A stretch of DNA of 45,866 nt from IMG/VR virus record IMGVR_UViG_3300005826_000024, positions 1 to 45,866 of that record. One strand, 5' to 3'. The notes under the pieces were generated by a model, which was not told the origin of the DNA, did not search any database, and worked only from the letters and a program-made list of their open reading frames with translations. Of the stretch, positions 1 to 45,866 are shown in pieces (within the stretch, counting starts at the first letter, position 1; each line of letters begins with the position of its first letter). The stretch comes from a virus. The position numbers and the translations under genes were made by a program.

Positions 1-120
1 CGGCGTTTTATCAATATCGACTGTCATGGCCATCCTATCCATCGAAAGAATCGTTGATACCAGTGCAGCCCCTTACCGCACGCTTGCTCTACGGTCGCCC
101 ATACCAGACGTTTGCGTAAC
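1..120. repeat. Terminal direct repeat, left copy
   Basis: The first 120 bases are repeated exactly as the last 120 bases (45747-45866). This is either the overlap left when a circular or circularly permuted genome is assembled as a line, or a true short terminal repeat. A minus-strand operon (355 to 131, 131 to 24, then 45773 to 45540) reads through the joint with ATGA overlaps. That favours a circular map, with about 45,746 unique bases. Confidence 0.95.
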
Positions 121-131
121 CATTTCCTCAT
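24..131 (-). CDS. Small basic, Trp-rich protein (35 aa) across the genome joint
   Basis: This 35-residue frame starts MRKWLRKRLVW and ends FFRWIGWP. Its ATG (129-131) shares ATGA with the stop of the 74-aa gene upstream, and its TGA (24-26) shares ATGA with the start of the ExoX-C-like gene, which lies at 45773 in this linearisation. A GGAGG/GGAG stretch precedes the start. Coupling at both ends with no spare base is the main evidence that it is translated. The product is rich in Arg, Lys and Trp and has no recognised domain. Nearly all of it lies in the terminal repeat, so it is present again at 45770-45866 without its first codons. Confidence 0.6.
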   Translation of the reverse strand: MRKWLRKRLVWATVEQACGKGLHWYQRFFRWIGWP

Positions 132-355
132 CACTCCACCTCCCATGATCTTTGAACTTGTGCCACCCGCTCTTCGTGAGTCTCTCCACCGAGGTGAAAT
201 CTACCGCACTGACACCTGCAAGTCCAGGGAATAGCGTGCTCAGATGCAGCAAGCAGCATGATCTCTTCGACGTCCTCGACTACCTCTGGCGCACGAGCAA
301 CTTCAAATTCATAGCGCCCCACCTGCGTCTCCACTTCGACTTTGTTCCAGTCCAT
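131..355 (-). CDS. Hypothetical protein with a short Cys/His cluster (74 aa)
   Basis: The product is 74 residues, starting MDWNKVEVETQVGRYEF. The start is supported by GGAGG seven bases upstream. The N-terminal half is acidic; residues about 45-56 hold a CxCxCGxxH pattern that could bind a metal. No family is recognised. It is the first gene after the 356-724 control or origin region and heads a run coupled through the joint to ExoX-C-like, RuvC-like and packaging genes. If the LexA-type box at 679-698 controls a leftward promoter, this gene would be first under it. Confidence 0.65.
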   Translation of the reverse strand: MDWNKVEVETQVGRYEFEVARAPEVVEDVEEIMLLAASEHAIPWTCRCQCGRFHLGGETHEERVAQVQRSWEVE

Positions 356-440
356 CTCAAGTCCTCCAAGCGTGTTTGCGCAACGCGCTCGCGCACCCCC
401 AGGAAGGTACGCAAGCGGGCGGTCTTGTTACCGCCGCGCG

Positions 441-460
441 TACCCCCCTTTAGGGGGGTA
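441..460. other. Perfect C/G hairpin beside the iterons
   Basis: TACCCCCC and GGGGGGTA form an 8-bp perfect stem around the loop TTTA. It is followed by AAAATC on the plus strand, but there is no U-run typical of a terminator on either strand. It sits at the left edge of the iteron cluster and may be part of the same origin or control element. Confidence 0.5.
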
Positions 461-603
461 AAATCGGGAAACAATCGGTAACAATCTAACATGTTGATTC
501 CAAACGCTTTTCACTGCCCTCCGATTGTTACCCGTTGACAACAGATTTTGATCAGCGGGAAACAATCGCCTTTTGCGTGTTTTCAAGCACTTAGCTCAGG
601 ATC

Positions 604-630
604 TTGTTTCCCGGTTTTTTCGGGAAACAA
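604..630. other. Hairpin TTGTTTCCCG / CGGGAAACAA
   Basis: A perfect 10-bp inverted repeat (604-613 with 621-630) has a 7-base loop of G and six T. Its right arm is the start of the longest iteron run. It could be a single-stranded initiation hairpin or an inverted binding site. With the T-run inside the loop it is not a normal intrinsic terminator. Confidence 0.5.
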
Positions 631-678
631 TCGGTAACAATCGGTAACAATCGAAAAATGTACATACATACAGTGCTT

Positions 679-698
679 TTCTGTATTTTCGTACAGTA
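679..698. promoter_or_regulatory. LexA-type SOS box candidate
   Basis: CTGT (681-684), eight bases, ACAG (693-696) matches the CTGT-N8-ACAG core of the gamma/betaproteobacterial LexA operator, and 15 of 20 positions fit TACTGTATATATATACAGTA. It lies between the primase stop and the 74-aa gene, where a leftward promoter for late or recombination genes could sit. I do not see a clean -35/-10 pair around it, so the link to transcription is inferred. Confidence 0.45.
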
Positions 699-724
699 CG
701 CTCATGCCAGACTACTCAATTTCC

Positions 725-2770
725 TTACAGTACCGACACCCGATATCCACGCATCTTCGTGCCCTGCATTGCCCGCTCGATCAAACCTTCCTCCACCATC
801 GACTTGCAAATCGACATGATCATATTGGTCCTGATCCCGGTGACCAGCTGAATGTCGCGTATGACTGCCGCTTCCTTGAGATCACATACCTCCGCGATCG
901 CTTGCAGCACCTTCGCGCGGCGCGCGTGCATCTCCGCCGTAACCGCAGCTTGATCCTTCGCCGCTACCGCAGGGCGCTTATAGTCGAATGGAGTAAGCAC
1001 ACTGCTCTCGCCGATTACCACGCGCTCGAAGTAAGCCTCGCTGCCGATCCTGGACACGTTGGTCTTGCTGAGCCTGAGCTTGAGGATATCGTCGTAGAGG
1101 GACTCCTCGATGTCTTGCTCGGCGCACCATTTCTCTTTCGCCTTCAGCGGGCATGGTGGGGTTAGAAACGCCGTCGCGCGCGTGTTGAAGACGATCGCGC
1201 TCGCTCCTCGTACATCACCTTGAGATAGCTCGTGGCCTTCGTCGAGCTTGGCAAGAGCGGCTTTGGAGATGTGCGCGCTCGCGATCACAGCAGCGCCGGT
1301 CTGCTTCGCCATGAATTCCATCATCTCGACGAAGCGGATCCCGGCTTGGTTGCTGCCTTCCTCGCCGCCCAGGAATCTCGCCAGAGGATCCAGCACAATC
1401 AGCCTGGGGCGCTCCACTGACTTCGCGCGCTCGACGACCGTCCTGACCTGCTCCCAGATCGGCTCGGGGTTTCCGTCGATCTGCTTGAGCAACTGGACTG
1501 TACGGCCAACCATGGGTATGATCTGCAGTCGCCGGGTCAGCAAGGCGCGCTCTGCCTCCGAGAAGTGTCTAAGCTGATGAATGCCCCACAAGCGACGCTC
1601 GATCTCTTCGCCGTCATCCTCCGTCGCGAGTATCAGCACTGACCCGGCATCTTCTGGCGGCAGGGTAGGAACCCCGCCCAGCATCTCACCCAGGCAGACC
1701 GAGATCCCCAGCTGCAGGAGGAACTGGGTTTTGCTGCCGCCGCCCGAGGCTGCCAGGACGCCTGTTTTAGCCCGCTCGAAGAACCCCCCTAGCACCCATT
1801 TCCGGGGGCTGGGGACGGTCGAGAAAGCCCGCTCGATGTCGACCCCCTGAAGCTGTTTAGGCGGGGGCTGGGCGGGCTGGGAAGGCTCGGCAGAGGGAAA
1901 TGCCTCGATCAGGCTCTCCGCCTCGCTCCAGCCGCCCTGGCGGGCCAGGAAGCGTACGCTATCGAGCCCTACCTTGACCCCGCCCTCGGAGCGCCCGAAG
2001 GACTCCCACCTGCGCCGGTTCTCTCGCGGGTCGTAGTTGCCCTGGGTCGTCCTCTGGGACCAATCGTCGAAGATCTCCCAGGCACCCTCACCATAGGCGT
2101 CCTTGAGCGCCATTCCCACCTTGAGCCACGTGGTGTCGTCGGACGGGTCTACGTGCTCGAGCAGACGCTCTAGCTCGGAATGCGCTGGCGTGGGTTCCCG
2201 CCTCTCGACCGGCAGGGGTGCGACCTTGGCGCGAGCTTGCTCCTGGATCCACTCGACTAGCTCGGCTCCGTCAGCTAGCTGCGGATCCAGGTTGGCGTCG
2301 TCCCAGAGATCCCCGGTGATCGTGAAGTAGCGCTTGTCGCGGTAGACCTCGATCTTGCCGTCGAGCAGCGTCGTGCGCAGCGAGCGCTCCAGGCTGCTGC
2401 AGCGGACGATCAGATGGAGGCCCTGTCCGCTCGGGCTCACCTCGATGTAGGCACCTGCCGGCGCGCGCTTGAGGACTTCCTCGGCGAGCCTGTTCGGTTC
2501 TCCATCCTTGTCCAGACAGTGATCCAGGTCGATGCCGGCTACGCCCTCTCCGAGGACGTAGCCGATACCGTCGAAATGTCCGGGAAGCCTCTGCAGCGTG
2601 TTGAACGCGCGCTCGAAGCTAGTCCAAGTCCCCGAGTCCGTCGTAGACGCATGTACACCATTCGCCTGGAACGGAACCTTGCGAGAGTGCATCACCCACC
2701 TCGCGTGGGCACGAAGAAAAGCAGGGATGCTCTGCGGCCGAAGGGAGGAAGGCATAGGGACAGAATCCAT
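725..2770 (-). CDS. Primase-helicase: primpol-like N-terminus, PriCT-2, RepA-type ATPase
   Basis: This 681-residue protein is expected to prime and unwind DNA at the fork. Residues 1-160 look primpol-like, with DLDH at 81-84 and a GQGLHL histidine motif near 115-120. Residues about 200-282 match a PriCT-2 domain. Residues about 325-520 form a RepA/AAA_25-type ATPase: the Walker A region is ASGGGSKTQ near 341-349, with Ser instead of Gly before Lys, Walker B is LIVLDP at 457-462, and SAH follows. The C-terminus looks like a winged helix. The start has no clear Shine-Dalgarno sequence; the N-terminal homology fits 2770. Bases 1464-1509, within the ATPase, are the source of the 46-bp insertion at 3200. 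Confidence 0.88.
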   Translation of the reverse strand: MDSVPMPSSLRPQSIPAFLRAHARWVMHSRKVPFQANGVHASTTDSGTWTSFERAFNTLQRLPGHFDGIGYVLGEGVAGIDLDHCLDKDGEPNRLAEEVLKRAPAGAYIEVSPSGQGLHLIVRCSSLERSLRTTLLDGKIEVYRDKRYFTITGDLWDDANLDPQLADGAELVEWIQEQARAKVAPLPVERREPTPAHSELERLLEHVDPSDDTTWLKVGMALKDAYGEGAWEIFDDWSQRTTQGNYDPRENRRRWESFGRSEGGVKVGLDSVRFLARQGGWSEAESLIEAFPSAEPSQPAQPPPKQLQGVDIERAFSTVPSPRKWVLGGFFERAKTGVLAASGGGSKTQFLLQLGISVCLGEMLGGVPTLPPEDAGSVLILATEDDGEEIERRLWGIHQLRHFSEAERALLTRRLQIIPMVGRTVQLLKQIDGNPEPIWEQVRTVVERAKSVERPRLIVLDPLARFLGGEEGSNQAGIRFVEMMEFMAKQTGAAVIASAHISKAALAKLDEGHELSQGDVRGASAIVFNTRATAFLTPPCPLKAKEKWCAEQDIEESLYDDILKLRLSKTNVSRIGSEAYFERVVIGESSVLTPFDYKRPAVAAKDQAAVTAEMHARRAKVLQAIAEVCDLKEAAVIRDIQLVTGIRTNMIMSICKSMVEEGLIERAMQGTKMRGYRVSVL
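1464..1509. repeat. Source copy of a 46-bp direct repeat
   Basis: This segment is identical over 46 bases to 3200-3245. Here it lies in frame in the primase-helicase gene and encodes part of the ATPase (QLLKQIDGNPE). The other copy is read in a different frame, so this one is judged native. Confidence 0.9.
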
Positions 2771-2836
2771 TGCAAGGTTGGAGTTGTAAAGGTTCGGGGC
2801 TTACGCTGCTTTTCGCGCTGCTCTTCGCGCGGCTCT

Positions 2837-3742
2837 TCATGTCTGATCTCCGACGCCGCTCGTGCTCTTACACCATGTCGCGAACTCGCGGAAGCTCAGC
2901 CTGAATCTCGCTGCGTACTTGTGTCCGTCGCCTCCGTACATCTTCGCGATCTCACCTACGTCGACACCGCCTTCGGCAGAGTGCAGACTGAAATCAACCC
3001 CGAACTGCGAGAAAGAGAAGCTAGCTACGAAAGGATCTCCCGCTTTCATCAGATGCATGTAGTTGAGATGCACGACCGGGACGTCGTAGTTACCGATGCT
3101 GCCTCTCATCTGCGTTACACCGAGAAGCTGGTTGAGAAAATTGTCCCAGGCTTCCTGGCACCGCTCGTGGGTGCCCTTCGTATCGTTGCTCATTTCTCTT
3201 CGGGGTTTCCGTCGATCTGCTTGAGCAACTGGACTGTACGGCCAATCTCCCTCTTCCTTCGGGCTTACGCGCTTGTTTTCCGCTCGACGTTCAAAGAGAT
3301 CAAGGAACTCAAGGAACTCAAGGACAAGGAGCTTATCCATGATGGGCTTTCTTTCTTCCTCGTTGCGCACGAACTCGTCGTACGCGATCGCGCGCAGCTG
3401 GACCAAGACGTCGTCTATCTTGCTAGCCGGGATGACATACGCTTCAACCCGAAGATCGACGTCTCCGGTTGTGGGATCGTTCGTGCCTTCGACCGAGAAC
3501 AGCTTCGATTCGGCGCACGCAAAACCGAATTCGCGCATACGATGCGCGAGCAAGTCTGCATACGCTGTCTGATATTGCTCAAGCTGTTCGCGCGTTAGCC
3601 GCATACCATCCATCCCATATAGCTTAAGATCTTCGCGCGCGATTCGCTGGATTGCCCCCATGTAATATTTGCGCAAGCTCGCCTTGAGCTTATCCATTTC
3701 GCTCGGCGCTTTCGTCGCTTCGTTGCTCGTTTCGTTGCTCAT
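2837..3742 (-). CDS. Fused protein: unknown N-part plus DHHA1-like C-part (301 aa)
   Basis: The frame gives 301 residues but looks like two genes joined. Residues 1 to about 167 (MSNETSNEATK...) are an unknown alpha-helical protein with LEFLEFLDL. Residues about 184-301 begin MSNDTKG and carry a DHHA1-type end: VDVGEIAK, then GGDGHKYAA in place of the usual GGGGHKNAAG, without the DHH catalytic half. Between them lies a 46-bp copy of primase DNA (3200-3245). Removing it restores a stop for the first part as ATGA with the second ATG at 3193, the arrangement used throughout this operon. GGAGG precedes 3742, which overlaps the polymerase stop. A nucleic-acid or nucleotide-binding role is possible. 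Confidence 0.75.
   Translation of the reverse strand: MSNETSNEATKAPSEMDKLKASLRKYYMGAIQRIAREDLKLYGMDGMRLTREQLEQYQTAYADLLAHRMREFGFACAESKLFSVEGTNDPTTGDVDLRVEAYVIPASKIDDVLVQLRAIAYDEFVRNEEERKPIMDKLLVLEFLEFLDLFERRAENKRVSPKEEGDWPYSPVAQADRRKPRREMSNDTKGTHERCQEAWDNFLNQLLGVTQMRGSIGNYDVPVVHLNYMHLMKAGDPFVASFSFSQFGVDFSLHSAEGGVDVGEIAKMYGGDGHKYAARFRLSFREFATWCKSTSGVGDQT
3200..3245. repeat. 46-bp inserted copy of primase-gene DNA
   Basis: This is identical over 46 bases to 1464-1509, in the same orientation but read in another frame (residues PYSPVAQADRRKPR). A length of 46 is not a multiple of three. Deleting it makes the upstream reading frame end G-E-E-K-stop, with TGA overlapping the ATG at 3193. This identifies the segment as an insertion at an ATGA junction, whether in the phage or in assembly. 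Confidence 0.85.
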
Positions 3743-5769
3743 TTCCTAAACCTCCTGTCTTCCCAGCCTTCGGCCTTGATTGGAAATCCCGCAGCCCACG
3801 CGGGCACCTCGGTAAGGACGCTGATCAACCGCTGAAGCGGCCAGTCGTCTGCGTCCTTATGCACTTCGAGCACGACTTCGTCGTGCACATGGAGCACGAT
3901 CGGAGCACCGAGTCTCGCCAGCCGCACGAGCCCGTGCGCGAGCAGATCTCGACAGATCGCTTGATCGGTATTCTCTAGAAAGGCACCTCCCCACATGGCG
4001 CGCCTTCCGCTGCGGATCTCCTCTTCGTCTTCGAGCGCGATCTCGTCCTCACTCTTGTCCGCGCTCTCCTCGGGATAGCGCTGATACGTTACTACACCGC
4101 CCCTGCCGTCGTTTTCGACTTCCGCGCCCCAGTAGTAGAGCGCACGACCGGACGGCAGCACGCACTTGAGAACTCCGCTCTTGGCGAGATACACGAACGT
4201 AACTCGGCAAGTAGAGAACAGCTTTCCCGGATGCAAGACCGCACGCACGGCAGCCCGCTGGAGCGAATACCATCCCTGTACGATGTTGGCGTTTTTCTCG
4301 CGGTAAGCGCCGACCGCGCGCTCGCCTTCTTCTAGCGTGATGTCGCTGTTCGGATCCAGCATGATCACGATCACAACGAACTTCTCGGGCCCCATCCCAT
4401 AGCCGCACCCGAGCACGGCAGTCTTTCCGATGAAGCGCTGAGCATCTGTGATCTCGGTGACTGGCGTGTGGTAGATGCTGGAAGCCATGATCTTGTACGC
4501 GTCTTCGTCCCGCGCGAACGCGTCCAGCAACCACTGCTCTCCGCACTGCCAAGCCGCATCTCGAGCTTCAATCGCGGCGAAGTCCGCAGCCTTGAACACG
4601 CAGCCAGACTTCGCGCGAATGATCCCGCGCAGCGAAGACGAGATCGCGTGTATCGGTTTCCCATATAGGAAGTCGATCGCGCTGTACGCTTGCGCGGTTG
4701 GCATGCTCTTAAGCGCAGAGAGCACGATCTCTTGGTCTTGCGGCTTGAAACCACGCTGTGGCCGGGGGAAGTTATGCGTCTGCAACGGGCGCTGTCCGCT
4801 CCACCTTTGCGTGCGAGCAGCGCCCGAGTGTTTGATCACGCCGCGAATTCGACCGTCCGCGCATACGCCGGCCGATACAGCCTCGAGCTTGCTTGTTGAG
4901 GACTTCGCGGCCAGCAAGCGCAGGTCCAGCATCTGTACCAGTTCGGGCGCTAGCTGAAATCGGTGCTTGACTAAGATCCGATTCAGGACTTCCTTGCGCA
5001 GGGTGTCGTAGCTGAACCCGCGAGCCTGCAGCCACTTGAGGGTGCGCTCGTGCTGAGTCGCGACGTTAGTTATCGCGCCGCCGGATAGTCGAGCGGCCTC
5101 TTCGTTGAGTGGGGCAAGTCCGTGTATGACTGCGAGCAGCGCGGCAGCCGCTGCTTCGCGGTCGATCTCCATCCCACGCTCGTTGATGACGCGGTCGACA
5201 TTGAACACCTCTTGCTCGGAGACGCTCAGATTAGGCAGCATCTTGAGCATTCCCACCTCGGCACGAGTATCATCGACGCAGTATCGATAGAACGCCTCGA
5301 AGTCTTCCGGGTAGTCGGCAGGCGTAGGCAGCCGCCCGCCGAGTTTCTTTTGCGGCTTGCAAAGCTTGTTGATGAGCGACCTGCCCTCTTTGCTCTTCGT
5401 GTGCGGCATGCGCGCAAGACGGGTCGCTTTATCGAGAGAACCCGGTAGCCCGTGCATGAGCGCGAGCGACATGATGCAACGGAACTGCAGGAGATCGCCT
5501 GGGAGCTTGAGCGTACGGTTCCACAGCCCCCACTCGAACATCGAGTTCCACGCCCACACCCGCCCGCCGGCGCGGACGTGCTCGATTACCTCCGGGGGTG
5601 CCCCGTGCCCGACATGCAGACCGACCTCGATGCTGTCCGGGAACCAGTAGCTGCAGCACAAAACGCGCGTCGAGGGATCCTCTGCATACCGGTAGCCGCC
5701 TGCTTGCACGAGATCGACAGCCGACTGGCTCTCGAAGTCGATCACGCAGTCGCTATCGGAGAGGATCAT
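3739..5769 (-). CDS. DNA polymerase, family A, with 3'-5' exonuclease
   Basis: The product is 676 residues, counted from the ATG at 5769, which overlaps the previous stop as ATGA; an upstream in-frame extension inside that gene is unlikely. The exonuclease domain has D11 and E13 in VIDFES and a later CVDDTRAEVGM. The polymerase palm has motif A near residue 395 (DFAAIEARD), motif B/O-helix near 447 (RFIGKTAVLGCGYG) and motif C near 630 (HVHDEVVLE). This is the replicative polymerase of the T7-like type, with DFxAIEAR as seen in many phage and prophage PolA proteins. The stop overlaps the next start at 3742. Confidence 0.95.
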   Translation of the reverse strand: MILSDSDCVIDFESQSAVDLVQAGGYRYAEDPSTRVLCCSYWFPDSIEVGLHVGHGAPPEVIEHVRAGGRVWAWNSMFEWGLWNRTLKLPGDLLQFRCIMSLALMHGLPGSLDKATRLARMPHTKSKEGRSLINKLCKPQKKLGGRLPTPADYPEDFEAFYRYCVDDTRAEVGMLKMLPNLSVSEQEVFNVDRVINERGMEIDREAAAAALLAVIHGLAPLNEEAARLSGGAITNVATQHERTLKWLQARGFSYDTLRKEVLNRILVKHRFQLAPELVQMLDLRLLAAKSSTSKLEAVSAGVCADGRIRGVIKHSGAARTQRWSGQRPLQTHNFPRPQRGFKPQDQEIVLSALKSMPTAQAYSAIDFLYGKPIHAISSSLRGIIRAKSGCVFKAADFAAIEARDAAWQCGEQWLLDAFARDEDAYKIMASSIYHTPVTEITDAQRFIGKTAVLGCGYGMGPEKFVVIVIMLDPNSDITLEEGERAVGAYREKNANIVQGWYSLQRAAVRAVLHPGKLFSTCRVTFVYLAKSGVLKCVLPSGRALYYWGAEVENDGRGGVVTYQRYPEESADKSEDEIALEDEEEIRSGRRAMWGGAFLENTDQAICRDLLAHGLVRLARLGAPIVLHVHDEVVLEVHKDADDWPLQRLISVLTEVPAWAAGFPIKAEGWEDRRFRK

Positions 5770-6188
5770 TTCGGAATTCCGGAGTTTCTGTTTCTCTCCA
5801 GTTCTGCCTTTGCCGCCATCGCTGCGGCAGTGGCGCGGTCGGGATATATGACCCACTTAATTGATTGGTTGATTAGAGTGCTCCATGAATAGCACGGCGC
5901 AGTGTGATCGGAGATCCAGAGGTCGCCGTATTGATAAACTTCCCGCATCTTGTTGCTAGTCATCTGTAGTGACCATCCAGCGTGAAGCAGCGCATCCTCG
6001 ACAGCGAATATGCCCTGCACAAGAATGCGTGGCGGCTGAAGACTGGTGATGCCAGGACCTATGTAGCAGCGCATCCTCGACAAGGCAAACAGCACTGCAC
6101 AGTTATCAATATGACCCCACCATCCAAACCCTGCATCAAACTCCCATCTGCACAGTTTTGCGCAGGCTTCTAGCAGGTCAGCGTTCAT
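5766..6188 (-). CDS. Hypothetical protein with patchwork sequence (140 aa)
   Basis: The 140-residue product has no known domain. Its C-terminal half resembles the 167-aa protein just upstream: VEDALLHAGWS against VEDALGEKGWR, and PDRATAAAMAAKAE against RDRDTAAEMAAEMA, so the two are probably paralogues. Between those blocks it carries a patch of about 48 bp (5900-5947) matching the tail gene out of frame. An 18-base stretch at 6065-6082 repeats 5986-6003, again in a shifted frame. It may be rearranged and partly non-functional, but it stays open and is coupled by ATGA to the polymerase. GGAG eight bases upstream supports the start. Confidence 0.65.
   Translation of the reverse strand: MNADLLEACAKLCRWEFDAGFGWWGHIDNCAVLFALSRMRCYIGPGITSLQPPRILVQGIFAVEDALLHAGWSLQMTSNKMREVYQYGDLWISDHTAPCYSWSTLINQSIKWVIYPDRATAAAMAAKAELERNRNSGIPK
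5900..5947. repeat. 48-bp patch shared with the tail gene at 30359-30406
   Basis: 45 of 48 bases agree with 30359-30406, including 32 identical in a row (5904-5935 with 30363-30394). In the tail gene the segment encodes a natural Fn3-like stretch, GKSINTATSGSPITLT. Here it is read in another frame (REVYQYGDLWISDH). The tail copy is therefore probably the source. Confidence 0.85.
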
Positions 6189-6681
6189 CTTCGGATCTCC
6201 TAGCCTCCAGCCTTGCTGCCATCTCTGCTGCCATCTCTGCGGCAGTGTCTCTATCTCTGTGGACCATTCGGATCGTTTCTTTGGTGTCGCGTTTGGGCTG
6301 GTAGAAACACCACGCTCCGTCAGTCCCCCATCCGTCAGGTATCCACTCTACCCGCCATCCCTTCTCCCCCAGCGCATCCTCGACGGCGATGCGGTTTCTC
6401 ACGTCGATCAACTGCTGCATAGCTATCGCCACGTTTTCAAGCACGGGCGTCCAGTATGCGTGGCTCCGGTCTAACATTTCTCGGTTCAGCGACTCTGGGG
6501 TGTCGCTGCGGCTGATCACGTCGATCGCCGTCAGTTGCATTATGTGGTTTTCTTTAAGCATGGCGATGCGCTTCTGCGCCGCCTTCAGATCAGCCAGAGC
6601 CTTGTCCCTCTGGTCTAGAGCGTTCCTGGCGATGGCCCGCAGGAGTTCGGCGGTCGTTTCTTTGTCGTATATCGGGTCCAC
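6178..6681 (-). CDS. Hypothetical protein, GTG start (167 aa)
   Basis: This 167-residue protein has the GTG start at 6681 supported by GGAGGAAGG. Residues 1-50 are a charged helical segment (RNALDQRDKALADLKAAQKR), probably coiled coil. The C-terminus is an Ala/Glu/Arg helix (DTAAEMAAEMAARLEAR). The middle and end resemble the next gene, so this looks like a local duplication. It lies among replication genes; no enzymatic motif is seen. It overlaps the next start by 11 bases. Confidence 0.7.
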   Translation of the reverse strand: MDPIYDKETTAELLRAIARNALDQRDKALADLKAAQKRIAMLKENHIMQLTAIDVISRSDTPESLNREMLDRSHAYWTPVLENVAIAMQQLIDVRNRIAVEDALGEKGWRVEWIPDGWGTDGAWCFYQPKRDTKETIRMVHRDRDTAAEMAAEMAARLEARRSEDER

Positions 6682-6783
6682 TTTCCTTCCTCCTGTCTGG
6701 CGGGCTCGCGCGGCGGCAGCCTAACGCTGCACATGCCGGCATGCGAGTGTCAATTCACCCCGCGCCGCGCTGCCCGTTACTCG

Positions 6784-7407
6784 TTAAAAATCGATCGAGT
6801 CGTCTTCCGCTCCGATCTCGGCAACTTCGCCTGCGCCGAGATCGTCGAACAAGCCTGTAGTATCGATGCGCGCTCCAAGCGGCTTCCCATCCGCGACCCA
6901 CTGCACCGCGATCAGGTTACCGTTGATGCGCTTGCCGCCGATTGCCGGCGGATTGTTCTGATACCACAACCCAAAGTACGCGTTGACGATGCAACCGGCA
7001 TAGAACTTCGCCGCATCACTCGCTTGCGCTTTGGACGCGTCTCGCAGCCGAACATCCGGTGCAATCCCGGTTGCCGTGCTGCAGTAGAATGCTTGCTGCA
7101 CCTCGGGCCTATCCATCTGCTGCCGTCCATCGCGCAGACAAGTGCGATCGAGCGGCATCTCCTGGCCGACGCACACTTTCGCGAACCGGCTGATCTGCGA
7201 CTTGATCTGCACGATCGCATCCCGATGAGTCTCGATTGGCATGATGAATTGCGCCGTGTAGCGAGACTCCGACATCGAGCCGTCCTGACGCTGCTGGGGC
7301 GCTCGCGGTTTGAACAACCACGGATAGGAGAGGATGACTTCGTTGACCTGCATGACATCGAGATACTTGCCGTCTGCGATGCCGCCTTTATCGTGTAATT
7401 TGAACAA
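6784..7407 (-). CDS. DUF2815-type single-stranded DNA-binding protein
   Basis: The sequence VNEVILSYPWLFKPRAP, then RYTAQFIMPIETH, and a late FGLWYQNNPPAIGGKRINGNLIAVQW fit the DUF2815 family, found beside DUF2800 and PolA in many phages and thought to bind ssDNA. The acidic C-terminus (GAEDDSIDF) is typical of SSB-like proteins. The longest frame begins at 7533 inside the preceding gene. I prefer the TTG at 7407, which has AAAAGGAAA before it and clears that gene's stop; the ATG at 7353 is the alternative. The 102 bases after it (6682-6783) hold only the palindrome CATGCCGGCATG. Confidence 0.85.
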   Translation of the reverse strand: MFKLHDKGGIADGKYLDVMQVNEVILSYPWLFKPRAPQQRQDGSMSESRYTAQFIMPIETHRDAIVQIKSQISRFAKVCVGQEMPLDRTCLRDGRQQMDRPEVQQAFYCSTATGIAPDVRLRDASKAQASDAAKFYAGCIVNAYFGLWYQNNPPAIGGKRINGNLIAVQWVADGKPLGARIDTTGLFDDLGAGEVAEIGAEDDSIDF

Positions 7408-7435
7408 TTTGGTTTCCTTTTCGTCTGGATTGAAA

Positions 7436-8578
7436 TCAAAGCTCGTCGAGATTCTCGACCAGCCCGAAAACATGAGCCTCCGGCCTGGGGTCTTCCTCCT
7501 CGACGAGCGTGGGTTTTCCCGGTACGGTCTCAATGTATAGTGCTAGCTTCTCCCTCTTTTTGCCCGCTGCTTTTTCTGCCTTTGCCGGAGAGAGCAGCGT
7601 AGACTCCCACGGCTCAATGCCCATTGACTTCAGGACATTGACCATCACGGCTTCACCTTGCGACCACTTGCGCGAGTTCCGCCCCAGCACCAGCTTGTGC
7701 CTCGGTATCTTCGTGCCGTTCAGCGCCAGCATCTCGGCATACCACCAGACCGCGTCAAGCCAGTCTCGCAGATAGCCCGAGGCTTTGAGGGCCTCTCCCA
7801 AGCTCTTCAGATCCGGGCTGCCGTCTGCTTGCTTGTACGGGGAGATCGTGATCCCGTGCGCGTGCTCGCGCGCTTCTCGACACGTCGCGAGCGCGGGGCA
7901 CCACGTACACCAGTCTCCCGGCACACGTAGGTCGCGCTGCTCGCGCACCCGACGAGCCGCCTCCCGCAAGTCAAGCTCCCAATCGTACAGGTCCATCAGA
8001 TTGATCGTCTCGCTTCGGATTGGCTGTTTTCCATTCCTGGGCTGGATAATCGTCAGCTTGACATTGAGTGGGATCCGGACGCCGCGACGCTGAAGCTCGA
8101 GAACAACGCCCATTGCATAAAACCGTAGTTGGTAGTTACCCTCGATCGCTACAAACGTACCGCGTCCGTGCTTGTAGTCTATGACTTCAAGCACGCTCTC
8201 GCCAACTGCTACGACGTCTGCGGTCCCGCCCATGTCGGGATCGATCGCAGACATGTCAAGCTCTAGCTCGGATAGCACGCTTTTAGCGTACGGTGGGCAG
8301 GGTAAAGCTCGGATGTAGGCAAGCGCGACGTCGACTGCGGCGATCATCTCGTCAGTGATCTCGATCGAGAATCCGTCGTAGTCGAGCGTCGTGTAGTGCG
8401 TCGGCTTTCCCATCAGCGTGTCGGACAATAGCTGGTGCGCTGCCGATCCTTCCGCCGCGTACTTGCTGACGCTCCTCGGAAAGCCCTGCGCCGCCCACAC
8501 TGAGCCGGGACAGTTCCACCAGCGCTCGCAGGCGGAACCTCCCAGCAATCGGTGAGAGCTAGATCCCGAGCCCGCCAT
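7436..8578 (-). CDS. DUF2800 PD-(D/E)XK nuclease
   Basis: The product is 380 residues from the ATG at 8578, which has GGAGG eight bases upstream; longer frames overlap the previous gene. The DUF2800 family is a Cas4/RecB-type nuclease used in phage recombination or replication. The motifs are GTADVVAV followed by LEVIDYKHGRG (Asp, then Glu/Asp-x-Lys catalytic set), QLRFYAMG, and a C-terminal WCTWCPALATC cysteine cluster like the iron-sulfur site of Cas4/AddB-type nucleases. It lies between a small charged protein and DUF2815, the usual neighbourhood. Confidence 0.9.
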   Translation of the reverse strand: MAGSGSSSHRLLGGSACERWWNCPGSVWAAQGFPRSVSKYAAEGSAAHQLLSDTLMGKPTHYTTLDYDGFSIEITDEMIAAVDVALAYIRALPCPPYAKSVLSELELDMSAIDPDMGGTADVVAVGESVLEVIDYKHGRGTFVAIEGNYQLRFYAMGVVLELQRRGVRIPLNVKLTIIQPRNGKQPIRSETINLMDLYDWELDLREAARRVREQRDLRVPGDWCTWCPALATCREAREHAHGITISPYKQADGSPDLKSLGEALKASGYLRDWLDAVWWYAEMLALNGTKIPRHKLVLGRNSRKWSQGEAVMVNVLKSMGIEPWESTLLSPAKAEKAAGKKREKLALYIETVPGKPTLVEEEDPRPEAHVFGLVENLDEL

Positions 8579-8987
8579 CGTCGGCACCTCCATCGGACAG
8601 TTGCTCCATGTGCTCCACAAACGCAGTGTACTGCGCCGGGGCCAGATTCTCCAGCTTGGGCGGACTCGCGCCAAGCTCGGCGAGCTTCTTGCGCAGCGGC
8701 TCAATCATGCCGCGCTCGATCAGAGGTGCCGCTTTCGCCCGCACGTCCTGGAGTGTGTAGTTCGCGCTTGCTTGAGGCGCAGACGGCGTCGGTTCTTCCA
8801 GCGGCTTCGGTGCCGGCTTGCGTCCGCGACCGCGCCCCGTCGGTGCCGGAGCAGCTTCGGGCGCGGGAGACGGATTGACATCGAGCATGCGCGCAGCGCC
8901 GTCACCGAGGACATTGTTGATCTGGCCCATCGCGTCAATCGCTTCGGCGGGAGTGGCGAAGTACAGCGAAATGACAATGTGTTGCAT
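8559..8987 (-). CDS. Hypothetical protein with Pro/Ala linker (142 aa)
   Basis: The start is the ATG at 8987, with GGAG six bases upstream. An N-terminal alpha/beta segment (residues 1-40, HIVISLYFATPAEAID) is followed by a Pro/Ala/Arg linker (about 43-75) and a helical C-terminal domain (YTLQDVRAKAAPLIERG...LRKKLAELGA) resembling small helical domains at the ends of phage recombination proteins. It overlaps the DUF2800 gene by 20 bases. A helper role in recombination is only inferred from position. Confidence 0.75.
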   Translation of the reverse strand: MQHIVISLYFATPAEAIDAMGQINNVLGDGAARMLDVNPSPAPEAAPAPTGRGRGRKPAPKPLEEPTPSAPQASANYTLQDVRAKAAPLIERGMIEPLRKKLAELGASPPKLENLAPAQYTAFVEHMEQLSDGGADDGGLGI

Positions 8988-9002
8988 ATAAATCTCCAAA
9001 GG

Positions 9003-10337
9003 TTAGTCGAACACTGCTTGAATTGACGCGCGCTTGCGCTTGATCACGCTCACGCATGCGTCATCCAGGGTGCCGAGCAAGCTGAATAGCCTGCACTGCA
9101 CTGGATGCTGTTGTCCGGGCCGATGCGTCCGCTTCGCGGCCTGGAACAAGTCCGAGGGGTTCCACCACAATTCCGCGAACCACGCGTCTCGAGCCTCGAC
9201 TAAATCGAAACCGGTCCCTGCCGTGTGGATCTGCGCAAGGAAAATCTTCGCGGTGTGGTCAGTACGAAATCGTTGAATCCGCGCCTCCCGCTCTTTCGCC
9301 GGTACTGCACCGAACAGGACTTGAGGGTTGAAAGACGCGAGAGCGTCGTGCAGCTTGCGGATCACTTCGATATGCCGCGCGAACAGCACGAGTTTGCGAT
9401 GGGGTTCTTGCATGAAAAAATTCCGAACCTCGTCGACGATCGAGGGCACTTTCGCCAGCCCGATCAGTCGCATTACCGTTGCGAGGTGCTCATCCGAGCC
9501 GGGCCGCAACCGGCCTGTTGCTTCAATTTGCTCGCGGATATCGCACGTGCGTTGATCGCACAGAAGCTCGGCTAGATCCTCGCCGTAGCTGATCTCCAGT
9601 GGATACCAGTCCATCTGGAATGGCGGCAGATACTGATCGACTACGTTTTGCGGTACGTTGAGCAGATACGGCTTTAGGTGCTCGCGTAGCTCGTGCATGT
9701 GCTGGGGCCGCACAGTCACCCAGCCATCCGACGTCATCGAGCCGATCGTGTAGTAGCTCCCGAACGCGCGCTCTCCCATCATGCCGCCTTTCGCGTTCAA
9801 AATCGTGCGCGGGAACACTGCTCGCAAGTGCGGATATAGCTCCAGGGGATCCCCGTTGGGGGCCAGAGTGCCGGACATGACCGTTATCCTGCGCACGACA
9901 TCGATCAGCCCTCCCGATTTGTACAACACGCGCTCCCCATAGAGCGCTTGCGTGCGCTGAGCACGCAGCGACTTCACGTAGTGAGCTTCGTCGATAACGA
10001 GCCGGTCCCAGCGGCGGGCCATGAGGGCGCGCATCAGATCCTCGTTGTTGAGTTGGGAGTATGGCACGACAAGAACGTCAGCGCGTGCTGGAATCGAGCC
10101 CGAGGTGACCGGAGCTATCCGCCAGTACGGAGCGCCCCATTGCTGGATCTGCCGCACGATATGCGGGATCGGCGTGACCGGCGAGATCCAAAGCATAGAC
10201 GTCTCGCCAAGCCCGCGCGCTGTCTCGCACACGATGCGAGACTTCCCCCCGCCTGGGGGGATCCTCAGCATCGAGCAAGGGGTCGACGAGCCGAGATTGA
10301 TCCCCGCCTGCTGGTACGCGAATAGCGGAGCGGACAT
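9003..10337 (-). CDS. SNF2/SWI2-type DEAH helicase
   Basis: The product is 444 residues from the ATG at 10337 (TGATG overlap with the regulator). Motifs in order: Q-motif FAYQQAGI, motif I PPGGGKSR near residue 29, motif II IDEAH near 115, motif III MSGTLAPN, and a C-terminal half with TAGTGFDL and AAKRTHRPGQ (motif VI). This is the compact DEAD-like helicase found beside PolA and DUF2800/2815 in many phages. It likely remodels replication or recombination intermediates using ATP. Confidence 0.93.
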   Translation of the reverse strand: MSAPLFAYQQAGINLGSSTPCSMLRIPPGGGKSRIVCETARGLGETSMLWISPVTPIPHIVRQIQQWGAPYWRIAPVTSGSIPARADVLVVPYSQLNNEDLMRALMARRWDRLVIDEAHYVKSLRAQRTQALYGERVLYKSGGLIDVVRRITVMSGTLAPNGDPLELYPHLRAVFPRTILNAKGGMMGERAFGSYYTIGSMTSDGWVTVRPQHMHELREHLKPYLLNVPQNVVDQYLPPFQMDWYPLEISYGEDLAELLCDQRTCDIREQIEATGRLRPGSDEHLATVMRLIGLAKVPSIVDEVRNFFMQEPHRKLVLFARHIEVIRKLHDALASFNPQVLFGAVPAKEREARIQRFRTDHTAKIFLAQIHTAGTGFDLVEARDAWFAELWWNPSDLFQAAKRTHRPGQQHPVQCRLFSLLGTLDDACVSVIKRKRASIQAVFD

Positions 10338-10555
10338 CACAATCTCGTTGCGAGCTTCCGCTTCATGGCAACGATGTGCGGGCGCTTGTCCGCTTTGAGG
10401 TAGCCATGCGAAACATATTCTAGCTCGTACTGTGCCAGCGGCGAGATCGCGCCTCGCTTGACCCATTGATTGACGACTTGCCCGGTCACGCCGAGCAGCG
10501 CAGCGAGGTGCGTCTGCCGCCCGCCGGCGTATTTCAGCGCTTGATCGATAGTCAT
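10337..10555 (-). CDS. Cro/YdaS-like helix-turn-helix regulator (72 aa)
   Basis: The product is 72 residues from the ATG at 10555, with GGAG eight bases upstream. Residues about 2-45 (TIDQALKYAGGRQTHLAALLGVTGQVVNQW) are a Cro/YdaS-type helix-turn-helix, with recognition helix TGQVVNQW. It is the first gene of the leftward operon and lies beside a divergent promoter region containing the operator-like palindrome at 10601-10619, which it may bind. No partner repressor or integrase is visible, so it may be an early regulator of a lytic phage. Confidence 0.85.
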   Translation of the reverse strand: MTIDQALKYAGGRQTHLAALLGVTGQVVNQWVKRGAISPLAQYELEYVSHGYLKADKRPHIVAMKRKLATRL

Positions 10556-10587
10556 GTGCCAGTCTCCAGGGTAAGATGGGGGCAGGC

Positions 10588-10619
10588 AGTATAACACCCT
10601 GTTGACAGCGCTTGTCAAC
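10588..10619 (-). promoter_or_regulatory. Leftward promoter with operator palindrome
   Basis: On the minus strand TTGACA (10618-10613) and TATACT (10593-10588) are separated by 19 bases, a strong pair of boxes with a long spacer. The -35 lies in a perfect palindrome, GTTGACA-N5-TGTCAAC (10601-10619), which also offers TTGACA at 10602-10607 to a rightward promoter (weak -10 TAGTGT at 10625). GTTGACAAGC recurs at 11273-11282, so one regulator may bind both. Confidence 0.55.
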
Positions 10620-10658
10620 GAGAGTAGTGTTCTATTTCCCGGCTGGGCAGTCGGGATG

Positions 10659-10792
10659 ACCGAGCGCTAACAGCGTGGGTCTGCAATGTGCCCCTGTGCA
10701 GCAGACATCTGGCTCCGGGTTCGTCCGCAGGCGCGGAGTGGCCCCACCGGAGGAATAACAGGCCACCAGGGGGCACGCTGTTAGCGCTCGGT
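10659..10792 (+). ncRNA. Candidate structured RNA closed by a perfect 19-bp stem
   Basis: The 19 bases at 10659-10677 are perfectly complementary to 10774-10792. The 96 bases between can form three hairpins: GTCTGC/GCAGAC (10679-10684 with 10701-10706), CTCCG/CGGAG (10713-10717 with 10734-10738) enclosing a TTCG loop, and TGGCC/GGCCA (10739-10743 with 10761-10765) with GGAGGA exposed in its loop. This would be a four-way junction of about 134 nt. The region has no convincing gene, follows the divergent promoter and ends 31 bases before the next ATG. It could be a free RNA or a leader. The strand is assumed from the downstream gene. Confidence 0.6.
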
Positions 10793-10823
10793 ATACCAGA
10801 TCGAAACCATATGGAGGCAGCAG

Positions 10824-11180
10824 ATGGACACGAACATCGAGAACTTCAGCGCCCTTATCCTGGACGGAGCGGGGATCGTCGCAGACCAGTTGGGGGAGGT
10901 GAAAGCGAGAATGGCAGACTTGGCCAAATCGAAGAAGGAGCTAGAAGGTCACCTCATCGACTTGCTGCCGAGCGGCTTAGGCGGAAGCGTAGAGGGCGGC
11001 ATGTTTTGCGCTACTGTCGTGCCGGGTGGCGTGCGTAAAGCCATCAACTGGGAGTTGGTCGCGATGTTTCTCGCGGCCGAGCTTGGGATTGACGAGGGGC
11101 AGCTGAACGCTGCCGCAGGTGATTTCATGCAAGAGACTCGGGTATCGCCGAGCGTGCGCGTCTCGGCGCGCAAGAGTTAA
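10824..11180 (+). CDS. Hypothetical protein (118 aa), first rightward gene
   Basis: The product is 118 residues; GGAGG six bases upstream fixes the start. Residues 20-45 (LGEVKARMADLAKSKKELEGHL) are a coiled-coil-like helix, followed by GMFCATVVPGGVRKAINWELVA. That layout, a charged helix and then a 'xYRATV...xxxDW' strand-helix part, is common in small phage proteins of unknown role. It stands alone between the structured-RNA candidate and a terminator at 11205, so it may be a separate early transcript. No signal peptide or membrane segment is seen. Confidence 0.8.
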   Translation: MDTNIENFSALILDGAGIVADQLGEVKARMADLAKSKKELEGHLIDLLPSGLGGSVEGGMFCATVVPGGVRKAINWELVAMFLAAELGIDEGQLNAAAGDFMQETRVSPSVRVSARKS

Positions 11181-11204
11181 GCTAAGATCGTTTCCTCCCC
11201 CTTT

Positions 11205-11230
11205 GCCCCGCTCATGCGGGGCTTTTTTTT
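11205..11230 (+). terminator. Intrinsic terminator
   Basis: The stem GCCCCGC/GCGGGGC (11205-11211 with 11216-11222), loop TCAT, is followed by eight T. It ends the transcript of the 118-aa gene. Confidence 0.92.
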
Positions 11231-11272
11231 GCCAACAAAATCTGAGTGTTATGCATTTCTTTATCAACACCT

Positions 11273-11302
11273 GTTGACAAGCTACGTGAACCCGAGGAGA
11301 AT
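11273..11302 (+). promoter_or_regulatory. Rightward promoter candidate
   Basis: TTGACA (11274-11279), a 17-base spacer and GAGAAT (11297-11302, four of six) lie 43 bases after a terminator and before the structured leader and repeat-protein gene. GTTGACAAGC repeats part of the 10601-10619 operator, and TCAAC/GTTGA (11264-11268 with 11273-11277) gives another small palindrome over the -35. Confidence 0.45.
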
Positions 11303-11519
11303 GGATCCTGTAGCACGTAACACCGCGAAGGGCCAGCGGGATAGAAAAAGGGCACCGGGGTCAACCTGATCTAGAGCCGAAAGGCTGAGGGGCAGCCCCA
11401 GACCGCTAGGACTTAGCCGATCTGTCGAAAGGCTAACGAGTGCGAACCGACCGAGCCGGGCAGCGCCATCGATGCTGCGCAAGCACCCGGCTCGCAGAGA
11501 TAGGTGCCCTCGATCGAGG
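11283..11519 (+). ncRNA. Multi-hairpin leader or RNA candidate before the repeat protein
   Basis: Between the terminator at 11230 and the start at 11552 I see no good gene but many stems: TACGTG/CACGTA (11283-11288, 11314-11319); AGCC-GAAA-GGCT (11375-11386); GGGG-CAG-CCCC (11389-11399); TTAGCC/GGCTAA (11413-11418, 11431-11436); a 9-bp CGAGCCGGG/CCCGGCTCG (11452-11460, 11486-11494) with an inner CAGC/GCTG; and the palindrome CCTCGATCGAGG (11508-11519). GNRA-type loops suggest an RNA fold. It could control the gene downstream or be an independent RNA; no known riboswitch is recognised. Confidence 0.5.
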
Positions 11520-11551
11520 ACGTCGATTTCTGCGACAACAACGGGGGTAGC

Positions 11552-12490
11552 ATGATGCAAAACATTCTTAACCTGACGCAACACACGTTCGAACGTCCGT
11601 TTGGCTTGAATCTTGAGGAGGATGGTATGCCTGTATCAAGGAATGGCGATCGCCACGAAGTGCGGGAAGTGCGGGCGAGCGAGGTGGACGCCTGCTACGG
11701 CAGCACCGTACACGCCTACGAAGGCAGCAAGGTGGACGCCTACTACGGCAGCAAGGTGGACGCCTACGAAGGCAGCGAGGTGGACGCCTGCTACGGCAGC
11801 ACCGTACACGCCTACGACGGCAGCATAGTGCACGCCTACGAAGGCGGCGAGGTGGACGCCTGCTACGGCAGCACCGTACACGCCTACGAAGGCAGCGAGG
11901 TGGACGCCCACGGCGGCAGCACAGTGCACGCCCACGAAGGCAGCACAGCGCACGCCTACGAAGGCAGCGAGGTGGACGCCCGCGCCGGTAGCACGGTGCA
12001 TGCCCACGAAGGCAGCACAGTGCACGCCCACGGCGGCAGCACGGTTCACGTACACCACGGCAGCAAGGTGGACGCCCGCGCCGGTAGCACGGTGCATGCC
12101 TACTACGGCAGCAAGGTGGACGCCCGCGCCGGTAGCACAGCGCACGCCCACGAAGGCAGCACGGTGGCCGCCTACAGCAGCACGGTGCACGCCTGCTCCG
12201 GTAGCATGGTGCACGCCCACGAATGCAGCACCGTGCACGCCTACGAAGGCAGCAAGGTGGACGCCTGCTCCGGTAGCATGGTGTACGCCTACGACAGCAG
12301 CGAGGTGCACGCCTATGCAGGCAGCAAGGTGTACGCCAACGACGGTGGCATCGTGCACGCACACGAAGGCGGTACGGTGCATGCCTACTACGGCAGCACG
12401 GTGGAAGCCTACGCCGGCAGTACGGTGCATGCCTACGAAGGCAGCACGGTCGTCCGCGCGAATGGCAAGGGTGAATGGAGGAACGGATGA
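11552..12490 (+). CDS. Octapeptide-repeat beta-solenoid protein
   Basis: The product is about 312 residues. After a short N-terminal part it consists of 32 tandem units of the pattern V-[DH]-A-x-x-G-S-x (11684-12448), then a short basic tail. Such an even 8-residue pattern with V and A inside and G-S at turns suggests a beta-solenoid; similar proteins of unknown role occur in other phages. Units ending in K or E are nearly always followed by VDA, and those ending in T, I or M by VHA. The N-terminus MQNILNLTQHT matches the start of a different small phage protein family (xILNLTQHxAT). Starts: ATG 11552/11555 after GGGGG, or ATG 11627, with the better GAGGAG. It is coupled by ATGA to the next gene. 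Confidence 0.8.
   Translation: MMQNILNLTQHTFERPFGLNLEEDGMPVSRNGDRHEVREVRASEVDACYGSTVHAYEGSKVDAYYGSKVDAYEGSEVDACYGSTVHAYDGSIVHAYEGGEVDACYGSTVHAYEGSEVDAHGGSTVHAHEGSTAHAYEGSEVDARAGSTVHAHEGSTVHAHGGSTVHVHHGSKVDARAGSTVHAYYGSKVDARAGSTAHAHEGSTVAAYSSTVHACSGSMVHAHECSTVHAYEGSKVDACSGSMVYAYDSSEVHAYAGSKVYANDGGIVHAHEGGTVHAYYGSTVEAYAGSTVHAYEGSTVVRANGKGEWRNG
11684..12448 (+). repeat. Tandem array of 24-bp coding repeats (32 units)
   Basis: 31 units of 24 bp and one of 21 bp (the unit VAAYSST) add up exactly to 765 bp. Two unit types alternate irregularly: one with AAG/GAG then GTGGACGCC, one with ACG/ACC/ATG then GTGCACGCC. Because the unit is a multiple of three, several other frames stay open on both strands; these are artefacts. 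Confidence 0.95.
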
Positions 12491-12669
12491 AACAGGTTGG
12501 ACGGCATGTATACGTTACCTTCTGTAATGACCTTTGGTCGGTCACTATAGATCTCGGTGAATACTTTGCACCACTTGATGGCGGCGCTTGGAAAGAAAAG
12601 AAAGATGCAATAGTTGCCGCTCGCGCCGCTGCTACAGAATATAACTGCGGATGGACCATTGACGATTGA
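12487..12669 (+). CDS. Hypothetical protein (60 aa)
   Basis: The ATG at 12487 overlaps the stop of the repeat-protein gene as ATGA and has GGAGG five bases upstream; an in-frame ATG at 12475 is less well placed. The product begins MKQVGRHVYVTFCNDLWSVTIDLG and ends YNCGWTIDD. It looks like a small alpha/beta protein with no known family. Tight coupling suggests it works with, or is simply co-expressed with, the octapeptide protein. Confidence 0.7.
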   Translation: MKQVGRHVYVTFCNDLWSVTIDLGEYFAPLDGGAWKEKKDAIVAARAAATEYNCGWTIDD

Positions 12670-12713
12670 CTGGGAGACATCAACAACGTATCTGAGCCGA
12701 CTACGGAGGAGTT

Positions 12714-12971
12714 ATGAAAACCACCACGAAAATAGTTTGGGATGAAATCTCACAGCGCCGCGAGGCGCACCTCACCCTTCACATGGGTGATGAGAGCGAG
12801 TTTCTCGCTCTCGTGCCCGGTATCGGTGGAGCCCTTCGGCTCATCTGCCAAAGTGGGCAGATGCAGGTAGGCCGCAATGTCTGGGCCGACGGGATCGAGG
12901 TCAAGCGGGGTAGCACATACAGTGTCATTCCAGCCGGCGGCGTTGTGCATTTCGTCACTATCGCCAGCTAA
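12714..12971 (+). CDS. Hypothetical beta-rich protein (85 aa)
   Basis: GGAGGAG sits just upstream of the ATG. The 85-residue product is mostly short beta-type segments (AHLTLHMGDESEFLALV, GGALRLICQS, GSTYSVIPAGGVVHFVTI), which could fold as a small barrel or cupin-like unit. No catalytic residues are evident. It is part of the series of small rightward genes, each with its own strong ribosome-binding site. Confidence 0.75.
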   Translation: MKTTTKIVWDEISQRREAHLTLHMGDESEFLALVPGIGGALRLICQSGQMQVGRNVWADGIEVKRGSTYSVIPAGGVVHFVTIAS

Positions 12972-12997
12972 TAGATCCGACTACTAGGAGGGACACC

Positions 12998-13171
12998 ATG
13001 AAAGCAACAGTCCACGCACGCACCCTTAGCGATGGCAGCATCGTGTGGGATGTCTATTACACGCCGCTCAATGATCTGCTGGAAGTAATCCGCTTCGGCT
13101 GCCAGTCCGAAGAACATGCGCAGCTGCTGGCCGCAGCGCTCAACGATGTAGCTTTCGTTGATCACATTTAG
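12998..13171 (+). CDS. Hypothetical protein (57 aa)
   Basis: This short gene follows AGGAGGG seven bases upstream. The product begins MKATVHARTLSDGSIVWDVYY and ends LNDVAFVDHI. One or two strands followed by a helix (SEEHAQLLAAALND) suggest a small alpha/beta protein. It has no recognised family. Spacing and ribosome-binding site match its neighbours, so I take it as real. Confidence 0.7.
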   Translation: MKATVHARTLSDGSIVWDVYYTPLNDLLEVIRFGCQSEEHAQLLAAALNDVAFVDHI

Positions 13172-13194
13172 GCTACCACCACTAGGAGGACAGC

Positions 13195-13434
13195 ATGAGC
13201 AAAGGAACACGCAGTCACAGTAGCCCGCTGCTGCGGGCGCACGGGATCTCGCTGTACTGGGATCCGTTCGGTCGCGATCTGCATGGCAACGCGATCGTGT
13301 GGGTCGACTTTGACGGCTTCTTGAATATGTACGTTTCACGCCAGCACGCGTTTTGCGTACTTCGCGGCTGGCTCGCCGCGAAGCAGTTAGCGAAGCAAAG
13401 TCAACGTCAACGTCAACAACGGGGGGCGGTATGA
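13195..13434 (+). CDS. Hypothetical protein with basic Gln-rich tail (79 aa)
   Basis: TAGGAGGA precedes the ATG. The N-terminal 65 residues (ISLYWDPFGRDLHGNAIVWVDFDGF) look folded. The last 14, KQSQRQRQQRGAV, come from a CAACGT-type 6-bp tandem repeat at about 13400-13418 and may be an unstructured, nucleic-acid-attracting tail. The stop overlaps the next start as ATGA. Confidence 0.72.
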   Translation: MSKGTRSHSSPLLRAHGISLYWDPFGRDLHGNAIVWVDFDGFLNMYVSRQHAFCVLRGWLAAKQLAKQSQRQRQQRGAV

Positions 13435-13670
13435 TTCACAGATTGAGAAATTGGCTCGAAGAGAACCGCGCGCGCAAGCTGCGTGTGTTCAAAGACGGTG
13501 ACGCGAGCATCGTCTGTTACGTCGTCAACGGGCACCAATTCATGCTGCTCGAGTATGAAGAAGACGGTGCCTGGGACATCTATATCCCAGCACACCAGGG
13601 CAATAGTGTCAGTCTGACGCTCGATGCCCTAACCAAATATTGTGGCATACCCGCTGATGAGCCCCGGTGA
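13431..13670 (+). CDS. Hypothetical protein (79 aa)
   Basis: The ATG at 13431 overlaps the previous stop (ATGA), with GGGGGG upstream. The product begins MIHRLRNWLEENRARKLRVFKDG. A basic helix is followed by a beta-rich part (DASIVCYVVNGHQFMLLEYEEDGAWDIYIPA). No family is recognised. The next 66 bases are the structured leader of the DUF932 gene. Confidence 0.72.
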   Translation: MIHRLRNWLEENRARKLRVFKDGDASIVCYVVNGHQFMLLEYEEDGAWDIYIPAHQGNSVSLTLDALTKYCGIPADEPR

Positions 13671-13681
13671 CACGAGGCGAA

Positions 13682-13713
13682 ACGCCCGAGAGGGCGTCCG
13701 GGAAGTCCTCCCG
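13682..13713 (+). promoter_or_regulatory. Two-hairpin leader before the DUF932 gene
   Basis: ACGCCC-GAGA-GGGCGT (13682-13697), a 6-bp stem with a GNRA loop, is followed by CGGGA/TCCCG (13699-13703 with 13709-13713). They lie 24 bases before the ATG at 13737. With no U-run they are not terminators; an mRNA-stabilising or translation-control role is possible. Confidence 0.45.
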
Positions 13714-13736
13714 AACTAACTAACCTGGAGTAAATC

Positions 13737-14822
13737 ATGATCACACTGATGCAAGCTTCCGCCGAATGGGCGTCCCGTCCCGCCGACCAGCGCTTCACCT
13801 CGTTGCACGATATGCAGGAGATGATGCAGCGCATGCGCGATCGCAGCCGCAACGTGATCGTGTCGAGCCGCGCCATCACGGCGCGTCCGGCTCACGGCAA
13901 CGACATCGATGTCATAGTCGCCGGGGGCGGTGGGGCTTATCAACCCACGCACTGGAGCTTCGGTCAGCTGGCGCAACGCGCTGGCGCGCCCGCAGGCTAC
14001 CTGCGCACGCTGCCCGCCGAGATGGCTGCCGATTGCATAAACTACGGCATGCGCTTCTCGCGCAGCGTCGAAGATGTTGGGATCCTGCTCCACAAGGATG
14101 AAGCCCCGGTTCTTCGGGCAGCGACTGGGCCCGGCTATGGACGCATCTGGAATGCGGACATCGTCCGCACTTTAGTCGAGCATGTCGGCGACGGCGTGAG
14201 CGGTGACTGGAAAGTGCCCGGCGAATTCAGGCAAGCCGTCCAGGTGACCAAAGACAACACGACGTTGTATGCGAGCGATCGCGATATGTTCGTCTTCCTC
14301 GCTGACGAAAAACACCGGATCGAGATCCCCAACCGCCGCAACGGCCAGCCGGGCTCGCTCGCTCGCGGGTTCTTCATCTGGAACTCGGAAGTTGGCAAGA
14401 CTACGCTCGGGATCGCAACGTTCCTGTTCGACTACGTCTGCGCCAACCGGATTGTGTGGGGAGCGAAGGAGTACAAGAAGATCACGATCCGTCACACTGC
14501 GGGCGCGCCCGATCGTTGGATCGAGCAAGTCGAGCCGGCGCTGATCGAGTACGCGGCAAGCACGCAATCGACGGTGCTCGACACAGTCAAGGCGGCCCAG
14601 GCGAAGAAGATCGACGATGTCTCCGAGTTCCTAACCAATCGGTTCGGGAAGAAAGTCGCAGCCGCGATCGAAGCGGTCCACGTCGAGGAAGAGGGTCGTC
14701 CGATCGAGTCTCTCTGGGACGCAACGACCGGAGTCACTGCGTACGCTAAGCAGCTGCCGCACCAGGATGCGCGCGTCGAGATCGAGCGCGCGGGTGGTGA
14801 GATTCTCGAACTTGCGGCTTAA
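13737..14822 (+). CDS. DUF932 family protein
   Basis: The 361-residue product matches the DUF932 (YfjQ/phage-plasmid) family: HWSFGQLAQRAGAPAGYLRTLPAE, GPGYGRIWNADIV, RDMFVFLADE, RGFFIWNSEVGKTTLGIATFLFDYVCANRIVWG. It is a frequent cargo gene of phages and plasmids with an unknown molecular function; a role in DNA metabolism or host take-over is only assumed. CTGGAG lies upstream of the ATG. It is the largest gene of the rightward block and is closed by its own terminator at 14830, with its own leader hairpins, so it is probably highly expressed. Confidence 0.93.
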   Translation: MITLMQASAEWASRPADQRFTSLHDMQEMMQRMRDRSRNVIVSSRAITARPAHGNDIDVIVAGGGGAYQPTHWSFGQLAQRAGAPAGYLRTLPAEMAADCINYGMRFSRSVEDVGILLHKDEAPVLRAATGPGYGRIWNADIVRTLVEHVGDGVSGDWKVPGEFRQAVQVTKDNTTLYASDRDMFVFLADEKHRIEIPNRRNGQPGSLARGFFIWNSEVGKTTLGIATFLFDYVCANRIVWGAKEYKKITIRHTAGAPDRWIEQVEPALIEYAASTQSTVLDTVKAAQAKKIDDVSEFLTNRFGKKVAAAIEAVHVEEEGRPIESLWDATTGVTAYAKQLPHQDARVEIERAGGEILELAA

Positions 14823-14829
14823 CGAGATT

Positions 14830-14857
14830 GCCCGCCTCTTCGGAGGCGGGCTTTTTT
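14830..14857 (+). terminator. Intrinsic terminator after the DUF932 gene
   Basis: The 9-bp perfect stem GCCCGCCTC/GAGGCGGGC with a TTCG tetraloop is followed by six T. The ribosome-binding site of the next gene starts directly after it. Confidence 0.95.
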
Positions 14858-14867
14858 AGGAGGTAGC

Positions 14868-15155
14868 ATGAAAGACCCTTTAGAAGTTTTAGCGAGCGCG
14901 CTCGTGCCGGGGGATCATATTCGCACCAGCTTGATCGAGCCGTACAACCACGCGATGGTCGTGAAGGTCGACAAAGATAACGTGTACCTCGTTCGACCGT
15001 ACATGACCTGCGCCGACTTCATCTACGGCGATGACCCACAAGTCATCGAGTATACGGGGCACGAGCACTACAGCATCGCGCGTAGCGTGCGCGTTGTGCT
15101 CGTTCGCCCTTCAACCGTCAAGGAACTCAAGGAACTCAAGGACGAGGATCTCTAA
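14868..15155 (+). CDS. Hypothetical protein (95 aa)
   Basis: TTAGGAGG precedes the ATG. The product starts MKDPLEVLASALVPGDHIRTS; a middle part with VVKVDKDNVYLVRPYM looks beta-rich, as in small SH3-like domains. The C-terminus VKELKELKDEDL comes from a 9-bp tandem repeat (15118-15143) that is shared exactly with 3300-3325 in the oppositely directed fused gene. The family is unknown. It is the first gene after a terminator, so read-through or its own promoter is needed. Confidence 0.75.
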   Translation: MKDPLEVLASALVPGDHIRTSLIEPYNHAMVVKVDKDNVYLVRPYMTCADFIYGDDPQVIEYTGHEHYSIARSVRVVLVRPSTVKELKELKDEDL

Positions 15156-15156
15156 A

Positions 15157-15369
15157 ATGGAACAACTGCTTTGGATCGCCCCGCTTTCTCTTGCATCTTT
15201 CTTTAGCTTGCCGCCGCTCGGCGTGCTCGCGATTGCGCTCGGCGTTGCCGGCGCGCAAGTCACCACTCTACCCGCGCCACCCCAGCCGGTCGTTGTCGAG
15301 AAGCCGGCACCGGCTCCGAGCGGTTATCTGCCGCCGGTTGTCATACTCGAGCGGCGCGGGCGGAGGTAG
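15157..15369 (+). CDS. Small membrane protein with Pro-rich tail (70 aa)
   Basis: The ATG at 15157 has GAGGA eight bases upstream. Residues about 3-33 (LLWIAPLSLASFFSLPPLGVLAIALGVAGA) form a hydrophobic membrane segment; the rest is proline-rich (LPAPPQPVVVEKPAPAPSGYLPP) and ends basic (ERRGRR). It may be anchored in the inner membrane with a short flexible tail. No holin family is recognised, and it lies far from the likely lysis genes. Confidence 0.65.
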   Translation: MEQLLWIAPLSLASFFSLPPLGVLAIALGVAGAQVTTLPAPPQPVVVEKPAPAPSGYLPPVVILERRGRR

Positions 15370-15376
15370 ACCGACT

Positions 15377-15601
15377 ATGAGGCGAGTGAGGATGCCTGCA
15401 GGAAGCAAAGAGCACGAAAGAGCATGCGCGCAAGAGATCGCGCGCATGCAAGCGTGCGAGACAAACCAGACTTGGTGCGTGTATGAGACGCTCGAGCGCG
15501 TGTTCGTGCGCTCGGATCACGTCGAGCCGCCCACGTCCGCAGTGCGCATCGGGATTGCACACCCCGACGGCACGTATCAATACGTCAACGAGGAGGTTTA
15601 G
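15377..15601 (+). CDS. Hypothetical protein (74 aa)
   Basis: The ATG at 15377 begins MRRVRMPAGSKEHERACAQE; GGAGG lies ten bases upstream, and the ATG at 15392 is an alternative. The sequence has an N-terminal basic helix with two Cys (ERACAQEIARMQACETN), then IGIAHPDGTYQYVNEEV. The family is unknown. It is followed after two bases by the next start. Confidence 0.65.
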   Translation: MRRVRMPAGSKEHERACAQEIARMQACETNQTWCVYETLERVFVRSDHVEPPTSAVRIGIAHPDGTYQYVNEEV

Positions 15602-15603
15602 AC

Positions 15604-15816
15604 ATGAGCTTCAAAGTCGAAGTCATCGCGGATAGCAGCGGGAAATGGACCGGCAACGCCATTCGACTGCCGGACAGCAAGCAAGCTATCGAGTACGGAA
15701 ACGACCTATTCAGCCGCTGGACCGCCGTCAGCGAGATGCGTGTCGTCGAGTCCGAGGATCCTGTCAACTACCTCTGGCTCGACGGCAGACTCGTTTCCGT
15801 GGAGAGGGTCGAATGA
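15604..15816 (+). CDS. Conserved small phage protein (70 aa)
   Basis: GAGGAGG precedes the ATG. The pattern FKVEVIADSSGKWTGNAIRL, SKQAIEYGNDLFSRWTAVSEMRVVES, DPVNY is one I recognise from many small, uncharacterised phage proteins (strand, helix with the RWTAV signature, strand). The function is unknown. The stop overlaps the following start (ATGA). Confidence 0.8.
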   Translation: MSFKVEVIADSSGKWTGNAIRLPDSKQAIEYGNDLFSRWTAVSEMRVVESEDPVNYLWLDGRLVSVERVE

Positions 15817-16025
15817 CAGCGCGCAAATCTGACTTCCTGGTACGGTATTACCTGTCGATCACCATCTTGACCGCGCAGACCGCCGAGGCCCGAAGCTGGG
15901 TCGATCAAAACCTGCCCGATGATCGGATATCCTGGGGCAGGCACGGTACGGTCGTCGAACCCCGCTACCTCATTGACATCCTCGACGGGATCCACCAAAG
16001 CGGGCTGACATGGGAGGAACTATGA
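15813..16025 (+). CDS. Hypothetical protein (70 aa)
   Basis: It is coupled by ATGA to the gene before and the gene after. The product starts MTARKSDFLVRYYLSITILTAQTAEARSWVDQNLP and ends IHQSGLTWEEL. It looks like a small alpha/beta protein; no family or catalytic motif is recognised. Confidence 0.72.
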   Translation: MTARKSDFLVRYYLSITILTAQTAEARSWVDQNLPDDRISWGRHGTVVEPRYLIDILDGIHQSGLTWEEL

Positions 16026-16210
16026 GACAGCATGTTCACGCCCCAGGCTCGCGGCTGCGGAACTGGTATACCGACCAGTTCTGCATCGTGGGCTACAAGC
16101 CCTTGTGCGGGCGTTTGCCGGCTGGCGATACAGTCGGCGATCCCGGTGACAAGGTTACCTGTCCCGCCTGTCAGCAGGCTCTACAGCAAGCCAGAGAGGA
16201 GGTGTTATGA
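16022..16210 (+). CDS. Small Cys-containing, zinc-ribbon-like protein (62 aa)
   Basis: GGGAGG precedes the ATG at 16022, which overlaps the preceding stop. Residues include FCIVGYKPLCGRL and a later VTCPACQQAL; four Cys in two spaced groups suggest a small zinc ribbon. It may touch DNA or protein, but no family is recognised. It is coupled by ATGA to the next gene, which also has paired cysteines. Confidence 0.68.
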   Translation: MRQHVHAPGSRLRNWYTDQFCIVGYKPLCGRLPAGDTVGDPGDKVTCPACQQALQQAREEVL

Positions 16211-16554
16211 GGCATAACTACGGGCCCCCTTGCTTCCCTCGCAGGCTGGTCTTCTGCGGCAAGCTGTATGGGGGGTCAATGGGCGAACCAGTCTATCCGC
16301 TGATGACCCCTTACGAGATCTGGAGGGCCGCATGGCGGGTGTCCCAAGGGCTAGAAAGCGGCCACGAAAGCACAAGAAGAAACCCTTACTGCAGGGACTG
16401 TACTCGAGCGTACCAGGAGGAGCAGTTGCTGGCCGGCAACTGCAATCATCCTGAAGTACGTTTCAAGACCGACAAGGATGGCTTTGTCACCGGGTATATC
16501 CCACGCCCCCCACGGGACAAGCGTAAGCGCGCAGGGGAGGTAGCGACGGCATGA
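16207..16554 (+). CDS. Hypothetical Cys/His protein (115 aa)
   Basis: GAGGAGG precedes the ATG at 16207 (ATGA overlap). The N-terminal half has PPCFPRRLVFCGK and TPYEIWRAAWRVSQGLES. The middle holds PYCRDCTRAYQEEQLLAGNCNH, a CxxC...C-x-H set that could bind zinc. The C-terminus is basic (PRPPRDKRKRAGE). The layout suggests a nucleic-acid-associated role, but the family is unknown. The next gene begins at its stop. Confidence 0.7.
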   Translation: MRHNYGPPCFPRRLVFCGKLYGGSMGEPVYPLMTPYEIWRAAWRVSQGLESGHESTRRNPYCRDCTRAYQEEQLLAGNCNHPEVRFKTDKDGFVTGYIPRPPRDKRKRAGEVATA

Positions 16555-16640
16555 ACGACATCTGGTTCTTTCTCTCCGACGCGTTCGGAATCCTCGCGCT
16601 GCTGATCGTGCTCTACATGATCTGCAACAGGAAAAGCTAA
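16551..16640 (+). CDS. Single-pass membrane peptide (29 aa)
   Basis: The 29-residue frame MNDIWFFLSDAFGILALLIVLYM... ends CNRKS. One hydrophobic helix fills almost all of it, with a basic end. The ATG overlaps the previous stop (ATGA) and has GGGGAGG upstream; the terminator begins six bases after its stop. Its place as the last gene of a coupled operon argues that it is expressed. It could be a small membrane modulator or accessory lysis peptide. Confidence 0.6.
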   Translation: MNDIWFFLSDAFGILALLIVLYMICNRKS

Positions 16641-16645
16641 CTCGA

Positions 16646-16679
16646 GCCCCGCTCCGGGAAACCGGCGCGGGGCTTTTTT
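16646..16679 (+). terminator. Intrinsic terminator at the convergence of the two blocks
   Basis: The stem GCCCCGC/GCGGGGC (16646-16652 with 16667-16673) encloses CCGG-GAAA-CCGG and is followed by six T. It ends the rightward block just before the last leftward gene stops at 16687. Confidence 0.94.
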
Positions 16680-16686
16680 GTGCCCG

Positions 16687-17043
16687 TCAGTTTCGTAAGT
16701 TCGTAGGCCGCTCGACGTAGCTGACGGTGTTGGACGGACCACTCTCGCCGTCCGCATCGTACGCCTTGGCGACACAGTTCACCCGACCGAGTTGAGTCTG
16801 CACTGTCGCTGTTCGCTCAGTAGCCGGGACCGTGACAGTCGGCAGTGAAGGCAGAGCAGCGCCCGGTTTCGCGCAATAGACCTTGAAGCCGGTAATGCTA
16901 ACCCCAGTGGGATAGTCCCATTGGAGTGTCTCAGCTGCGCTCGCGTTGCACGCCGGATAGAGCGCCACGAGGATCACCGCGAAAGTGAGCGCCAGGGGGA
17001 TCGGGAAACGGCTATTGCTTGTGCTCATATTGCTTGTGTTCAT
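16687..17043 (-). CDS. Secreted Fn3-like protein (118 aa)
   Basis: The start at 17043 has AAGGAG upstream and overlaps the previous stop (ATGA). After a tandem NTSNM/STSN start comes a hydrophobic signal (IPLALTFAVILVALYPACNASA), with a possible but poor lipobox (YPAC). The rest (LQWDYPTGVSITGFKVYCAK...VNCVAKAYDADGESGPSNTVSYV) is one fibronectin type III-like domain. It closes the lysis cluster. It may be an envelope-facing protein such as a spanin-like or exclusion factor; Fn3 domains are also common in virion proteins. The function is unproven. Confidence 0.7.
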   Translation of the reverse strand: MNTSNMSTSNSRFPIPLALTFAVILVALYPACNASAAETLQWDYPTGVSITGFKVYCAKPGAALPSLPTVTVPATERTATVQTQLGRVNCVAKAYDADGESGPSNTVSYVERPTNLRN

Positions 17044-17294
17044 ACTTTACGCTCCTTAAAAATCCAGCCGGAAGCCATCGACAGAATATAGCCGATGACG
17101 CCGGTAATGAACACAGAGAGCATCTGCTCCTGTGCCCCACTAAGGTACAACCCGAAATAATCGCAAGCCGCAACAGCCAGCATCGCGACCTGCGTACCGA
17201 GGACTGTCCCGAGGCCCGCACCTGCCGCAGCGTATTGCACTTTGCGGACTGGACGCAGGGTTGGCTGATTATACAACTCACCGCGCTTTGCCAT
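17040..17294 (-). CDS. Putative holin, two membrane segments (84 aa)
   Basis: The 84-residue product has a basic N-terminus and two hydrophobic helices (QYAAAGAGLGTVLGTQVAMLAVAAC-type at about 20-44, and MLSVFITGVIGYILSMASGW at about 58-77), ending basic (IFKERKV). Size, topology and place after the virion genes fit a class II holin. It overlaps its neighbours by short stretches. No sequence family is recognised, so the name rests on layout. Confidence 0.6.
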   Translation of the reverse strand: MAKRGELYNQPTLRPVRKVQYAAAGAGLGTVLGTQVAMLAVAACDYFGLYLSGAQEQMLSVFITGVIGYILSMASGWIFKERKV

Positions 17295-17592
17295 TCAAAC
17301 ACTCCTCGATTTTCGTCAGTCTGATCTCGATGTTGCGCAGCCGTTCCATAACAATATCGAACCGCTCCTCTGCGCGTGGTGAGGGATTGCCAGAGCGAAA
17401 CCATTCCTCATGTTTTTGCAACAGCGCATGATCCGATTCAACTCTGGCTTGAAAGGCGGCAAAACCATTCCACCAAGCGACGATGCTGATGACGACGCTA
17501 AACGCCGTCGTTAGGAACACACCAACTAAAACATGGGTCAGCCGCTTGGATACGGTGTACGACCCATCCCCGTTTTTTGTGACTGCCGACAT
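17278..17592 (-). CDS. Membrane-anchored coiled-coil protein (104 aa)
   Basis: One membrane segment (THVLVGVFLTTAFSVVISIVAWW, about 19-41) follows a short hydrophilic N-terminus. A long charged helix then includes ERFDIVMERLRNIEIRLTKIEECL, a heptad-like coiled coil. The layout resembles an inner-membrane spanin or a T4 t/antiholin-type helper. The start overlaps the previous stop as TGATG. Without a paired outer spanin the role is uncertain. Confidence 0.65.
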   Translation of the reverse strand: MSAVTKNGDGSYTVSKRLTHVLVGVFLTTAFSVVISIVAWWNGFAAFQARVESDHALLQKHEEWFRSGNPSPRAEERFDIVMERLRNIEIRLTKIEECLNGKAR

Positions 17593-17936
17593 CAGTGCAA
17601 CTTCTCCCAGAGCGCCAGGGCACCAACAGCGGTGCCGAGCAAAAACGTAATGATAGCCGCGATCAGCGCAAATAACTTTTTGGTCCAGCTGATCTTCTCG
17701 TAGGCCAGCCGCTGAATGTGGACGATACCGGTTTCGGGGTGTTCATCGGTGCCGTACACCGTTCGCTCGATCCTCTCTACCTTGGAGAGCACCCTGGTCA
17801 ACAGTCCCATGATCTCGCCGCCATGCTTCGTCAGCTGGCGACTGATCCATCTCTCTTTTGGGCTAAGCTCGCCCCACCCTCTCTCCACAGATCGCTTCTC
17901 CAACTCATCTGCGCAGTCGCAATCTTTGTCGTCCAT
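17592..17936 (-). CDS. Hypothetical C-terminal membrane protein (114 aa)
   Basis: The ATG at 17936 begins MDDKDCDCADELEKRSVERG; a TTG at 17966 would extend it into the preceding gene. The N-terminus is charged with DCDC. Residues about 45-75 carry MGLLTRVLSKVERIERTVYG, and the last part is a single hydrophobic helix (KLFALIAAIITFLLGTAVGALALW). It is the first of three adjacent small membrane proteins likely forming the lysis set. Confidence 0.65.
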   Translation of the reverse strand: MDDKDCDCADELEKRSVERGWGELSPKERWISRQLTKHGGEIMGLLTRVLSKVERIERTVYGTDEHPETGIVHIQRLAYEKISWTKKLFALIAAIITFLLGTAVGALALWEKLH

Positions 17937-17937
17937 A

Positions 17938-20900
17938 TTACTTTTTCCCGAGCAGCATCCCGCCAATGAAGTCTCGAATTGACTCCGGCTCTTCTTCGCC
18001 CACAGATAGCTGATACAGGTAATCGCCTGTCGTGATCAACTGTGATGTTGGGAGTCCAACCCACAACCCTGCGGCGCGCAAAATCTTCTTCGCAAACGCG
18101 TCGATGTCTTCGTCCCCTTGCAGCATATCTTTCGTGGATCCGACTGCGCTAGTCGTGGCAGTGTATAGCTGCGCGATCGGCGAAAACTGGTAGCTGTACC
18201 CGCGAGTCCATGCCGAAAAAGCATCTCGCGCAATCGGGATAGACGCTAGCGGATAGAGCGCTACCCCGGAGATAAACCTCCACCAGTCTTCCGGCTCGGC
18301 ATCCTCGTCCGGCACATTACCGGTAAGGATCTCCGCCATCAGCGCCGGCACAACCCAGACCCACATCGTCCGCGCAAACAGCCTTACAGGGTTCACCCTG
18401 CCGACATCGTGCCCGATGCTGCGCAGTTGCCCGTAGAGCGCGCTGAATGGCGTATAAAACAGCGTGAAGATCCGCATCAAGGCGTTCGAGCGAACCGCCA
18501 CCATCGCTAAGTCTTTCGCTCCACCTGCGCCTTGCGATTTGCGCACTGCGCGGTCCCCTTCTCGGATCGCTTGCTCTTTCCCTTTTTTCTCATGGCGCGC
18601 CCGCTCGTAAGCGCCAAGCCAAGTCGGCAGACTCACGAGCATTTCAGTTAACCCGATCCCATACATTGACGCAGCCCGGATCTGCGACAGTAGATCCTCT
18701 TTACCCGACAGCGAACGCAGAACATCGCGCAAGGTTTCGTCGCGAGTCTGGAACCGGTGCCGCATCTCTCCCGACATCGACGTCACAAAATCATACGCAG
18801 CCGGCGGGTTCGAAATGAACCTGCGATAGCCGGTTACCATCCAGCGAGCGCCGGTTGCCTCGATCGCGGGGCCCAGGCCAGCAAGCTGAGTGATCATCGT
18901 GGATGCTTTGAATCCGAGAGCGGCGATCGTTACGTTGATGCGGGCGCTCTCCAGCATCTGCTGCCAGACAAAAAGCGCGCGGATGTTGTTCGCGCTGCGA
19001 TCGTTCGCGATGTTGCGAACCCAGCCTTCCAGCAAGTTCAAATACTCAGACCCCGCTGTATCTGTGATCGCCTGTCGGATCTTGCCGCTCCGCAAGACTT
19101 TGTTGGCGTCCATGATCACTTTGCGGTGCGTAAGGTCTTTAATGACGCCAGCAACTTCAGACGGCAGCCGGTTGAGCGTGAGGTCGAAAGCAGCGGTGAA
19201 CTGCTGCACGCGCGCCTTGGTTCTCCCCTGGGGCGTTGTCGCGCGCACGTAGTTGTTGTCGACCAGTCCGCCAACTGTGGACGCGAGTTGGAGTCCGCCT
19301 CGATCCGAGTACCGGGGGTCATACATCAGTGGATAGTACCCGCCTCGATATGCGCCGAACTTCGTCTCCACTTGGCGCGCTTTCACCTCTTCCGGCTCAA
19401 GCCCGGTTAGCTCCTTCTGCAGTTTCCAGATCGCGGGTTTCATCGTCTCCAGGGTATCCCAAACACCCTGTACAAAATCCCACTCTTCTTTCGTCAGCAA
19501 GCCGAGGGCTTCGTCGATTTGCTCTTTGCTCCAGGTGACGCCCAACGTGTTGGAACGTACGAGTTTGTCGTAGTTGCTTTCGTTTCCTACGTTAAGCGCG
19601 ATCCCGAGCAAGTCTCGCCGCACGAGATTGACTCCAGGCGTCAACCGGAGAACGACTTTGTCGAGCGCGCTCTTCTGAACCTCGCTCGGGATATTCTGCA
19701 CCGCACGTGTGATCTTCGCGGTAATCTCTTTCGTCAGATCGTACTCGGCGGTCTGTGCGTCAACTGCCGGGCTCCACAGAGTATCGTGCCAAGGGCCTGC
19801 AGTTCCGCCGTCAACGAACTCGAAGAAAATCTCCGGCTTGAGCATGCTCGCATCAAGCAGCTTTAATATGTGAGTGAGACTCTCCCACAAAGACATCCCC
19901 TGCTCGGTTGCAGCGCGCAACTTCGCTTTGTTCTTGAACTGCTCGCGCACGCTCGCCGCAAGAGCGTCCTCTGTCTCCAGCCATTCGCGCTTTGCTGCGC
20001 TGGCGAGGAGCTTGTTCTTTACGCGCGCGATGTGCTCGATCTGACGAACGGTGTCGTAGATGCCGTTGATCTCGTCAACCGTCAACTGCCGATAGTTGAT
20101 GCGCGTAGTCTCTTCGACCAGCCTCGCCGGCAGATTGATCTCCTCGCCGAGTGTCTCTCCGCTCGCTTCCTTCTGCTTGATCCACTCTCCCAGCGCTTCT
20201 CGCTTGTCGAGAGCTTTGTACGGGACACGGATAAACTCGAAGCGCCCCAGCAGCGCTTGGATTTGATCGAGGTAGTCGTGTCCGGCTTTCCCGAGACGCT
20301 CGATAACGGACCGGCGCTGAAACTTCGCCATGTATCGACGGACGTCTTCGACCTGCTCTCGCGCATCGAATGCAGCGTTGTATAGCTCCATGTTCAGAAG
20401 CTCGGTCCTCTTCGCTGCAGCCGCGCTCGCGAAATCTCGCCGCATCAAAGCTTCCATCGATTCGCGGCTCGACTTTCGCGCCATCCGCAGATAGCTCTGC
20501 GGATCCAGGTTGCGCACAGTCTGCTGTCCCACCATGCCCCGCGCCATCGAGCGCAGATCCGCGCGGCCTGGGATCGAGCGCATCATGCGTCGGCCTTCTG
20601 CCACTTGCGCACGCTCTTGGCGTTGCATGACTCGAATTGCCGGTTGCGCCTGCCGCACTAGCCGCTGGAGTGCGTCGAGTTCCATCTCGACGACGTCTGC
20701 ACGGGCGTCGGTGTACAAAGAGCGGATAGCCTCTTCGCGTCGAGCCGCGTCGTTTGAGAGCATGTCCCCGAACTCTGCATTGAGCCTTTCTTGGACGCGT
20801 CTCTTGATCTTGTCGCGCATAGGCTCTGCTTGCGCGATCGATTCGAGCATCTCCTTGCCGGAAGTGAATCCGAATTGCTCGGCAACTACATCGGGGTGCA

Positions 20901-23900
20901 TCCCGCTTTCGCGAAGATACATGCCCCGTGTTCTACGCATGATGTCGAGTGTCTTGTACGCAGGGTCACCCTTGTAGAGACGCTCGACATCATCCCGGTT
21001 GAGCTTTACCTCGACATCGAGAGGATCGCCTTGCGGACTCTTTCCACGGCGGAGCGCACTAATTGCGCGATACGTTGGATCCGCGTAGGTTTCCTCTTCG
21101 ACCTCTCGCGTGACTTCTTCCTTTCGTGCATTGTACTCATCGGTCTGGGCCCTCTTGATGTCGCGCATCATCTGCGCTTGCAAGCGCGCTCGGCCATCCT
21201 GACTGACGGCTTGCAAGCGAGCCTTGTATGCCGCAAACATCTCCGGAGACATGCCGGCTGTCTGTGCGTCGATGAAGAGCGGGATGAAAGAGTCTTCCTG
21301 GCGCGCAAGCTCGATCTCAGTATCGGTCGCGAAGATGCGATCGAATACGCCAGTCACCTCGGGCGATAGCTCCACATTCAGCGCGTGCAAATCTCGATAC
21401 ACGCGCTTGAACCACTCCCGGATCCGCGCGAACGTCTGGCGAAGCGCGCTCGACGGAGAGACTCCGCGCATGAAGTAAGCTTCGAGCCCGCGCGCGAACT
21501 TCTCGTGGTGCTCTGTCTGGATCTGAGCACGAGACTCGACGCCGAGCCATTTGAGGATCAGATCGTAGTCTTGCTTGAGCGTCGGGTCAGCGGTTTCGAG
21601 CGCTGCGAGATCCCCAAGCATCTCCAGATAGATATGCCCAGTCTCGTGGACGAAGCTCGTCAGGTTTGCGCCTTCGAGCAGACCCACCTCGAAGCGTCGA
21701 CCCGCAGGCGTGTTCAGGAAGTTGACGAACGCGAGCGGCTTTGTCCGAGCCGACGCCGCAGAAGTCTCGTCTTGTCTTAGCCCGTATCTCTGTTCGTTCT
21801 CTTGCTTGATCTTGTCCGCTGCTGATTCCCGAATGCCAAGGTATTCGGCGTCGACTCGCGGAATGCCGAGCGTGACGACAGCACCAGTCTGTCCGAAGTT
21901 GCGGTTGAAATAGCCGTCATAACCGGACTCGATGATCGCGTGCTCAAGCCCGTTCATCGCATTCGGTTTGCCCGCCTCGAGCCACGTCTTGACGATGCCG
22001 TCGGGATCCGCTACTGCGTCGTAGATATTGTCGAGCTTGACGCGATAGACGTGCTGTCCGATAACGGTGCCTTCCGCTCTCGGCATCACGCCGTCTTCCT
22101 TTTGCGCGTAAAAATACACGCGTGTTGCGAGCGGGGTGCCGTGAACTTTGATGCGCTCACGCTCGGCACCGGGTGTTCCGGTTCCGAACATGCTGCCGGA
22201 CAACGAGGATAGGTTCTCAGCCTTCCCGTAGTGGACGCCGACGACGGAGATCGCGCCTGCTTTCGGCGGGCGCGCGTGGAACGTTGGAGTGTTTACTCCG
22301 GTTTGGTCTGACCAGCCAGCGGGTGTTGCTCCAGATACTTCTCCAGGTCCGCCTCGACCGTACCCCGCTGCACCTGCTCCTCCGGCGCGCTGTTCATCAC
22401 CTGGAGCAACTCCTCTTTGCTCAAGGGTGCGCTCGACGCGCGTTGGGGCGAACCTACGTTCCAGTTCTGCAGCAAGCGCATCTCTTCCTCGTTCGCGAAG
22501 CGAACGGGTGTACCCTTCGCCAGCTTTCGCTTTTGTCCAGTCATTCTCCACCGTCCTCAAGTCTGCAGGAAATCCGTACGCGTCGATGTCGCCGAGTTCG
22601 AGATCTTCGGCGGCAGAGACAGCGGCGTCCTGGATAGATTGTAAAGCTTTTTTACTCCAGTGTCCTGTGGAGTTGACAAAGCGAATTCCAGGCACCCCGT
22701 TTACGGTCGTCTGCTGAAAGCCGGAAATGACTTTTTCCGGTTTGAGCCCTTCCGCTGACAAGTATGCGTACATGCGCTCGAACAGGTCGGTCGCGCGCTG
22801 CATCGAATTGATCTGAGGCCCGAGCACGTCGAACGCGTGCTTCTTTCCGCTCTTGAGCGCGCGCGTTACCCAGACCTCGGTCTGCCCGAAAGCATACCCG
22901 AGCGCAGTCGCGAAATCGTCGGCCGCTTCCGGGCTTGCGAGAGCGTCGATCTGAAATGCGCTCTCGACGCTGCCGAGGTACGCGCCTGCGCCTTCCTCAG
23001 CCTGCATGATCTTGACGTTCGCCAGCTTCGCGATCTCTTCGATCCGCTGACGTGCTTGCTCGCCGGCAAACGAGGCTTGAGGCGCGCCTTCGCCCGGAGA
23101 TAGCCCGAGTGACACTCGGCGCACATTCTTACCGATGATGTCGCTGACGAACTCAGGCTGGATCCTGAGCGCTTTCTGCAGCGAAACCCAACCAACCGCT
23201 TGCGCCTCGCTCGGGATCCAGTTCCCACCGTTGAATCCGCGCGCGTTTAGCTCGCGAGCGAGATCGTTGTAAAAGCGAGATCCGTACTCATACTGGGGTT
23301 CATGAATCGACTTGAGGTCATTGCTGACTTTCTTGACCGCTTTCGCGCCGAATATCTCAATCAAACGGTTTCGCATTTTGTCGTCGACGAAGCCGATGTC
23401 GCGGAAAGCCCAAATGTCGATAGCCGCCGGACCACCCCCGCGAACATCTCGCCCCATCGCCGTGCGAGTCGAGAACCCCAGTTCGGAGTCCATGAAATCG
23501 AGAAGCTTTACACCGAGCCCGCTCTGAGGAGTTGTCCCGCGCAGCAAAGCGCGAATTGCGTTCTCCGCTAACCCGGCTCGCGAGTACCCAACCGGCGGAA
23601 GCCCGCGCTCTAGGTCCATCGCTCGCAACACGCTGCGGAAGCCGCCGCTTGGGCTTTCGTTTATCTGTGAGGCGAGCCACGCAGTTCCGATTACCGGGGC
23701 ATCCTCTCCGTACAGAGGCTCCAGCGTCGAAAACAGTTGCCGATACCACGCCCTCGACTGCCGAAGGTCTTCGGTGCTAAGCAGCGTGCTAACACGCTCG
23801 ACCCAATCATCAAACGTCACACGCCCCACTACGAGCTTATTCTCGCCGGACTGAAGAACGGTCCTCTTGTTCAAGGGTGCCCCTACTCGCGCATCTCGCG

Positions 23901-26367
23901 CAAGCGTGCGACCGAGGCGACCTGGGGCTTCTGCGCGAGTGCGCTCGCTCTCTGCCGGGCTCACGCCTCCGGTGTAGTCCGGTTGAACCTCGACGACCGC
24001 TGCTCTCTGATACAGAGTCTTGCCCTTCGGCTTTCGAGTTGCGATCGTAATGTTCGGCATGAGATTATCGCCAGCGCGAGCTATGTACGGCGCGAACCCC
24101 AAACTGACGAGCCTCTCCATCTCAGTTATGCCCGAGTACGCGCCTGCATATGCGGAGTCCATGAACTCGACTTCGAGCCCATTCTCGTCGGCAAACGCGA
24201 GAACTTCTCCCAGCGCTTCCGCGCGAGCCTGTGGTTGGAACGGAAGCCATGTGATTGCGATCTTGCCGTTGTCCTGCAAGTTGAGCAGGAGCTTGTCGTT
24301 CGTGATCCGCTGATCGACTTCCTGCCCGAACCAGCCTTGATTGACTCGATCCTCGATCGAGTACAGCTTCCGCCGAAGCTCGCGCAAATCGCGCGCTTGC
24401 GAATAGCTCTCGCCTGTCGGCGCAGTCGTGGGCCCCTCTCCCGCGATAGCGGCCCGAACGGTTGGCGCGTACTGTTCCACCAACGCAGCCGGATCCACGC
24501 CCGCGCGAGCGGCGAGCAGTTGGAGTGGCTGGCTGTACAACAGCTGCGCATACGTGTCGACGACATCGGGCGCGAACTTTCCGGTTGCGAGCAGCTGCTC
24601 GCGCAGTTGATTGAGGCGGGCTTCCGTTCCGCCGGCTGCCTGATCCTGCTGTTGCTGCTCCTGGTTGACGCGCTCCGACAGCGCGCGCATCTGCCCCTGA
24701 AAGTAGGTCGCCTGACGCATGGTCATGTCGTCAAACTCGAGTTTCAGATCGAGCGATAGCTCGGCGTTGTGCTCTGTGGGGGCCAAGATCGCAGCGTACC
24801 GGCTCGTCGGAATCACGAGGTCGCCCTCGGTCTCGAGCGCGTCCGAGAGTGCCTGATCGGTGCCCATTACACGCCGAGCTACCTCTGCCGGATCGACCCC
24901 CACTGACTGCCAGTACCGAACCCAGTCATCCCCCAGGATTCGAACGTTCTCGATAGGGCCCCCCTCGGTGGCCTGGGCAGCGATCTCCTGGATCGAGCTT
25001 GGCAGCCGCTGATACGCTTTCGATTCCTTGATGTTCTCGCCCAGGGCCTGGAAATAGGCTGACCGAATCTGGGCGCTACGGCTGGCCTGGAGGTCTCTGG
25101 CGAGGCCCATCGCGTGTCCGGGTAGCAGCATGAGCGGAAAGCTCTCCAGGGCCCCCACGCCCTCCCTAAGCAGATCCTGGCCTATGTCTCCCCAGGCTCG
25201 AGGCTGGAACCCGCCCTGGGCATACTTGGCAAGCTCGCCGGACATGATCGTGACGGCCCTCTGACCCACCTCCGTGGCGACCTCGCCAGTCAGGTTCACG
25301 CCGAATTCGACCGCAAGGCTGCCCAGCGCTGACCGAACGGTAGGGGACCGTAGCGCATAGGCGACAGCATCCCGGCCGGCGGCCCCGAATAGCTTGCCCG
25401 CTCCGGGGATTGAGCGCAGCAAGAAACCCAGCTGCGCGGTTTCCAGGCCCGCGTTGAGCACCCCGGCGGCCTGGGCTGCCACGTAGGCAGTTTTCGGGTC
25501 TAAAGGCTGTCCGCGAGCGTCCCTGAAGCTCCTGTACTCCAGCCACGCGCCCCCGGCTTCTTGCTCCTGAGTCCACATGGCCGCGCCGGTAAAGGTGCCG
25601 GCCAGATAGCCGGCAAGCGCGGCAGCTGGAACCGTGACGACTTCTGCCGCTGGTACGATCGCGCTCGCAATCGCGACCCCGCCAGCGGTCGCGAGAGCGC
25701 CCTGAGCGCCCATCAGCTGGCCTTGGGCAAGAGCACCTCCCGTCTGTGGCAGTTGCTGGAGGGTACCCGCGATCATGCGCTGCCAGAGGGGGCCCGCTAC
25801 CTCGCGGCGCGTCTGCTGCTCTCGCAGCAGAGACTCGAACCGGGCGCGCTCTTCACGCGAAAGCGCAAGCTGGGGATTGATCGCGCTCTTCATTTCGCGA
25901 AACGCGAACCGGTTCAACTCGACATCTTCCATCCCACGCGCCATCGATTCGCGAGGTGCTTGGAGCATCCATTCGAGAGCGCCCATTCGCAGATAGTCGT
26001 CTCTCGCGACCGCTGCGTTGTATGGATTCTTGGCTGCCCAGGCTGCTACGATCGGGTTGTTCTTCGCGAACGCATCTGGATCGAAGTCCGATTTCGCTGC
26101 TTCGGCTTTGATCGCGTCGAAATTCGACTTGACGAGATCTGGCGGAAGACCTGTACGTGTCGACAGCTTCAGAATATCCGCCGCTCGATCTGGGGCAAGA
26201 TCTTTCGAGATGAACATCGAGCCCTTGAGGTTCGGCTGTTGTCCTGCTAGCTCGCGCGCGAAATCGTACGCCGGGCCTCCTGAGCGCATCGAGTCGGTTT
26301 TCGGGAGCAGCTGCTGTTGCTGCTCTTCCTTGTCCAGCTGTTGTAACTGCTCTGCAAACGTAGCCAT
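17938..26367 (-). CDS. Giant polyvalent internal virion protein (2809 aa)
   Basis: This ORF takes 18 percent of the genome. Such phage 'large polyvalent proteins' are packed in virions and injected. By eye: a Gly/Ala-rich hydrophobic region about 215-265; a low-complexity linker about 1335-1365; an ADP-ribosyltransferase-like block after about 1375 (VGVHYGKAENLSSL...FGTGTPGAERERI); a zincin motif HETGH near 1571 with a later HEKFARGLEAYF; long charged helices about 1600-2000; and a C-terminus (about 2600-2809) with membrane-like segments and GLPTSQLITTGDYLYQL, resembling LPD38. It follows directly after the 602-aa protein, which it probably accompanies through the cell envelope. It is not the N4-type virion RNA polymerase: I found no such motifs. 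Confidence 0.85.
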   Translation of the reverse strand: MATFAEQLQQLDKEEQQQQLLPKTDSMRSGGPAYDFARELAGQQPNLKGSMFISKDLAPDRAADILKLSTRTGLPPDLVKSNFDAIKAEAAKSDFDPDAFAKNNPIVAAWAAKNPYNAAVARDDYLRMGALEWMLQAPRESMARGMEDVELNRFAFREMKSAINPQLALSREERARFESLLREQQTRREVAGPLWQRMIAGTLQQLPQTGGALAQGQLMGAQGALATAGGVAIASAIVPAAEVVTVPAAALAGYLAGTFTGAAMWTQEQEAGGAWLEYRSFRDARGQPLDPKTAYVAAQAAGVLNAGLETAQLGFLLRSIPGAGKLFGAAGRDAVAYALRSPTVRSALGSLAVEFGVNLTGEVATEVGQRAVTIMSGELAKYAQGGFQPRAWGDIGQDLLREGVGALESFPLMLLPGHAMGLARDLQASRSAQIRSAYFQALGENIKESKAYQRLPSSIQEIAAQATEGGPIENVRILGDDWVRYWQSVGVDPAEVARRVMGTDQALSDALETEGDLVIPTSRYAAILAPTEHNAELSLDLKLEFDDMTMRQATYFQGQMRALSERVNQEQQQQDQAAGGTEARLNQLREQLLATGKFAPDVVDTYAQLLYSQPLQLLAARAGVDPAALVEQYAPTVRAAIAGEGPTTAPTGESYSQARDLRELRRKLYSIEDRVNQGWFGQEVDQRITNDKLLLNLQDNGKIAITWLPFQPQARAEALGEVLAFADENGLEVEFMDSAYAGAYSGITEMERLVSLGFAPYIARAGDNLMPNITIATRKPKGKTLYQRAAVVEVQPDYTGGVSPAESERTRAEAPGRLGRTLARDARVGAPLNKRTVLQSGENKLVVGRVTFDDWVERVSTLLSTEDLRQSRAWYRQLFSTLEPLYGEDAPVIGTAWLASQINESPSGGFRSVLRAMDLERGLPPVGYSRAGLAENAIRALLRGTTPQSGLGVKLLDFMDSELGFSTRTAMGRDVRGGGPAAIDIWAFRDIGFVDDKMRNRLIEIFGAKAVKKVSNDLKSIHEPQYEYGSRFYNDLARELNARGFNGGNWIPSEAQAVGWVSLQKALRIQPEFVSDIIGKNVRRVSLGLSPGEGAPQASFAGEQARQRIEEIAKLANVKIMQAEEGAGAYLGSVESAFQIDALASPEAADDFATALGYAFGQTEVWVTRALKSGKKHAFDVLGPQINSMQRATDLFERMYAYLSAEGLKPEKVISGFQQTTVNGVPGIRFVNSTGHWSKKALQSIQDAAVSAAEDLELGDIDAYGFPADLRTVENDWTKAKAGEGYTRSLRERGRDALAAELERRFAPTRVERTLEQRGVAPGDEQRAGGAGAAGYGRGGPGEVSGATPAGWSDQTGVNTPTFHARPPKAGAISVVGVHYGKAENLSSLSGSMFGTGTPGAERERIKVHGTPLATRVYFYAQKEDGVMPRAEGTVIGQHVYRVKLDNIYDAVADPDGIVKTWLEAGKPNAMNGLEHAIIESGYDGYFNRNFGQTGAVVTLGIPRVDAEYLGIRESAADKIKQENEQRYGLRQDETSAASARTKPLAFVNFLNTPAGRRFEVGLLEGANLTSFVHETGHIYLEMLGDLAALETADPTLKQDYDLILKWLGVESRAQIQTEHHEKFARGLEAYFMRGVSPSSALRQTFARIREWFKRVYRDLHALNVELSPEVTGVFDRIFATDTEIELARQEDSFIPLFIDAQTAGMSPEMFAAYKARLQAVSQDGRARLQAQMMRDIKRAQTDEYNARKEEVTREVEEETYADPTYRAISALRRGKSPQGDPLDVEVKLNRDDVERLYKGDPAYKTLDIMRRTRGMYLRESGMHPDVVAEQFGFTSGKEMLESIAQAEPMRDKIKRRVQERLNAEFGDMLSNDAARREEAIRSLYTDARADVVEMELDALQRLVRQAQPAIRVMQRQERAQVAEGRRMMRSIPGRADLRSMARGMVGQQTVRNLDPQSYLRMARKSSRESMEALMRRDFASAAAAKRTELLNMELYNAAFDAREQVEDVRRYMAKFQRRSVIERLGKAGHDYLDQIQALLGRFEFIRVPYKALDKREALGEWIKQKEASGETLGEEINLPARLVEETTRINYRQLTVDEINGIYDTVRQIEHIARVKNKLLASAAKREWLETEDALAASVREQFKNKAKLRAATEQGMSLWESLTHILKLLDASMLKPEIFFEFVDGGTAGPWHDTLWSPAVDAQTAEYDLTKEITAKITRAVQNIPSEVQKSALDKVVLRLTPGVNLVRRDLLGIALNVGNESNYDKLVRSNTLGVTWSKEQIDEALGLLTKEEWDFVQGVWDTLETMKPAIWKLQKELTGLEPEEVKARQVETKFGAYRGGYYPLMYDPRYSDRGGLQLASTVGGLVDNNYVRATTPQGRTKARVQQFTAAFDLTLNRLPSEVAGVIKDLTHRKVIMDANKVLRSGKIRQAITDTAGSEYLNLLEGWVRNIANDRSANNIRALFVWQQMLESARINVTIAALGFKASTMITQLAGLGPAIEATGARWMVTGYRRFISNPPAAYDFVTSMSGEMRHRFQTRDETLRDVLRSLSGKEDLLSQIRAASMYGIGLTEMLVSLPTWLGAYERARHEKKGKEQAIREGDRAVRKSQGAGGAKDLAMVAVRSNALMRIFTLFYTPFSALYGQLRSIGHDVGRVNPVRLFARTMWVWVVPALMAEILTGNVPDEDAEPEDWWRFISGVALYPLASIPIARDAFSAWTRGYSYQFSPIAQLYTATTSAVGSTKDMLQGDEDIDAFAKKILRAAGLWVGLPTSQLITTGDYLYQLSVGEEEPESIRDFIGGMLLGKK

Positions 26368-28176
26368 CTATCGGACTTGTCCTTTGAGGATCGCGTCGAT
26401 CTCTTCAGTGCTCGCCCCACTTCTGGCAGCGCCCACCGCGCGCTGCATCCTGCGCCTCATGTCGGGCACATTATCGATGTCCTGGAGCTTTGTCGATACC
26501 GGAACAACTTCGAGAGCACGGATCCGGTTTCGGAGCGCCATCAAAGTGCCCGAAGCGTATTGCTTGTTGCCGATCCTTTGATACGCGAAATCCTTGTAGG
26601 GGACATACACGTTCGCGAGGTCATCCTCTTCGAGCTTGACGACCGGCACGTTTTCTTTGTCCCACCACCAGTTCTTCTCGACGTGGACGCGAGCGGCGAA
26701 CATATCGGAGAGGATCTTGTCTTTCTCCGCGCCTGTTGCTCTTCGCTTGCCGCCAAGCTCGTGTTCTTCATATGCGTTCAGCCGGCGCTCAAACTCGGGT
26801 TGGACTTCGGCGATCGCTTCTTTGTTTTGTGCCCTTCCACGCTCAGAGCGCGGGAAATTTTTATCGACGATGCCGGCGTCTACCAGCGTTCTTCGGATTC
26901 GCTCGTCGTCAGACAGCACAGAAGTGAGCTTCGGGTCCGACATATCCTTCTTTTCGCCTGCGGTCCGCATCGTCTCCCAGCGAGACAAAACCGAGTTGAA
27001 GTGAGCATCATCCAGGTACGGACGAAGACGCATGATATCGGCTTTCGACATGCGCGCGACTTCCTGCACCGACTTGTCCAGGAAGTCGACATAGACGCCA
27101 TCCTTGTTGACCGGCTCTATCCCGCGACGTGAGATGTCCCAGTAGCTTTTGAGCGCGGCGCGCTCTTGCACCGTCAGTTGCTGCCACATTGGAGTTGGGA
27201 TATTAGTCCAGGATCCTTTTTGCTCGACGATGTTGGTCGCATCGACGAACCTCTGATCGTCCTCTTGCTTCTTGACTGCGCCCCGTACTGTCCAGTCAGC
27301 CTTGATGCGAGCTTCGGCGGCTTCCCGGACATCGGGATCCAGGCTCTTGGTCTGCTCCAGGGCTGCGCTGAGAGACTCTGTCGACGCCAAGATCTTGTCG
27401 GCTTCCGCTTGGGCCTGACCTTTTACGCTGCTGGTATGGAGCGCATCTCGAATCTTAGCCGCTTGCGCAGGATCGATCTCTTTTTCGTTCTGCGCGAAGT
27501 AGGCTTTCGCCTGTTTGTAGTTTTCGCCGGCCAGCATCTGCGTGATAACCGTCGAATGCATCTGCGATATCTTCGCTTCGGTTTGTTCTTTTAGCCACGC
27601 GGCTCCGCGCCCGTGCGACTTCGCGAAATCACCGAGCGAGGTCTCGATAAGCAACCCGGACTGTGCGATCACGTTGGGGTCGTAGTAGTTGCGGCCCGCA
27701 TGATCGATCAATGTGTTGACGTACGATTGTGTCTCCTGCGTCTCGTAAGCGTCGATCTGCTGTGCCGTGTGGCGGTTGACCGACATCGAAAGCTCGAAGT
27801 ATCGAGTTTGCGCACGAGAATCGAAAGCCGGGATCTGGTCCTCGGACAAACCCGCGCGAATCTCTCCCGAGGTCTTCTGCCAGCGCTGCTCGAACTCGTC
27901 AGGAAGGCCGGCTGCGTCTTTGCCGACGCGTTTGATCGCGCCGTTATCGCCGTACATGAAGTCGCGCTCGAACTCCAGCAGCTTTCGATCTGCCTCCATC
28001 AGCGCTGTCGCGTCGGCTCTATGCTTGTACGCGCGAAAGACCGTCTCGCCGGAACGCGCGAGCGTATTCCCGAGCCCGACGCCGAACGCGCGTTGATCGA
28101 CTTGCGTAGACAGCCGGACTGCCGGCGCTCCGGTGGGGCTTACCTGCTGTCCTGTCATCTTCGGTACGACTGGCAT
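26368..28176 (-). CDS. Internal virion protein (602 aa)
   Basis: The product is 602 residues. The N-terminus has V-P-K-M and TQVDQRAFGVGLGNTLARSGETVFRAYKHRADATALMEADRKLLEFERDFMYG, a pattern typical of the gp15-like or core proteins of podoviruses, followed by long charged helices. It lies between a gp14-like and the giant protein, as in T7-like ejection clusters. No peptidase or lysozyme motif is visible. AAGGGG lies upstream of the ATG at 28176; the stop abuts the giant gene. Confidence 0.78.
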   Translation of the reverse strand: MPVVPKMTGQQVSPTGAPAVRLSTQVDQRAFGVGLGNTLARSGETVFRAYKHRADATALMEADRKLLEFERDFMYGDNGAIKRVGKDAAGLPDEFEQRWQKTSGEIRAGLSEDQIPAFDSRAQTRYFELSMSVNRHTAQQIDAYETQETQSYVNTLIDHAGRNYYDPNVIAQSGLLIETSLGDFAKSHGRGAAWLKEQTEAKISQMHSTVITQMLAGENYKQAKAYFAQNEKEIDPAQAAKIRDALHTSSVKGQAQAEADKILASTESLSAALEQTKSLDPDVREAAEARIKADWTVRGAVKKQEDDQRFVDATNIVEQKGSWTNIPTPMWQQLTVQERAALKSYWDISRRGIEPVNKDGVYVDFLDKSVQEVARMSKADIMRLRPYLDDAHFNSVLSRWETMRTAGEKKDMSDPKLTSVLSDDERIRRTLVDAGIVDKNFPRSERGRAQNKEAIAEVQPEFERRLNAYEEHELGGKRRATGAEKDKILSDMFAARVHVEKNWWWDKENVPVVKLEEDDLANVYVPYKDFAYQRIGNKQYASGTLMALRNRIRALEVVPVSTKLQDIDNVPDMRRRMQRAVGAARSGASTEEIDAILKGQVR

Positions 28177-28191
28177 CTTCTTACCCCTTGC

Positions 28192-28686
28192 TCATCCCTT
28201 GCTCACACGCTGGGTCGCTGGAACGTTCAAGCCGCGACTGAACAGATATACATCTGTCCCGCCACCGAGCAACGTGGAGAACGCGCTCATTGTGCCGGCT
28301 CGCTCAGCATACACCGCTTCTTGTGCGTAGCCCGCACCTTGCATGCGATACCCCCACGCCTCTCTCGCTGCGTTGTTTCTGATCGTGAGCGCGTCTAGCT
28401 CGCCGTAATAGGCCACGTCTAGCTGGAGATCGAGAGCGGATCCGAATGAGACATCGAGCCCCTGGGCCGACATCGAGGCGCGCTGCTCTCCGATTAGCTG
28501 ACGGATGCTAGTCCGATACCGACGCTCTTCGACTTCACCGCGCGCGATCGCATCTTGCGCTTGACCTCCTGCGACCTGCTGGTTGAACTTCAGATTTTCG
28601 GCTTCCGCTTTTCCCGCTTGCTGCTGTCCTACTGCGGAAAAACCGGTCCCGAGCGCCATCAGCCCGATACCTGTAGAGATCCCCAT
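28192..28686 (-). CDS. Internal virion protein, gp14-like (164 aa)
   Basis: The start is the ATG at 28686, with GAGGAG upstream. It begins with a Gly/Ala-rich hydrophobic helix (MGISTGIGLMALGTGFSAVGQQQAGKAEAENLKFNQQVA), followed by long helices (RGEVEERRYRTSIRQLIGEQRASMSAQGLDVSFGSALDL), the common layout of small podovirus ejection proteins. Its end and the spacer hold a duplicated cccttgctca at 28181-28205. Confidence 0.8.
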   Translation of the reverse strand: MGISTGIGLMALGTGFSAVGQQQAGKAEAENLKFNQQVAGGQAQDAIARGEVEERRYRTSIRQLIGEQRASMSAQGLDVSFGSALDLQLDVAYYGELDALTIRNNAAREAWGYRMQGAGYAQEAVYAERAGTMSAFSTLLGGGTDVYLFSRGLNVPATQRVSKG

Positions 28687-28696
28687 ACGTTTCTCC

Positions 28697-31600
28697 TCAG
28701 CCTCTTTCCATCGCAACAACCCCATTCGGGATAGCAGCCAGGATTGTAAGCGGAAGCGGCTTTTGCTGTCGGATAACGAAGCTGCCCTGCGTACCCCAGC
28801 TACCGTCGATGACGACCTTCAGCAACCCGGTGACCACTCCGGTACTCGGAGTCAACGTCGGATCGGACTCTCGCAGATTGTTAGCGTCTGGCCCAATCAT
28901 CACGGGCCCGGACGACTGCACAAGGACCGACACCGAAGTCACGATCTTCTGCTTGTCGCGTATTGTCTCGCCTTGCACCGTGTCGAGATCGAGGGTCTCG
29001 GCTTCTGCGGTGTATCCGAGCCCGCCGTGAACGAAAGCGTATGGCTTGCTGAGTGTGATCGTCCCGCTCGACACGACAGCTGTCTCATACTCGCCGTCAC
29101 CGAGCACAGAGATCAAAGCGCTCTCCAAGTGCTCGAAGCCCGAAACCTGCTTGACAGCTTTCGCCCACGACGTTGTCGCAACTGCCTGGAACTCTACCGG
29201 TACGGTTATCTCGGCATACCCGCGCATCTGAGTGCTGCTCACGTAGGTGCCGAAAATGATCTTCGACTTCAGCCCGGCTACCGGCAACAGCATGACGCCG
29301 TTATCGACATCGCCCGGTGTAAAGTATGGCGCACTCGCAGTAACGAGAAGCTCGTCTTCGAGAGTCCAACCTCCACCAACCGAAGTAACCGTCATCGTAA
29401 GCGCACTTAGGTTAGTACCATCATACGTGCGCGAGGAGTCCACGAAAATTGCATCTCGTTGAACGTCAGTGAATTGGCGAGACGCAAACCGCTCGATGTA
29501 CTTCTTGTACACTCCGTTAATGAGACGTCGCACAAGAATGTAAACGGCATCCTCGGTCCCTTCCGGCACCACGCATACGTCGAGAACTTCACCTTGAGTA
29601 TCGTGTCGATGCCATCCCCAGATGTCGTGCTCTCGAAGATAAGTCAGCCCGAGCAAGGTTCCGTCCGAACGGACAGCCCAGATCACACTGTCGGGAACCT
29701 CGGCATAATCCATTCGCACAAGCGTGTAACCCTGGAACAAATGAGCGGCGTACACCGATAGATCTTTTCCGCTATATCCATCGCTGGTGATCTCGTACTT
29801 GAGGTCGCGCACGAAACTGCCACGCGCTTGTGTGTAAACCACAGAATCCCCGACAACGACCGGAGCGATAGTCGAGATTCCGCTGGTCCCCTGTGAGAGC
29901 GGATTGATCTCACCAGGACGCAGAACGCCATCGGTCCCACCTTGGATCTGCCATTGCCCGACCGACGTGAACACGATCAGTGTTCCGACGTCAGTGTAGT
30001 AGCGGATCTCGTTGTTCTTCGTTCCTCGCTGACGCCAAGTGATCGCATCATCGGCCTGCGACGGATTGCTCGTCGAGAAATTCCGAGGGTTGCTGGAGCG
30101 GCTTGCGAAGTTTACCGCAGGATCGTTGTACGTGTTCCCGAATAACAGTCGCTGTTGATAGTACCCCACCGCTGCGGGGTAGTCCCCCGCGCGGGAGAAT
30201 AGCTCGCGCCTATCGGGCGGGGTGGAGTCAGTAGCGGGGACTTTGCCGTCATCGACGAAGCTCGCTCCGCGCGCGGTTCCGATATAGCCGAAGACACCGT
30301 TCACGGCTTTGTAGACGTTGTACTCCAGCGTGTTCTTCGCATCTGCCGCAGTCCACGTCAGCGTGATCGGAGATCCAGAGGTCGCCGTATTGATCGACTT
30401 CCCGCAAGCCAGCTGTACTTTGCCGGACGTGAAAGCACCTCCGCTAGTCTCTTCGTTGACGACGTCGAAAGTCACGCCACTCAATCCGGTGATCGCGAAC
30501 TCGCGCTCGCTGAACTCATCGGGACCGACGACTTCGGTAAACCACACTGAGTCCCCGAGAGCCCAGCCGGTTGTTGCAGCAACGGTTCCGCGCCATGTCG
30601 TGCCACTGACAACTGCGAGCCCGGTGAGCGTCTTTACCGCTTCCATACCGGCATAGCTTTCTTCGTAAGTCTCTTTTGCGACTGCGGTAACCTTGTAGTA
30701 GGTATCGGCCCCTGCCGTCCCGCCGGAGGTCGCCAAGGACGTCGGCTCCGCGATATCCGGCGAGATGTCGAACGGAACAACAGACCACCAGTAGGTGCCG
30801 TATCTTCTGATCTCGTAAACCGGATAGTCCAAATCGACAACTATGATGACGTCGTCTTTTTGGACATACGAAAACCGATAGACGTCGTCATGCGACCAGG
30901 GAGTCTCGCACTCGAAGATATTATCGATAAGAGCATGCCACCAAGTCGGGCTGATGTCCGGCTGGTGTCCGGTGTTCGAGTCCGCAAGCGAGACGTAAGT
31001 CACCCCACTGTAGGTGACAGAGTCTCCCCCGGCATAAGTAGTGCCCCCGTTGTAGGCGCCGAGTGGAGCGACATCGAGGCGAACCCCTGCCTGAATGACG
31101 CGCATGTAGTAGTCACCCAGTTCGATCACATACGTTTGCGCGTCATTGAAAACGAATTTGATCAGACGTGCATCTTTCGCCGAGTCCTTCACCTCGCAAA
31201 CAAAAGATGCCCCTGGGCGATTCGCAATCCCGCCGCCCTTCTGCACGATGAAGTTGCGGCAGGTGCGAAGACCGGTCTGATACTTAGTTTGATCGGTCCG
31301 AGCCCAGACCCCCGGATTCAATTCCCCGCCAGCGAACGATCGTTGAATTGCGCTTTGACTCATGCCCATCACCAGTGAGTTAAGTATCGGATCTATCCTC
31401 GTGCCTTGCTGCGGAGGCCCGAGCGATTGAAGCTTGAACGCAGCAAACCCGCCTCGTGCAACAATCGGAACGTATCCGACGAATGCGAGGCGGCCGGACT
31501 CCGGTGCAACAACACGAGAGACACCGGGCGTATACCCAGTTAACGTAATGCGACCTGATGCAGGTCGTATCGTGTTGCCTTGGTCGATCAGCGGCGTATA

Positions 31601-32704
31601 GCCGGTTAGCACTAGGTGGCCGGTTGACGGGAACACCGTCTTGCCAACCGTTGGCGCGTAGCCGGTAAAAGCTAGATGCCCAGTCGTAGGCTCGATGTCG
31701 GTTCCGCCAGTAACATAGCTATACGTGTCAAACGAAGTGTTGTTCGTCTGATTCGTTCCGTTGTTTTTTGGATTCCGGCGATAGATCGTGACAGAGGGAT
31801 CCTTGATCTTCGAGTAAACCTCGACATACGGTTGATTCGCACCCATCGGGTACCAAAAATTGTAAGGATAGCCACCTACTCCGGGCACATAGAAATTCGC
31901 GCTCGCTTTGACTTCACGCTGGTATGTTAGCGGTAGGGTCGTCCTTGTAATCGTGGGAGTGCTGTAAGGAGATCCTAGTGTCCCAAGCGGAGCGAGATAG
32001 GTTGATACGGCTCTGCCATATAGCACTAAGTAGTACCAGTTGTAGTGCACGAGAGAAGCGACTTGCTCATTGTTGAGAATGCAAGTCATCTGTTTAGTAC
32101 AGTGATCTCCCAATACTCTGTCTGAGAAGCCGGCCCAGTCCCGATCGTACCAAAACCACTTTACAGAATAGTCTAGCTTCCAGATCTCCCAAGACGTGTT
32201 GAGTACGGACTCGGGTAGCGACACAGTCGCGATATTCGAGTACCACCCGCCAGCAAGATACCCAGAATAATTTCCTACAAACGCCGTTGCTTCTGCGGCT
32301 ACCGAAAGATTCTCTGTCGTTTGATCGTAATCGTCGGGCCAGACAACGGTGCCGAATAAAGTGCCGTCTTTGTCTTGCCACTCGAAGACGAGCCGGACAT
32401 CCCAAAAACCGAGCGAAGGAAACGTGAAGTTGCGAGAACCGTTGACGTAGGTATCGACTACATCTCCGATATCGGCCCACGCACTGAAGGTGCCGGTGGT
32501 CCAGCCGGTCAGCCCGGTATTTCGGTAGTCGATCCGTGCTCGATACTGACGACGATACCAACGGCTAGCGCCGTTGCCTCGCTTGCTCTTAACGCGGAAG
32601 TTCGCAGTAACGCTTTCGGCGATTCCAGGAAGCGTGTAAGCAGCGCTAGTCCAAGATCCCGACCCTACATCACCGCTAGTGTCTCCGACAGATACAATCG
32701 GCAC
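28697..32704 (-). CDS. Tail tubular B-like protein with extra N-terminal domain (1335 aa)
   Basis: Residues from about 446 (MGMSQSAIQRSFAGGELNPGVWARTDQTKYQTGLRTCRNF) look like the complete start of a gp12/stabilisation-type tail protein, with Fn3-like parts further on (about 745-850). Residues 1-445 are an unrelated beta-rich domain with four degenerate repeats of the form xPxTGHLAFTGYAP (about 338-418), ending RIDPILNSLVMG, which itself resembles a protein C-terminus. The whole is open as one frame from a GTG at 32704 (GAGG seven bases upstream), so it appears to be a fusion of two tail genes. No good ribosome-binding site is seen at the inner start. Bases 30359-30406 match a patch at 5900. 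Confidence 0.85.
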   Translation of the reverse strand: MPIVSVGDTSGDVGSGSWTSAAYTLPGIAESVTANFRVKSKRGNGASRWYRRQYRARIDYRNTGLTGWTTGTFSAWADIGDVVDTYVNGSRNFTFPSLGFWDVRLVFEWQDKDGTLFGTVVWPDDYDQTTENLSVAAEATAFVGNYSGYLAGGWYSNIATVSLPESVLNTSWEIWKLDYSVKWFWYDRDWAGFSDRVLGDHCTKQMTCILNNEQVASLVHYNWYYLVLYGRAVSTYLAPLGTLGSPYSTPTITRTTLPLTYQREVKASANFYVPGVGGYPYNFWYPMGANQPYVEVYSKIKDPSVTIYRRNPKNNGTNQTNNTSFDTYSYVTGGTDIEPTTGHLAFTGYAPTVGKTVFPSTGHLVLTGYTPLIDQGNTIRPASGRITLTGYTPGVSRVVAPESGRLAFVGYVPIVARGGFAAFKLQSLGPPQQGTRIDPILNSLVMGMSQSAIQRSFAGGELNPGVWARTDQTKYQTGLRTCRNFIVQKGGGIANRPGASFVCEVKDSAKDARLIKFVFNDAQTYVIELGDYYMRVIQAGVRLDVAPLGAYNGGTTYAGGDSVTYSGVTYVSLADSNTGHQPDISPTWWHALIDNIFECETPWSHDDVYRFSYVQKDDVIIVVDLDYPVYEIRRYGTYWWSVVPFDISPDIAEPTSLATSGGTAGADTYYKVTAVAKETYEESYAGMEAVKTLTGLAVVSGTTWRGTVAATTGWALGDSVWFTEVVGPDEFSEREFAITGLSGVTFDVVNEETSGGAFTSGKVQLACGKSINTATSGSPITLTWTAADAKNTLEYNVYKAVNGVFGYIGTARGASFVDDGKVPATDSTPPDRRELFSRAGDYPAAVGYYQQRLLFGNTYNDPAVNFASRSSNPRNFSTSNPSQADDAITWRQRGTKNNEIRYYTDVGTLIVFTSVGQWQIQGGTDGVLRPGEINPLSQGTSGISTIAPVVVGDSVVYTQARGSFVRDLKYEITSDGYSGKDLSVYAAHLFQGYTLVRMDYAEVPDSVIWAVRSDGTLLGLTYLREHDIWGWHRHDTQGEVLDVCVVPEGTEDAVYILVRRLINGVYKKYIERFASRQFTDVQRDAIFVDSSRTYDGTNLSALTMTVTSVGGGWTLEDELLVTASAPYFTPGDVDNGVMLLPVAGLKSKIIFGTYVSSTQMRGYAEITVPVEFQAVATTSWAKAVKQVSGFEHLESALISVLGDGEYETAVVSSGTITLSKPYAFVHGGLGYTAEAETLDLDTVQGETIRDKQKIVTSVSVLVQSSGPVMIGPDANNLRESDPTLTPSTGVVTGLLKVVIDGSWGTQGSFVIRQQKPLPLTILAAIPNGVVAMERG
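30359..30406. repeat. Source copy of the 48-bp patch found at 5900-5947
   Basis: 45 of 48 bases match the patch in the 140-aa early gene. Here the frame encodes a natural beta-type segment of the tail protein (GKSINTATSGSPITLTW), so this copy is taken as original. Confidence 0.85.
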
Positions 32705-32713
32705 AAGTCAGCC

Positions 32714-33169
32714 TCACGCGTTGATTGCATCAAACCAACCGTTACCCGGCGTAACGAGTACGAGAGGTGCGCCGTCTGGCGTCGAAGGTATATCTGCCGG
32801 CGTAGAATCCCCCAGGAAAGCGCCAATCAGCGGATCGGTGCGCCCCCACAGAGACCCCGACACATACATGACCGCGTGCCGCCAAACGGGAATCGAGCCT
32901 CCGCTCGCAGTCCACGACACGTTCGCGCTTGCGAACTTATACCCGTTCGTAACCGACGTTGCGACCTTCGACGCGAGAGCGGCTCCACCTGCGGTATATC
33001 CAAACCCGGCAGCGATCTCGTTCGCGGAAACGTCAGCCCATTCGTCATGAGCTTCATCGAAGGTGTACGTTGATGCCACGAGCGCGAACTTCACAGTCGC
33101 GCTCAAAAGGTCATTGATGCTGACCCGGTCTACGCTAGCTTTGTAGAGATTGAATACGCCGGCTGCCAT
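32714..33169 (-). CDS. Virion protein of unknown role (151 aa)
   Basis: The start at 33169 has GAGGGA eight bases upstream. The sequence FNLYKASVDRVSINDLLSATVKFALVASTYTFDEAHDEWADVSANEIAAGFGYTAGG resembles a type of small tail-associated protein found between tube genes in several phages. It is Ala/Gly/Ser-rich and beta-rich. It lies between gp11-like and gp12-like genes, so a tail or adaptor role is likely. Confidence 0.75.
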   Translation of the reverse strand: MAAGVFNLYKASVDRVSINDLLSATVKFALVASTYTFDEAHDEWADVSANEIAAGFGYTAGGAALASKVATSVTNGYKFASANVSWTASGGSIPVWRHAVMYVSGSLWGRTDPLIGAFLGDSTPADIPSTPDGAPLVLVTPGNGWFDAINA

Positions 33170-33173
33170 GATG

Positions 33174-33782
33174 TCATTCCCTCGCTCGAATGAATTCGGA
33201 CTCGAACTCCGAAGGGAGATCGATCTGTGTCTCGTTGAGCGCTTGTTCGAGCGCTCGGTCCCGCTGAACCTCGTACATCTCCATGCAGGTCTTAGCGATT
33301 CCGTTAATCTGCGAGAGCGCTGGAGCTAGCTCGAAAGCCAGCGCCCAGGAAAGCGCGCTCTTCACAAGCGACGACATCCAGATAATGCTGCTTACGTCGT
33401 AAGTGATTTCGCACCATGCGTCAGGTTCGTCGGTGAAGATCAACAGCCCGGTATCGTCGTTGCCGACTGTGTATGCAGGTGGAATCGGATCTCGTCGCCC
33501 CAGCTTAGGACGTACAACCCTGCGGACCTTGAGGCAGCTTGTAGGGTATCGATAGCTATACACCCAATCGTAGTTGGGAGTTTCTTCGACGAGAGTCAGC
33601 TCGACATAGCGTTTCGCGAAAGGCCAATTCGCGTCAGCAAGAAACGTCTGCCGAACGTTGTCCCAGTGATAAGCGCAAGCGTCCTCCTCTTTTGAGCCGT
33701 CGCCTTCATCTATTGTGCGGCTCGCCCCGATATGGTACAAAGCGAGGTTCCACACCTGGACCTTCGTCGTGATGACAGCCAC
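33174..33782 (-). CDS. Tail tubular protein A-like (gp11-type) adaptor
   Basis: The 202-residue product starts with GTG at 33782, with GGAGG seven bases upstream. The signature VQVWNLALYHIGASRTIDEGDGSKEEDACAYHWDNVRQTFLADANWPFAKR is typical of T7 gp11/P22 gp4-type adaptors joining portal and nozzle, with a helical C-terminus carrying LAPALSQINGIAK. Its place ahead of the gp12-like gene fits. Confidence 0.88.
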   Translation of the reverse strand: MAVITTKVQVWNLALYHIGASRTIDEGDGSKEEDACAYHWDNVRQTFLADANWPFAKRYVELTLVEETPNYDWVYSYRYPTSCLKVRRVVRPKLGRRDPIPPAYTVGNDDTGLLIFTDEPDAWCEITYDVSSIIWMSSLVKSALSWALAFELAPALSQINGIAKTCMEMYEVQRDRALEQALNETQIDLPSEFESEFIRARE

Positions 33783-33785
33783 GGA

Positions 33786-34154
33786 CTATCCTCCGAGCGT
33801 TGTCTTGTATCCGCTACCAGACCCACCGAGGTTCGTCGGTGGAATTCCTCGAGGCCCGGTGAACGAAAACCTATCAGCACCAGCGGCCGCCGCTTTCTGC
33901 TTCTGACGGTCGCGCGCAGAGGTCGCTTCCGCTTGCCCTTGCATCGTCTGCTGAGGTGGTGCAGGAGGCTGCATACCGTAAGCCTTGAGAGCGTTGTTGC
34001 GCGCGCTCTCAGCCGCTTTACGGGCTTCTGAGGACTGTTGATAGCCCATCGCAAGCCCGGCAGCGCCAGCCCCCAGGCCAATCGCTGCTGCAGTTCCGAG
34101 CCCGGCTCCACTAGCCCCGAGCCCGGTCAACAAGCCAATACCTGCGGAGATTGC
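33786..34154 (-). CDS. Gly/Ala-rich virion protein (122 aa)
   Basis: The start is the ATG at 34154, with GAGGAG upstream. Residues 1-40 are a Gly/Ala-rich hydrophobic stretch (ISAGIGLLTGLGASGAGLGTAAAIGLGAGAAGLAMG). Then come a charged helix and a proline/glutamine part (MQPPAPPQQTMQGQAEA). Small proteins of this kind sit among tail genes of BPP-1-like phages and may enter membranes at ejection. Confidence 0.72.
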   Translation of the reverse strand, partial: AISAGIGLLTGLGASGAGLGTAAAIGLGAGAAGLAMGYQQSSEARKAAESARNNALKAYGMQPPAPPQQTMQGQAEATSARDRQKQKAAAAGADRFSFTGPRGIPPTNLGGSGSGYKTTLGG

Positions 34155-34171
34155 CATCTCTGTTAGCTCCT

Positions 34172-34972
34172 CTACGGTAAAGCCGCAATTTCCGAAATCA
34201 AAGCACTCCACAAAGCCACTGATTCTTCTATCTCGGCAGCTTTTGTCCCGAATCCCATGTCATGCTGATCGGCTGCGTACCAGACAGCCACCTCACACCC
34301 ACCATCCCGTGCGTGCCGCAGCATTCGCGATGACCATGCATGCTGCACGTAGCGCGGCTGCGACCTGAAGCGCGGCTTGAGCACTCCAGTTTCAGTACAC
34401 CAGACGGGTCGCTCCTCGCAACGGTAAGACCACATTGCTCGCCGCAGGTTATCCAGCATCTCTGGTATGCGATCCATCTCTAATACGCTAGATGGGTAGA
34501 GATGCACGCCAACCACGTCGATATCGACCCAGGGCTGCGGGATCGCATCTAGCATCCTAGACAGCCATTTGCATGCATGGCCGCAGTTCTGCGTTCCTTG
34601 CAGACCGCAGGTTATCACTCTGACCGGGTAAGCCTTCGCGGCCTGCCGCCATGCAAGATAGCGTTTAGCATACTCCGCAGCATCGTTCTTCCAAGGCCCC
34701 GTGTCACTGCACTCGTTGCCGATCTCGACCGCTACTAGCTTGTTACCGTAGAGTTGCAGCACGGTCGCGGGATCTTCAGCCGGATCGACGATCAGAATTG
34801 CCTTGCGGCTGGAGACAGCGTTGACCCAGGCAGTGCGAGCCGCTTCACCTATTAGCTCAGGCGAGCGAACGTACTCCACCTGAAATAGCGACCAGTCATA
34901 AGACGGCGGATGCAGAGATCCGTCGGGATACTGATTCACCGGAGAAGCCAGCATATGCAGACCGAGTCTCAT
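34172..34972 (-). CDS. Clan GH-A-like glycosidase, possible tail depolymerase
   Basis: The product is 266 residues from the ATG at 34972 (ATGA overlap with the tailspike stop). The order of motifs fits a TIM-barrel glycosidase of clan GH-A: VAVEIGNE with putative acid/base Glu at 87, VDIDVVGVHLYP on a later strand, RPVWCTETG with putative nucleophile Glu at 194, then VAVWYAADQHD. It is shorter than most members, so early strands may be reduced. Translational coupling to the tailspike suggests it is a virion-associated enzyme that cuts capsule, exopolysaccharide or cell-wall glycan. It has no signal peptide. Confidence 0.7.
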   Translation of the reverse strand: MRLGLHMLASPVNQYPDGSLHPPSYDWSLFQVEYVRSPELIGEAARTAWVNAVSSRKAILIVDPAEDPATVLQLYGNKLVAVEIGNECSDTGPWKNDAAEYAKRYLAWRQAAKAYPVRVITCGLQGTQNCGHACKWLSRMLDAIPQPWVDIDVVGVHLYPSSVLEMDRIPEMLDNLRRAMWSYRCEERPVWCTETGVLKPRFRSQPRYVQHAWSSRMLRHARDGGCEVAVWYAADQHDMGFGTKAAEIEESVALWSALISEIAALP

Positions 34973-37011
34973 GCGAATGTCGGCAGAGGTCCTGTCATGC
35001 GCCACGATCCGCCAGTGTGAATAAACTCCATCACGATGCGCTGCGCTGTCGCGCCTGCTGCAATGGTGCCCACATCGGTTCCGTCCTGCTTGTCGAAAAC
35101 AGTCCCGAAGGCAATGCTACTCGCCGCTCCAGACGTGATGACGATCACGGTCAACCGCGCCCCCTTTTTGTTTCCGCCTCCAGGGTTTGCAATGGTGCCA
35201 GTGAATGGCGATCCACCGCTTAACGTAACCTCTAGGAGTTCGACGCCATACGCTTGCCATGTGAGAGTCGCTGCACCAGAAGTCAACGTTTCCTCGCGAG
35301 CGTACCCGGTGCCATAGACTACTTGCGCATCCGAGCTTGCGGGATTACCTCCGCCGATGTTGTATTGGAAGCGCTGCCCGGAGTACAGCTTAAACGGATT
35401 CCCCCCGATACGGACGTTTACTCCATCGGCTGCGTCCGTGCCCATGATATTCATCGGCGCGATCTCGATCCGCGAGTACACTGAATTGGTCTTGACCCGC
35501 TCGAACTTCGCCCGCGTCGAGCCGGCAGCGCCATCGTCCTGGCAATCCTCCATAGAGAGATACATATCGCCATTCAATCCGGCTACGCACTCGATCTCAG
35601 CGCCCGTGTAGTAGTGGGTCTGACTGCGCTTCACGCCCTCGAACCGTAGCGGCTTTACAGAACTCGTTAAAGTTGAAGGTTCTCCCACGATTGCTAGACG
35701 TTGATTGCGTTCGCTGTAGCCGCCTATGAAGCGATACCCGCGGTTAGATGAATTCCTGATCCGCATCCACACTTCCGAAATTATCTGGTTGTGATTGATG
35801 AACAGGTGCGAATCGCACGAACCAGCGGTGTTGAATGCAGCCTTGAACGGGGAGGCCCCGTTACTGTCTGCAAGGAAGGTGCCCAGGTGAAACTGCACCG
35901 TGCGCGCCTGCGTGCCCGGCACATAGGTATTCGACAGCGTGATGGTCGTGCCGGATACGTCAGTCACGCGAGTGGACTCCGGGAAACCGAGCGTCGGCAG
36001 CGACGTCACATCCACGACGCGCATGCCCTTACGCACTAGCGCGGCATTGGCAGCACTCAACGTGATTTGGTTGCTGGCGTTCGTGCAGGTTACGCTTGCC
36101 TGCCCTGGGCAATTCTGTGCGAGCTTTGTTTCGATCCCAGTCATTGAGTCTACATTGTAGAACTCTTCGATTCCAAACATGACGGTATCGAAGACGACGT
36201 TGTTAAGCCTGGTCGTGGTGGAATCATCCAGCGCAATCCCGGATAGTGCATTGCATAACCATAGGTTGCTGAACTCGGTGTTGTACATCACATCAGACCG
36301 ACCGGCAGAAACGCCACCTACTTGTAGCAGTCTGTTTTGCGAAAAGAAGAAACACTTTGTTGACGCTGCCTGCGTTGGCAATGCCGATGAGATAGTCACA
36401 TCGGATGCGCCCACATTCGTTACAGTCGTCCACCAGTCGCGCCCGTTGTCCAACACGATCAGGCACGCGCATCCTTGCGTGACGCCAGCAACAGAATTGA
36501 CGCTAATGACGGTCTGCCCCGCCGCTTCGGTACCGTTGACTGTCGTAGCGAGCAGCAGTTCGATGCCCGGTCCGATGATCTGCATATTGCTCAGGCGCGG
36601 GAAGCCCATCAGGGACACATCGGAAGGATACCAGCGGAATCCCGTCGAGTTCCCGGCACCGGTGAAATGCACCCGCGTATTCATGACTCCTGCTCCACGG
36701 ATTGCTGGTGCGATAATCCGATCACCTGTGCCAGCTAGGCCACCTCCAAGGGTGCTTGTCGTGCGCAAGCCGCCACTGATGTCAATAGGCGACGTATTGT
36801 TTACGATGATGTCGCCGGGTGGAAGGAGAATGGTTCCGCAAAAACCACGAGCGGCGATGTCTTCTGCCATGTCCTGAAAATTTGCGAACTGATCTGCGGT
36901 CGAATCGGAACTGATCCCATAATAAGATGCTGGGATATAGTCGTCCCAAGGAATTTTGACTTTCGCGCCTTGCCCGGTCTGAATGACATCTAAATACGAC
37001 TCAAACGCCAT
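34969..37011 (-). CDS. Tailspike / tail fiber with pectate-lyase-like beta-helix
   Basis: The product is 680 residues; AAGGAGG precedes the ATG. The N-terminus (FESYLDVIQTGQGAKVKIPWDDYIPASYYGISSDSTADQ) looks like a virion-attachment head. FCGTILLPPGDIIVNNTSPIDISGGL starts a right-handed beta-helix of the pectate lyase superfamily. The C-terminus (about 580-680; GIGGGNPASSDAQ-type strands, then GVELLEVTLSGGSPFTGTIANPGGGNKKG) is a trimerisation or caspase-like fiber end. It probably binds and may cut a host surface glycan. Confidence 0.82.
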   Translation of the reverse strand: MAFESYLDVIQTGQGAKVKIPWDDYIPASYYGISSDSTADQFANFQDMAEDIAARGFCGTILLPPGDIIVNNTSPIDISGGLRTTSTLGGGLAGTGDRIIAPAIRGAGVMNTRVHFTGAGNSTGFRWYPSDVSLMGFPRLSNMQIIGPGIELLLATTVNGTEAAGQTVISVNSVAGVTQGCACLIVLDNGRDWWTTVTNVGASDVTISSALPTQAASTKCFFFSQNRLLQVGGVSAGRSDVMYNTEFSNLWLCNALSGIALDDSTTTRLNNVVFDTVMFGIEEFYNVDSMTGIETKLAQNCPGQASVTCTNASNQITLSAANAALVRKGMRVVDVTSLPTLGFPESTRVTDVSGTTITLSNTYVPGTQARTVQFHLGTFLADSNGASPFKAAFNTAGSCDSHLFINHNQIISEVWMRIRNSSNRGYRFIGGYSERNQRLAIVGEPSTLTSSVKPLRFEGVKRSQTHYYTGAEIECVAGLNGDMYLSMEDCQDDGAAGSTRAKFERVKTNSVYSRIEIAPMNIMGTDAADGVNVRIGGNPFKLYSGQRFQYNIGGGNPASSDAQVVYGTGYAREETLTSGAATLTWQAYGVELLEVTLSGGSPFTGTIANPGGGNKKGARLTVIVITSGAASSIAFGTVFDKQDGTDVGTIAAGATAQRIVMEFIHTGGSWRMTGPLPTFA

Positions 37012-37023
37012 GATAAGTCCTCC

Positions 37024-37257
37024 TTACAGCTGGTCTTCGTCGGCGATGCGCGCGTCGGAATACGAATCGTTTTGAGCTTCTGTCGCGGTCTGCACCGTCT
37101 GCGGGCGCAAACGCGCAGACTTCGCGATAGGTGGATCCTCGACGTATTCCATCCAGGATCCGAAATCTTTCTCACTCTGGATCTCGAAGACTGCGCCCTC
37201 ACGCTGACGCCGGTTATCGTAGACCCCGAGACGGATTGCGCGAACCATGATTCCCAT
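37024..37257 (-). CDS. Conserved small virion protein (77 aa)
   Basis: The ATG at 37257 sits eight bases after GAGGAG; the ATG at 37263 would add two residues. The pattern MVRAIRLGVYDNRRQREGAVFEIQSEKDFGSWMEYVEDP is common in phage proteins encoded after the capsid genes (xGYYxxxRREGDVFEI...FSxxWM). Its role is unknown, perhaps in head completion. The tail (TATEAQNDSYSDARIADEDQL) is acidic. Confidence 0.75.
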   Translation of the reverse strand: MGIMVRAIRLGVYDNRRQREGAVFEIQSEKDFGSWMEYVEDPPIAKSARLRPQTVQTATEAQNDSYSDARIADEDQL

Positions 37258-37270
37258 TGTCATATCTCCT

Positions 37271-37310
37271 CAGCGGTTGTCAGCGGTTGTCAGCGGTTGT
37301 CAGCGGTTGG
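37271..37310. repeat. Four tandem copies of a 10-bp unit at a gene junction
   Basis: cagcggttgt is repeated three times and nearly a fourth time (cagcggttgg). In the leftward reading it gives CAACCGCTGA, so each unit repeats the stop of the 110-aa gene. The copies fill the spacer before the next ribosome-binding site. Confidence 0.85.
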
Positions 37311-37632
37311 GTTGCCAGATGATCGCGACACGCTCGTCGTCGGTCGCGCTGGAAAGAGCGGCCGTACATGCCCCGGCGTCATTGACGACATCGCCAAGCG
37401 GGTACACGCCAGCTGCGAGCGCAACGGGGAGCACGAAATTCGCTGCAGCGATAGTGCCGCCGCTGTTCCGCTTGTTGAAGCCTGCGATCGTCAGAGTCCC
37501 TGCGAGCGCGGTATGCACTACGATCGCGTGAACTCGAACATCCCCCGCTGCGCTGCTTCCGCCGACAGCGATTGCTCCCGTGCCGTCGAGAATCTGCATA
37601 TAACGACGCGGGGATGAAATCGATCCTTCCAT
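37300..37632 (-). CDS. Virion-associated protein (110 aa)
   Basis: GAGGAG precedes the ATG. The sequence (MQILDGTGAIAVGGSSAAGDVRVHAIVVHTALAGTLTIAGFNKRNSGGTIAAANFVLP) is beta-rich and glycine/alanine-rich, like minor capsid or head-fiber proteins. It follows the cement protein after a hairpin and may be a decoration protein. The family name is not known to me. Confidence 0.7.
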   Translation of the reverse strand: MEGSISSPRRYMQILDGTGAIAVGGSSAAGDVRVHAIVVHTALAGTLTIAGFNKRNSGGTIAAANFVLPVALAAGVYPLGDVVNDAGACTAALSSATDDERVAIIWQPNR

Positions 37633-37656
37633 TTCTCGTGCTCCTCTGCTTGAACA

Positions 37657-37686
37657 AAACCCCGCGCTCTCTCGAGCACGGGGTTT
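37657..37686 (-). terminator. Terminator or attenuator after the capsid-cement genes
   Basis: AAACCCCG/CGGGGTTT (37657-37664 with 37679-37686) forms a strong stem with further internal pairing; leftward, a short T-rich stretch (TTTTG) follows. This would reduce transcription beyond the highly expressed capsid genes. Confidence 0.65.
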
Positions 37687-37708
37687 AGACTGAGCCGATC
37701 AGACCCCG

Positions 37709-38155
37709 TTAAGAGATCGTGATGTTGTCAGGGTACTTGATGTTGTCCTGAGCGTCGATGCCAATCCAGGACGTCATGATGCCGGTCGAAGCGAACGTGT
37801 TATCGCCGACATACTGCACGCCGAGATACTGCTGCCAGACCGTCGAGAGCGCACCTCGCGCGACCGGGATCTGCAGATGGTAGCCGGCAACCAAAGTCGC
37901 TTTCGCGATCGCGCCAGTCGACTGGATGACCGACGGAGACGACAGAGAAGCGTTGTCATCGGAAACGAGGTTGAAGGTAAGCGTGGTGCCGCTGCCGGCA
38001 GGGATCTCCTCGGAGAGAATGTGCCAGTAGAGGATCTGACCCGCGCCCAGGTCGCGAATGTTCTTGAGGTCAACCACATTCGTGGAAAGCTCTGTTGCGC
38101 CGCCATCGCAAACGCGTTGCGAGTTGCTGAAGAGCATCTGTGCGTCGATATACAT
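37709..38155 (-). CDS. Capsid cement/decoration protein, Bbp16-like
   Basis: The 148-residue product, AAGGAG upstream. It begins MYIDAQMLFSNSQRVCDGGATELSTNVVDLKNIRDLGAGQILYWHI and continues beta-rich, the layout of Bbp16-type cement proteins encoded right after the major capsid gene in BPP-1-like phages. It likely binds the capsid surface and stabilises it. The hairpin at 37657 follows it. Confidence 0.78.
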   Translation of the reverse strand: MYIDAQMLFSNSQRVCDGGATELSTNVVDLKNIRDLGAGQILYWHILSEEIPAGSGTTLTFNLVSDDNASLSSPSVIQSTGAIAKATLVAGYHLQIPVARGALSTVWQQYLGVQYVGDNTFASTGIMTSWIGIDAQDNIKYPDNITIS

Positions 38156-38206
38156 GATGATGAAGCTCCTTAAAGTAGAGTTGTCGAGACGAAGGCCGAA
38201 CCGCGA

Positions 38207-39238
38207 TCAGGTAACCCGAGCTTCCGTTTCGAGCAAGGCGTCGACAGTGCGAACCGGGATCCCGCGAAATGTGTTGACGAAACCGCCGTAGTTGCCGTCC
38301 TTGTCGTACACGACGTTGTTGACCACGGTAACGCCACCGGTGTTGAGGTTCTTGCCGATCGACTGGATGTCCAGCATCTGCGCGACAGTGCGGTTCACGT
38401 AGAACACCGGACGCCCCATCTTCAGGTTCTCGACGCGATGCATTGCCTTGATCATCAGCTTCGCCAGATCGGCTGCAGACGTCTCGGAAACGAGCGAACT
38501 TACATCGATGTTGCAGATGCGAACGCCATAGCGCCAGTCCTTGCTTACAAGTCCGCACTTCCACTGCCAGTGATCCTGGAAAGCGCGCAAACGTCCGTTG
38601 GTCGCGCCGATACCAGTCGCAGTCTCGATCGTCTGCAGGCCGAGATCCTCATGCATGATGCCGGCTTTGCTGCCCTTCGGATACGTGCAGAAGAACGTTT
38701 CCGGGCCCCACACGAGAAGCCAGATAGAGCAATTGTCGGTACTCGATCCACCGGCATCGATGATGTTGCGCGCGTTGTTCGCACTGAGCGACGAATACCG
38801 GATCGAAAGCCCGAGAAACTCCTCGGGATCGGTCGTCGTGTTGCCGTAGAACAGCGTGCTCGCCATCTCCTGATTGAGGGCCTCGATCGTCGCGCGAGCC
38901 TCGGAGAGCCGGAACTGCGGCGAGTTGCCGTTTAGCTCCGCGATGTCTTTGTCGACTTCGCTCCAGCCCTCCAGCATGCCGCAGGACTCGTCGACTTGCG
39001 CGGTCGTGCTCTTGCTCGGCGTCACGCCTTGGTTGAGCAAACGCCACGCAACCGTTGGGTATCCGGTACGCATCGTGACACGATGACCCGTGGGCAGATT
39101 GCCTTCAGCCCAGTGAGCGTCGGTGAGAACCTCATTGGTCTGGGACAGCATCTCCACGATCGCGGCGATATTGCCATCGGGATCCATACGCTTCGCGACA
39201 TCGCTCAGCGTGACTACGTTTGTTGCGAGAGTTGCCAT
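38207..39238 (-). CDS. Major capsid protein, Bbp17-like
   Basis: The 343-residue product fits the HK97-fold major capsid proteins of BPP-1-like podoviruses: DVAKRMDPDGNIAAIVEMLSQTNEVLTDAHWAEGNLPTGHRVTMRTGYPTVAWRLLNQGV near the N-terminus, EALNQEMASTLFYGNTTTDPEEF in the middle and FRGIPVRTVDALLETE at the end. It is made with the scaffold encoded upstream and assembles the head shell. AGGAG lies nine bases before the ATG. Confidence 0.92.
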   Translation of the reverse strand: MATLATNVVTLSDVAKRMDPDGNIAAIVEMLSQTNEVLTDAHWAEGNLPTGHRVTMRTGYPTVAWRLLNQGVTPSKSTTAQVDESCGMLEGWSEVDKDIAELNGNSPQFRLSEARATIEALNQEMASTLFYGNTTTDPEEFLGLSIRYSSLSANNARNIIDAGGSSTDNCSIWLLVWGPETFFCTYPKGSKAGIMHEDLGLQTIETATGIGATNGRLRAFQDHWQWKCGLVSKDWRYGVRICNIDVSSLVSETSAADLAKLMIKAMHRVENLKMGRPVFYVNRTVAQMLDIQSIGKNLNTGGVTVVNNVVYDKDGNYGGFVNTFRGIPVRTVDALLETEARVT

Positions 39239-39267
39239 GATGCTTTGCTCCTATGCTTGAGTTGGGG

Positions 39268-39930
39268 TCAGGCCGCTTTGTTTCCGTAGATACGGTCAGC
39301 GAGATCGCGCGGCTGCTTGCTGCCACCGCCTTCTCCGCCAGTCTCGAACTTATCGTCACGCATCGCCTTTCCGACCTTGGCGAACACGCGCACGAGTTCA
39401 GGATGATTTCCGTACCCACTTTCGTTCAGTGCCTTGCGAAAATCCGCTGTTGCGAAACGCTCGAGCGCGCGGTTGACGTCGGAGATCGTAGCGTCGTAAT
39501 TGCTGCCGCCGATATCCTTGTCTGCCTTAATCGCGTCCGGCCACTGCTTCGTGACAAGCTCATTCCACTGCTGTTGACGCTCAGTGACAAGCTTCGTCAC
39601 CTCGGCATCGACAGTCCCAAGCAACTTCTTCGCGCTCTCCGAGTTCAGCCCGAGTTGGGTTGCGTACTCTTTGACGCGCGCAGTAGCTTCTGCATCGAGC
39701 GGAGAACCGTCTCGCAACGTCAGCGTGTACTCTCCAGTGTCTTTCGACTGCGCGTCCGACTGCTGGTTTTGCTGTTGCTGATCGCTGCCCTGCTGGTTCT
39801 GCTGCGATTGTTGATCGCCCTGCGATTGCTGGTTCTGCTTATCTTGCTGCTGGTTCTGCTTATCTTGCTGCTGGTCTTGCTGCTGGTCTTGCTGCTGCTG
39901 GTTCTGCTGCTGCTGGTTATCGTCAGACAT
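39268..39930 (-). CDS. Scaffolding protein with Gln/Asn-rich N-terminus
   Basis: The start is the ATG at 39930 (MSDDNQQQQ), with AGAGGA upstream. Residues 5 to about 60 are almost only Q, N, D, K and S from repeated CAG/CAA-type codons. The rest is helical and charged (ARVKEYATQLGLNSESAKKLLGTVDAEVTKLVTERQQQWNE), as in scaffolds preceding the capsid gene. It directs procapsid assembly and is then released. The Q-rich part is probably unstructured. Confidence 0.85.
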   Translation of the reverse strand: MSDDNQQQQNQQQQDQQQDQQQDKQNQQQDKQNQQSQGDQQSQQNQQGSDQQQQNQQSDAQSKDTGEYTLTLRDGSPLDAEATARVKEYATQLGLNSESAKKLLGTVDAEVTKLVTERQQQWNELVTKQWPDAIKADKDIGGSNYDATISDVNRALERFATADFRKALNESGYGNHPELVRVFAKVGKAMRDDKFETGGEGGGSKQPRDLADRIYGNKAA

Positions 39931-40258
39931 CTTGATCCTCTTCCGGTTGAACGTTCTGTCGCAAGCTCTCCTCATACTCGGCCAGCATGAGCAACCATTG
40001 TTGAGGGCAAGCTTCGCGCAGGAAAACAGTCAGATTCTTCCCGATCTCCTGGATGCCGACGTTGTGCGCCATCACAAGCTCGCTACCAAGACCGACAGGG
40101 CTTTCGAGCCCGCAGATCTCGTAAACCATGCGATACACGAATCTGCGCCCGCGATCTGAACTCATGACATGCAAGACGTCGTTAACGCGCTGCTCTTGCT
40201 CCCGAGTCTCGCTCTGGCGCGCTCGCTTGAGTGCTCTCTCGTTAGCGGCGTTCGTCAT
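39923..40258 (-). CDS. Bbp19-like protein
   Basis: The 111-residue product, GGAGG upstream, ATGA overlap with the portal stop. The central VLHVMSSDRGRRFVYRMVYEICGLESP and AHNVGIQEIGKNLTVFLREACP match the Bbp19 family, which is encoded between portal and scaffold in BPP-1-like phages. The role is unknown, probably in head assembly. Confidence 0.85.
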   Translation of the reverse strand: MTNAANERALKRARQSETREQEQRVNDVLHVMSSDRGRRFVYRMVYEICGLESPVGLGSELVMAHNVGIQEIGKNLTVFLREACPQQWLLMLAEYEESLRQNVQPEEDQDV

Positions 40259-42000
40259 GCCGGCACACCTCCAGGCGGGGCCGCCGCACCCAACATTCGA
40301 GTGAGTGCGTTGTCACCTGCCATATCGGTCGAGGACAGGTTCTTGGCGGCCCCCGCCAGTTGCTCTGCACGCTGAACCGCAGCAGCCTGTTGCGCTGCCT
40401 GAGCGCGAGCTTGCCGGATCCCGACAACGGCATCATCAGAGCGCACGATCTGCGGTGGCACTCCGGTGATTAGCGCGTACTCGTCGATCGTCTGATCGAG
40501 ATCGACTTTATCGACGACGTCAGGCGTCACACCGAGGTTGGCTTGTGCTGCGGCAACGTTACCGACAAAGCCCATGAACCGATCGATCGCGCCGATGCCG
40601 ACTAGCTTCTGAGCTTGCGCCATAAGGCTGATGTACTCGACGCGCAAGGCTCTCCCCTGGATCTCTTTTGGCGGCGGCGGAAGCTGACCGCGAGATCCAA
40701 GCTTTGTGAAAGCATCATCGATCGCTGGATCGAGTAGCTCGTCGTTGAGACGCTCAAGCACTGGCCCCAGCATCAGCAGCTTTTCTTCGTGGCGCTCGTC
40801 GATCTCGCGCGCGGTGACTCGCGTGCGCTGGGCAGAATCGAGCGCGACCATCATCTGAAACAAGTCGACGTAGAAAGCGCGCCGAAGACGCGACCGGATC
40901 TGCTCTGCTTTCGCCTCCGCGTGCTCGACGTCAAACCGAATCTCATGCAGCGGCTTAAGGCCGGCTTGCCCTTCGCGGATATCCGCGAAAGTAACATCCC
41001 CTGGGATCAAACTGACTCGATGATTGCGCAACGACGTTGGCGCGCTCATCGGCGGATTGATCATCTTCTCGATCGCTTGCGCGATTCGCTTCTCGTAGAC
41101 CTGGAGCCCTTTGTTCGACCCAAGCGCGTCAGCACCGGGACCGGTGCCGTAGATGTCCTCCCCGAGCAAGTCCCACCTGGGGCACAGCACGGGAAAGTGA
41201 TCATATCCACTCTCGCGCAAGAACTTATCCGCGATATCGTTTCGGTAGCCGTCTGCGCCGATCTCGTAATACAGGGAAGCGAACTTCTTGTACTTCGCGT
41301 CGAAGAGGGTTTCGTCCCACTTGTCGTTCGGCATGATCAGGTGGACAACATCGATCTTCGTCTCGAAGTTACCGTTGTCCCAGAGATCCTTGACGCGCTG
41401 TGAGAACGGAGCCCAACGCTTCTCAGGAGAGGCGTTCGGGTCTCCGAACTTGTGAACAAGCTGGCGCACGGTATACGAGATATCGCGCGACCAGATGTTC
41501 GCCAGCATGCGATCGTCATTGCCGATGTAGAAACGACCGATGGGCTGCGAGTAGACGCGAAGAGTGTCTTTCTGGTCGTCGTCGAGGAAGAGGGACGCTG
41601 TCCCGAAGACACCGAGATCCCCGTAGGTCGTGGAGATCCCGTTGTAGAAGTTCGAGCGCAAGAACAGCCAGTGGATGCGCCCGGTCACATGATGCAGCCA
41701 GCGCTTGACTGGCGCGAACTCGTTGAGATCTGGGTCAGGAGTCGTGAGCTTGAACCACGGTCGCGCGGGCGAGGTGATCCCTGACATCATGCCAGCCTGT
41801 AGAGTGCGGCTGGAAAATCGACCCTCTTCGTCGAGGATCTTCGCGTTGCGCTTGTCGCCCTTATTGACGTTCGCGCTATTCAGCCGGATACGGCGCGGCT
41901 GGAAGTAGTCGGCACACTCCTGCCAGAGCGGATCCCAGGAGGAGCGCTCATCGACGAGCCCCGATACTATGGCTTCAACCCGCTTTCGTCTGCTCTCCAA
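40255..42000 (-). CDS. Portal (head-to-tail connector) protein
   Basis: The 581-residue product of the head-to-tail connector family, forming the dodecameric channel for DNA. Signatures are SSWDPLWQECADYFQPRRIRL, RFSSRTLQAGMMSGITSPARPWFKL, FGTASLFLDDD, and the C-terminal VTAREIDERHEEKLLMLGPVLERLNDELLDP. The start appears to be a TTG at 42000, since an in-frame stop lies three codons upstream and no early ATG exists. This is unusual and would give weak initiation. Confidence 0.94.
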   Translation of the reverse strand: MESRRKRVEAIVSGLVDERSSWDPLWQECADYFQPRRIRLNSANVNKGDKRNAKILDEEGRFSSRTLQAGMMSGITSPARPWFKLTTPDPDLNEFAPVKRWLHHVTGRIHWLFLRSNFYNGISTTYGDLGVFGTASLFLDDDQKDTLRVYSQPIGRFYIGNDDRMLANIWSRDISYTVRQLVHKFGDPNASPEKRWAPFSQRVKDLWDNGNFETKIDVVHLIMPNDKWDETLFDAKYKKFASLYYEIGADGYRNDIADKFLRESGYDHFPVLCPRWDLLGEDIYGTGPGADALGSNKGLQVYEKRIAQAIEKMINPPMSAPTSLRNHRVSLIPGDVTFADIREGQAGLKPLHEIRFDVEHAEAKAEQIRSRLRRAFYVDLFQMMVALDSAQRTRVTAREIDERHEEKLLMLGPVLERLNDELLDPAIDDAFTKLGSRGQLPPPPKEIQGRALRVEYISLMAQAQKLVGIGAIDRFMGFVGNVAAAQANLGVTPDVVDKVDLDQTIDEYALITGVPPQIVRSDDAVVGIRQARAQAAQQAAAVQRAEQLAGAAKNLSSTDMAGDNALTRMLGAAAPPGGVPA

Positions 42001-42029
42001 CGCGCATCATCCGCGCCCCCGTAGGTGGA

Positions 42030-42539
42030 TCAGCCGGGCTGCCCAGCCCGGTCCAGCCTGCGCCCCCAGACCGATTCGATCTCCTCGTAGCCCAGCCTTC
42101 TCAGGAGGGGCCCGAAGTCATGGGCGCGCTTAACGTGGTTATATACCACAGAAGCCCCAGCCGCCGCAAGGGACATGTCAGCAAATGCTATCAGACCTGC
42201 CCCGGTGCCCTGGTCGCGGTATTCGGGCAGCAGGAATAGGACGTCCTGTTTAGCGTTCACGACGTCGTAGTGCAGGTGCCTGGAAAGCACGAAAACGGCA
42301 TACCCGACCAGCCAGTTCTCACCATCTACGTCGAGCGCGCGGGCTGTATAGATCTTCAGCATGCCGGCAGCCTGCGCTCGGTAGTAGCTGTCCCAGTCAA
42401 CTGCAAGCTCGATGTCCGGGTAATGCGCAATCTCTCTCCAGTGCTGATAGAGCAGCGGCCTGATCTCTGCGGCGAAAGCCTCGTCGAGCAGTTCCTCACT
42501 GAACACGGTGGGGTGCGTCATATCGTTCATATCGCTCAT
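42030..42539 (-). CDS. GNAT-family acetyltransferase
   Basis: The 169-residue product, ATGA-coupled to the terminase. The core DVLFLLPEYRDQGTGAGLIAFADMSLAAAGAS carries the GNAT acetyl-CoA motif (here R-D-Q-G-T-G-A-G), followed by YNHVKRAHDFGPLLRRLGYEE. A GNAT gene between terminase and portal is a recurring feature of this phage group. The substrate is unknown, perhaps a virion or host protein. Confidence 0.88.
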   Translation of the reverse strand: MSDMNDMTHPTVFSEELLDEAFAAEIRPLLYQHWREIAHYPDIELAVDWDSYYRAQAAGMLKIYTARALDVDGENWLVGYAVFVLSRHLHYDVVNAKQDVLFLLPEYRDQGTGAGLIAFADMSLAAAGASVVYNHVKRAHDFGPLLRRLGYEEIESVWGRRLDRAGQPG

Positions 42540-44005
42540 GTCCTGCTCTCCTCATAGGGGTTCCATTCCGCTAACGCTCGGTCCTGCACAACTGGAATCA
42601 TCGACGTTCCCGAGATCGCGCGAGGCCGTGGTACAACAGGTGCCGCGTGTGTCAGAATGAATGCGTCCCAAATATCGGGCGACACCTGCAGGACCGCTTT
42701 GATCTCGTCTTTGTCCTGCACGATCAGTTTGTCACGCTTGAGTGTGTAAGTCGCTGCAACTGCTTCTCTCGCCAGTTGGGGATCGTTCGGGAGAGCACCC
42801 CCGTTCTTCACCCACTCGGCCGCGTTAAAGTGCATCTCTGCGCGCCGGTTGTAGTAGCGAGGATCGAATGCTTTGCCGGCGAATGACACTGGGATAAGAG
42901 ACATCCCAAGGTCGAGGGCCGCATCGATCGCGCCTGCAGCGTATCCCCCACCATCATCGATGAAGATCGCATCGGGCTGGAACTTCTCATTCGCGATCGC
43001 CAGCCGAGCGGCGATGTCTTGAGTCCTCGCGTTACGCATGATCACTGGCTTGAAAGCCTGCACGCCCTGGCGCGGAAACATGACGGTGCGATCGTCCCCC
43101 ATGCGTGCGATGTCGACCCCGATCACGCGCGCTGCGAATGCGTACTGGTCTTTCGGGATCACACGCCGCATCGCTATCGAGACGTCGTCGGGCCCGAGGA
43201 GTGCGTTGATCGAAGCGGGCGGAAATTTGCCCAGCACGTTGACCATGACCCAGGGGTTATCGCGCCCCCAGGATTCGATTTGATCTCGTGCCCACTGGAT
43301 GCTCACACGTGAAGACCTGTTCGGATCATCAGGGTCGCCCGTGATCTCGACCATCGTCCACAGATGCCGCTCGACTGTTGCCGCTCGATAGAGCGGGCCC
43401 TCGAGCGTAGTGGGATTCCCCGCTTGCACGAGATGACACTCCACCCCCGACGCGAGAGCGGCTTCAGCTGCAGCCATCACCGCGCTTGGAATACCGCCGC
43501 TCTCGTCGAGGATGAACAGCATGTAGTCGGCGTGCTTGCCGGCCAGCGTGTCGGCTTGCGCTTCTGGAGATGCAGATCTCGACCACGCGCGAGCGACCAT
43601 GTAGTGAGTCTCTGGATCGTCGACCGCGAAGATGCGAGTTGCTGTCCATTTGAAAGCTTTGTCTAAACACTTGTTGACGGACTGCTTCTGCCACTTCGCC
43701 ATCTCAGTCCAGAGGCCGTCGGACAAGTTATCGGCGGTAATCGAGGTAGCAACGATCTTCGGGTGAGGACGAGTGAGGAGAAAATTCCAACAGATCCAGG
43801 CTAGCACGCAGGTCTTGCCTGGGCCCTTACACGCTTTCATCGCGAGTCGCGGGTTATAGCGGAACTTATGCAAAGCCTGCGCTTGCCAGGGGTCTGGTGA
43901 AGCCCCGAACACTTCACGCACGAAGCGCTCGGGGCTCTCGCGCCACTCGGATATCTTGCGCGCGGTAACCGCAGCGCTGTATCCGAGAGCGCTGGCGATC
44001 GACAT
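42536..44005 (-). CDS. Terminase large subunit
   Basis: The 489-residue packaging motor. The ATPase has Walker A ACKGPGKTC near residues 57-65 and Walker B LFILDES. The nuclease has VIGVDIARMGDD, AIFIDDGGG and a C-terminal DIWDAFILTHA aspartate. The N-terminus (ESPERFVREVFGASPDPWQAQALHKF) is typical. It cuts and translocates DNA into the prohead through the portal, encoded downstream after the GNAT gene. Confidence 0.95.
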   Translation of the reverse strand: MSIASALGYSAAVTARKISEWRESPERFVREVFGASPDPWQAQALHKFRYNPRLAMKACKGPGKTCVLAWICWNFLLTRPHPKIVATSITADNLSDGLWTEMAKWQKQSVNKCLDKAFKWTATRIFAVDDPETHYMVARAWSRSASPEAQADTLAGKHADYMLFILDESGGIPSAVMAAAEAALASGVECHLVQAGNPTTLEGPLYRAATVERHLWTMVEITGDPDDPNRSSRVSIQWARDQIESWGRDNPWVMVNVLGKFPPASINALLGPDDVSIAMRRVIPKDQYAFAARVIGVDIARMGDDRTVMFPRQGVQAFKPVIMRNARTQDIAARLAIANEKFQPDAIFIDDGGGYAAGAIDAALDLGMSLIPVSFAGKAFDPRYYNRRAEMHFNAAEWVKNGGALPNDPQLAREAVAATYTLKRDKLIVQDKDEIKAVLQVSPDIWDAFILTHAAPVVPRPRAISGTSMIPVVQDRALAEWNPYEESRT

Positions 44006-44307
44006 CAGTTCGGGCGGCCGAGCGGGGCGATTGCACTTGCGACCTGAATGCGAGACGCGTTCTCGGCACGCATCTGAGCGAGATGCCGCGCCACTAAGCT
44101 CTCGCCGGCTTGCTTCAGCCAGTACGCAGCTTTGTAGGAATCGACGATACCCGCCATCTGAACGTCGATCGTGTCCTGGTTGTCGCCCTCGAACGAGAGC
44201 ATGACGAATGCCGCCTTGCCACTCTCAACTGCATCAGCTAACAGACGCAGCTTCTGCGCGAGCTTGCGCTCTTCGCGATTGACTCTGTACTCGGCTGTCT
44301 CTTCCAC
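44005..44307 (-). CDS. Hypothetical protein before the large terminase (100 aa)
   Basis: The start is probably the GTG at 44307, right after GGAGG. The 100-residue product is helical (REERKLAQKLRLLADAVESGKAAFVMLSFEGDNQDTIDVQ) with a later YWLKQAGESLVARHLAQMRAE. The stop overlaps the terminase ATG (TGATG). It could be a packaging accessory factor; no family is recognised. Confidence 0.7.
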   Translation of the reverse strand: MEETAEYRVNREERKLAQKLRLLADAVESGKAAFVMLSFEGDNQDTIDVQMAGIVDSYKAAYWLKQAGESLVARHLAQMRAENASRIQVASAIAPLGRPN

Positions 44308-44308
44308 G

Positions 44309-44467
44309 CTACCTCCGTCGCTTACCACGCAACATGACTGCACTGCGCGGTCTAGATATATAAACGCGTTTCAGTCCCTGACAGAACTTGTGCGTGTGCC
44401 CTGCGTCAAGCCCCACCGTCATTACCTCAGCGAGCCGGCGCAATCGCTTCGCAACCGTGCCTCTCAT
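44309..44467 (-). CDS. Small basic protein (52 aa)
   Basis: The frame starts MRGTVAKRLRRLAEVMTVG and ends LRGKRRR. The ATG overlaps the previous stop (ATGA), with AGAGGGG upstream; its TAG lies just before the next GTG start. It is strongly basic with one short helix, so it may bind nucleic acid. The family is unknown; acceptance rests on coupling and ribosome-binding site. Confidence 0.6.
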   Translation of the reverse strand: MRGTVAKRLRRLAEVMTVGLDAGHTHKFCQGLKRVYISRPRSAVMLRGKRRR

Positions 44468-44619
44468 CGTTTGCCCCTCTTCGCCTTGCTGTAGCTCTCG
44501 CGAATAGCCGCTCGACGGCGAGCCTCTGCGACGCTCTGCGTGTTGAAATGTACAGTGCTCCCATCTCGCTTGACGCCGGTTACACCGCTGCCCGTCTTCC
44601 TGAATCGCACGTATGGCAT
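44464..44619 (-). CDS. Small basic protein (51 aa)
   Basis: AGGAGGTGAT precedes the ATG at 44619. The product begins MPYVRFRKTGSGVTGVKRDG and ends SYSKAKRGKR: a beta-hairpin-like N-terminus (KTGSGVTGVKRDGSTVHF) and a basic helix (SVAEARRRAAIRESYSK). It might bind DNA or RNA. It lies between the small and large terminase genes, coupled by ATGA to the next. Confidence 0.65.
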   Translation of the reverse strand: MPYVRFRKTGSGVTGVKRDGSTVHFNTQSVAEARRRAAIRESYSKAKRGKR

Positions 44620-44630
44620 ATCACCTCCTG

Positions 44631-44918
44631 CTACAGGTCATGCTCGAAGGAAGCCGCGATCAAGTCCGCGAGAGTGCCCTTCACGTCATGTTCCAACCGC
44701 TTGGGCGCATCGGGGATCAGCTTGTTCATCAGCGCGAGCGCGACCCTGATCTGCGAGTCGGTCAGAAACTTGGGTGCATCCTCCGCCTTAACGGCGACCG
44801 CCTCCATGTGCGTTGCGACCCGCTGCATCACCTGCTGCGCGTTGAGCGTTTTCAGCAGCTGCTGCGCGTACCGCTCGCTGTAGATGAACTCAAACTCGCT
44901 CTGGTTCTTCGTGCTCAT
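44631..44918 (-). CDS. Terminase small subunit-like protein (95 aa)
   Basis: The start is the ATG at 44918, overlapping the resolvase stop (ATGA). The sequence KFLTDSQIRVALALMNKLIPDAPKRLEHDVKGTLADLIAASFE resembles the C-terminal part of small terminases (xxTxxQxxAAxxLLxKxxPD). It lacks a clear N-terminal helix-turn-helix; YSERYAQQLLKTLNAQQVMQRVATHMEA is helical. It would recognise DNA for packaging. Confidence 0.6.
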   Translation of the reverse strand: MSTKNQSEFEFIYSERYAQQLLKTLNAQQVMQRVATHMEAVAVKAEDAPKFLTDSQIRVALALMNKLIPDAPKRLEHDVKGTLADLIAASFEHDL

Positions 44919-45364
44919 AGCTGTGTATCCATCCAGGTAACCGCCAGGGCAAACGCCTGCCACTCGTCTTTCGCGAGCCCGTATGTTACACCAGGAGCAG
45001 ACTTGCGTCCTGGAGCGCCGAATCGGTCGATGAGGGCCTGCCGAATGTCAGCGTCTTTTGCCCGACTCGAGCCGCAGATATGCAGCTTCACGGTCCTGCG
45101 ATAGATGCGCTCGGTCGTGGTGAATCGCTCCATGAAGCGACCGATCCACACGCACGTTTCGAACACCGATGCCCCGACTCGCATACCGCGACCCTCGATC
45201 ATCTCTATGACAGTGTCGTAAGGTGAGTGAACGAGGTGGAACAGTGACGCGCGAGATGACAGCGTGGCGTTTGCGCTAATGCTGTGCGCGCGAATACACT
45301 TCCCATTCCACACGACCCACGCACTTTTTTCCGGCCCTGGATCAATCGCAAGAACCATTGTCAT
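44915..45364 (-). CDS. RuvC-like Holliday junction resolvase
   Basis: The 149-residue product starts at ATG 45364 (ATGA overlap). It has an RNase H-fold pattern: VLAIDPGPEKSAWVVW with the first Asp, VIEMIEG with Glu on the next strand, ICGSSRAKDADIRQALIDRFG, and GLAKDEWQAFALAVTW with the last acidic pair. This is the RuvC-type of crossover junction endonuclease, likely resolving branched DNA before packaging by the terminase encoded downstream. Confidence 0.85.
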   Translation of the reverse strand: MTMVLAIDPGPEKSAWVVWNGKCIRAHSISANATLSSRASLFHLVHSPYDTVIEMIEGRGMRVGASVFETCVWIGRFMERFTTTERIYRRTVKLHICGSSRAKDADIRQALIDRFGAPGRKSAPGVTYGLAKDEWQAFALAVTWMDTQL

Positions 45365-45543
45365 CGCTGTCCCGCTCTGATTGCTTCAATGCGATCTCGC
45401 GCATCGAGCAAATGCTTCACGTTGCACGCGCTCGGTAGTGCCAACAACGCGACAAGCGCCCACGGCAACCATCGATAGACCCGAGGCTGTTCTCGTCCGA
45501 CATCAGGACGATCGCCGAAATAAGTCCTGCTCTGACGCCTCAC
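45361..45543 (-). CDS. Small single-pass membrane protein (60 aa)
   Basis: The start is the GTG at 45543, which overlaps the previous stop (GTGA) and follows AGGGGG. The product: basic N-terminus (RRQSRTYFGDRPDVGREQPRVYR), one hydrophobic helix (WLPWALVALLALPSACNV), then a charged helix (LLDARDRIEAIRAGQR). Possibly inner-membrane; function unknown. Confidence 0.68.
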   Translation of the reverse strand: MRRQSRTYFGDRPDVGREQPRVYRWLPWALVALLALPSACNVKHLLDARDRIEAIRAGQR

Positions 45544-45773
45544 CAGTAGCCCCCTAACCGGTCCCACAGATCTCCGCTCTCGCGGTCTTCCCATCCGGGT
45601 TCCCACTGCTGACAAGCTGCTTCGAGTAGCTCGATTGTGAGCAGCTTGTCAGCGTTCGCTACGGTATCCCACAACCAGATCAAATAGCCGGGATCGATCT
45701 CGTAGACCTGCTCCGGCGTTAAGCCCTTGTGCTTGCCAAACCTCAACGGCGTTTTATCAATATCGACTGTCAT
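45540..45773 (-). CDS. ExoX C-terminal domain-like protein (77 aa)
   Basis: The ATG at 45773 has AGGA five bases upstream and overlaps the stop of the 35-aa gene across the joint; the ATG at 45788 is an alternative. The pattern RFGKHKGLTPEQVYEIDPGYLIWLWDTVANADKLLTIELLEAA matches the small domain at the end of exonuclease X-like proteins (FGKHKGxxxxEVxxxDPGYLxWL), here without the exonuclease. It is acidic at the end (WEDRESGDLWDRLG). It may bind DNA. Its start lies in the terminal repeat. Confidence 0.85.
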   Translation of the reverse strand: MTVDIDKTPLRFGKHKGLTPEQVYEIDPGYLIWLWDTVANADKLLTIELLEAACQQWEPGWEDRESGDLWDRLGGYW

Positions 45774-45866
45774 GGCCATCCTATCCATCGAAAGAATCGT
45801 TGATACCAGTGCAGCCCCTTACCGCACGCTTGCTCTACGGTCGCCCATACCAGACGTTTGCGTAAC
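45747..45866. repeat. Terminal direct repeat, right copy
   Basis: Identical to bases 1-120. It contains the start of the ExoX-C-like gene (45773) and nearly all of the 35-aa gene. Confidence 0.95.

Follow-up and report, generated by a model that had tools for sequence, protein, structure and literature searches.

Ice-nucleation proteins (INPs; PF00818) are solenoids with 16 residues per coil and the coil consensus AGYGSTQTAGEDSSLT, in which a TxT motif faces outward and the residue between its two threonines faces inward (PMC10727499, PMC9418140). Their coils are of two types, water-organising coils and R coils, with different roles (PMC10727499). Rods of the β-helix type are also formed by the pentapeptide-repeat proteins MfpA and Qnr, which have a five-residue repeat and four repeats per coil; MfpA is a precedent among these proteins for mimicry of DNA (PMC8145042). 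A third group, the self-associating autotransporters TibA and Ag43, are secreted adhesins. In the literature we found no description of a solenoid built from VxAxxGSx octapeptides, and in the records examined such proteins, which occur in tailed phages, in microviruses and in Obscuribacter-like bacteria, are entered without a name as “hypothetical proteins” and have no assigned function.

Here we describe an octapeptide array in the IMG/VR virus entry IMGVR_UViG_3300005826_000024 (GC content 58.5%), whose 45,866 nucleotides are called the window below. The array is a clean case in which to see how repeat proteins keep adjacent surface residues matched while their units are copied and shuffled, and it ties phage accessory genes to the solenoid type of the INPs.

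Results

The source of the window is an uncultured podovirus-like tailed phage, with genes for a DNA polymerase, a primase/helicase, a 2809-aa LPD22 protein, a large tail protein, an endolysin, the major head protein, the portal and the terminase. The solenoid gene probably opens a rightward operon, which would be expressed early (Table 1). Two hairpins and a promoter-like site at 11274 together likely outline this operon, though as consensus matches and not as proof; about 1.4 such promoter sites are expected by chance in the region scanned. The upstream hairpin is a candidate, by its consensus match, for what separates the operon from the preceding gene. The open frame of the solenoid gene reaches upstream to a GTG at 11504, and translation probably starts at the ATG behind AGGAGG, so that the interval given in the preliminary description (11684–12448) leaves out both the likely start and the end of the gene. 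The next gene, of 60 aa, is probably translationally coupled to the solenoid gene; no family matched it above the cut-off. Several GAAA-loop hairpins, GCCGAAAGGC among them, lie in the leader at 11303–11500 (+). The leader gave no Rfam match above the gathering scores, did not fold clearly better than its shuffles (z −1.3), and was not found elsewhere when looked for.

Table 1. Positions in the window of the solenoid gene, its repeat array and the surrounding operon.
Feature	Position	Strand	Remarks
Preceding gene	10824–11180		closed by terminator-like hairpin
Intrinsic terminator-like hairpin + T8	11205–11222	+	consensus scan; 7 GC pairs, then TTTTTTTT
Candidate sigma-70-like promoter, TTGACA-17-GAGAAT	11274–11302	+	consensus scan, 10/12
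Long GC-rich leader	11303–11626	+	~320 nt before start codon
Shine-Dalgarno-like GAGGAGG	11615–11621	+	sequence; precedes ATG 11627
Solenoid gene	11627–12490	+	start ATG 11627 likely; 287 aa, 29.8 kDa, pI 5.7
Copied block EVDACYGSTVHAYEGS	11679–11728	+	exact 50-nt match to 11847–11896
32-unit array, V1-(D/H)2-A3-x4-x5-G6-S7-(T/K/E/I/M)8	11684–12448	+	
Copied block VDARAGSTVHA	11970–12004	+	exact 35-nt match to 12066–12100
7-residue unit VAAYSST	12164–12184	+	one codon lost in frame, in turn
60-aa gene	12487–12669	+	ATGA overlap with solenoid stop codon
85-aa gene, no family assigned	12714–12971	+	same operon
phrog_1362 / DUF932-like gene	13737–14822	+	last gene before terminator
Terminator hairpin	14830–14851		consensus scan

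The array itself was confirmed as 32 units, 31 octapeptides and one heptapeptide, all in frame and followed by a degenerate VVRANGKG. TRF reported periods of 24 (score 647) and 72 (score 727). Across the units, pN/pS is 0.24 at V1, A3, G6 and S7 and 0.96 at positions 2, 4, 5 and 8; because of this difference, the array is a protein feature, with coding supported in the + strand and in the array's own frame. The 24-nt period accounts for the long open frames that also run on the opposite strand and in a further + frame. The array is thus a predicted solenoid module of tandem octapeptides in which the core positions 1, 3, 6 and 7 are under purifying selection and the surface positions are free.

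Position 8 of one unit and position 2 of the next vary together, and the counts that the preliminary description had made by hand were reproduced. When the lead-in is included, 10 of the 12 lysines and glutamates at position 8 precede a D; the two that do not are an E before VHA (12305) and a K before VYA (12329). After T, I or M, D never follows (0 of 20) and H does so in 17 of 20. The coupling has a strength of phi 0.87, and Fisher's test over 33 units, the degenerate last one counted, gives p = 7e-7, a value that overstates the significance because the units were copied in blocks and hence are not independent. Other pairs of variable positions in the array are also linked, with an excess mutual information of 0.54 bits for 4→5, 0.41 for 4→8, 0.36 for 5→8 and 0.34 for 2→4, beside 0.52 for 8→2. 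D-units and H-units have the residue pairs YE, YY, HG and CS at positions 4–5 in common; the linked piece is thus the short 8-V-2 stretch and not two whole cassettes. The earlier proposal of two DNA cassettes shuffled as blocks therefore stands as regards the copying of blocks, which is visible in exact repeats, and in its strict form of two whole-unit cassettes is rejected. A charge-pairing code along the solenoid, proposed beside it, is likewise rejected: D follows E five times and K five times, which gives a net charge product of zero, histidine is for the most part neutral, and at lags of 1–4 units the charges showed no complementarity. A clean example of two cassettes, of the kind once suggested for the window, is the array of a Porphyromonas phage (L046:3737–4507, +), where the whole-unit types VRAWGSAT and VEACDSAT are irregularly mixed.

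Exact repeats of 50, 44, 43, 35, 34 and 31 nt, at lags of 48–168 nt and in one case 525, indicate that blocks of 1.5–2 units were copied. The block at 11679–11728 is also related by shorter exact copies to 11774–11817 (44 nt), and another copy of VDARAGST lies at 12116. Whether such copying suffices was explored in crude simulations in which tandem units were duplicated, deleted and freely mutated, with a diversity roughly matched to that of the array; some settings retained only 20 runs. The share of runs that reached phi 0.87 was 0% in most settings, 1.7–4.5% in two and 20% in one, the last having a founder dimer, slower change in 8-V-2 and no breakpoints there. Copying alone thus needs favourable conditions; and since nearly all settings gave 0–4.5%, either the simulations miss something or selection on the pair is stronger than “mild”.

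A weak form of the rule occurs outside the window. In 62 other octapeptide arrays with 536 distinct unit pairs, the rule score was 31 against 17.8 expected (p = 0.0005): T/I/V at position 8 favours H/Y/F/W at position 2 (93 against 76 expected), and K/E/R favours D (11 against 4.6). The exact K/E–D pairing alone was not significant in these relatives (3 against 2 expected). At control distances, the enrichments of T/I/V with H/Y/F/W and of K/E/R with D/E were absent or reversed. Within the 33 most diverse arrays the rule was borderline (p = 0.048), and L049 and L084 supplied about half of the score in the diverse arrays. Judged from these sequences, a general 8–2 preference exists that is weak, and much sharper in the window array; among the octapeptide solenoids compared, only the window array has a near-complete two-state rule.

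AlphaFold2 predicted a regular β-solenoid from the single sequence (pLDDT 89.3, pTM 0.81) and did so again with eleven other solenoid sequences aligned (pLDDT 86.1, pTM 0.78), so that the fold rests on prediction from one sequence or from a thin repeat alignment. The predicted solenoid is continuous, with one β-strand per unit, made of residues 8-1-2-3 (8 from the previous unit), and a turn of residues 4–7. The covarying positions, whose placement the preliminary description had put forward as a check, fall on one strand in the prediction; being i and i+2, they would be neighbours on a single outer face, and strand alternation would point the valine between them inward.

The best match among solved structures was TibA (Z 21.0–21.1, rmsd 2.4–3.1, 230 residues), with further matches to Ag43 (Z 18–19) and to the antifreeze domain 3p4g of MpAFP (Z 14–16). 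The β-helix coils of these three proteins have 19–20 residues, and the aligned ranges, set against coils of that size, fit about 16 residues per coil in the window protein, which would probably have two units per coil. In bacterial arrays, both unit similarity and the aromatic/His pattern at position 2 peak at lag 2 (z 4.1 each); no lag-2 signal was seen in the phage arrays or in the window array. A three-unit coil, corresponding to the TRF period of 72, is not favoured: nucleotide identity is barely higher at lag 3 than at lag 2 (0.756 against 0.743), and the lag-2 periodicity of the relatives and the 16-residue fit of the structure matches speak against it. A sequence search against solved structures gave nothing significant, and the second-ranked BFVD match (TMq 0.77) is an entry named ectromelia virus caspase-9 inhibitor. 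TibA and Ag43 resemble the window protein in being rod-shaped β-helices (Z 18–21), but they are secreted, lack an exact octapeptide array and share 6–15% identity with it, so that only the fold is common. A role as tail spike or adhesin was rejected, as the matches are to general β-helices and the gene lies away from the structural genes.

When the INP coil consensus was slid along the unit profile, the best register set INP position 1 on unit position 3, with 5.8 expected identities in 16 (0.2–2.2 in the others). In this register the INP TxT falls on unit positions 8-1-2, exactly the coupled pair. The window protein is like the INPs in its octapeptide AxxGSTxT register, in its conserved A and S and, probably, in having two units per coil. 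It differs in having T-V-H or K/E-V-D instead of TxT, a valine where the INP x varies, no INP N-terminal domain, no visible export and about 16 coils as against 65. The predicted solenoid thus has no regularly stacked outward TxT, and ice binding was rejected for want of that motif. An hmmscan of the window protein at E up to 1 gave no PF00818 match, whereas PF00818 does match a related phage solenoid, L026 (E 2e-7). By register and by predicted fold, the window protein shares the architecture of the INP-type solenoids without being an INP itself. It also resembles MfpA and Qnr as a β-helical rod of repeats, but it gave no match to the pentapeptide repeats of PF00805, and its period is eight residues, not A(D/N)LXX.

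Protein searches found octapeptide solenoids in microviruses, Porphyromonas, Gordonia and environmental phages, and a loose DNA pattern found many in IMG/VR. Neither protein patterns in IMG/VR and GTDB genomes nor a strict DNA pattern in IMG/VR found a direct relative of the window array. A neighbour gene of the solenoid has relatives, and so does the portal, the latter at about 45–50% identity, with eight portal relatives in records of 38–46 kb. In searches without a positive control, no array was seen in those relatives of the neighbour gene that were covered, and a solenoid profile had no match among the portal relatives; nor did the DUF932-like gene match in the portal relatives searched for it. 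The negative results among the portal relatives suggest a region of accessory cargo. A second sample probably contains this phage species too: a portal gene 99% identical to that of the window stands there on a 5.7-kb contig that does not include the array (L112, IMGVR_UViG_3300022396_000274).

The other phage solenoids include those of the bajarodmic microviruses, Gordonia phage Spooky (gp76), Porphyromonas phage005b and Dulem virus 38, with more in IMG/VR (L017, L025, L026, L034, L039 and L042). They are like the window array in having VxAxxGSx units, a variable unit order and a place among small genes of early or accessory type; they differ in the residues at positions 8 and 2, and many are fused to DUF7666 and one lies inside RusA. 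In the named phages the neighbours are mostly small and uncharacterised; in some of these phages, genes for replication, recombination or methylases are also nearby. DUF7666 (PF24703) is fused to the solenoids of L016, L026, L044 and L081, and weakly L082, among which are those of Spooky gp76 and Dulem virus 38; its recurrence suggests a common function for solenoid and DUF7666 together. The window protein has no DUF7666. In L017 (13436–14326, −), about 18 octapeptide units (AGSTVCAESGSNVTAYFGS...) split the two halves of a RusA Holliday-junction resolvase, the C-terminal half matching PF05866 at 43–124, so that an enzyme here contains a solenoid of the same type. In two bajarodmic microviruses, 919 and 817 (L043 and L083), an additional solenoid gene of about 185 aa separates the gene for the replication initiator from that for the pilot protein, and takes up a considerable part of a genome of only 5.4–5.5 kb.

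Another DNA pattern, run on GTDB genomes, led to L049. Arrays are frequent among the relatives of Candidatus Obscuribacter, where 24 of 60 genomes in one set matched, compared with 0 of 300 genomes from the order of a Burkholderiales genome. These Obscuribacter-like genomes (L049, L069–L111) hold many octapeptide arrays, with up to 17 matches in one. Their unit sequences (TVHAHAGSIVHAYAGSTVHACAG) are very similar to those of the window; the arrays differ in being bacterial and chromosomal, several to a genome, with few VD units and a clear lag-2 periodicity.

Discussion

We favour, with a probability of about 0.55, an INP-like soluble rod shaped by unit copying and a mild side-chain preference at the 8–2 pair, which would most likely serve as an intracellular multivalent binder; its coil size, mutation mechanism, expression timing and function are the parts that we infer. 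Each octapeptide would form a short β-strand (8-1-2-3) and a turn (4–7), with V1 and A3 facing inward, as would S7 by analogy with INPs, and with positions 8 and 2 adjacent on the outer face. At two units to a coil of 16 residues, the rod would have about 16 coils and measure roughly 7–8 nm. The coupling would come mainly from the way the array grew, by copying one or several units at a time; crossovers would take place in the conserved runs GGCAGC and GCC and seldom within 8-V-2, while a mild preference for certain outward pairs, β-branched residues with H or aromatics and charged ones with D, would keep them together. The product would be an accessory early protein whose acidic, His-rich, repeated surface binds, multivalently and within the cell, a macromolecule of the host or of the phage.

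Two other accounts of the coupling have to be weighed. Descent could suffice if a founder dimer (E/K-VD plus T-VH) was amplified by unequal crossing-over, the coupling being unselected, unbroken linkage. The exact copied blocks of 31–50 nt and the linkage of other position pairs agree with this, and founder-dimer simulations with an unbroken, more slowly changing 8-V-2 reached the observed phi in 4.5–20% of runs at some settings; but most settings gave none, the pair stays matched although YE, YY, HG and CS occur with both D and H, and the weak form of the rule is found in unrelated arrays, so that we regard it as possible, though distinctly less probable than copying with a mild preference. 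At the other extreme, T-V-H and K/E-V-D coils might present distinct surfaces for binding or self-assembly along the rod. The coupled sites would be the TxT sites of INPs, which themselves carry two coil types with different roles (PMC10727499), and nine of the ten VD units lie within the first 19 units and are nearly absent afterwards, so that the ends of the rod differ in character. Against such a functional code stand the lack of charge complementarity at any lag, the lack of a regular face pattern and the failure of the INP profile to match the window protein, and we consider it improbable. Slightly more doubtful still is its fullest form, in which selection would match a two-state alphabet at the TxT-equivalent sites, with the charged state towards one end, and unit order would encode a pattern for binding or assembly, open to rewriting by the phage through recombination of units. 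If the two-state surface is functional, the array is a readable binding pattern; if it is not, it shows how easily block copying mimics one.

As to function, an acidic β-helical rod might block a DNA-binding host enzyme or defence protein by mimicking DNA, as MfpA and Qnr do. The gene's place in a probably early operon beside replication genes, the replication, recombination and methylase genes near the solenoids of phage relatives and a net charge of −20 over 287 aa would suit this role. The protein also has 16 basic residues and 28 histidines, its charges are irregularly placed and it is not a pentapeptide repeat; it had no PADLOC match, which says little. DNA mimicry is a reasonable rival, although we think it unlikely, and metal and ice binding are less likely than that. 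Metal binding would require stacked sites along the rod, formed by the histidines of positions 2 and 4 together with C or Y. Several units do have H at both positions, and the histidines are accompanied by 6 cysteines, but the H2–H4 pairs are broken irregularly, position 4 is mainly Y and relatives have Y, F, T, E or V at position 2; we consider this function very improbable.

Tandem repeats also occur elsewhere in this phage: four copies of TCAGCGGTTG lie at 37270–37309, and an array of the TGCTGGTTC type is found at 39827–39917, near the head genes.
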